From: Lachnospiraceae bacterium
GTDB lineage: Bacteria > Bacillota > Clostridia > Lachnospirales > Lachnospiraceae
Assembly: GCA_024680675.1 (NCBI GenBank)
Contig: JAILBX010000091.1
Span: 1 to 32,504, forward strand
DNA: 32,504 bases
Reading direction: 5' to 3'
Numbering within the stretch: position 1 is the first letter of the stretch; the number at the start of each line of letters is the position of its first letter. The notes below the pieces were generated by a model that was given only the letters and a program-made list of their open reading frames with translations, did not search any database and had not been told where the DNA came from. Both the position numbers and the translations under genes were made by a program. Below are positions 1 to 32,504 of the stretch, piece by piece.

Positions 1-125
1 CTGCTGCAGTTAAAAACTATCTTAGCTCCTGCTTCGGCATAAGCCTTGGCAATGGCATAACCTATACCGTATGCCGCTCCGGTCACCCATGCAACCTTTC
101 CTTCCAATGAAAATATATCACTCAT
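1..125 (-). CDS. Short-chain dehydrogenase, N-terminal 41 residues (KduD / gluconate 5-dehydrogenase type), cut by window edge
   Basis: The first 41 residues of an NAD(P)-dependent short-chain dehydrogenase are visible; the rest lies beyond the left edge. Residues 13-22 hold the Rossmann signature TGxxxGIG (read as VTGAAYGIGY), followed by an Ala-rich helix and a second strand, as in all SDRs. AGGAGG lies 9 nt before the ATG. The gene follows kduI by 20 nt on the same strand, so it probably acts in the same pathway: 2-keto-3-deoxygluconate 5-dehydrogenase (KduD) or the closely related gluconate 5-dehydrogenase. The SDR fold is certain; the substrate is inferred only from the neighbour, because the catalytic Tyr-Lys region is not in the window. 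Confidence 0.8.
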   Translation of the reverse strand, partial: MSDIFSLEGKVAWVTGAAYGIGYAIAKAYAEAGAKIVFNCS

Positions 126-145
126 TTAATAAATCCTCCTGTTTT

Positions 146-988
146 TTATTTTAAGTCTGTGGCTTTTAAATTATCCATGTCATCGAATTCCTGATTTTCT
201 CCACCCATTGCCCATATAAAGGTATAATTTGTGGTTCCCGCTCCTGAATGAATAGACCATGAAGGTGATATTACCGCTTCCTCATTCTTCATAACAATGT
301 GTCTTGTTTCAGAAGGCTCTCCCATAAAATGGAAAACCACATTGTTTTCCGGTATATCAAAATATGTGTAGATCTCCATCCTTCTTTCATGGGTATGAGA
401 AGGCATTGTGTTCCATATGCTTCCCTTATCAAGAACTGTCATTCCCATACTGAGCTGACAGGTTTTTAAAACATCCGGATGTATAAACTGGTTAATGGTT
501 CTTTTATTACACTCCTCCACCGTACCTAAGGGACGCTTTATAGCATCCTTAAAGGTCAAAAGCCTGGTCTCATAGGAAGTATGAGCCGGAGCGCTTACCA
601 TATAGAATTTAGCCGGCTCACTCTGGGAGTCGGAAGAGAATAAAACCTCCTTTGCTCCCTTTGTTATGTAGAGACAATCCTTATGTCCAAGAGAATAAGT
701 CTCCCCATCAACCTTTATCTTTCCCGGGCCACCGATATTAAATATACCTATCTCTCTTCTTTCCAGGATATAGCTGGTACCAAAGTTTGCATATACATCT
801 ATTCCATCATCAAGAGACATTTCTCTTGTAACCGGCATACATCCAAAGGTAACCATCCTGTCTACGTGAGAATACACACTTACGACCTTATCCTTCTGAT
901 AGAGGTCTGTAATAAGAAATTCATTCCTTAGCTCCTCAGTAGTGTATCTTTTTACATCTTTTTGATTTGCTGAATATCTTATATCCAT
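146..988 (-). CDS. kduI: 5-dehydro-4-deoxy-D-glucuronate isomerase (KduI)
   Basis: Cytosolic isomerase that converts 4-deoxy-L-threo-5-hexosulose uronate, from unsaturated galacturonate or glucuronate released by pectin or glycosaminoglycan lyases, to 3-deoxy-D-glycero-2,5-hexodiulosonate, the KduD substrate. The length of 280 residues matches the family (about 278). The cupin zinc ligands are visible as H198 and H200 with E205 in HTHERRME, and H247 in WSIHSG, each at the expected family position. GGAGAAG precedes the ATG. It is the first gene of a two-gene unit with the downstream SDR. A 20-bp dyad just upstream (1009-1028) may be an operator. Family assignment is secure and implies use of pectin or uronic acids. 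Confidence 0.95.
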   Translation of the reverse strand: MDIRYSANQKDVKRYTTEELRNEFLITDLYQKDKVVSVYSHVDRMVTFGCMPVTREMSLDDGIDVYANFGTSYILERREIGIFNIGGPGKIKVDGETYSLGHKDCLYITKGAKEVLFSSDSQSEPAKFYMVSAPAHTSYETRLLTFKDAIKRPLGTVEECNKRTINQFIHPDVLKTCQLSMGMTVLDKGSIWNTMPSHTHERRMEIYTYFDIPENNVVFHFMGEPSETRHIVMKNEEAVISPSWSIHSGAGTTNYTFIWAMGGENQEFDDMDNLKATDLK

Positions 989-1008
989 ATCTTCTCCTTC
1001 CCTTTTAA

Positions 1009-1028
1009 GTGCATCTCAGCCTATGCAC
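1009..1028. promoter_or_regulatory. Dyad upstream of kduI, candidate operator
   Basis: GTGCAT and ATGCAC form a perfect 6-bp inverted repeat around 8 bp, starting 21 bp upstream of the kduI ATG and just ahead of its ribosome site. The arm spacing suits a dimeric repressor of the IclR, LacI or GntR class that often controls uronate genes, but no regulator is encoded nearby. It could also be a small hairpin in the mRNA leader. I see no convincing -35/-10 pair close to it. Confidence 0.3.
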
Positions 1029-1187
1029 ATATTTTATCCCACAGGCATAACCCCGGCCTTTGATCCCTAAAGAAGAGATCCCAAAATTACCCCCTGCCCG
1101 CAGATAACAGATCTATAAAAATCTAACTTAAATAATATCACTATTTACCCTCCTTTACCACAGGGAAATTCAAGTTTCCCTTAAATG

Positions 1188-1221
1188 AAAAAAGAACCTA
1201 ACATCCTCTTTTGGATGTTAG
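1188..1221 (-). terminator. Rho-independent terminator after tRNA-Thr
   Basis: Read on the minus strand, CTAACATCC, a 6-nt loop and GGATGTTAG form a perfect 9-bp stem, followed by GTTC and six T residues. It starts 13 nt past the discriminator base of tRNA-Thr and ends that transcript, and possibly sigH read-through too. A second 7-bp dyad (AGGGAAA/TTTCCCT, 1162-1181) follows but lacks a T run. Confidence 0.85.
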
Positions 1222-1234
1222 ATCCTTTTATTTA

Positions 1235-1307
1235 TGCTGATGACCAGAATCGAACTGGTGACCCCCGCACTACCAATGCGGTGCACTACCGACTGTGCTA
1301 CATCAGC
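1235..1307 (-). tRNA. tRNA-Thr (anticodon GGT)
   Basis: A complete 73-nt cloverleaf: acceptor stem GCTGATG with CATCAGC plus discriminator A; anticodon stem CCGCA/TGCGG around loop TTGGTAG, giving anticodon GGT, which reads ACC and ACT threonine codons; T-arm ACCAG-TTCGATT-CTGGT. CCA is not encoded (TAA follows the discriminator). It lies 35 nt beyond the sigH stop codon and is followed by a strong terminator. Confidence 0.97.
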
Positions 1308-1317
1308 AGACTTGTAT

Positions 1318-1346
1318 AATGTATCACACTTCTTTTTATTTTTCAA
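1318..1346 (-). promoter_or_regulatory. Possible promoter of tRNA-Thr
   Basis: On the minus strand TTGAAA (1341-1346, overlapping the sigH stop codon), 17 bp, then TACATT (1318-1323), placing a start a few bases upstream of the tRNA 5' end. The -35 is good and the -10 is 4/6. The tRNA could instead be processed from sigH read-through. Confidence 0.4.
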
Positions 1347-1945
1347 GTCTCATTTGCTATCATACCGTCAAGAATTCTCCTGATCTTTTCCCTTAGCCTT
1401 TGAGTGGCATTATCTACAGTCTTCTTTTCCTTCCCAAGGGCTTTGGATATCTCGCCATACTTCATACCCTTTATATACATTTCATAGACCTCTTTTTCCA
1501 AAGGGCTTAAGCTTTGCTTGATTATAGCATCCAGCTTATCTGCTTTTTCATTATTTAAAACCGTATCCTCCACACTGTCCATTCCCCTCAGGTTATCATC
1601 CCCCGATTCATCCAGGGGAAGAGCCTGGTTTAAAACAAGATTCTTCTCTGCCCTGTCCCTTCTTATGGCATCAATGATATGATTTTTAATACACCTTGAG
1701 GCATGGGTAACAAATTTAACTCCCTTTTCCCCGTCAAAGGATCTGATGGCATAAACAAGTCCTATCATACCCTCCTGTATAATATCGTCCGAATCTCCTC
1801 CCAGAATAAAAAAGTTGTTTACTGAAATTATTTTTCTGACAGTTTTTTTATGACGCTCAAGCAGCTCCTGAAGGGCTTCCCTGTCTCCCTCATTATACCT
1901 GCAAACAAGCTCCTCGTCTGTAGCTTTACACTGATCCTTTTCCAT
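1343..1945 (-). CDS. sigH: RNA polymerase sigma factor, SigH (Spo0H) family
   Basis: A 200-residue sigma-70-type factor with region 2 (about residues 50-100, including DDIIQEGMIGLVYAIRSFD and the -10-binding THASRCIKNHIIDAIRR) and region 4 (about 145-195, with the helix-turn-helix around YGEISKALGKEKKTVDN). Regions 1.1 and 3 are short or absent, as in SigH. In Bacillus and Clostridia this gene follows rlmB and directs early sporulation, competence or stationary-phase genes. Here it overlaps rlmB by 20 nt, with GAGG upstream of the ATG inside rlmB. The yacP gene usually found between rlmB and sigH is missing. The family and synteny call is strong; the regulon here is unknown. Confidence 0.88.
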   Translation of the reverse strand: MEKDQCKATDEELVCRYNEGDREALQELLERHKKTVRKIISVNNFFILGGDSDDIIQEGMIGLVYAIRSFDGEKGVKFVTHASRCIKNHIIDAIRRDRAEKNLVLNQALPLDESGDDNLRGMDSVEDTVLNNEKADKLDAIIKQSLSPLEKEVYEMYIKGMKYGEISKALGKEKKTVDNATQRLREKIRRILDGMIANET

Positions 1946-2672
1946 TATATCTCTGCCTCACTATCTCATAAGAAAGAATACCGGCTGCCACGGAAGCGTT
2001 AAGAGAATCTATGTCTCCTTTCATGGGGATCCTTGCCACCATATCGCATTTCTCTTTTACAAGCCTTCCCACTCCCTCTCCCTCAGATCCAATAACAAGA
2101 CCTATGGGTCCTTTCAGATCCAGATCATACATAAGCTCACCGCTCATATCAGCACATACAAACCACAGACCTCTTTTTTTGAGCTCTTCTATGGTCTTTG
2201 ACAAATTGGTAACCTTTACCACCGGTGTATAATTCAAGGCTCCCGCAGAGGTTCTCGCTACTGTTGCGGTAAGTCCCACAGCACGGTTCTTGGGAATGAT
2301 CACTCCATGAGCTCCGCAAAGATTTGCTGTACGTATTATGGCTCCCAGATTATGGGGATCAACAATATTGTCAAGGAGAATGATAAAGGGATCCTCTCCC
2401 TTCTTTCCCGCATTATCAAAGATATCCTCCATATCAGAGTATTCATAGGCTGCCGCCCTTGCTATAACCCCCTGATGATGGCCTGTCTCACTTAAGTTAT
2501 CAAGCCTCTCCTTATCCACATACTTTATCACACAGTCACTTTTTCTTGCCTCTCTTTTAATGGTAAGTATAGGACCGTCCTGACATCCATCCAGGATATA
2601 GAGTCTGTCAATGGGCTTGTTTGCCCTAAAAGCCTCGATAACAGCATTTCTGCCCTCTATATTATATTCCAT
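1926..2672 (-). CDS. rlmB: 23S rRNA (guanosine-2'-O-)-methyltransferase RlmB (TrmH family)
   Basis: SAM-dependent SPOUT methyltransferase that 2'-O-methylates a conserved guanosine in the peptidyl-transferase region of 23S rRNA (G2251 in E. coli numbering). The N-terminal RNA-binding domain starts with IEGRNAVIEAF. The three SpoU motifs are visible: DPHNLGAIIRTA, the knot motif IGSEGEGV, and SLNASVAAGI near the C-terminus. The length of 248 residues is typical. It lies between mrnC (25-nt gap) and sigH (20-nt overlap) in the conserved Firmicutes cluster. Some relatives modify tRNA, but this gene order favours RlmB. Confidence 0.93.
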   Translation of the reverse strand: MEYNIEGRNAVIEAFRANKPIDRLYILDGCQDGPILTIKREARKSDCVIKYVDKERLDNLSETGHHQGVIARAAAYEYSDMEDIFDNAGKKGEDPFIILLDNIVDPHNLGAIIRTANLCGAHGVIIPKNRAVGLTATVARTSAGALNYTPVVKVTNLSKTIEELKKRGLWFVCADMSGELMYDLDLKGPIGLVIGSEGEGVGRLVKEKCDMVARIPMKGDIDSLNASVAAGILSYEIVRQRYNGKGSV

Positions 2673-2697
2673 AAATTTACTGAATCCTTCCTCTGCT

Positions 2698-3150
2698 TCA
2701 AGTCTTTTTCATCCATTCGCAGTCAAGCAGCACTATACCCTCTTTGACTATGGATACCAGTCTTTCCGTTCTTCCCTTAAGGTAAAGATAGCCAATAAGA
2801 GCCTCAAGACCCGTCGCCTTGCAGTAAGTTGCAAAGTTTACATTTTTGGCCTTTGTATAGGGTTTGGCATTTCTTCCTCTCCTGTAGATATTCTGCTCCT
2901 CTTCACTTAAGGAGCTGTATATTTCATCTACTATCTTAGCCTGAGACTCAGCCTTCACAACCTCCGTTGTCTTCTTGTGAAGGATTCTTGCGGGACAGTT
3001 TGCAAGCTCCACCACAACTGTCTTTACCACCAGATCAAAAACACTGTCCCCGATGAAAGCAAGTGAAAGAGGTGAATACTGGTTGGGATCCTTGTCCTTA
3101 AGCGCAAACTGATCCTTTATATTATCAAAAATACTTATGCTCTGTGCCAC
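2698..3150 (-). CDS. mrnC: Mini-ribonuclease III (MrnC)
   Basis: RNase III-fold endonuclease without a double-stranded-RNA-binding domain; in Bacillus it matures the ends of 23S rRNA together with ribosomal protein L3. The 150-residue chain shows FIGDSVFDL with the metal-binding Asp, and TGLEALIGYLYL with the second acidic site. The start is GTG, overlapping the end of cysS by 16 nt, with AAGGGG a few bases upstream. Position between cysS and rlmB is the standard Firmicutes arrangement, and the overlap suggests translational coupling. Confidence 0.93.
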   Translation of the reverse strand: MAQSISIFDNIKDQFALKDKDPNQYSPLSLAFIGDSVFDLVVKTVVVELANCPARILHKKTTEVVKAESQAKIVDEIYSSLSEEEQNIYRRGRNAKPYTKAKNVNFATYCKATGLEALIGYLYLKGRTERLVSIVKEGIVLLDCEWMKKT

Positions 3151-4544
3151 TTTACCCCTTCCCTTGTATCCTCCAGAACAATACCCTTGCTTAAAAGCTC
3201 ATCCCTTATCTCGTCTGCCCTTTTGAAATCCTTATTCTTTCTTGCAAGAGTTCTTTCTTCGATCATATCTTCTATCTTTGAATCCAGCAGTTCTTCATCC
3301 TTCTCTACCTTTAAGCCGAGGATGTCGCAAAGCTTAAGCAGCTGGGAAAGATTTTCATTAAGATAGCTTCTGCTGTTTGTGGCCAGGCAGTTTATATTTA
3401 CAAACTTGACATTATTAAAGACTGCGGTTATGGCATCAGCTGTATTAAAATCATCATCCATTGCCTCTTCAAATTCCTCTGTGAATTTACGGGCTTTTAA
3501 AAGCTTCTCCTCCTCTTCCTTATCCATATCCTCATGATCGCTGTTTTCAATAAGATACTTAAGGTTGGAAACTCCCTTGCTTATCCTGTCAAGAGAATTC
3601 TTTGCCGCATCCATAAGCTCCCTGCTGAAATTAAGGGGCATTCTGTAATGAGCTGAAAGCATGAAAAATCTTAATACGGAAAGATCATATTTTTCCGATA
3701 TGTCCCTGACAGTAAAAAAATTTCCCAGGGATTTGCTCATCTTTTTATTATCAATATTTAAAAAGGCATTATGAAGCCAGTATCTGGCAAATTCCTTCCC
3801 ATTGCAGGCTTCGCTTTGAGCTATCTCATTCTCATGGTGGGGAAATACAAGATCCTCTCCTCCCGCATGGATATCTATGGACTCTCCCAAATACTTTCTG
3901 CTCATAACCGAGCACTCGATATGCCATCCCGGTCTTCCATCACACCAGGGAGATTCCCAATAGGGTTCCCCTTCCTTCTTGGGCTTCCATAAAACAAAAT
4001 CCAGGGGATCATCCTTTTGATCCTCTCCCGACACAAGCAGTGAACGGTTTCCTCCCCTCAGATCATCTATATTCTTATGGGAAAGCTTGCCGTAGTCCTT
4101 AAACCTTCTGGTCCTGAAATATACGGTCTTATCCTCCCCCACATAGGCATAGTCCTTATCAATAAGGGTCTTTATCATTTCGATCATGCCATCTATCTCT
4201 TCCGTTGCCTTGGGATGAAAGGTTGCCTCTCTGACATTCATTCCCTTCATATCCTTCTTACATTCCTCAATATATCTCTCGGATATCACGGAAGCATCCA
4301 CCCCTTCCTCCAGGGCAGCCTTTATTATCTTGTCATCCACGTCAGTAAAATTAGATACAAAGTTAACTTCATAACCCTTATACTCCATGTACCTTCTTAC
4401 AGTATCAAATACTATCATAGGTCTGGCATTTCCTATATGGATCAGGTTATATACGGTAGGTCCGCAGACATACATTTTAACCTTGCCCTCTTCAAGAGGC
4501 TTAAATTCTTCTTTTCTACCTGACAAAGTATTAAAAACTCTCAT
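3135..4544 (-). CDS. cysS: Cysteinyl-tRNA synthetase
   Basis: Class I aminoacyl-tRNA synthetase charging tRNA-Cys. The Rossmann nucleotide-binding signature appears as HIGN (residues 36-39) and KMSKS (268-272). The zinc ligands that recognise the cysteine thiol are C27, C211, H236 and E240. The length of 469 residues is normal, with the DALR and C-terminal anticodon-binding domains present. It starts 9 nt after ispF ends and overlaps mrnC. No T-box leader is visible directly upstream; expression presumably comes from the ispF promoter. Confidence 0.98.
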
Positions 4545-4553
4545 TATGTAAAC

Positions 4554-5108
4554 CTACCTTTCCTTACTGAGCGGACAGCCCCCGCACTCACTGCAGGAAT
4601 TTCCGTAAATTATATTTTGTCCTTCTATCATATCCACCGGCTCCTGAAGAAGGCATACAGCCTGTGAAGCTATTCCTTCTCCCCTTCCGGTAAAACCAAG
4701 TCCCTCTTCAGTGGTTGCCTTAATATTTACAAGCCCCTTATCTATCTTCAGAGCTTTTGCAATATTATCTTCCATTTCCTCAATATAGGGTCTCATCTTT
4801 GGTTTCTGAGCTATTATGCTGGCATCTATATTTCCGATGACATATCTCTTTTCCAAAAGCAGCTCCCCCACTCTTTCAAGGAGCAAAAGGCTTGATATTC
4901 CCTTATATCTTTCATCACTATCAGGGAAATGTTTTCCTATATCCCCAAGGCCTGCTGCCCCTAAAAGTGCATCCGAAATGGCATGCAAAAGTACATCCGC
5001 ATCGGAGTGTCCTAAAAGTCCCAGTTCATAAGGTATCTTTACCCCTCCGATTATCAGATCTCTGCCCTGGCAAAGTCTGTGAACATCATATCCTATTCCA
5101 ATTCTCAT
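4554..5108 (-). CDS. ispF: 2-C-methyl-D-erythritol 2,4-cyclodiphosphate synthase (IspF) with a cysteine-rich C-terminal tail
   Basis: MEP-pathway enzyme that cyclises CDP-ME 2-phosphate to ME-cPP with loss of CMP, on the way to isoprenoids. Zinc ligands are visible as D8 and H10 in GYDVHR and H42 in [17 protein letters not shown] and the C-terminal [15 protein letters not shown] motif are intact. The family is normally about 157-160 residues. This one has 184, with about 25 extra residues ending in CSECGGC, a CxxCxxC cluster. The tail ends at a clean stop codon with no sign of a frameshift. ispF is the first gene of the cysS-mrnC-rlmB-sigH operon; ispD, often adjacent, is not here. GGGAAAG is a modest ribosome site. 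Confidence 0.95.
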
Positions 5109-5123
5109 ATTCTTTCCCGTTAG

Positions 5124-5179
5124 CGGCCAAAAAACTCAATGATCAGACCATAAAACAATCTGATCCGGTATAGAGGCCG
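5124..5179 (-). other. Inverted repeats in the ispF leader (possible structured leader)
   Basis: Two nested inverted repeats lie between the tRNA-Met terminator and ispF: an outer 5-bp pair CGGCC/GGCCG (5124-5128 and 5175-5179) and an inner perfect 7-bp pair GATCAGA/TCTGATC (5141-5147 and 5159-5165, 11-nt loop). On the minus strand a six-T run sits 6 nt after the inner hairpin, so it might act as a weak terminator or attenuator, or the inner dyad might be an operator. No clear promoter was recognised here. Confidence 0.3.
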
Positions 5180-5197
5180 TCTTTTCCTTATATCGAT

Positions 5198-5240
5198 AAA
5201 AAAGCCCTGAATCCCACTATTTACGCAGTTTTCAAGGCTT
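5198..5240 (-). terminator. Rho-independent terminator after tRNA-Met
   Basis: On the minus strand AAGCCTTGAA pairs with TTCAGGGCTT (10 bp, one G-U) around an unusually long loop of about 18 nt, and runs straight into six T residues. It begins 6 nt beyond the tRNA-Met discriminator base. Confidence 0.75.
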
Positions 5241-5246
5241 CTTAAG

Positions 5247-5320
5247 TAGCGAGAGAGAGACTTGAACTCTCAACCTCCCGGGTATGAACCGGACGCTCTA
5301 GCCAGTTGAGCCATCTCGCC
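5247..5320 (-). tRNA. tRNA-Met (anticodon CAT, elongator type)
   Basis: A complete 74-nt cloverleaf: acceptor GGCGAGA/TCTCGCT with discriminator A (G1-U72 wobble), anticodon stem TCCGG/CCGGG around loop TTCATAC, T-arm GAGAG-TTCAAGT-CTCTC. The anticodon stem lacks the three G-C pairs that mark initiator tRNA, and the GGTTCATACC context is the usual elongator Met form. A tRNA-Ile with a lysidine-modified CAT anticodon is less likely but not excluded by eye. CCA is not encoded. Confidence 0.93.
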
Positions 5321-5357
5321 ATTCTATTTTGTTGGCTTGTTTGCAACAACAAGATAG

Positions 5358-5386
5358 ATTTTACTTAAAAGCATCTCTTTTGTCAA
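5358..5386 (-). promoter_or_regulatory. Sigma-A promoter of tRNA-Met
   Basis: On the minus strand a perfect TTGACA (5381-5386), 17-bp spacer, then TAAAAT (5358-5363). The predicted start is near 5351, about 30 nt upstream of the mature tRNA 5' end; the leader holds a small hairpin (CTTGTT/AACAAG) that RNase P processing would remove. This is one of the best promoters in the window. Confidence 0.85.
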
Positions 5387-5413
5387 GTGAAGCTTTAAAA
5401 AATTCTCTAATAT

Positions 5414-6697
5414 TTATTCCGGGCTTTTTTCAATTATTTGATCCCAAAGCTCCATAAGCCTTTCATAGGAAAAAGTATCATCCTGTCTCCTGATGTAGTT
5501 ATCCTTTGCCATTTCTTCAGAATAGTCCCTAAGGGGGTATACAATTACTCCATCCTCCCCCCTGTGTATATCACATACAAGAGCCTCTGCTCCGTACTCC
5601 TTTACTATAACCCTGCCCTTTTCGTCACGAGCTATGGTCACCTTTGCCATGGCGCCTAACATTCTGGGAGTTACCTTTTCTCCTGTAGCGGAAGTCCAGT
5701 TTACATAATTCCCCAGGGAATAGTATACCACCATTTTTTCACCATTTTCCCTCTCTAAGACCTCAATGGGTTCTATAACATGAGGATGGGTTCCAAGCAC
5801 CAGGTCAACTCCGCTGTCTAAAAACAGTTTTGTCCACTTTTCCTGCTCCTCACTTTTTTTAAGACTGTATTCCCTTCCCCAGTGGGGACAGACTATGGTA
5901 AGGTCCGCCTCTTCTTCAGCTCTTTTTATATCCTCAAGGACCTTATCCTCCTCAAGCAGATCAACTCCAAAGGGCATGTCCTTTGGCAGGGGGATCCCGT
6001 TGGTTCCGTAGGTATAATTAAGTATGGCAAGCCTTATATTATTTTTTTCATATATGTATATATTCTCAGAATCCTCCCTGGAAGCATGGATTCCAAGATA
6101 GCTTATATCCGGATACTTTTTTTCCCAGTTTTCAATACAGTTTATTATTCCCTTCTTTCCCTTATCAAGGGCATGATTTGTGGCATGAAGGATCAGATCA
6201 AAACCGTTTTTAACCAGGGCATCAGCAATTTCATAAGGGGCGTTAAAGGTTGGATAGCCCGATATTCCAAGCTCTTCCCCTCCTATTATCACCTCTTCGT
6301 TTACCAGAGCAAGATCGGCTTCTTCTATCTCATCCCTGGTTTTTGAAAATATGGCATTGAAATCATAACTTCCATCCGGTCTTCGTGAGGCAGTTAAAAC
6401 CGGAACATGAAGCAAAATATCTCCTACCATTACAAGACTTATCTCTTCCTCAGCGGCTGCTTTTCCATCAAGGGCTTCCTCCCTCTTCTCACCCTCCAAA
6501 GAGGCATCCCATTTTTTATCTTCCTCTTCCTTAAAGGAGCCTGCTTCTTTTTCCTCCTTAGGCTTATCCTTCTCAGAGGAGCTTTCCATCTTTACTTTAT
6601 TTAAACTTTCCCTCTTATATTCAGTTTCTTTGGCTCTGCTGCAGCCCCCTAAAAGAAGAAGCAGCAGAAGCAGAAATATAAAAATTTTATTTTTCAT
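5414..6697 (-). CDS. CapA-family lipoprotein (poly-gamma-glutamate/capsule-type metallophosphatase fold)
   Basis: A 427-residue lipoprotein. Residues 1-18 form a signal peptide with a run of leucines and the lipobox LGGC (C18 to be lipidated). A very hydrophilic Lys/Glu linker follows (about 20-85), then a CapA/PgsA domain with the usual metallophosphatase-like motifs: MVGDILLH (GD 91-92), NEE (132-134), NH (173-174), HWGREY (271-276), GTHPH (301-305) and SLGNYV (326-331). In Bacillus, CapA/PgsA helps make and anchor poly-gamma-glutamate, but no capB or capC genes are nearby, so a role in that polymer is doubtful; many Clostridia carry solitary paralogues of unknown substrate. It is divergent from the XRE gene. 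Confidence 0.88.
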   Translation of the reverse strand: MKNKIFIFLLLLLLLLGGCSRAKETEYKRESLNKVKMESSSEKDKPKEEKEAGSFKEEEDKKWDASLEGEKREEALDGKAAAEEEISLVMVGDILLHVPVLTASRRPDGSYDFNAIFSKTRDEIEEADLALVNEEVIIGGEELGISGYPTFNAPYEIADALVKNGFDLILHATNHALDKGKKGIINCIENWEKKYPDISYLGIHASREDSENIYIYEKNNIRLAILNYTYGTNGIPLPKDMPFGVDLLEEDKVLEDIKRAEEEADLTIVCPHWGREYSLKKSEEQEKWTKLFLDSGVDLVLGTHPHVIEPIEVLERENGEKMVVYYSLGNYVNWTSATGEKVTPRMLGAMAKVTIARDEKGRVIVKEYGAEALVCDIHRGEDGVIVYPLRDYSEEMAKDNYIRRQDDTFSYERLMELWDQIIEKSPE

Positions 6698-6787
6698 GAT
6701 CTTATTCCGAATAATTATTGTTTCCGATTTTGGTCTATACGATTTTTACTCTAATATGTATATAATAAATATAGTAAATAATATGAA

Positions 6788-6820
6788 GGGGGGTAAAATG
6801 CCTTTGGCATTGTAAAAGGA
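6788..6820 (+). promoter_or_regulatory. Leader of the XRE gene: tiny ORF MPLAL with a strong ribosome site and a hairpin
   Basis: A GGGGGG block (6788-6793) sits 4 nt before an ATG that opens a five-codon frame, MPLAL-stop (6798-6815). AATGCC-TTT-GGCATT (6797-6811) is a perfect 6-bp hairpin covering that start codon. The XRE gene starts 7 nt after the TAA with only AAGGA two bases from its ATG, which is too close for an efficient site. This layout suggests translational coupling or a leader peptide, but it could be chance. A TATAAT at 6761-6766 is the only -10-like element upstream. Confidence 0.35.
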
Positions 6821-6822
6821 TT

Positions 6823-7038
6823 ATGATCAGTTACGATAGGTTATGGATCACTATGAGATCAAGAGGGGAAACAACTTATACCCTCATAAAAAATCACAAT
6901 GTAAGTCCGGGACAAATATCCCGTCTTAAGCGCAATCAAGGTGTCAGTACCCATACAATTAACATGTTCTGTAATATTTTAAAATGTGATATCGGAGATA
7001 TTTTAGAATATATAAATATTGACTCAAAGGGGGAATAA
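6823..7038 (+). CDS. Small XRE/Cro-type helix-turn-helix regulator
   Basis: A 71-residue single-domain DNA-binding protein, the only convincing plus-strand gene in the window. The opening ISYDRLWITMRSRGETTYTL and the later SPGQISRLKRNQ (recognition helix) and CNILKCDIGDILEYI are characteristic of the small Cro/C1-type regulators common in Clostridia, often encoded singly and acting as local repressors. The start matches where such proteins usually begin. No sensor or dimerisation domain is present. It is divergent from the CapA lipoprotein and convergent with argS. The target is unknown; the intergenic region with capA is the obvious candidate. Confidence 0.85.
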   Translation: MISYDRLWITMRSRGETTYTLIKNHNVSPGQISRLKRNQGVSTHTINMFCNILKCDIGDILEYINIDSKGE

Positions 7039-7085
7039 ATAAGTCATATCATACTTCTTTATTATTCCAATTTAAACCTTGAATA

Positions 7086-7274
7086 TATCTGCTTTAGGTG
7101 GCAACTATGATCTAGTTATTTTATGCAAACAGGTCTTTTAAAATCCTTATGCAGATCAAATCTGTCATCCTTTTCGACTCTGTGCCCGGGATCGTCATTA
7201 CTTTATGGCAGACCCGGTTAAGATTGCCTTCATATCTTAAACACATCTAAAAATCTGTTCACCTAAAGCAGATA
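7086..7274. other. Non-coding multi-hairpin element closed by a 15-bp stem (candidate structured RNA or MITE)
   Basis: The region between the convergent XRE and argS genes holds no ORF but an ordered set of non-crossing inverted repeats. A perfect 15-bp closing stem joins 7086-7100 (TATCTGCTTTAGGTG) to 7260-7274. Next to it on the right is a second stem, 7128-7138 with 7249-7259 (9 Watson-Crick pairs plus one wobble). Hairpins are AACTA/TAGTT (7103-7117), CAGAT/ATCTG with a 3-nt loop (7152-7164), CCGGG/CCCGG (7186-7190 with 7213-7217) and TTAAGAT/ATCTTAA (7218-7240). About half the bases are paired. The strand is undecided and no clear promoter or T-rich terminator flanks it. No target-site duplication is obvious. 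I do not recognise a known RNA family. Confidence 0.5.
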
Positions 7275-7296
7275 AAATTCAGTAGCTGCTTCCTTT

Positions 7297-9090
7297 CTAC
7301 ATCCTTTCCGGAGCAGAAAATCCAAGAAGATCTATACATGTCTCTAAAAGTCTCCTGCTCAGTAACAGAAGAGCTATCCAGCCTGTCTGTTTATCCTTGT
7401 CTTCCTCCGTCAGTATCTTATTCTCATGGTAAAAATGATTAAATGCATCTGCTACATCATATATATATGCGCAAAGTCTGTGGGGCGCCAGCTCATTAAA
7501 GGAGTTCTCCATAACAAAAGAATACTTTGAAAGCTCCAGCATAAGCTTCTTTTCAGCCTCATTGTCTGCCTTATTGCACCCATGCCCACTTACTGTCCCT
7601 GCAAGCTTCTCCTCATCTATTGAATTCTCCTTACAGTACCTTGAAAGTATGGATTTTATCCGCACAATAGTATAAAGGATATAGGGACCTGTATTTCCCT
7701 CAAAGGATGTAAACTTATCAATATCAAATATATAATCCTTTGTGGCCTGATTGGAAAGATCCCCGTATTTTAAGGCAGCAAGTCCTACTGTTTTTGCTGT
7801 CTCTCTTGCACTTTCCTCATCCACCTCATGATTTTCCTTTATCTTTTTAAACATCTCATTGTTTATATCGGATATCAGTGTTTCAAGACGCATCACCCCA
7901 CCCTCTCTTGTCTTAAAGGGTTTCCCGTCCTTACCGTTCATAGTTCCAAAGCCTAAAAAGCTTAGCCTGGTATCCTTATCCATAATACCGGTTTTCACCG
8001 CACATCTGAAAACCTGTATAAAGTGCATCTCCTGCCTCTTATCCACCACATAGATCACCTGGTCTGGATCAAAAAGCTTCTTTCTTTCAAGAAGAGTTGC
8101 CAGATCCGTAGTGGTATAGAGAGCAGCCTTATCCGATTTAAGTATCATACAGGGAGGAACCTCCTTTGTATCCTTTTCCTCCTTAACATCAACCACCAGG
8201 GCCCCCTCACTTTCGTAGGCAAAGCCATCCTCCTTCATTTTTTCAACCATATCCGGGATATACTTCTGAACGTCCGATTCTCCCTTCCACCATTCAAAAT
8301 GAACATCCAGGTTATTGTAATTCTTTTTAAGATCCTCCTTGGAGATCCTCATAATATGATCCCATAAGGCTCTATAACCCCTTCTTCCGTTTTGAAGCTC
8401 ATAGGTAGCCCTTAAGGCCTCCTCCTTAAATACTTCATCTTCCTTGGATTTTTGTGAGGCTGTAGGATATATCTCCTCAAGCTCTGAAATGGTAAAGGGT
8501 GCTTTAGCAGGGTAGTCCCCTGTGTAGGATTCATCAAAATATTCAAGCCCCGGTTCTCTTCTTTTAAGTTCAGCTATTATAAGTCCCATCTGAAGGCCCC
8601 AGTCTCCCAGATGGATATCCCCTATAACCTCATGACCCATATATTTTGCTATACGCTTTATGCTTTCCCCAATGATGGCAGCTCTTAAATGTCCCACATG
8701 CAAGGGCTTTGCCACATTGGGACCGCCATAATCCACTATTATCTTTTTAAGCTCCCCAGGCTTTTCCATCCCAAAGGAGTCCTCTTTAGCCATGCTGTCC
8801 AGATATCCCTTAAGGAAAGCTTCCGACAGATTAAGGTTAAGAAATCCCGGCTTAACAGCCGAAACCATAGAAAAACAGGAGCTCTCCTTCTTTAATATAT
8901 TCCCGACCTCTTCTGCTATCTCAATGGGAGCCTTATGATACTTTTTTGCCAAAGCCATTGCGCCGTTACATTGAAACTCGCAAAGATCCGGTCTGTTGGA
9001 AAGGGTAACCCTTGCATATTCCTTATCATAGGAGGCTTTTTCAAATGCTTCACCCACTATATCACTTATCTGATCTATCAATTTTTTCAT
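7297..9090 (-). CDS. argS: Arginyl-tRNA synthetase
   Basis: Class I synthetase charging tRNA-Arg. The 597-residue chain shows the N-terminal Arg-tRNA-synthetase additional domain, the HIGH motif as HVGH (residues 131-134, in PNVAKPLHVGHLRAA), KPFKTREGG at the KMSKS position, and a C-terminal DALR anticodon-binding domain ending in SAPERM. An in-frame start 19 codons upstream exists, but AGGAGGG 8 nt before the ATG at 9088-9090 decides the start used here. The gene begins inside the last 29 nt of queH, so translation is probably coupled. It is the last gene of the long purE-led series; no strong terminator follows. Confidence 0.97.
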   Translation of the reverse strand: MKKLIDQISDIVGEAFEKASYDKEYARVTLSNRPDLCEFQCNGAMALAKKYHKAPIEIAEEVGNILKKESSCFSMVSAVKPGFLNLNLSEAFLKGYLDSMAKEDSFGMEKPGELKKIIVDYGGPNVAKPLHVGHLRAAIIGESIKRIAKYMGHEVIGDIHLGDWGLQMGLIIAELKRREPGLEYFDESYTGDYPAKAPFTISELEEIYPTASQKSKEDEVFKEEALRATYELQNGRRGYRALWDHIMRISKEDLKKNYNNLDVHFEWWKGESDVQKYIPDMVEKMKEDGFAYESEGALVVDVKEEKDTKEVPPCMILKSDKAALYTTTDLATLLERKKLFDPDQVIYVVDKRQEMHFIQVFRCAVKTGIMDKDTRLSFLGFGTMNGKDGKPFKTREGGVMRLETLISDINNEMFKKIKENHEVDEESARETAKTVGLAALKYGDLSNQATKDYIFDIDKFTSFEGNTGPYILYTIVRIKSILSRYCKENSIDEEKLAGTVSGHGCNKADNEAEKKLMLELSKYSFVMENSFNELAPHRLCAYIYDVADAFNHFYHENKILTEEDKDKQTGWIALLLLSRRLLETCIDLLGFSAPERM

Positions 9091-9721
9091 TATATCTATC
9101 CCTCCTTGAAAACTCACAGCCACAATAATCCTGTCTGTAAAGCCCATATTCCTTTGAAAGCTCTGTTGATCTTAAATATCCGTTCTTTTTCTTAAAGTCA
9201 GATGGAAGATGCCTGATATTATACTCATCCCCTATCCTTTCACCTATCTCATTTATCCAATCCGCATTCTTTAAGGGAGAAATTGAAAGAGTGGTGGTAA
9301 AATAATCGAAGCCTCCCTCCTTTGCATACTCCGCAGCCTTTCTGAGTCTTATCTCATAACACTTATAACACCTATTTCCACCCTCAGGCAGATACTCCAG
9401 ACCCTTAGCCATTTCCAAAAAGACCTCCGGCTCATAGTCCCCCCGGATAAACTTTATATTTATCCTGTCCTTTTCTTCAAAGTCTTCATTATATATATCA
9501 ATAAGCCTTTTAAGCTCCAAAGCCCTGTGTTCATACTCCGACTCTGAGGTTATATTGGGATTATAATAAAGATCTGTTATATCAAAAAACTCTGCCAGAT
9601 ACAGTAAACAATAGCTTGAACATGGGGCGCAGCAGCTGTGCAGCAAAAGCCTCGGCTTATTATTTAAATCTATTGCTCCGGTTATGGCATCCAGCTCCTT
9701 CTGATAATTTCTTTTATTCAT
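9062..9721 (-). CDS. queH: Epoxyqueuosine reductase QueH
   Basis: Catalyses the last step of queuosine synthesis in tRNA, reducing epoxyqueuosine at the wobble base; QueH (DUF208) is the cobalamin-independent alternative to QueG. The metal/Fe-S cysteines are visible as the vicinal pair in LLLHSCCAPCSSY, the central RCYKC and the C-terminal DYCGCEFS. I chose the ATG that gives MNKRNYQ (219 residues), where relatives usually start. A TTG start 17 codons upstream with AAGGAG two bases before it is the alternative; the ribosome site for the chosen ATG (AGAGG, about 13 nt away) is weak. It overlaps argS by 29 nt. Queuosine is placed in tRNAs with GUN anticodons, so the link to argS may be only operonic. 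Confidence 0.92.
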   Translation of the reverse strand: MNKRNYQKELDAITGAIDLNNKPRLLLHSCCAPCSSYCLLYLAEFFDITDLYYNPNITSESEYEHRALELKRLIDIYNEDFEEKDRINIKFIRGDYEPEVFLEMAKGLEYLPEGGNRCYKCYEIRLRKAAEYAKEGGFDYFTTTLSISPLKNADWINEIGERIGDEYNIRHLPSDFKKKNGYLRSTELSKEYGLYRQDYCGCEFSRRDRYNEKIDRSDK

Positions 9722-9781
9722 ATTTATAGAAATACCTCTTATTTTCTTATTTCCATCTTTTAAAAAAATCAAGGCTCCTTA

Positions 9782-10723
9782 TCAGACGGAAAAAATAAGG
9801 GATATGATGGGAATCGTCACTACCGAAAGTATTGTGGTCAAAGCTACCCCTCTTGAAGGAATGGATACGTCTGCATCATACTGCTTTGCCAGCATTACAG
9901 GCATGGTTGCCACAGGAGTTGCTATCATTATCATGCAGGTACCCTTAAGATTGGCATCAAGGCTAAGAGGACTTAATATAAGCATCCACAAAACAGGTAT
10001 GATTATGAGCTTAAGAAAGGAAAAAAGCAAAAGCTTTTTATCTGTAACAAGACTCTTTATCTCGGTCTTTGCCAGAGAATCTCCTATTACCATCATACTC
10101 AAAGGCGGTGTTATATTTGCTATATAATCTATAGAGGATCTTAGTACCTCAGGAGGAGTCAGATCCATCAGATAGATGACCACTGATACTATACAGGCAA
10201 CGATACCTGCATTAAATAGCTTTTTAAGAGTGTCTGTTACTTTATGTAAACCACTTTCTCCCGGATCCTTTTCCTTTTTCCCCCTTATGATACTGATACC
10301 CCAGGTATAGACAAGAAGAGCAAAGGGAAGCTGAAAAATAGCTGCATGAAGCAGGGCCTCAGGTCCATACACGGCGCTTATAAGAGGAAATCCCATAAAT
10401 CCCGTATTGGAAAAGACTGTTATGACCCTCCAGAGTCCTTCCTCCTCTTTTTTTGTCCTTAATATCAGCGGTACCAGCCTGCTTACAAGAAGCAGAAAGA
10501 CATTCATTGCCACAGCAATAAAAAAGGTAAAGGCTAAATCCCCTCCTGTCAGAGTCTTTTTTGCGTCAATTGCCGCATCTACTATGAGAAGGGGATTTGC
10601 CACATTTACAACAAGTGAGGATATGGACTTTATGGCGCTGTCATTGAACATATCCTTTTTCCTGCAGATATAGCCAACTATCATTATTATAAATAAAACC
10701 GACATCTGCTTTAATAAGATCAT
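9782..10723 (-). CDS. AEC-family (auxin efflux carrier-like) membrane transporter
   Basis: A 313-residue integral membrane protein with roughly ten hydrophobic segments in two repeats of five, the fold of the AEC/BART superfamily. Characteristic features are the opening LLKQMSVLFIIMIVGYICRKK, the central NTGFMGFPLISAVYG (Asn-Gly crossover-type motif) and the C-terminal ATPVATMPVMLAKQYDAD. Bacterial members are annotated as malate, malonate or general organic-anion permeases; the substrate cannot be told from sequence. The start overlaps the purL stop by 4 nt (ATGA), indicating translational coupling with purine synthesis. Confidence 0.88.
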   Translation of the reverse strand: MILLKQMSVLFIIMIVGYICRKKDMFNDSAIKSISSLVVNVANPLLIVDAAIDAKKTLTGGDLAFTFFIAVAMNVFLLLVSRLVPLILRTKKEEEGLWRVITVFSNTGFMGFPLISAVYGPEALLHAAIFQLPFALLVYTWGISIIRGKKEKDPGESGLHKVTDTLKKLFNAGIVACIVSVVIYLMDLTPPEVLRSSIDYIANITPPLSMMVIGDSLAKTEIKSLVTDKKLLLFSFLKLIIIPVLWMLILSPLSLDANLKGTCMIMIATPVATMPVMLAKQYDADVSIPSRGVALTTILSVVTIPIISLIFSV

Positions 10724-13700
10724 AGGAAGTATTTAACTCCTGACTCAAATATTTTCATATCCTGATCTCCGTATATATTCAGGGCTACTCCGTCTCCTCT
10801 TCTTTCCGAATGGCCCATCTTTCCAAACACTCTTCCATCAGGGCTTAATATTCCTTCTATAGCCATATAGGACCCATTTACATTCCATTCCTCATCCATG
10901 GAAATATTTCCCTTAGGATCACAATACTGGGTTGCCACCTGGCCCTTTTCAAACAGCTCCTTAAGCACCTCTTGATCAGCCACAAATCTTCCTTCTCCAT
11001 GGGATGCGGGTATTACATACACATTGCCCACTGTGGCCTCTGTAAGCCAGGGTGATCTGTCTGAAACCACCTTAGTGTAAACCATCTTGGAAACATGTCT
11101 GTTTATAGTGTTATAGGTAAGAGTAGGAGAAGCCTCATTCTGACCTGTTATCCTGCCTGAAGGAACAAGGCCCAGCTTTATCAGCGCCTGAAATCCGTTA
11201 CATATTCCAAGAACAAGTCCGTCCCTCTTATTTAAAAGCTCCCAAACGGCTTCCTTTATGGCCTCATTCTGGAATGCGGTTGCAAAAAACTTGGCGGAAC
11301 CGTCAGGCTCATCACCTGCTGAAAATCCTCCCGGGAACATTATTATCTGGGATCTCTTTATTGATTCCTTAAATTCCAGAACCGAATCTCTTATGTCCTG
11401 AGGATCCCTGTTCTTAAATACCTTTGTTATCACAGAAGCTCCTGCTCTTTCAAAGGCCTTTGCAGAATCGTATTCGCAGTTGGTTCCGGGGAATACAGGT
11501 ATGAAAACCCCGGGCTTTGCTATCTTATTTTTACAAAGATAAACCTTCCCTTCCTTATAAATATCTGTATCGATCTTTGAAGTATCATCTCCCGATCTGG
11601 TGGGGAATACCTTCTCAAGAGGCTTCTTCCACTGCTTTAAGGCATCCTCTTCAGAAAGAGTAATATCCCTGTATTCAAAGCTTCCTTTATCGGTAACCTC
11701 TCCTAAAAGTGTGTACCTTATTGAAAGCTTTCCAAGGTTTTCACCCTTGACTTCAGCAATTATCAATCCGTATTGAGGTTTGAAAATATCTCTTTCATCT
11801 ATATTATGTTCTATTTTAAAGCCAAGAGCATTACCGAAGGCCATTTTTGAAAGGGCAGCAAAGATACCGCTTCCGTCGGGAACATATGCTGACTCTATAA
11901 GGCCTTTTCCTGCATCCTCTTCAAATTTATCATACTGCCTGTCAAATTCATCATAGTCGGGAAGATCATTTTCATCCCTGTCCACCTTAAGTATCACCAG
12001 CTTGTTACCGGCTTTTTTTAATTCAGGAGTGATAACCTCCTTTATATCTGCAGTATCCACAGCGAAGGATACAAGAGTGGGCGGAACATCTATGTCATTA
12101 AAGGTTCCTGACATGGAATCCTTACCTCCTATGGAAGGAAGACCGAATCTAAGCTGAGCCTCAAAGGCGCCTAAAAGGCTTAAGAAGGGTTCACTGTACC
12201 TTTCAGCTTCCCCTGTCATCCTCTTAAAATACTCCTGGAAGGTAAATCTTATCTTTTTATGCCTTCCTCCTGCTGCCACTATCTTTGCCATAGACTGAAG
12301 GACTGCATAGACAGCTCCATGATAAGGACTGAAGCTGGATAAATAGGGATCAAAGCCGTAGCTCATCATTGTTACCGTATCACATTTTCCCTTTTTAACC
12401 GGGAGCTTGGCTATCATTGTCTGGATTTCCGTAAGCTGATACTGTCCTCCATAGGGCATAAGCACGCTTCCTGCTCCTATTGAGGAGTCAAACATCTCTA
12501 CAAGTCCCTTCTGGGAGCAGACATTAAGATCCTTAAGGGTTGTCAGCATGGCCCCCTTAATATCTGAAGCCTTCAGGCAATCCTCAATGCCCTTTATTTC
12601 ATACTTATTGAAGAAATCCTCCTTTTTATCCGGAAGGATCACCTTAACCTCAGTCTCCTGATGGGCTCCGTTGGTATTTAGAAACTCTCTTTTTAAGTTA
12701 ACTATCTTCTTTCCGCGCCAGAGCAGAACAAGCCTTGGATCCTCGGTTACCACCGCAACCTCCACAGCCTCAAGGTTTTCTTCTGCGGCATATTTCATAA
12801 ACTCTTCAACATCCTTTTTATCAACCACAACAGCCATTCTTTCCTGAGATTCGGAAATGGCCAACTCGGTTCCGTCAAGTCCTGCATATTTTTTTGGAAC
12901 CTTATCCAGATCAATATAAAGACCGTCTGCCAGCTCTCCTATGGCAACAGAAACTCCCCCTGCACCAAAGTCATTACATTTCCTTATAAGTCTTGAAACC
13001 TCAGGTCTCCTGAAGAGTCTCTGCAGCTTTCTCTCAGTTGGAGCATTTCCCTTTTGAACCTCAGCTCCGCATTTTTCGATCGAGCTCTCCGTATGTATCT
13101 TTGAAGATCCGGTTGCTCCTCCGCAGCCGTCTCTTCCCGTTCTTCCCCCAAGAAGAATGATTATATTTCCGGGGTCTGAGCTAAGCCTCATAACATCCCT
13201 TCTGGGAGCAGCCCCCATAACGGCCCCTATCTCCATTCTCTTTGCTACATAATTGGGATGGTATATTTCCTTAACGTAACCTGTGGCAAGTCCTATCTGA
13301 TTACCATAGGAAGAATAGCCGCTTGCAGCTCCTCTTACCAGTTTCTTTTGAGGCAGCTTTCCCTTAAGTGTAGCCTCCAGAGGAAGAGTAGGGTCTGCAG
13401 CTCCTGTTATCCTCATGGCCTGATACACATAGCTTCTGCCCGAAAGAGGATCCCTTATGGCGCCTCCCAGACAGGTTGCCGCTCCTCCGAAGGGTTCTAT
13501 TTCCGTAGGATGGTTGTGGGTCTCATTTTTAAAGCTTATAAGCCATTCCTCCCTGACCCCGTCTATCTCCACAGGAAGCACTATGGAACAGGCATTTATC
13601 TCATCGGATTCCTCCATATCCTGAAGCTTTCCGTCCTTCTTCAGTTTTTTCATTGCCAAAAGAGCCAGATCCATAAGGCATATGAACCTGTTCTTCTTCT

Positions 13701-14508
13701 TTTGCTCAGATTCATCTCCATAGAGATCCTTCCTGGTCTCTATATACTTATTATAAGAATCCAGGATAGGTTTCCTGTAATCACCCTCCTCAAAAACTAT
13801 GTCCTTTAGCTCTGTTGAAAAGGTTGTATGTCTGCAGTGATCTGACCAATAGGTATCAAGAACCCTTATCTCTGTCATGGTAGGGTCTCTTTTTTCATCA
13901 TTAAGAAAATAATTCTGAATATGCTTAAAGTCCTTATAAGTCATAGCCAGCTCAAGAGAATCATAAAGCTCCTTTAATCTGTCATCCTCCATATCCTTAA
14001 AGCCGTCGAAAACCTTTATATCCTTTGGCTCATCATAGACGGTAATAAGTGTGTCAGGCTTTTTAAGTCCCGTCTCCCTCGAATCTACGGGGTTTATGCA
14101 ATAATTCTTTATTGCAGTAAACTGCTCATCGGTCATTGACCCGGTCAGACAATAAGTTATTGCAGTCCTTATTACCGGATTTTCATCCTCATTCAAAAAT
14201 TTTACGCACTGCTCGGCAGAGTCAGCTCTTTGGTCAAATTGTCCCGGAAGAAACTCTACGGAAAAAACCCTGTCATCCTCATTTCTTTCGAAATCCTCTT
14301 CGTAAAGCATATCAACAGGGGGTTCTGCAAATACCGTGGTCTTTGCTCTGTCATAGGTTTCCTTTGAAAGGTTCTCTATATCATATCTTATAAGCTCCCT
14401 AACCTCCTTAAGATCACTTACCGACAGATAACTGATTATATCTGCCTTCAACTCTTTTGCTTTTACTGCATAAGGTTTCTTTTTCTCAACATAGATTCTT
14501 CTGACCAT
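10720..14508 (-). CDS. purL: Phosphoribosylformylglycinamidine synthase, single-chain PurL (FGAR amidotransferase)
   Basis: Fourth step of purine synthesis: FGAR + glutamine + ATP to FGAM. This is the large one-chain form (1262 residues) as in Proteobacteria and many Clostridia, not the PurS-PurQ-PurL complex of Bacillus. The N-terminal part carries the linker and ATP-binding synthetase domains (SDHCRHTTF, NETHNHPTEIEPF, GGRTGRDGCGGATGSS). The C-terminal glutaminase domain has nucleophile C1103 in GICNGFQ, and H1233 and E1235 in GHSER. An upstream in-frame ATG exists, but AAGGAG 6 nt before the ATG at 14506-14508 fits best. It follows radA by 57 nt and is separated from purE-M-N-D by four unrelated genes. 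Confidence 0.97.
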   Translation of the reverse strand: MVRRIYVEKKKPYAVKAKELKADIISYLSVSDLKEVRELIRYDIENLSKETYDRAKTTVFAEPPVDMLYEEDFERNEDDRVFSVEFLPGQFDQRADSAEQCVKFLNEDENPVIRTAITYCLTGSMTDEQFTAIKNYCINPVDSRETGLKKPDTLITVYDEPKDIKVFDGFKDMEDDRLKELYDSLELAMTYKDFKHIQNYFLNDEKRDPTMTEIRVLDTYWSDHCRHTTFSTELKDIVFEEGDYRKPILDSYNKYIETRKDLYGDESEQKKKNRFICLMDLALLAMKKLKKDGKLQDMEESDEINACSIVLPVEIDGVREEWLISFKNETHNHPTEIEPFGGAATCLGGAIRDPLSGRSYVYQAMRITGAADPTLPLEATLKGKLPQKKLVRGAASGYSSYGNQIGLATGYVKEIYHPNYVAKRMEIGAVMGAAPRRDVMRLSSDPGNIIILLGGRTGRDGCGGATGSSKIHTESSIEKCGAEVQKGNAPTERKLQRLFRRPEVSRLIRKCNDFGAGGVSVAIGELADGLYIDLDKVPKKYAGLDGTELAISESQERMAVVVDKKDVEEFMKYAAEENLEAVEVAVVTEDPRLVLLWRGKKIVNLKREFLNTNGAHQETEVKVILPDKKEDFFNKYEIKGIEDCLKASDIKGAMLTTLKDLNVCSQKGLVEMFDSSIGAGSVLMPYGGQYQLTEIQTMIAKLPVKKGKCDTVTMMSYGFDPYLSSFSPYHGAVYAVLQSMAKIVAAGGRHKKIRFTFQEYFKRMTGEAERYSEPFLSLLGAFEAQLRFGLPSIGGKDSMSGTFNDIDVPPTLVSFAVDTADIKEVITPELKKAGNKLVILKVDRDENDLPDYDEFDRQYDKFEEDAGKGLIESAYVPDGSGIFAALSKMAFGNALGFKIEHNIDERDIFKPQYGLIIAEVKGENLGKLSIRYTLLGEVTDKGSFEYRDITLSEEDALKQWKKPLEKVFPTRSGDDTSKIDTDIYKEGKVYLCKNKIAKPGVFIPVFPGTNCEYDSAKAFERAGASVITKVFKNRDPQDIRDSVLEFKESIKRSQIIMFPGGFSAGDEPDGSAKFFATAFQNEAIKEAVWELLNKRDGLVLGICNGFQALIKLGLVPSGRITGQNEASPTLTYNTINRHVSKMVYTKVVSDRSPWLTEATVGNVYVIPASHGEGRFVADQEVLKELFEKGQVATQYCDPKGNISMDEEWNVNGSYMAIEGILSPDGRVFGKMGHSERRGDGVALNIYGDQDMKIFESGVKYFL

Positions 14509-14565
14509 TGCTTTCTCCTTCTGATTTGTTTTATGATTCATTTGCTGCCAAAACCTTTACCCGGA

Positions 14566-15942
14566 TCATATATATTTTAACACCTCTGCCAGGTTTGAAA
14601 CTCCCAGTAATTCTATACCCTTAACTCTTTTTGCCTGATCCATGGAGCTTTTTGGTATCAGACATTTTTTAAAACCTAGTTTTTTTGCTTCCGCCACCCT
14701 TAATTCCGGACAACTCACCGCTCTTACCTCTCCGCTTAGACCAACCTCACCAAATACTATGAGACCATCATCAACCGGCTTGTTTCTATAGCTTGAAACC
14801 ACTGCCATAACTATCCCAAGATCGATAGCCGGCTCTGACATCCTGAGTCCTCCGGCAACATTCACATAGGCATCACATTCCGATGTCTTAAGATTCAGTC
14901 TCTTTTCAAGCACTGCCATCAAAAGATTGAATCTGTTAATATCGGCTCCCGTTGCCTGCCTCTTGGGAAATCCAAAGCTTGTTTTTGCCACAAGGGCCTG
15001 TATCTCTAAGAGCATGGGTCTGCTTCCCTCCATTGCACAGCATACCACGGATCCGGAAGCATCCTCAGGCCTGCCGGAAAGCATATATTCGGAAGGATTT
15101 TTCACCTGGGCAAGGCCCTCCGTCCTCATTTCAAAGACCCCCAGCTCATTTGTGGAGCCAAACCTGTTCTTTACTCCCCTTAACAATCTGTAGGAGGCAA
15201 ATCTGTCTCCTTCAAAATACAAGACTGTATCCACCATATGCTCTAAGACCCTGGGACCTGCCACCATACCCTCTTTAGTCACATGCCCCACAATAAATAT
15301 GGCTATGGAAAGAGACTTTGCCAGCTGCATAAGCATCATGGTGGATTCCCTTACCTGGGAAACTGATCCCGGAGCTGAGCTTACTGCTTCTATAAACATG
15401 GTCTGGATAGAATCAATGACCACGATTTCCGGTTTATTCTCCCTTACGATATCACATATGACTTCAAGGTCTGTCTCGCAGAAAACACTCAATTGATCCG
15501 AAAAATCTCCTATCCTTAAAGAACGCATCTTTATCTGCTTTAAGGATTCTTCCCCGGATACATAGAGCACCCTGTGTCCGTCAGCTGACAGATTTCTGCA
15601 TACCTGGAGCAGTATGGTGGATTTTCCTATTCCCGGATCCCCTCCTACCAAAACAAGGGAGCCCGGTACTATACCGCCTCCCAACACTCTGTCAAACTCC
15701 TCCAGTTTTGTGCTGATCCTGTCATCCTCCCTGACCTCAATAGCTGATAATTTTGAAGGCGCATGATCTGACGATACAGCGCCTTTTCTTTTAATACCGC
15801 TCTTTAGGTTCTTACCTGATCCGACAGGCTCTTCAACCAGAGTATTCCATTCCTTGCAAACCGGACACTGTCCCATCCACTTTGCAGATTCATTTCCGCA
15901 ATTGGAACAGAAAAATACGCTGGTCTTTTTTGCATTTGCCAT
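14566..15942 (-). CDS. radA: DNA repair protein RadA
   Basis: RecA-like ATPase that drives branch migration and processes recombination intermediates. The N-terminal C4 zinc finger uses C12, C15, C26 and C29. Walker A is GGDPGIGKST (about 100-109), the RadA-specific KNRFG lies at 258-262, and the C-terminal third is the Lon-protease-like domain (from about 330) that is proteolytically inactive in this family. 458 residues is normal. The ATG follows the stop of the preceding unknown gene directly. In Bacillus radA also follows clpC, so the clpC-radA pairing is conserved, but here an unknown gene stands between them and disA does not follow. Confidence 0.96.
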   Translation of the reverse strand: MANAKKTSVFFCSNCGNESAKWMGQCPVCKEWNTLVEEPVGSGKNLKSGIKRKGAVSSDHAPSKLSAIEVREDDRISTKLEEFDRVLGGGIVPGSLVLVGGDPGIGKSTILLQVCRNLSADGHRVLYVSGEESLKQIKMRSLRIGDFSDQLSVFCETDLEVICDIVRENKPEIVVIDSIQTMFIEAVSSAPGSVSQVRESTMMLMQLAKSLSIAIFIVGHVTKEGMVAGPRVLEHMVDTVLYFEGDRFASYRLLRGVKNRFGSTNELGVFEMRTEGLAQVKNPSEYMLSGRPEDASGSVVCCAMEGSRPMLLEIQALVAKTSFGFPKRQATGADINRFNLLMAVLEKRLNLKTSECDAYVNVAGGLRMSEPAIDLGIVMAVVSSYRNKPVDDGLIVFGEVGLSGEVRAVSCPELRVAEAKKLGFKKCLIPKSSMDQAKRVKGIELLGVSNLAEVLKYI

Positions 15943-16356
15943 TTAAATCTTTGCCACCTTAACAGGAATATCCCCTTCTCCGGCAAGCTCAACGCTAAAG
16001 CTGAGTTTTCCTCCCAGATTAGTCTTCATCTTAACAGCCTGTCTGTCACCCACATAGATCTCATATTCAGTATCTTCCATAAGACCAAGAGTGATCTGTG
16101 AATCCTCATTACCTGAAACAGAAAACTCCACGCCCTCCTTGGATGCCTTAAATCCTATAACTGACGTTCCTGGTTCAGACTCATATACAAATAATCCGTC
16201 TCTTTCAAGCTTTGTCAGCTCATTAAAGGTCTTCACCTTGTAAAGATTACCATTATTCTCATAGTCCTCGATCTTTTTCTTGGCGCTGAGCTCATAATCA
16301 CCAAAGCTGAGTGCTCCGTCACTTTCTGTCCTTATCAATTCCTTAACCCTTGACAT
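15943..16356 (-). CDS. Conserved protein of unknown function between clpC and radA
   Basis: A 137-residue soluble protein, no signal peptide or membrane segment. Upstream in-frame codons add a Lys/Arg-rich stretch, but AGGAGGG 8 nt before the ATG at 16354-16356 makes MSRVKELIR the real start. The chain opens with ESDGALSFGDYEL and then looks beta-rich (alternating hydrophobic residues, ending SFSVELAGEGDIPVKVAKI), suggesting a small beta-sandwich. From memory, short proteins like this in Lachnospiraceae are sometimes labelled 'endosialidase', but at this size I see no sialidase Asp-boxes and do not accept that function. Position between clpC and radA hints at a link to protein quality control or DNA repair; that is inference. 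Confidence 0.75.
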   Translation of the reverse strand: MSRVKELIRTESDGALSFGDYELSAKKKIEDYENNGNLYKVKTFNELTKLERDGLFVYESEPGTSVIGFKASKEGVEFSVSGNEDSQITLGLMEDTEYEIYVGDRQAVKMKTNLGGKLSFSVELAGEGDIPVKVAKI

Positions 16357-16418
16357 GCTTACTACCCTCCTCTTTTTTACTCTTCCTCTTTTTTTGTTAT
16401 TGACCATATTGGTCTGTA

Positions 16419-18875
16419 TCAACCGGCTAAAATCCTCATTTCTCCCTTTGAGAAGGAAACAGTAGCCTCCTTCGCATCCTTAAGCTCCCCTGAAAGAACC
16501 GCCTCCGCCAAAGGATCCTCTATCATGGTCTGCACCGCTCTTCTCAAGGGTCTTGCGCCATACTTTTTGTCCGTTCCCTTTTCAATGACATGCTTCTTTG
16601 CTCCCTCCGTTACCTTAAGACTGATGTTCAGCTCATCATACATCCTCTTTGCAAGCTGATCCGTCATTATTGTAACGATCTTCTTCATATCATTCTCATT
16701 AAGGGATCTGAATACTATGGTTTCATCTATCCTGTTTAAGAATTCCGGTCTGAAGAGCTTCTTGACCTCTTCCATAACCGCTTTTTTCATATCGTCATGA
16801 TCCTTCTTCTCACTGCTGTCAGTGATAAAGCCGAGTTTTTTAGGCTCCATGATACGTCCCGCCCCGGCATTTGAGGTCATTATTATAACACAGTTTTTAA
16901 AGCTGACCTTTCTGCCATTTGAATCAGTGATATGACCATCATCCAAAACCTGTAGCAATATGTTAAAGACATCGGGATGAGCCTTCTCTATTTCATCAAA
17001 AAGCACTACGGAATAGGGATTTCTTCTGACCTTTTCCGACAGCTGTCCTCCCTCCTCATAGCCCACATAGCCCGGAGGGGAGCCTATCATCTTCGAGACG
17101 GTATGTTTTTCCATGTATTCGGACATATCCACCCTTATAAGAGCATCCTCAGTCCCAAAGAGCACTTCGGTCAATGCCTTTGACAACTCCGTCTTTCCCA
17201 CTCCTGTAGGCCCCAGGAACAGGAATGACCCAATCGGTCGATTCTTTTCCTTCAGACCGACTCTTCCTCTCTTTATAGCTCTTGTAACAGCGCTTATGGC
17301 TTCTTCCTGTCCTATTACCCTCTTTCTTATTTCTTTCTCCATTTTAAGAAGCTTTGAGCTTTCTGCCTCTTCTATTCTCTTAAGAGGGATCTTTGTCCAT
17401 TCTGATACCACATCTGCAATATCTTCTTTATTTACCTCTAAAGCCCTGCTCTCTGTTTTCTGCTTTCGCTTTATCTTTTTATAATGTTCCTTCTTAAAGG
17501 CATCATGCTCTCTCACAAGCTCTGCATAGTCCTCAGTCCTGCCTTCTCTGACAGCAATTTCCTTCTTTTCCTCAAACTCCCTGGATCTTTCATCGAAGTC
17601 ATCACCTATCCTGACCTTTTGATATATGGAAAGCCTTACCTTTGCAGAAGCTTCGTCCAAAAGGTCTATAGCCTTATCGGGAAGAAATCTGTCAGTAATA
17701 TACCTTGAGGAAAGCTTCACACAGGCCTCTACAGCTTCATCACTTATCTTAACCCCATGATGTTTTTCATAATTAGCTCTTATTCCCTTAAGTATATTTA
17801 TGGAATCCTCTTCGGTGGGTTCACTTACGGCGATCTTTTGAAATCTTCTTTCAAGAGCTGCATCCTTCTCGATATACTTCCTGTACTCATCAAAGGTTGT
17901 TGCCCCTATAAGCTGGATCTCTCCCCTTGCCAGTGAAGGCTTTAAAATGTTTGAAGCATCTATCTTACCCTCTGAACTTCCGGCGCCTATTATAGTATGG
18001 ACCTCATCAATGAAGAGAATGATGTTACCAGCGTTTATAACTTCTTTTATAACATTCTTTATTCTCTCTTCAAATTCTCCTCTGTACTTGCTTCCTGCCA
18101 CCATGGCGGACAGATCAAGAGTCAATAGTCTCTTGCCTAAAAGTAAGCCCGGAACATCCCCCGCTACAATCCTTAAAGCAAGACCCTCTACGATAGCAGT
18201 CTTTCCTACTCCCGGTTCTCCGACTAGACATGGATTGTTCTTGGTACGTCTGCTTAAGGTTTGAATGATCCTTTGTATCTCAGACTCTCTTCCGATAACC
18301 GGATCCAGCTTTCCTTCCCTGGCTAACTGCGTTATATCCCTGCTGTAGGAATCCACAGACATGCCTTCCTCTTCTTCCTGTCCGTACTTCTTCTGGTTAA
18401 GCCTTGTATTCTGGATCTCATCCTTATGCTTTGAAATATCCTCACCCATAGAAACTATTACATCAAGGTAAAGCTTCTGAAGGTTGATCCCCAAAGTATT
18501 TATAAGTCTTACCGCCAGATTATCCAGATCCCTTATTATGGCGATAAGAATATGTTCGGTCCCTATTTCCTTTGCCTTGAAAGAATCTGCGACCTCATTT
18601 GAATACTCAAAAATATACTGAAGCTTTGGAGTATAGCCGTCCCTTTCCTTTATATCCACAAAATTATCTATGGCTATCTGATCCTTGATAAGCTGTATTA
18701 TATCCTGGGTCTTGGCCCCGTTATCCTTAAGGACTCTGGCGGCCACACCCTCTCCCTCATCAATGAGTCCCAGGAGAAGATGTTCTGTGCCCACATAACC
18801 GTGTCCCAGTTTTTTTGAGTATTTTTCTCCTATAGATATAGCTTTTTTTGATCTTTCATTAAACTTTAGTGACAT
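16419..18875 (-). CDS. clpC: ATP-dependent Clp protease ATP-binding subunit ClpC
   Basis: Hexameric AAA+ unfoldase that feeds substrates to ClpP. The 818 residues show two Clp_N repeats (about 1-145), first AAA+ module with Walker A GEPGVGKT (219-226) and Walker B ILFIDE (286-291), a short UVR-like middle domain (about 425-475) as in ClpC and not the long ClpB coiled coil, and a second module with GPTGVGKT (555-562). The ClpP-docking loop is LGF (681-683), so partnership with ClpP is expected. AAGGAG lies about 13 nt before ATG. Unlike Bacillus, no ctsR, mcsA or mcsB precedes it and I see no full CtsR or CIRCE operator; it lies 21 nt after the Tyr-repeat membrane protein gene. Confidence 0.96.
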   Translation of the reverse strand: MSLKFNERSKKAISIGEKYSKKLGHGYVGTEHLLLGLIDEGEGVAARVLKDNGAKTQDIIQLIKDQIAIDNFVDIKERDGYTPKLQYIFEYSNEVADSFKAKEIGTEHILIAIIRDLDNLAVRLINTLGINLQKLYLDVIVSMGEDISKHKDEIQNTRLNQKKYGQEEEEGMSVDSYSRDITQLAREGKLDPVIGRESEIQRIIQTLSRRTKNNPCLVGEPGVGKTAIVEGLALRIVAGDVPGLLLGKRLLTLDLSAMVAGSKYRGEFEERIKNVIKEVINAGNIILFIDEVHTIIGAGSSEGKIDASNILKPSLARGEIQLIGATTFDEYRKYIEKDAALERRFQKIAVSEPTEEDSINILKGIRANYEKHHGVKISDEAVEACVKLSSRYITDRFLPDKAIDLLDEASAKVRLSIYQKVRIGDDFDERSREFEEKKEIAVREGRTEDYAELVREHDAFKKEHYKKIKRKQKTESRALEVNKEDIADVVSEWTKIPLKRIEEAESSKLLKMEKEIRKRVIGQEEAISAVTRAIKRGRVGLKEKNRPIGSFLFLGPTGVGKTELSKALTEVLFGTEDALIRVDMSEYMEKHTVSKMIGSPPGYVGYEEGGQLSEKVRRNPYSVVLFDEIEKAHPDVFNILLQVLDDGHITDSNGRKVSFKNCVIIMTSNAGAGRIMEPKKLGFITDSSEKKDHDDMKKAVMEEVKKLFRPEFLNRIDETIVFRSLNENDMKKIVTIMTDQLAKRMYDELNISLKVTEGAKKHVIEKGTDKKYGARPLRRAVQTMIEDPLAEAVLSGELKDAKEATVSFSKGEMRILAG

Positions 18876-18896
18876 TAAAAGTTAATTCTCCTTAGT

Positions 18897-21554
18897 TCAT
18901 TCATCGCCTGTGTTTAAAAACTCAAACTCAAAATCATCATCAGCTTCAAGATTTACGGTATCTGAACTTACAGGACTGGATTTTGGAGGCAGTCCTCCAA
19001 GGTATCCCTGGTTTTGAAAACCATAGTTATTCTGATCATCCGAATAGCTGTTATCAAATCTTATACTATGACCTCCTGTAATGGAGCTCTGACCTCCCGG
19101 TCCGGCTGAACCACCATATTGAAAGGCCGAATACTGATCATTGCCGTATCCGCCGTTCTGACCTCCATAGCTCGCGGATCCGTAACCCTGACTGTCATAG
19201 CCCTGTCTTCCATAGCCCTGATCGGCATAGCCCTGTCCTCCGTACTGGGAGCCTCCGTAGCCCTGGCTTCCATAACTCTGGCCTCCATAGCTCTGGCCTC
19301 CATAGCCTTGACTTCCATAGCCCTGATTATCATAGCTCTGACTTCCATAGCCCTGTCCCTGATAGCTTTGATTACCATAATCCTGATTTCCGTAGCTGAA
19401 CTGACTTGTATCATAAATATCAGAATTATACTTTCTTCCTCCATACTGCTCATTGTAGGGATCAGGCTGGTAGGCGCCGGTTCCGAACATGGCCCCTGTA
19501 TCATAGCCATCCGTCTGGCGCTGCTCCGATGCAAGCTGAGCTTCTCTTCTCCGATTTCTTTCTTCCTGCTGTTTTAAAAGCTCATCCCTCTTCTTTTCAA
19601 GCTCCTTTATTCTCCTTTCCTGCTCTTCAAGGGCGGCCTTCTTCTTTTCTTCCTCTTCTCTCTTTTGTCTCTTTATCTCTCTTTCTTTCTCAAGTTCTTC
19701 TTCTGAGGCTTCCTCTACTGTCTTCTTAGAGACCTTTGTTTCCTCTTGAGATCTGTTAAGGGCTTCCTCTTCCTCTTCTCTGCGCCTTGCTTCTCTTATG
19801 GCAAAGTCTCTCTCTGTATCCTTAGCACCGGTCTTCTTTATATTCAGCTCTCTTTCAGATCTCTGCATTTCCTCCCGGTCCTTGGATATAACAGCTTCCC
19901 TTTCTCTTGCCAGGGCAAACTCGATCTCCTCAGTGCTGATCTCATCTTTATCCTCTTTTACCGGTTTTTTCAACTCGGGCTTTTCCTTATCACCCTCCGC
20001 TAAGGCTTTTTCAATTCCTCTTACATCCCTTAGATTCCTTAAATCTCTCTTTTCCTTTACTGCTCTTACATCAACTTCCTCTTCCCTTCTTCTTTGGGAT
20101 TCCTTAGGCTCTTCATCCCCTCTCTCCTGCAATCTGCTGAGATTCGGATCCTTTAAAACAGGCTTTTTAGCCTGGGCTGCCATAGCATCTCTTTCGGGCG
20201 GAAGCTTTCCTGATCCGGCTCTTTCCCCTGTTTCCATATCATTGTCTTCTCTGTATTTCTCAGAAGCCTTACTTACATCACTTCCGGTGGGACGCCTTGT
20301 ATCATTACTGTCCTTCATGGCTGTTCCAAGAGCTTCAAAATCCAAAGACATGGACTCTTCTTCCTTTTGATCCCTTTTCTTTTTCTTTTTATCTTTGGCA
20401 GTACTTCTTGGATCAAATATATCCTTTTCGTTTGGCTCCTTACCTTTATGCCTGGCCTTGGGTTTTTCGGGAAGCTCCTCTCTATCATCCTCTTCAGAGC
20501 TTTTGTTTTTACCCTTCTCTGAATAATATTCATCCTCATCTATATACTCATAGCTCTGATAGTCCTTTAATTTTATAAGAGAAACTATCATTATGATAAG
20601 GAAGATCAAAAGAAGAAGGAATAAAACGCCAACCACTATATAGACCCATACAGGCAGATCCATGATGCCAAGCTCTGACCCTTTGCTGCCTGATGAAGCT
20701 CCCTGGCCTGAAGCAATCTGTAAAAACCTCTGATAAGTCCCTTCCTTCTGGTCATACTGGTAAAAGCCCTTTTCTCCTTGTGAGTTCATTGCATATAGCA
20801 AAAAGAAATCTGATGGAGACGGAGCATCTGAAGCCGGTGCAGCCCCTGCATCCCCACCGGCAGCAGCTGTTGAAGAATCTCCTCCTGCCACGGCATCTGA
20901 TCTCATATATGCCTCGAGATTTTGTCCGTTCCATTGAAGAGTAGCCTTAATATATCCGGCAGGAGCCTCAATGCTTTCATCAGCCTTAAGTATGATTATA
21001 TATTTTCCATTTCCTCCATCCACTATCCTGAAATCTGTCAGCTCCGGATTAACTCCGTCATAGAGCTTAAAAGATCCGTTTCCTCCACTGCTGTCTGTGG
21101 TGTAAAGAATAGTGATATCCGCAAAATCAAATTTTCCGCATTCACAATTGATCCCCTGGTAGGAGGTAATGTCCTTATGAAAAGAAACCGGCAGATATTC
21201 CTCCGGAAAGACCGAGGAAACAAAAATGCTGCTGTCTAATGTCGGTATTGTCTGGGCCTCCACTCCGCCAGCTGCGCTTCCTGCCGCCATGGCTGTTGTG
21301 TCTGCCCCGGCAGCGGCGGCTCCTTCTGCCCCGGCAGCTGCTCCCTCAGCGGCGGCTCCTTCTGCCCCGGCAGCTGCTCCCTCTGCTGCAGCTCCTTCTG
21401 CCCCGGCTCCATCCTGAGCGGCTTCTCCCTCTGTGTTTTTCGCACCCTCTGCAGCCTGACCTCCATCTACGGCATATACAGGCATAAATGCAGTAACCGA
21501 AAAAGTCAAAGTGAGTGCTATAACACTCAAAATATTTCTTACCCTACTGCCCAT
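18897..21554 (-). CDS. Single-pass membrane protein with a cytosolic coiled coil and a Tyr/Gly/Gln repeat (FUS-like) low-complexity tail
   Basis: Unrecognised 885-residue protein; start chosen at MGSRV because AAGGAG lies 6 nt upstream. Visible layout: signal peptide (1-28, ending near VYA); Ala/Gly/Glu repeat (about 43-85); an extracellular domain (about 100-220) with a CxC pair; one transmembrane helix (about 300-328); a long charged Lys/Glu/Arg cytosolic region, probably helical coiled coil from about 545 to 675; a Tyr/Gly/Gln/Ser domain (about 715-815) with 15 unbroken five-residue units such as YGSQG and YGGQS; and an acidic end. The tail resembles the low-complexity domains of FUS/EWS proteins that form condensates in eukaryotes. 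It lies between purD (38-nt gap) and clpC (21-nt gap). No function is claimed; scaffold, envelope sensor or ClpC adaptor are guesses. Confidence 0.85.
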   Translation of the reverse strand: MGSRVRNILSVIALTLTFSVTAFMPVYAVDGGQAAEGAKNTEGEAAQDGAGAEGAAAEGAAAGAEGAAAEGAAAGAEGAAAAGADTTAMAAGSAAGGVEAQTIPTLDSSIFVSSVFPEEYLPVSFHKDITSYQGINCECGKFDFADITILYTTDSSGGNGSFKLYDGVNPELTDFRIVDGGNGKYIIILKADESIEAPAGYIKATLQWNGQNLEAYMRSDAVAGGDSSTAAAGGDAGAAPASDAPSPSDFFLLYAMNSQGEKGFYQYDQKEGTYQRFLQIASGQGASSGSKGSELGIMDLPVWVYIVVGVLFLLLLIFLIIMIVSLIKLKDYQSYEYIDEDEYYSEKGKNKSSEEDDREELPEKPKARHKGKEPNEKDIFDPRSTAKDKKKKKRDQKEEESMSLDFEALGTAMKDSNDTRRPTGSDVSKASEKYREDNDMETGERAGSGKLPPERDAMAAQAKKPVLKDPNLSRLQERGDEEPKESQRRREEEVDVRAVKEKRDLRNLRDVRGIEKALAEGDKEKPELKKPVKEDKDEISTEEIEFALAREREAVISKDREEMQRSERELNIKKTGAKDTERDFAIREARRREEEEEALNRSQEETKVSKKTVEEASEEELEKEREIKRQKREEEEKKKAALEEQERRIKELEKKRDELLKQQEERNRRREAQLASEQRQTDGYDTGAMFGTGAYQPDPYNEQYGGRKYNSDIYDTSQFSYGNQDYGNQSYQGQGYGSQSYDNQGYGSQGYGGQSYGGQSYGSQGYGGSQYGGQGYADQGYGRQGYDSQGYGSASYGGQNGGYGNDQYSAFQYGGSAGPGGQSSITGGHSIRFDNSYSDDQNNYGFQNQGYLGGLPPKSSPVSSDTVNLEADDDFEFEFLNTGDE
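19155..19379 (-). repeat. Fifteen tandem 15-bp units encoding Tyr-x-x-x-x pentapeptides
   Basis: Within the membrane-protein gene, residues 726-800 are fifteen consecutive pentads each starting with Tyr, mostly Y-[GD]-[GSN]-Q-[GS]. At DNA level the 15-bp units are similar but not identical (recurring plus-strand text CCATAGCCCTG and CCATAGCTCTG), so the array is diverged and presumably kept by selection on the protein. Confidence 0.95.
21312..21383 (-). repeat. Perfect 36-bp tandem duplication in the Ala/Gly/Glu segment
   Basis: Two identical 36-bp copies (21312-21347 and 21348-21383) encode the 12-residue unit EGAAAGAEGAAA; partial copies flank them. Because copies are exact, the array may change length by slippage. 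The unit is a multiple of three, so copy changes keep the frame and alter only the spacer behind the signal peptide. Confidence 0.9.
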
Positions 21555-21592
21555 CTTTTCTCCTTTCATCCCGGTAAAGCAGCTTATTAAGG

Positions 21593-22873
21593 CTATCGAT
21601 ATATGTCATCTATCGCTTTACCGATATCCTTTCTGCAATATTTATTTTCGAAATTGACCCATTCGGTCGCCTTGTAAGCATTTTCCCTTGCCTTTTTTAA
21701 ATCCTGGCCAAGAGCTGTAATACCAAGCACTCTTCCCCCATTTGTAACTATTTTTCCATCCTTCTCCTTACTGCCGGCGTGGAAGCAGTAATAGCCTTCC
21801 CGGTCATCAAAATTTTCCAGCCCCTTTATCTCGAAGCCCTTCTCATAGCTTAGGGGATAACCCTTTGAAGCCAGTACCACGCATACACAGGCCTCATCCT
21901 TAAAGTCAAGCGTGATCTTATCCAGATTGCCGTCAATACAGGCCTCCATAACATCAACGATGTCATTATTCATCCTGGGAAGTACCACCTGGGCTTCCGG
22001 ATCTCCGAATCTGGCATTATACTCAAGTACCTTTGGACCTGCCTCTGTAAGCATGAGTCCAAAAAAGATTATTCCCTTAAACTCTCTTCCTTCCTTTGCC
22101 ATAGCTTCCACGGTAGGCTCAAAAATATACTCTTTACAGTATCTGTCTATTTCATCCGTATAAAAGGGACTGGGTGAAAAGGTTCCCATTCCGCCTGTAT
22201 TGAGTCCTGTATCTCCATCCCCCGCTCTCTTATGATCCTGAGCAGAGGCCATAGGCTTTATGGTCTTTCCATCAACAAAAGAAAGAACCGAGACCTCCCG
22301 TCCTGTCATAAACTCCTCTATCACAAGCTTATTTCCGGCATCTCCGAACTTCTTATCAAGCATTATCTCCTTTACGCCTTCCTTAGCTTCCGAAAGATCA
22401 TTACATATAAGAACGCCCTTCCCCAAGGCAAGACCGTCTGCCTTTAAAACGATAGGAAATGTCCGGTTCTTTTCAAGATACTCTACGGCTTCCTCCGGAT
22501 TTTCAAAGGTTTCATAGTCTGCGGTAGGTATATTGTACTTCTTCATCAATTCCTTCGAAAAAGCCTTGCTTCCTTCCAATATTGCTGCCTTCTTTTTGGG
22601 TCCGAAGCTTCTTATTCCCTTATCCCATAAAAAATCCGCCAATCCGGCAACCAGTGGATCATCAGGTCCTATAACCACCATATCCACCTTTTTCTCCAGG
22701 GCATATCCGGCTATTCCTTCAAAATCCATTACAGATATATTCTCGCATTCAGCCAGCTTGGATATGCCTGCATTCCCCGGAAGGCAGTATATCTTATCCA
22801 CTCTTTTGCTTTCGCTAATCTTTTTTACCAGCGCATGCTCTCTTCCGCCGGATCCTACCACAAGAATCTTCAT
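21593..22873 (-). CDS. purD: Phosphoribosylamine-glycine ligase (GAR synthetase)
   Basis: Second step of purine synthesis: joins glycine to phosphoribosylamine with ATP. The 426-residue ATP-grasp enzyme opens with KILVVGSGGREHAL (N-domain), and has VVIGPDDPLVAGLAD, the ATP-grasp stretch PIVLKADGLALGKGV, NTGGMGTFSP and the metal/ATP-binding LEYNARFGDPEAQV. GGAAAATATAAAA precedes the ATG. It follows purN with a 37-nt gap and precedes the Tyr-repeat membrane protein gene. Confidence 0.98.
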   Translation of the reverse strand: MKILVVGSGGREHALVKKISESKRVDKIYCLPGNAGISKLAECENISVMDFEGIAGYALEKKVDMVVIGPDDPLVAGLADFLWDKGIRSFGPKKKAAILEGSKAFSKELMKKYNIPTADYETFENPEEAVEYLEKNRTFPIVLKADGLALGKGVLICNDLSEAKEGVKEIMLDKKFGDAGNKLVIEEFMTGREVSVLSFVDGKTIKPMASAQDHKRAGDGDTGLNTGGMGTFSPSPFYTDEIDRYCKEYIFEPTVEAMAKEGREFKGIIFFGLMLTEAGPKVLEYNARFGDPEAQVVLPRMNNDIVDVMEACIDGNLDKITLDFKDEACVCVVLASKGYPLSYEKGFEIKGLENFDDREGYYCFHAGSKEKDGKIVTNGGRVLGITALGQDLKKARENAYKATEWVNFENKYCRKDIGKAIDDIYR

Positions 22874-22910
22874 TTTTATATTTTCCTTTCAATCCTTATA
22901 AATACACAGC

Positions 22911-23543
22911 TTAAACTTCATCTGATATATAAGCTCTTCCATCCTTCATAATAACCCTGCCATGGGCTATTGCATCAATGGTCTTTGGTAATATGATCCA
23001 CTCTGCCTCTTCCATTACCCTTCTCTGAAGGGATTCAGGGCAATCATCATTTTTAACTTCAACAGCCTTCTGCATTATTATAGGGCCGGTATCGGTGCCC
23101 TTATCAACAAAATGAACAGTGGCTCCCGTAACCTTTACCCCTCTTTCGATAACCTTCTCATGAACCTTAAGTCCATAATAACCATCTCCACAGAAAGAGG
23201 GAATAAGACTTGGATGGATATTTATTATTCTTCCGCCAAATTCCCTTACAAAATCCTCAGACAGCACAATAAGGAAGCCGGCCAGTACTATAAGATCAAC
23301 TTCCGCCTCCTTTATTGTTTCTATCATGGCTTTATCATAATCCTGCCTGCTTTTATGATCCTTCTTTGAAATACAGACAGCCCTGATACCTGCCTCTTTT
23401 GCTCTGCTTAATGCATAAGCATCCTTTTTATTGCTTATTACTATCCCTATCTTTGTATCTTTTATCCTTCCATCGGCTATGGAATCAATAATAGCCTGAA
23501 GGTTAGTTCCACCTCCGGAAACCAGAACGGCTATATTTAACAT
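22911..23543 (-). CDS. purN: Phosphoribosylglycinamide formyltransferase (GART, folate-dependent)
   Basis: Third purine step: transfers the formyl group of 10-formyl-THF to GAR. The 210-residue chain begins with the phosphate-binding [12 protein letters not shown]. Catalytic residues N108 and H110 are in INIHPSLIP and the catalytic Asp aligns with D151 of [10 protein letters not shown]. It overlaps purM by 7 nt, so translation is coupled. The loop after the catalytic motif reads SFCGDGYYG where many PurN have SFPG..., a small local variation. Confidence 0.97.
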
Positions 23544-24562
23544 AACAAAACGCCCTTTTCTCCTTTTTCGATATGTCCGATCCTAAAGGCTTTTTCTCCG
23601 GCCCCTTCTATGGCCGCCATAGCCTTGTCCACATCATTCTCATCCACAACAAGCATCATTCCTATGCCCATATTATAAGTGTTATACATGGCCTCTTCTT
23701 CTATCTTTCCGCTTTCCTTGATCAGCTCAAAGACAGGAGGTATCCTGTAGCTTTTCTTTTCAATGACCGCTTTTACTCCATCAGGGAGCATCCTTGGCAC
23801 ATTTTCATAAAAGCCTCCGCCCGTGATATGACTGCAGCCCTTTATGGTAACGGAAGCATCCTTTACTGCCTTCAGAGCCTTTACATATATCCTGGTAGGT
23901 GCCAGTAAAGCTTCTCCAAGAGTAGATCCAAGACTTGAAATATATTCGCACATATTGCTTTCCTTCATGGGAAAGATCTTTCTTATCAGGGAATAGCCGT
24001 TACTGTGAACGCCGCTTGAGGCAATTCCTACTATAACATCATTTTCCTTTATGGACTTACCCGTGATCATATCCTTCTGATCTACGATACCTACTGCAAA
24101 GCCCGCAAGATCATATTCATCAACAGGATAAAAGCCCGGCATCTCCGCTGTTTCTCCTCCTATGAGAGCAGCTCCTGCCATTTCACATCCGTCTGCAACC
24201 CCCTTGACTATGGAAGCTATCTTCTTAGGTTCATTTTTCCCACAGGCGATATAGTCCAGGAAAAAGAGAGGTTCACCTCCCGCGCAGGCAATATCATTCA
24301 CGCACATAGCTACGCAGTCAATGCCGATGCTGTCATGCTTATCAAGCAAAAAAGCAAGCTTTAACTTGGTTCCTACTCCGTCTGTTCCCGAAACCAGAGT
24401 GGGTTTTTCCATTTTCATATATTTTTCAAGTGAAAACGCACCGGAAAAGCCTCCAATACCTCCTAAGACTTCTTCCCTCATGGTTCTTTTAACATGCTCC
24501 TTCATAAGGTCCACAGCCTTATAACCGGCTTCAATATCCACTCCTGCACTTTTATAATCCAT
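23537..24562 (-). CDS. purM: Phosphoribosylformylglycinamidine cyclo-ligase (AIR synthetase)
   Basis: Fifth purine step: ATP-dependent ring closure of FGAM to AIR. 341 residues with the family signatures [16 protein letters not shown], the ATP-binding [33 protein letters not shown] and [15 protein letters not shown]. An in-frame GTG two codons upstream leaves only 3 nt to the GGAG site; the ATG at 24560-24562 (9 nt spacing) is preferred. It follows purE by 24 nt. Confidence 0.97.
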
Positions 24563-24586
24563 GCTCACACTCTCCGATCCTGATTT

Positions 24587-25099
24587 TTATTTATTTGCCA
24601 AATATTCCTTATAGCCCTTTTCCTTTAACTTTTTATCCTTGCTTACCACGCTTTCCTTTTGCTTATCGGAATATTCCTTCAGCTTTGCAAGCAGGCCCTC
24701 ATCAGAGATCGCAAGCATCTTAACGGCGAGTAATCCGGCATTTGTTCCTCCGTTTATTGCTACGGTAGCCACAGGAATTCCTGAGGGCATCTGAACTATT
24801 GAATAAAGGGAATCCCTTCCTCCAAGGGAGCTCGTATGCATGGGAATGCCTATTACAGGCATGGGAAATAGAGCGGCGCACATGCCCGGAAGATGAGCGG
24901 CCATTCCCGCTCCTGCAATAACCACTTTGATTCCCCTTTCCTCTGCTCCCTTTGCATAATCAAAAAAAATATCCGGCTCTCTGTGGGCCGATATTATATT
25001 CATCTCATAGGAGATACCAAAGTCGTCCAATATCTCTGCTGCCTTTGCCATAACAGGCATATCGGAATCGCTACCCATTACAATTGAAACTTTTGCCAT
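24587..25099 (-). CDS. purE: N5-carboxyaminoimidazole ribonucleotide mutase (class I PurE)
   Basis: Converts N5-CAIR to CAIR; class I PurE normally needs PurK, which is not in this window. 170 residues with GSDSDMPVM, the substrate loop SAHREP and GAGMAAHLPGMCAA. The start giving MAKVSIVMGSDSD has GAGG 7 nt upstream; a more upstream ATG adding nine basic residues lacks a ribosome site. It is the first gene after the promoter at 25178-25206 and so probably leads the long operon. Confidence 0.97.
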   Translation of the reverse strand: MAKVSIVMGSDSDMPVMAKAAEILDDFGISYEMNIISAHREPDIFFDYAKGAEERGIKVVIAGAGMAAHLPGMCAALFPMPVIGIPMHTSSLGGRDSLYSIVQMPSGIPVATVAINGGTNAGLLAVKMLAISDEGLLAKLKEYSDKQKESVVSKDKKLKEKGYKEYLANK

Positions 25100-25177
25100 G
25101 ATCTTCCTCACTTGATTCTTTTTCATATTTTTGACCCGACAGCCTTAATATAGCTCCCAATTTGGTCATCCTTAAAC

Positions 25178-25206
25178 AGTATATCCGAAAAAGCTCATAT
25201 CTTCAA
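25178..25206 (-). promoter_or_regulatory. Sigma-A promoter of the purE operon
   Basis: On the minus strand TTGAAG (25201-25206), a 17-bp spacer, TATACT (25178-25183). The predicted start is near 25171, giving a leader of about 72 nt with no recognised purine riboswitch. A plus-strand stretch in the spacer, ATATCCGAAAAAG, resembles one arm of the Bacillus PurBox. Confidence 0.75.
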
Positions 25207-25235
25207 CAATTATCACAATAAAGAAGGCTGTTTTT

Positions 25236-27308
25236 CTATGATAAAAGGGGAACATTTAACTCCGACAATCCATCAAGGACAAAAAGTCCGTCTTTGATTA
25301 TATCTGTCCCTTCTCCCTTTGCATTTATGGCAGTTATAAGGCCCAGCTCATGGTAGGGAATGGTAATGTCCGTATGGCAGTAAAAATAAGCCTCTTCAGG
25401 TTTTTCTTTTCGTTTTTCCGAAACAGAGTTATATTTTGCGACTATTTCCTTTCCATCGGGGTTGAAAACTCTGACGTCTTCTTCATGACTGTAACAGGTA
25501 TCTCCTACGGCAAAATGAGGACCTGTTTTTTCCCCTATAAGAATGGGCAGCTTTCTGCCTATATCATAATCTCTTGACATCCTGTAGGCATAGGTATTGG
25601 TTCCTATGGCAAACTCACCCAAAGGAAGGGTCTTATGGTTATAGAGTATATTTTCTTCGATATATTTTCTGTTTTCTTCCTCATTATCAAAATTTCCGCA
25701 GGAATAATCAACGATCATACCATCCTCGAAACGTATACGAAGATCCTTGAACAGAAGCTCGTTAAGGTATACCTGGCTCACATGCAGTAAACCTCTTGTC
25801 CCCTCCAGAAGCGGGGATGTAAAAACCTCTCCCAGAGGTATGTTTACATCTGCAACACAGTTTTCAAAAATGCTTTCTTTTAAAGGATCACCAAGCTTAA
25901 AAAGCTCCACAGTCATATCCGTTTCATTGCCTGCATCCTTTCTTCCCAGGATATGAACTCTTTCTGCCTTATCCAAAACATCTATTATAAGCTGCTGCAT
26001 TTTTTCATACTTTTTGTAATCCAGAGTATTCACCTTAATGGTTTCCCTGAATATAGCCTCAAAATCCTTTCCTATCTCCGGAACGGGATAGGCGATTATG
26101 GTAAAGCTTCTTTCTTCTCTCTTGATGTAATTATTCGTCAGCCTTCCGGCCTTGTCGGTATAATCAACCGAAAGCTTCCTTTGTTTTTCCGACAGTCTTA
26201 ATGAATTATCTGACGATTCCGGATCAAAGGGTTCTTCTCCAAAGGTTTCCATTACTGCAGGTCCTGCAAAACCTGCTGCCAGCTCTTTGTTATCCTCATA
26301 TACGGATTTCATTACATCCAGCTTTCTCTGAATAAACTCCTGGTCAAGGAAAAGAGCATTATCCTCTCTGTGGTCGTAATCATACTGTCTGTTTGGAACA
26401 GCTCCATAGTAGCCCGTTCGATTATACCCGTTTTTATTTACTGTAAAGCTCGGGTTTCTATATAATATCGTATGTAATCCCATATCTTCAAACTGCTTGA
26501 TCGCCTCTCTGATTATCAGCTCAAAGCCCAGATTATATCGGATGTTAACACTCGTTTTTTTATTCAGGTCTTTTCCGCTTTTAACAAATCCCACCCTGTA
26601 TCCTTCAGTAAATGTTCTGGCCATAGCTTCTATATCTTCCTTTTTCTGTAAGCTAAGGAATTTACTGATCTCTATCTCATTATCAGATATATATTCTCCA
26701 AAATCATAAAGATATCTCTGATCCTTCAGATCTGCTTTCTTAATGATATTAAATGCAAAATCCCTCTTGTAGGAAATCTGATCCAATATCCTGTCCTCCA
26801 TAAGGATGTCAAGGTTATCCCTTTGAAACCAGTACAGAGCATCATGAACCTGCAGAGGATCCGGCTGCTTTTCATCCATAAAAGCATAGGAGAATATATT
26901 ATATATCTCTATGAAAAGTTCCTGATATATGGTTATTATCTCCACCCTTTTCTCAAAAGCGCAGGGGATAAGTCCTCTAAGCTCAGAATAGAGAAAGCAA
27001 AGATACTGTCCAAGCTTTGGATCGCATTTTTCTTTCTCTGTTAGTCTGAACATATGATCCGGATTTCCATAAGAATTCTCATAATTCTCAGGAAGTATAT
27101 CCTTATAGAGCCTTTGGTTCAGCTTTTTTGCCGCCTCCATATCAAGTTTACATAACTCTTCATTTTCAGCCATTTTCAAGGTCAGCTGAATAAGAGTCAT
27201 AAACTCTGCAAGCTCCTTAAAATAGTCTTTAAATGCCATATCGGGAATATATTCATTTGCTATCTCAGCTATTCTTTCTGTGGATAAAGTGTATCTCTCA
27301 TTATTCAT
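25236..27308 (-). CDS. M29-family (thermophilic-type) metallo-aminopeptidase with a long N-terminal extension
   Basis: Metal-dependent aminopeptidase of family M29 (AmpS/AmpT type), presumably cytosolic and removing N-terminal residues from peptides. Of 690 residues, the C-terminal part carries the ligand pattern of the family: E494 (PLGEVFTSP), E565 (PLGEFAIGTNT), H598 (TGPHFAVGDTCY), H645 and D647 (CHTDIT). Classical AmpS/AmpT have about 410 residues; the first ~300 here have no recognised domain and look helical, though long forms like this occur in Clostridia. GGGGGG 7 nt before the ATG decides the start. It begins 2 nt after the preceding gene, at the end of the pyrF-pyrE unit; no terminator is evident before the purE promoter. 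Confidence 0.85.
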   Translation of the reverse strand: MNNERYTLSTERIAEIANEYIPDMAFKDYFKELAEFMTLIQLTLKMAENEELCKLDMEAAKKLNQRLYKDILPENYENSYGNPDHMFRLTEKEKCDPKLGQYLCFLYSELRGLIPCAFEKRVEIITIYQELFIEIYNIFSYAFMDEKQPDPLQVHDALYWFQRDNLDILMEDRILDQISYKRDFAFNIIKKADLKDQRYLYDFGEYISDNEIEISKFLSLQKKEDIEAMARTFTEGYRVGFVKSGKDLNKKTSVNIRYNLGFELIIREAIKQFEDMGLHTILYRNPSFTVNKNGYNRTGYYGAVPNRQYDYDHREDNALFLDQEFIQRKLDVMKSVYEDNKELAAGFAGPAVMETFGEEPFDPESSDNSLRLSEKQRKLSVDYTDKAGRLTNNYIKREERSFTIIAYPVPEIGKDFEAIFRETIKVNTLDYKKYEKMQQLIIDVLDKAERVHILGRKDAGNETDMTVELFKLGDPLKESIFENCVADVNIPLGEVFTSPLLEGTRGLLHVSQVYLNELLFKDLRIRFEDGMIVDYSCGNFDNEEENRKYIEENILYNHKTLPLGEFAIGTNTYAYRMSRDYDIGRKLPILIGEKTGPHFAVGDTCYSHEEDVRVFNPDGKEIVAKYNSVSEKRKEKPEEAYFYCHTDITIPYHELGLITAINAKGEGTDIIKDGLFVLDGLSELNVPLLS

Positions 27309-27310
27309 TA

Positions 27311-27643
27311 TCAAGCCCCCCATATTATTATAAGTATCCAGATAACAATATCTGTAATATTCAAAGCAAGTGCAGTGTTCGGCATCCAGGTATAAATATC
27401 CCTCTCCTTAAGGCTTACCAGGGCAGCGGCAATTCCCGTCAGGTTTGAAAGAAGGGCAAATAATCCGACTCCTCCAAAATGAATGTCCACATTTCCCTTA
27501 CTGTAATAGGAAACCAGCACAGCACCTGCAAATGAGACAAAAGAAAATAAAGCAAGAAAAAGAGACAATATACCCGTAAATGAATAATGTCTTGTGGTAA
27601 ACATAAAACTCTTTTTCTTTTTTATCTTTTTGGGTCTAGGCAT
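27311..27643 (-). CDS. Small membrane protein of unknown function (possibly DUF6142-like)
   Basis: A 110-residue protein with a strongly basic start (MPRPKKIKKKKSF) and three hydrophobic segments at about 22-46, 56-76 and 88-109, so probably a three-helix inner-membrane protein with its N-terminus in the cytosol. It resembles small membrane proteins of Lachnospiraceae that I recall as DUF6142, but this is memory, not a search. It overlaps pyrE by 8 nt and ends 2 nt before the aminopeptidase, so it is translated with the pyrimidine genes. No function is assigned. Confidence 0.75.
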   Translation of the reverse strand: MPRPKKIKKKKSFMFTTRHYSFTGILSLFLALFSFVSFAGAVLVSYYSKGNVDIHFGGVGLFALLSNLTGIAAALVSLKERDIYTWMPNTALALNITDIVIWILIIIWGA

Positions 27644-28316
27644 TTTTCACTCCATATTCCTTATAGTAGTCATCAATAGCTTTCTTTATCTTATCATCAA
27701 TAACCACTTTTCCCCCAAGCTCTTTTCCATAAAGGTATTCCGTTACTTCCTTCATGTTGACTATAGCTCCGGTCTTTATACCGTAATTCTCCTCTATCTC
27801 TTGAAGGGCAGCCTTACCTCCCTTTCCCTTTTCCAAACGGTTCAGAGAAACCATGAGACCTATTACCTCCACATTTCCCTGAGCCTTAATGATAGGGAAG
27901 GTTTCATCTATAGACTTGCCGGAGGTAGTTACATCTTCAATTATCACTACCCTGTCTCCATCCTTTATCTCAGAGCCTAAAAGGATGCCTGCATCTCCAT
28001 GATCCTTTATTTCCTTCCTGTTGGAGCAATATCTTATTTCTTTATCATAAAGCTTTGCAAAAGCAATGGTAGCAGCCACCGAAAGCGGTATTCCCTTATA
28101 GGCAGGCCCAAAGAGTACATCAAAATCATCCCCATAAGCATCATGTATGGCCTTTGCATAGTATTCCCCCAGCTTCATCAGCTGTTTTCCGGTTACATAA
28201 GCCCCGGCATTCATATAGAAGGGCGATATTCTGCCGCTTTTTAAGGTGAATGTGCCAAATTTCAGAACATCGCACTCCACCATAAACTCTATAAACTCTT
28301 CCTTATATGTTTGCAT
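27636..28316 (-). CDS. pyrE: Orotate phosphoribosyltransferase
   Basis: Fifth step of UMP synthesis: orotate + PRPP to OMP. 226 residues with the PRPP-binding motif VVIIEDVTTSGKS, the substrate segment GPAYKGIPLS and the early FTLKSGRISPFYMNAG typical of the family. It overlaps pyrF by 14 nt and the next gene by 8 nt. pyrF-pyrE order is common in Clostridia. Confidence 0.98.
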   Translation of the reverse strand: MQTYKEEFIEFMVECDVLKFGTFTLKSGRISPFYMNAGAYVTGKQLMKLGEYYAKAIHDAYGDDFDVLFGPAYKGIPLSVAATIAFAKLYDKEIRYCSNRKEIKDHGDAGILLGSEIKDGDRVVIIEDVTTSGKSIDETFPIIKAQGNVEVIGLMVSLNRLEKGKGGKAALQEIEENYGIKTGAIVNMKEVTEYLYGKELGGKVVIDDKIKKAIDDYYKEYGVKNA

Positions 28317-29223
28317 TAATATCCTCCTTCATATCCAACACTGCTGCCCTCGCAGCATCGCCGAAATTTTTCTCTCCAAAGTTTTTATACTCTTCCTTCA
28401 TATATGCAGCTATTATTCCTCTGGATGAATTTATAATAGCACCCAATCCGTCCTTGTTAAAGAAATATTTTAGATCTTTACCGCTTCCACCCTGTGCTCC
28501 GTAGCCGGGCACAAGGATAAAGCTTCTTGGCATTATGTCTCTCAAAGCCTTCCCGACTTCCGGATAAGTAGCTCCAACCACTGCTCCCACATTACTGTAG
28601 TCACCTTCCATAAGCTCCTGACCCCATTCATCAACCTTTCTTGCAACCAGCTCATAAAGAGGACTTTTTCCGTCTATAAGTCTGTCCTGAAATTCTCCGC
28701 TGCTCTTATTTGAGGTTTTAACAAGGACAAATATACCCTTGTCCTCCTCCTTGCAGACATCTATAAAGGGCTTTACTCCATCGGATCCAAGATATGGATT
28801 AACAGTAACAAAGTCCTCATCAAAGCCCGCTATCCTTTTGGAGCCCACTAAGGCCCTGCCCAAATGTCCCGTTGCATAAGCTTCCGAGGTGGAACCTATG
28901 TCACCTCTTTTTATATCTCCTATAACTATAAGTCCCTTTTCCTTACAATAATCAACAGTCCTTTTAAAAGCCATAAGCCCCGGTATACCAAACTGCTCAT
29001 ACATCGCTATCTGCGGTTTTACAGCCGGAACAAGATCATAAACAGCATCAACTATGCCTTTATTATATATCCATATTGCTTCAGCAGCAGCCTCTAAGCC
29101 TTCCCCTTTTTCTTTGAAAGCCTCCTTTTGTATAAATTCCGGAATATATTTCATCATAGGATCAAGACCCACAACTATGGGTGCCTCTTTTTTTCTGATT
29201 TCTTCTGTAAGTTTTTTTATCAT
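28303..29223 (-). CDS. pyrF: Orotidine 5'-phosphate decarboxylase, class 2
   Basis: Last step of UMP synthesis, decarboxylating OMP. The 306-residue length and the arrangement GLDP near the N-terminus, the catalytic D103-x-K105-x-x-D108 in GDIKRGDIGSTSEAYA and PGYGAQGG near the C-terminus mark the longer class 2 form, not the ~240-residue E. coli type. AAAGGAG lies 9 nt before the ATG. It starts only 24 nt after the nrdD terminator, so its promoter must lie in or upstream of the nrdD end, or expression relies on read-through. Confidence 0.97.
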   Translation of the reverse strand: MIKKLTEEIRKKEAPIVVGLDPMMKYIPEFIQKEAFKEKGEGLEAAAEAIWIYNKGIVDAVYDLVPAVKPQIAMYEQFGIPGLMAFKRTVDYCKEKGLIVIGDIKRGDIGSTSEAYATGHLGRALVGSKRIAGFDEDFVTVNPYLGSDGVKPFIDVCKEEDKGIFVLVKTSNKSSGEFQDRLIDGKSPLYELVARKVDEWGQELMEGDYSNVGAVVGATYPEVGKALRDIMPRSFILVPGYGAQGGSGKDLKYFFNKDGLGAIINSSRGIIAAYMKEEYKNFGEKNFGDAARAAVLDMKEDINANI

Positions 29224-29247
29224 TATTTATCGACTCCTTTCCTGGTT

Positions 29248-29276
29248 AAAAAAAGGAAATGCATAACTGCATTTCC
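29248..29276 (-). terminator. Rho-independent terminator after nrdD
   Basis: On the minus strand GGAAATGCA, a GTTA loop, TGCATTTCC and seven T residues: a perfect 9-bp stem starting 12 nt past the nrdD stop. It ends just 24 nt upstream of pyrF, so it may also act as an attenuator for the pyr genes. Confidence 0.92.
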
Positions 29277-29288
29277 CTTCTCTAAAAT

Positions 29289-31679
29289 TTATGCTAACAC
29301 CATATTCTTTTCTTCAACATATTTCTTAATGTTGGAAGCATTTGAATACTTTTCAAATCTGTTGCCATCTGTGATAACAAGGGTTGGTGCCTGCATTACA
29401 CCATATTTCTTTGTAAGCTCTACATTTTCCTCTGCATCGATCATCACCACTTTTTCATTTTTCAGATACTCCTTGGCGATCTTACAGTTGGGACAGCTTT
29501 TAGTGGTAAAGAGATATTTTACATTTCCTACCGGAAGTATATCCACCTCGTCATTACTGTTCAGGCCTTTCAGCTTAACCATTGCAGTTGTAGCTTTCTT
29601 GATATTTGAATTATCAATATCATAGACTACCCTGTTTTTATATTCCTGAGCTTTTCCGTCATTCCAGTTCTGTACAGGCCTGTAATAACCGGTTATCCTG
29701 CTGTATACCTCTGTCTTTTTCTGACAGTGAGGACAAAGCTTATGCTCACCCGATAAATAACCGTGCTCCTTACAGATTGAGTAAGTGGGTGACAGGGTAT
29801 AATAGGGCAGTTTATAATTTTCAGCTATCTTTCTCACAAGATTCGCAGCAGCCTTCCAATCAGGAAGCTTTTCACCAAGAAATGCATGGAAGACAGTTCC
29901 TGAAGTATATAAGGTCTGAAGCTCGTCCTGAATATCCAATGCATCAAATATATCTGAAGTATACTCCACCGGAAGATGTGAACTGTTGGTATAATAAGGT
30001 ACATCTCCCTTCTTTCCTGCAGTCTTTATCATAGGGTATTTCTTCCTGTCATGCTTTGCAAGTCTGTAGGCTGTACTTTCTGCAGGTGTTGCCTCAAGAT
30101 TATAAAGATCACCGTACTTCTCCTGATAATCGGACAGCTTATTTCTCATATGATTAAGCACGTCCTTTGTGAATTCCTGAGTCTTTCTCTTGGTAAGATC
30201 TTCCCTTAACCAATTGGCATTCAGGCCAACTTCATTCATTCCCACAAGCCCTATGGTTGAGAAATGATTATCAAAGCTTCCCAAATATCTCTTTGTATAA
30301 GGATACAATCCCTCTTCCAAAAGCTTGGTGATAACACCTCTCTTTATTTTAAGACTTCTTGCGGCTATATCCATCATCCTGTCAAGTCTTCTGTAGAAAT
30401 CTGCCTCATCCTTTGCAAGATAAGCGATCCTTGGCATATTTATCGTAACAACACCAACAGAACCTGTGCTCTCTCCGGATCCAAAGAAACCACCAGTCTT
30501 TTTTCTTAATTCCCTAAGATCCAGACGAAGTCTGCAACACATTGATCTTACGTCGCTTGGCTCCATGTCTGAATTTATGTAATTTGAGAAGTATGGTGTT
30601 CCATACTTGGAGGTCATTTCAAATAACAGTCTGTTATTTTCTGTGTCTGACCAATCAAAATCTCTTGTTATTGAATATGTGGGTATAGGGTACTGGAATC
30701 CTCTTCCGTTTGCATCTCCCTCTATCATTGTCTCGATAAAGGCCTTGTTGACCATATCCATTTCCTTCTTGCAATCCTTATAGCAGAAATCCATCTCTTT
30801 TCCGCCAACTATTGCAGGAAGCTCAGCCAGATCAGCCGGAACCGTCCAATCCAGGGTTATATTGGAAAAAGGTGCCTGAGTTCCCCATCTGCTTGGTGTA
30901 TTCACTCCATAAATAAAGGACTCTATACACTTCTTTACTTCATCATATGAAAGACCGTCAGCCTTAACAAAAGGCGCCAGATAGGTATCAAAGGAAGAAA
31001 AGGCCTGAGCGCCTGCCCATTCATTCTGCATTATTCCCAAAAAATTCACCATCTGATTACATAAAACAGAGAGATGTGCTGCCGGAGCAGATGTTATTTT
31101 GCCTGTTATTCCACCAAGACCTTCTTTGATAAGCTGCTTAAGGCTCCAGCCTGCACAATATCCTGTCAGCATCGACAGGTCATGTATATGAATATCCGCA
31201 TTTCTGTGAGCCTCGGAAATCTCTTCGTCATATATTTCCGACAGCCAGTAATTCGCCGTAACAGCTCCTGAATTGCTGAGTATAAGGCCTCCTACCGAAT
31301 ATGTGACCGTTGAATTTTCCTTTACTCTCCAGTCCTCAACCTTTACATAGCTGTTTACCACATCCTTGTAATCAAGGATAGTGGACTTCATGTTACGCAT
31401 TTTTTCACGCTGTTTCCTATATAATATGTAAGCCTTGGCAACTTCTGTATAACCGGCCTGTTCAAGAACTGTTTCAACGCTATCCTGTACATCCTCTACA
31501 AAAATCTTATCATCTTCAAGCTTACTCTGGAAATCAGCAGTAACTCTCAGCGAAAGAAGGTCTATCATATCATTATTATAATTCTTGTCACAAGCTCTAA
31601 AGGCCTTCATTATCGCATCATTGATCTTTGTCAATTTAAAATCCGTTATTTCTCCATCTCTTTTTATTACACTGAACAT
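29289..31679 (-). CDS. nrdD: Anaerobic ribonucleoside-triphosphate reductase (class III) with a fused C-terminal redoxin domain
   Basis: Oxygen-sensitive glycyl-radical enzyme that reduces ribonucleotides to deoxyribonucleotides. The 796 residues contain an N-terminal ATP-cone (about 1-95, FSVIKRDGE), the catalytic barrel with the cysteine pair CCRLRLDL (380-382 region), a zinc site (C636, C649, C652) and the radical glycine G664 in RITGY. After residue about 718 a thioredoxin/glutaredoxin-like domain follows with CPNC (729-732) and the cis-Pro segment QAPTLVI, so an electron donor seems built in. The activase gene nrdG, often adjacent, is absent here. Tandem NrdR-like boxes and a near-consensus promoter lie upstream. 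Confidence 0.96.
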   Translation of the reverse strand: MFSVIKRDGEITDFKLTKINDAIMKAFRACDKNYNNDMIDLLSLRVTADFQSKLEDDKIFVEDVQDSVETVLEQAGYTEVAKAYILYRKQREKMRNMKSTILDYKDVVNSYVKVEDWRVKENSTVTYSVGGLILSNSGAVTANYWLSEIYDEEISEAHRNADIHIHDLSMLTGYCAGWSLKQLIKEGLGGITGKITSAPAAHLSVLCNQMVNFLGIMQNEWAGAQAFSSFDTYLAPFVKADGLSYDEVKKCIESFIYGVNTPSRWGTQAPFSNITLDWTVPADLAELPAIVGGKEMDFCYKDCKKEMDMVNKAFIETMIEGDANGRGFQYPIPTYSITRDFDWSDTENNRLLFEMTSKYGTPYFSNYINSDMEPSDVRSMCCRLRLDLRELRKKTGGFFGSGESTGSVGVVTINMPRIAYLAKDEADFYRRLDRMMDIAARSLKIKRGVITKLLEEGLYPYTKRYLGSFDNHFSTIGLVGMNEVGLNANWLREDLTKRKTQEFTKDVLNHMRNKLSDYQEKYGDLYNLEATPAESTAYRLAKHDRKKYPMIKTAGKKGDVPYYTNSSHLPVEYTSDIFDALDIQDELQTLYTSGTVFHAFLGEKLPDWKAAANLVRKIAENYKLPYYTLSPTYSICKEHGYLSGEHKLCPHCQKKTEVYSRITGYYRPVQNWNDGKAQEYKNRVVYDIDNSNIKKATTAMVKLKGLNSNDEVDILPVGNVKYLFTTKSCPNCKIAKEYLKNEKVVMIDAEENVELTKKYGVMQAPTLVITDGNRFEKYSNASNIKKYVEEKNMVLA

Positions 31680-31782
31680 CCTGATAACAACCCCTTCCTT
31701 CTTTAGAAGATAAATCTGTTCAAAAATTTACCTTTACTACCCCATTTTATTAATTGTGCCCTCATTGTTCCTTTTCAGAAGC

Positions 31783-31825
31783 CTACCATATATTGGAATA
31801 GACTAATTCAGTCAATATATTGTAG
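31783..31825 (-). other. Hairpin in the nrdD 5' UTR
   Basis: On the minus strand CTACAATATATTG pairs with CAATATATGGTAG (12 of 13 positions) around a 17-nt loop that itself has a small GACT/AGTC dyad. It lies about 20 nt after the predicted transcription start and roughly 100 nt ahead of the nrdD ATG. Its core CAATATATTG also matches the centre of an NrdR box, so protein binding is an alternative to RNA structure. Confidence 0.45.
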
Positions 31826-31850
31826 TCTGCTCTGTCCCGCGAACAAATTT

Positions 31851-31879
31851 AGTATATAAAAAAAAATTCTTCGCGTCAA
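31851..31879 (-). promoter_or_regulatory. Sigma-A promoter of nrdD
   Basis: On the minus strand TTGACG (31874-31879), 17-bp spacer with a nine-T run, TATACT (31851-31856). The start would be near 31844, giving a leader of about 165 nt. The 396-nt gap between nrdD and the TPR gene is filled by this leader, the promoter, two NrdR-like boxes and the TPR terminator. Confidence 0.85.
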
Positions 31880-31886
31880 CAGAAAA

Positions 31887-31902
31887 ACACAACATCTTTT
31901 GT
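31887..31902. promoter_or_regulatory. NrdR-box-like operator, promoter-proximal
   Basis: The 16-mer ACACAACATCTTTTGT matches the NrdR consensus ACACWATATATWGTGT at 13 of 16 positions. It starts 8 bp upstream of the nrdD -35 and 32 bp from the second box, the helical phasing known for tandem NrdR boxes. Confidence 0.65.
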
Positions 31903-31918
31903 TCTTTTTTTCAAAGCG

Positions 31919-31934
31919 ATACAAGATATTGTGT
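31919..31934. promoter_or_regulatory. NrdR-box-like operator, distal
   Basis: The 16-mer ATACAAGATATTGTGT matches the NrdR consensus at 14 of 16 positions, with one half-site perfect. A 16-bp gap separates it from the proximal box. NrdR is the ATP/dATP-sensing repressor of ribonucleotide reductase genes in bacteria; nrdR itself is not in the window. Confidence 0.7.
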
Positions 31935-31966
31935 TTAACAATAAAATAATTATGTCTACCTATTTT

Positions 31967-31993
31967 TTTAAAAACCCCTATATCTAGGGGTTT
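31967..31993 (-). terminator. Rho-independent terminator after the TPR gene
   Basis: On the minus strand AAACCCCTA, a 4-nt loop, TAGGGGTTT and two further T residues (five T in a row in all) form a perfect 9-bp stem, then an A-rich run. It is about 80 nt past the TPR stop codon. The weak T tract lowers efficiency, but no better candidate exists. Confidence 0.7.
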
Positions 31994-32075
31994 ATCCAAG
32001 ATACAGAGGTTGTTTTGACTTTTAGAGTCAACATTATGTAACCCACAAGCTTTAGTAGTTGTTTTTTTTTACATA

Positions 32076-32504
32076 CTATCTTGTGCTTAAAAATTTATTT
32101 TCTCTTACCGCCTTCTCGTCGGCAGGATAATATCTTACATATTCTGCCATTCTCTCCTTTGCCTTTTCAAAGTCCCTCATATACTCATAGGTTACTATTT
32201 CATTATATTTAAGACTCTGGATATATTCCTCGTCATTTATCTGAATTCCCTTTTGGAAGGCCGCCAAAGCGCCCTCAAGATCAGACTGTCTGAGCTTTAT
32301 AAGCCCAAGCTCATTACAGATTTCCGCATCCTCCGGAGTTTTTTTGAGATATTCCTCCATTAAAGTAGCTGCGTAGCTGTCATCACCAAGCTTGGAGTAG
32401 GTTTTTCCCAGGTATGCGGTTACCTGGGCATTATCGTTCTTTCCTCTTTCTTTTTCAAATATTCCCCTGGCTTCATCATAGTTTCCCAGATAATAGGCAT
32501 AAAC
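32076..32504 (-). CDS. TPR-repeat protein, C-terminal 142 residues, cut by window edge
   Basis: The frame is open to the right edge, so this is the end of a longer protein. The visible part has tetratricopeptide-type helical pairs: a unit around YYLGNYDEARGIFEKE, another around AYLGKTYSKLGDDSYAATLMEEYL, then EICNELGLIKLRQSDLEGALAAFQKGIQI and a final YEYMRDFEKAKERMAEYVRYYP. TPR domains mediate protein-protein contacts; nothing visible tells the partner or whether a membrane anchor or enzyme domain lies upstream. It ends with TAG and a terminator follows before the nrdD regulatory region. Confidence 0.85.
   Translation of the reverse strand, partial: VYAYYLGNYDEARGIFEKERGKNDNAQVTAYLGKTYSKLGDDSYAATLMEEYLKKTPEDAEICNELGLIKLRQSDLEGALAAFQKGIQINDEEYIQSLKYNEIVTYEYMRDFEKAKERMAEYVRYYPADEKAVRENKFLSTR

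Follow-up and report, generated by a model that had tools for sequence, protein, structure and literature searches.

A Lachnospiraceae single-pass protein family encoded near clpC and cell-wall genes, with a Tyr/Gly/Gln-rich cytosolic tail in part of one genus

Results

The locus and the layout of the encoded protein

The window, which is the whole stretch of 32,504 nucleotides that was analysed, carries the focal gene on its minus strand between purD and clpC. The features of the locus are listed below, with residue numbers that follow, here and throughout, the 890-residue reading of the protein (minus 5 for the 885-residue reading).

16419..18875, minus strand: clpC, with Clp_N, AAA_2 and ClpB_D2-small domains, 21 nt downstream of the focal gene
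18897..21554, minus strand: focal gene, 885 amino acids; an alternative upstream ATG at 21569 would give 890
18912..18941, minus strand: motif 2 at the C-terminus, DDDFEFEFLN (residues 877-886), better conserved than any other part of the cytosolic arm
18999..19505, minus strand: Tyr/Gly/Gln/Ser-rich low-complexity region (LCD), predicted to be disordered (residues 689-857; 28 Tyr in 169)
19170..19394, minus strand: 15 Tyr-led pentads (residues 726-800), read from the sequence
19515..19934, minus strand: continuous charged helix of 140 residues (residues 546-685), from the alignment of cytosolic arms and AlphaFold
20280..20345, minus strand: genus-specific cytosolic motif 1, LDFEALG..RRPTGS (residues 409-430), from the genus alignment
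20562..20651, minus strand: single transmembrane helix (residues ~307-336 by hydropathy; helix 307-340 in the AlphaFold model)
20700..21251, minus strand: conserved beta-rich ectodomain (residues 107-290), from the family alignment, which holds the block FFLLYA..G..GxYxYDxxEGTYQR
21258..21440, minus strand: extracellular Ala/Glu/Gly-rich spacer (residues ~44-104), from the protein sequence
21471..21554, minus strand: signal peptide (residues 6-33), a hydrophobic run ending in VYA, judged by eye
21593..22873, minus strand: purD, the next gene upstream both in the window and in its two closest relatives

The start at 21554 is preferred over that at 21569, since a Shine-Dalgarno-like AAAGGAG lies 5 nt before its ATG. 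The reading frame is uninterrupted and has a single match in its own genome, which is 85% complete. The gap that separates the gene from clpC (18876-18896) has the 21 nt given in the original prediction, and no terminator-like site lies within it.

The order of elements that had been proposed for the protein, namely signal peptide, ectodomain, a single membrane helix and cytosolic tail, is recovered by reading of the sequence, by hydropathy and by AlphaFold modelling, in which the ectodomain and membrane helix reach a mean pLDDT of 87.4 (43-row alignment). In the model of the cytosolic arm (19-row alignment, mean pLDDT 56 for the whole arm) the helix at 546-685 has 10-residue blocks mostly at pLDDT 83-95, and residues 689-857 fall below 50, so that the Tyr/Gly/Gln tract is predicted to be disordered. 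Two other proposed elements hold in part. The long charged coil does correspond to a predicted 140-residue helix, but this helix is local, being found only in the window protein, L100 and L101 among 19 aligned arms. The Ala/Glu spacer is present, its DNA containing a 36-bp tandem repeat at 21311-21407, and the topology places it outside the cell.

Distribution of the family and database searches

The ectodomain is found in 34 of 37 genomes of the genus, the window's own included, with only a weak match in G035 (E 9e-4) and no match in G009, G016 and G028. Across the family it matches 95 of 200 genomes at E <= 0.001, many of the matches being partial. When 295 genomes of the order were scanned with a profile, 50 had matches. 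Convincing matches are confined to the same family and a second family, f8; those with E above about 1e-5 fall mostly on the membrane helix. The relatives outside the genus were sampled from 76 of 93 matching genomes, mostly the better-scoring ones (the 95 include two of the window's genus), together with 6 family loci and 5 second-family loci from the order scan and 3 loci from another search. Record titles place the proteins in Lachnospiraceae, with rumen or ruminant metagenomes as a frequent source, and also in Agathobacter ruminis JK623 and one Roseburia assembly.

The expectation that the protein would match no known family is sustained, in that neither the focal protein nor the five relatives scanned per library scored at the cut-off of any Pfam or NCBIfam model. 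This holds also for RNA-binding domains (RRM, zinc finger, RGG): no Pfam family lies at its cut-off, and in this respect the protein is unlike members of the FET family. Cohesin (PF00963, gathering score 24.1 bits) gives sub-threshold matches at the N-terminus of L095 (23.6), L084 (18.5) and L107 (14.9), which point to a cohesin-like domain preceding the shared ectodomain in some relatives; no cohesin match was found in L088, L102 or the window protein. An assignment to AuxB, the lipoteichoic acid stability factor (NF047418), was rejected, the window protein scoring 24.0 and L107 29.2 against a required 300 bits; the window's match spans the membrane helix and charged stretch at 302-510. A search of solved structures with the ectodomain profile returned nothing better than E 0.017, and the fold searches gave no clear match, the top row of one being a helix matched to the membrane segment. 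A beta-propeller of the TolB/DPP type was weighed as a candidate fold for the ectodomain. A literature search found no paper on the family among the sources that it covered, which leave out most subscription journals, so that the absence of such a paper is unproven.

Conserved motifs at the two ends of the cytosolic arm

In the cytosolic part, conservation is concentrated in two short motifs on either side of a variable arm. The pattern of motif 1, [IVLMF]D[WF][SAET]x[MLF][EQGK], occurs in 26/26 genus proteins and in 0/88 others, and is followed in many by RRPxGN. Motif 2, of the DDFEFEFLN type, matches its strict pattern in all 25 complete genus relatives and in the window protein (26/26). 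Among 83 complete family proteins outside the genus the strict pattern matches 22, the loose pattern 54 and neither pattern 27, and in the second family none of five proteins matches either. The Agathobacter ruminis homologue (L165) has a C-terminus of the looser acidic type only. Both patterns were drawn from the same proteins in which they were counted, and the counts for motif 2 carry no shuffle control.

In genus proteins 3-7 residues separate the F-x-F core of motif 2 from the C-terminus, and motif 2 is therefore not a C-terminal degron of fixed register. A DNA pattern for the motif, which misses DEDFQFEF variants, has one match in the window's own genome, at the focal gene, and a single match in each of 13 of the 37 genus genomes: six times at the focal gene, five times elsewhere, and twice on contigs that may hold the continuation of the focal gene (G001, G013). 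The idea that motif 2 is a general signal carried by other proteins was rejected, since the five matches elsewhere are close to chance, a backward control pattern having matched three times.

The tyrosine-rich tail and its maintenance

The claim of 15 unbroken Tyr-led pentads is upheld. Sixteen tyrosines at 726, 731 and so on to 801 give 15 consecutive intervals of five, and residues 695-890 contain 20 such intervals in total, against a mean of 2.0 in shuffled sequences; neither value was equalled in any of 10,000 composition-preserving shuffles. Residues 689-857 contain 13 [GS]Y[GSQ] sites and 28 tyrosines, and have the Tyr/Gly/Ser/Gln-rich make-up with repeated [GS]Y[GSQ] of a FET-type low-complexity tract. 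The underlying DNA carries tandem repeats with periods of 15, 30 and 45 bp, the copies of which are just 68-72% alike. The pN of 0 at the Tyr position of the window's 15 pentads does not constitute a test, because the pentads are defined by Tyr.

Comparison with relatives does not make the tail a defining part of the protein. Seven of the 32 genus loci stop within the focal gene and were excluded from C-terminal counts. A Tyr/Gly/Gln-rich tail is present in 15 of the 26 genus proteins with a complete C-terminus and absent from 11; it is absent from all 88 complete relatives outside the genus at the same threshold, their highest value being 38 per 100 residues against a threshold of 45. Relatives carry charged, acidic or Ala/Pro-rich arms at this position, the tails of eight are shorter than 40 residues, and some relatives that are linked to LytR-CpsA-Psr (LCP) genes in polysaccharide clusters have Tyr-rich acidic tails with up to 13% Tyr. 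The tail elaborates, at the level of one genus, on a wider family of envelope proteins and does not define that family. Within the genus its presence is clustered on a ClpC tree of 33 rows, which requires two changes, a number as low as this being reached in 0 of 500 shuffles.

Whether the Tyr periodicity is conserved has a divided answer: the period differs among relatives, but the composition is kept. In 14 of the 15 tail-bearing genus proteins the LCD has about 13-20% Tyr, 14-28% Gly and 11-30% Gln, the exception being L061, in which the automatic segment boundary ran too far. The repeat units range from the YGxQx pentads of the window through runs of five in L111 and L116 to YDPYGQ-like units in L061, L066 and L118, and L101 shows little period; the regularity of 15 pentads is the window's own.

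Five pairs of LCDs, chosen by the author among tail-bearing relatives, were compared at the codon level. In the pair L108/L114, for which all 141 LCD columns could be aligned, dN/dS is 0.10 at a pS of 0.58, a rough value, since pS in LCD and ectodomain is 0.5-0.8 and thus near saturation. Tyr columns are kept in 25/25 cases in this pair, against 90/116 for other columns (p = 0.0035); in the four other pairs, which are rich in indels, the excess is not significant (p 0.37-0.43), so that one pair in five is significant. The sequence comparisons suggest that the tail is maintained by selection.

Gene neighbourhood

Conservation of the adjacency to clpC, which the original prediction had singled out for checking, is evident. 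clpC lies directly downstream in the window and in 25/25 genus loci with more than 2.5 kb of downstream sequence, the usual genus order being purD, (a zinc-ribbon gene), a gene for an SH3-glucosaminidase, the focal gene, clpC, a gene for a 159-residue protein and radA. Outside the genus clpC is directly downstream in 14/78 loci, and clp/mcs genes (clpC or mcsA/mcsB) lie within 6 kb in 46/78; the intervening genes in two examples are of GntR, McsA-like (UVR) and McsB kinds (by Pfam in one). McsB, the arginine kinase, was not found with a protein query in 22 of 22 genus genomes, nor in G183 and G088 outside the genus, and was found outside the genus in G053 and in G095, the query's own genome.

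Frequent as it is, clpC is not the sole neighbour. The catalytic domain of a glucosaminidase is encoded upstream in 27/32 genus loci and 47/83 others, though not in the window. The upstream hydrolase is an SH3_3 protein, the catalytic part of which matches Autolysin E and bifunctional autolysin, and matches the SagB model below cut-off. L071, L102 and L104 have an upstream frame with SH3 only, and L100, L101 and the window have neither part; within the window's branch (window, L100-L104) only L103 therefore keeps the catalytic part. As an observation that tells against a link to the wall hydrolase, the gene is fading in this branch, L103 being the only one of the five nearest relatives that has the catalytic part. 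The window's own genome has a related glucosaminidase domain in a frame of 1451 residues on another contig, and G017 and G018 yielded no homologue.

LCP genes are encoded upstream in 16/83 loci outside the genus, all in one clade (support 100) and often among polysaccharide genes. None of the 14 LCP-linked loci with enough downstream sequence has clp/mcs genes within 6 kb. What the upstream neighbours have in common is the cell wall, through autolysin-type and LCP genes, and the Clp operon is the other frequent company.

Discussion

Comparison with known systems

Tether proteins that join the wall or membrane to a cytosolic partner are known from cell division, where MapZ and ZipA are single-pass tethers; the focal protein has the same tether layout, and their topology and motifs differ from its own. 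SpmX is another membrane-anchored bacterial protein. The FET family consists of FUS, EWS and TAF15, in which low-complexity domains place Tyr among Gly, Ser and Gln, and it is such floppy Tyr/Gly/Gln-rich stretches that make human FUS cluster. The focal LCD resembles these domains in the setting of its tyrosines within Gly/Ser/Gln, in its predicted disorder and in its density of [GS]Y[GSQ] sites and tyrosines (13 and 28 in 169 residues). It differs from them in belonging to a bacterial, membrane-anchored protein without a Pfam RNA-binding domain, and in being followed by a conserved acidic/aromatic peptide.

The enrichment of FET-type domains in Gly, Ser and Tyr, and the frequent occurrence of candidate bacterial prion-like domains on wall-related proteins, are described in one source (PMC4606120). 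In a review of bacterial condensates, SpmX and Rv1747 are treated as condensate proteins, and a disordered cytosolic region of Rv1747 is proposed to cluster that membrane protein, with the involvement of phosphothreonine-binding domains (PMC11326607); the word tyrosine does not occur in its main text. The focal protein would share with Rv1747 a disordered cytosolic region on a membrane protein for which clustering is proposed, and differ from it in that the clustering of Rv1747 involves phosphothreonine-binding domains. For the outer half of the protein, a further source describes SpdC of S. aureus, an integral membrane homologue of CAAX proteases, as a scaffold for the glucosaminidase SagB (PMC10581084). 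The likeness would consist in a membrane protein that works with a glucosaminidase, and the product of the relatives' neighbour gene has a catalytic part that is SagB-like below cut-off; in contrast to SpdC the focal protein spans the membrane once and has a long cytosolic arm, and its gene in the window has no hydrolase gene beside it. SpdC may thus serve as a precedent for the outer half, and Rv1747 for a disordered region that clusters.

Proposed mechanism

The leading interpretation, which is held tentatively as a whole, is that the focal protein, from an uncharacterised family of the Lachnospiraceae, is a type I single-pass protein of the envelope linked to the cell wall, that its disordered arm docks a partner and that its tyrosines act as stickers that self-associate under the membrane. 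The ectodomain would face the wall and meet wall machinery, relatives being encoded beside a secreted glucosaminidase or an LCP ligase, and the focal protein would have a role in wall remodelling. The cytosolic arm would be a largely disordered tether, the conserved motifs of which, DDFEFEFLN above all, would probably dock a cytosolic partner. In the genus copies that have a tail, the Tyr/Gly/Gln-rich stretch is inserted between the two motifs, and its tyrosines would most likely be weak multivalent stickers, through which copies of the protein and its partner may cluster under the membrane. The tether reading is adopted because the protein is single-pass and has a wall-facing domain, a disordered arm and a near-invariant terminal peptide; self-association of the tail is suggested by its composition and the maintenance of that composition. 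The computed architecture, predicted disorder, motif conservation, kept tail composition and gene neighbourhoods are the observations from which we infer condensation, docking and any link to ClpC.

A stronger form of this interpretation, and a rather unlikely one, would make the protein a membrane-tethered bacterial counterpart of the FET type, in which Tyr stickers, preserved in composition through the turnover of repeat units, cluster a wall-linked transmembrane protein under the membrane and the invariant terminal peptide recruits a cytosolic client or enzyme, possibly ClpC, the product of the next gene in the operon. If this were true, an envelope condensate would have arisen by natural sticker-and-spacer evolution within one bacterial genus. 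Its members would form a natural series of orthologues, some bearing the Tyr tail and some lacking it, in which the period has changed and the composition has been kept, and this series would allow the sequence grammar of condensates, and their role at a bacterial membrane, to be tested. The analysis in any case brings to light, in a major group of gut and rumen bacteria, a family of envelope proteins that no curated model covers, one that adjoins autolysin-type, LCP and Clp-operon genes and bears a strongly conserved, unexplained C-terminal peptide.

Alternative explanations

The Tyr/Gly/Gln stretch could be a mere flexible spacer between the membrane and a C-terminal docking peptide, its tyrosines driving no self-association. 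The free variation of its length and repeat period, the charged, acidic or Ala/Pro-rich arms that relatives place there, and a significant Tyr excess in just one pair of five all fit such a spacer, but a Tyr content of about 13-20% is kept in 14 of 15 tail-bearing genus proteins despite their differing periods, and the fully aligned pair L108/L114 shows no loss of Tyr at all; this explanation is judged rather unlikely. Functionless, neutral repeat expansion is very unlikely. The tandem repeats in the DNA at 15, 30 and 45 bp and the turnover of units between relatives are what it would produce, but the DNA copies are only 68-72% alike, the frame stays open into the conserved C-terminus, dN/dS is low in the LCD of L108/L114, and the tail is kept in 15 divergent members of the genus. 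It was rejected as the main reading on the periodicity, the clustering on the ClpC tree, the conserved C-terminus and the low dN/dS.

A different explanation would have the protein tether ClpC to the membrane or serve as its adaptor, through motifs that bind ClpC or its clients and hold the unfoldase there. Its main argument is that the window, L100 and L101, which no longer have the hydrolase gene at this place, still have clpC next to the focal gene, and it can also draw on the invariable position of clpC in the genus (25/25), the clp/mcs genes within 6 kb in 46/78 loci outside it, and the failure to find McsB (22/22 genus genomes tested), so that ClpC in the genus may obtain its clients in another way. 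Against this, LCP-linked relatives have similar acidic/aromatic C-termini, yet clp/mcs genes are missing within 6 kb in 14/14; the F-x-F core, at 3-7 residues from the end, offers no degron of fixed register; and the sharing of an operon does not show contact. An adaptor of this kind is improbable. The least probable of the explanations weighed makes the Tyr cluster a platform that a bacterial tyrosine kinase (BY-kinase) would phosphorylate, in the manner known from capsule synthesis. Tyr-dense tails, including the acidic tails of some LCP-linked relatives with up to 13% Tyr, would suit such a kinase, but the model TIGR01007 is above cut-off in 10/15 genus genomes with the tail and 8/11 without it, and none is above cut-off in the tail-bearing genomes of the window (85% complete), G017, G018, G027 and G012. 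The platform was rejected, since kinase and tail do not co-occur.

Additional observations

The genus genome G024 carries a second copy of the ectodomain. With the tail as the query, weak matches appear in G008 and G018 at places other than the focal gene.

Variation within the focal family

The Ala/Glu/Gly-rich extracellular spacer near the N-terminus of the focal protein is encoded in the window by a 36-bp tandem repeat (21311-21407) with 95% matches, a level of similarity which makes it probable that the repeat is of recent origin. The acidic tails of L079, L090, L095, L096 and L169, which are loci from the clade of the focal family with LytR-CpsA-Psr genes upstream, contain 11-13% Tyr, and they represent a second kind of Tyr enrichment. 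The DDFEFEFLN-type peptide that forms the C-terminal motif of the focal protein was not found in L207-L211, the homologues in the second family, f8; at L207, the gene downstream of the focal homologue looks rhomboid-like, with a match that falls just under the cut-off.

The contigs of the genus stop inside the focal gene in 7 of 32 cases. The segments G013:C103:1-327 and G001:C36:4721-4747 are possible continuations of focal genes cut in this way, as judged from a tail-like match, the C-terminal motif, or both.

Neighbouring genes

Upstream of the focal gene, the SH3-glucosaminidase gene found at most genus loci seems to have been cut down to its SH3 half at L071, L102 and L104, and in the genome that carries L102 (G007) a stop lies within the frame that matches this hydrolase. 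On the downstream side, some relatives outside the genus (e.g. L188 and L223) have the focal gene followed by a GntR-McsA-McsB cassette and then clpC. The genus loci lack this cassette, and McsB was detected in none of the 22 genus genomes tested.

Directly after clpC in the window lies a gene encoding 159 amino acids (15943-16422), which matches no Pfam model at the cut-off and which occupies the position behind clpC in all 25 genus loci that have clpC next after the focal gene. Elsewhere in the window, a gene within the pur/pyr cluster (25236-27323) encodes a 695-aa protein whose second half matches M29 aminopeptidase (PF02073, 6e-11), and this gene has the same pur/pyr place in many relatives.
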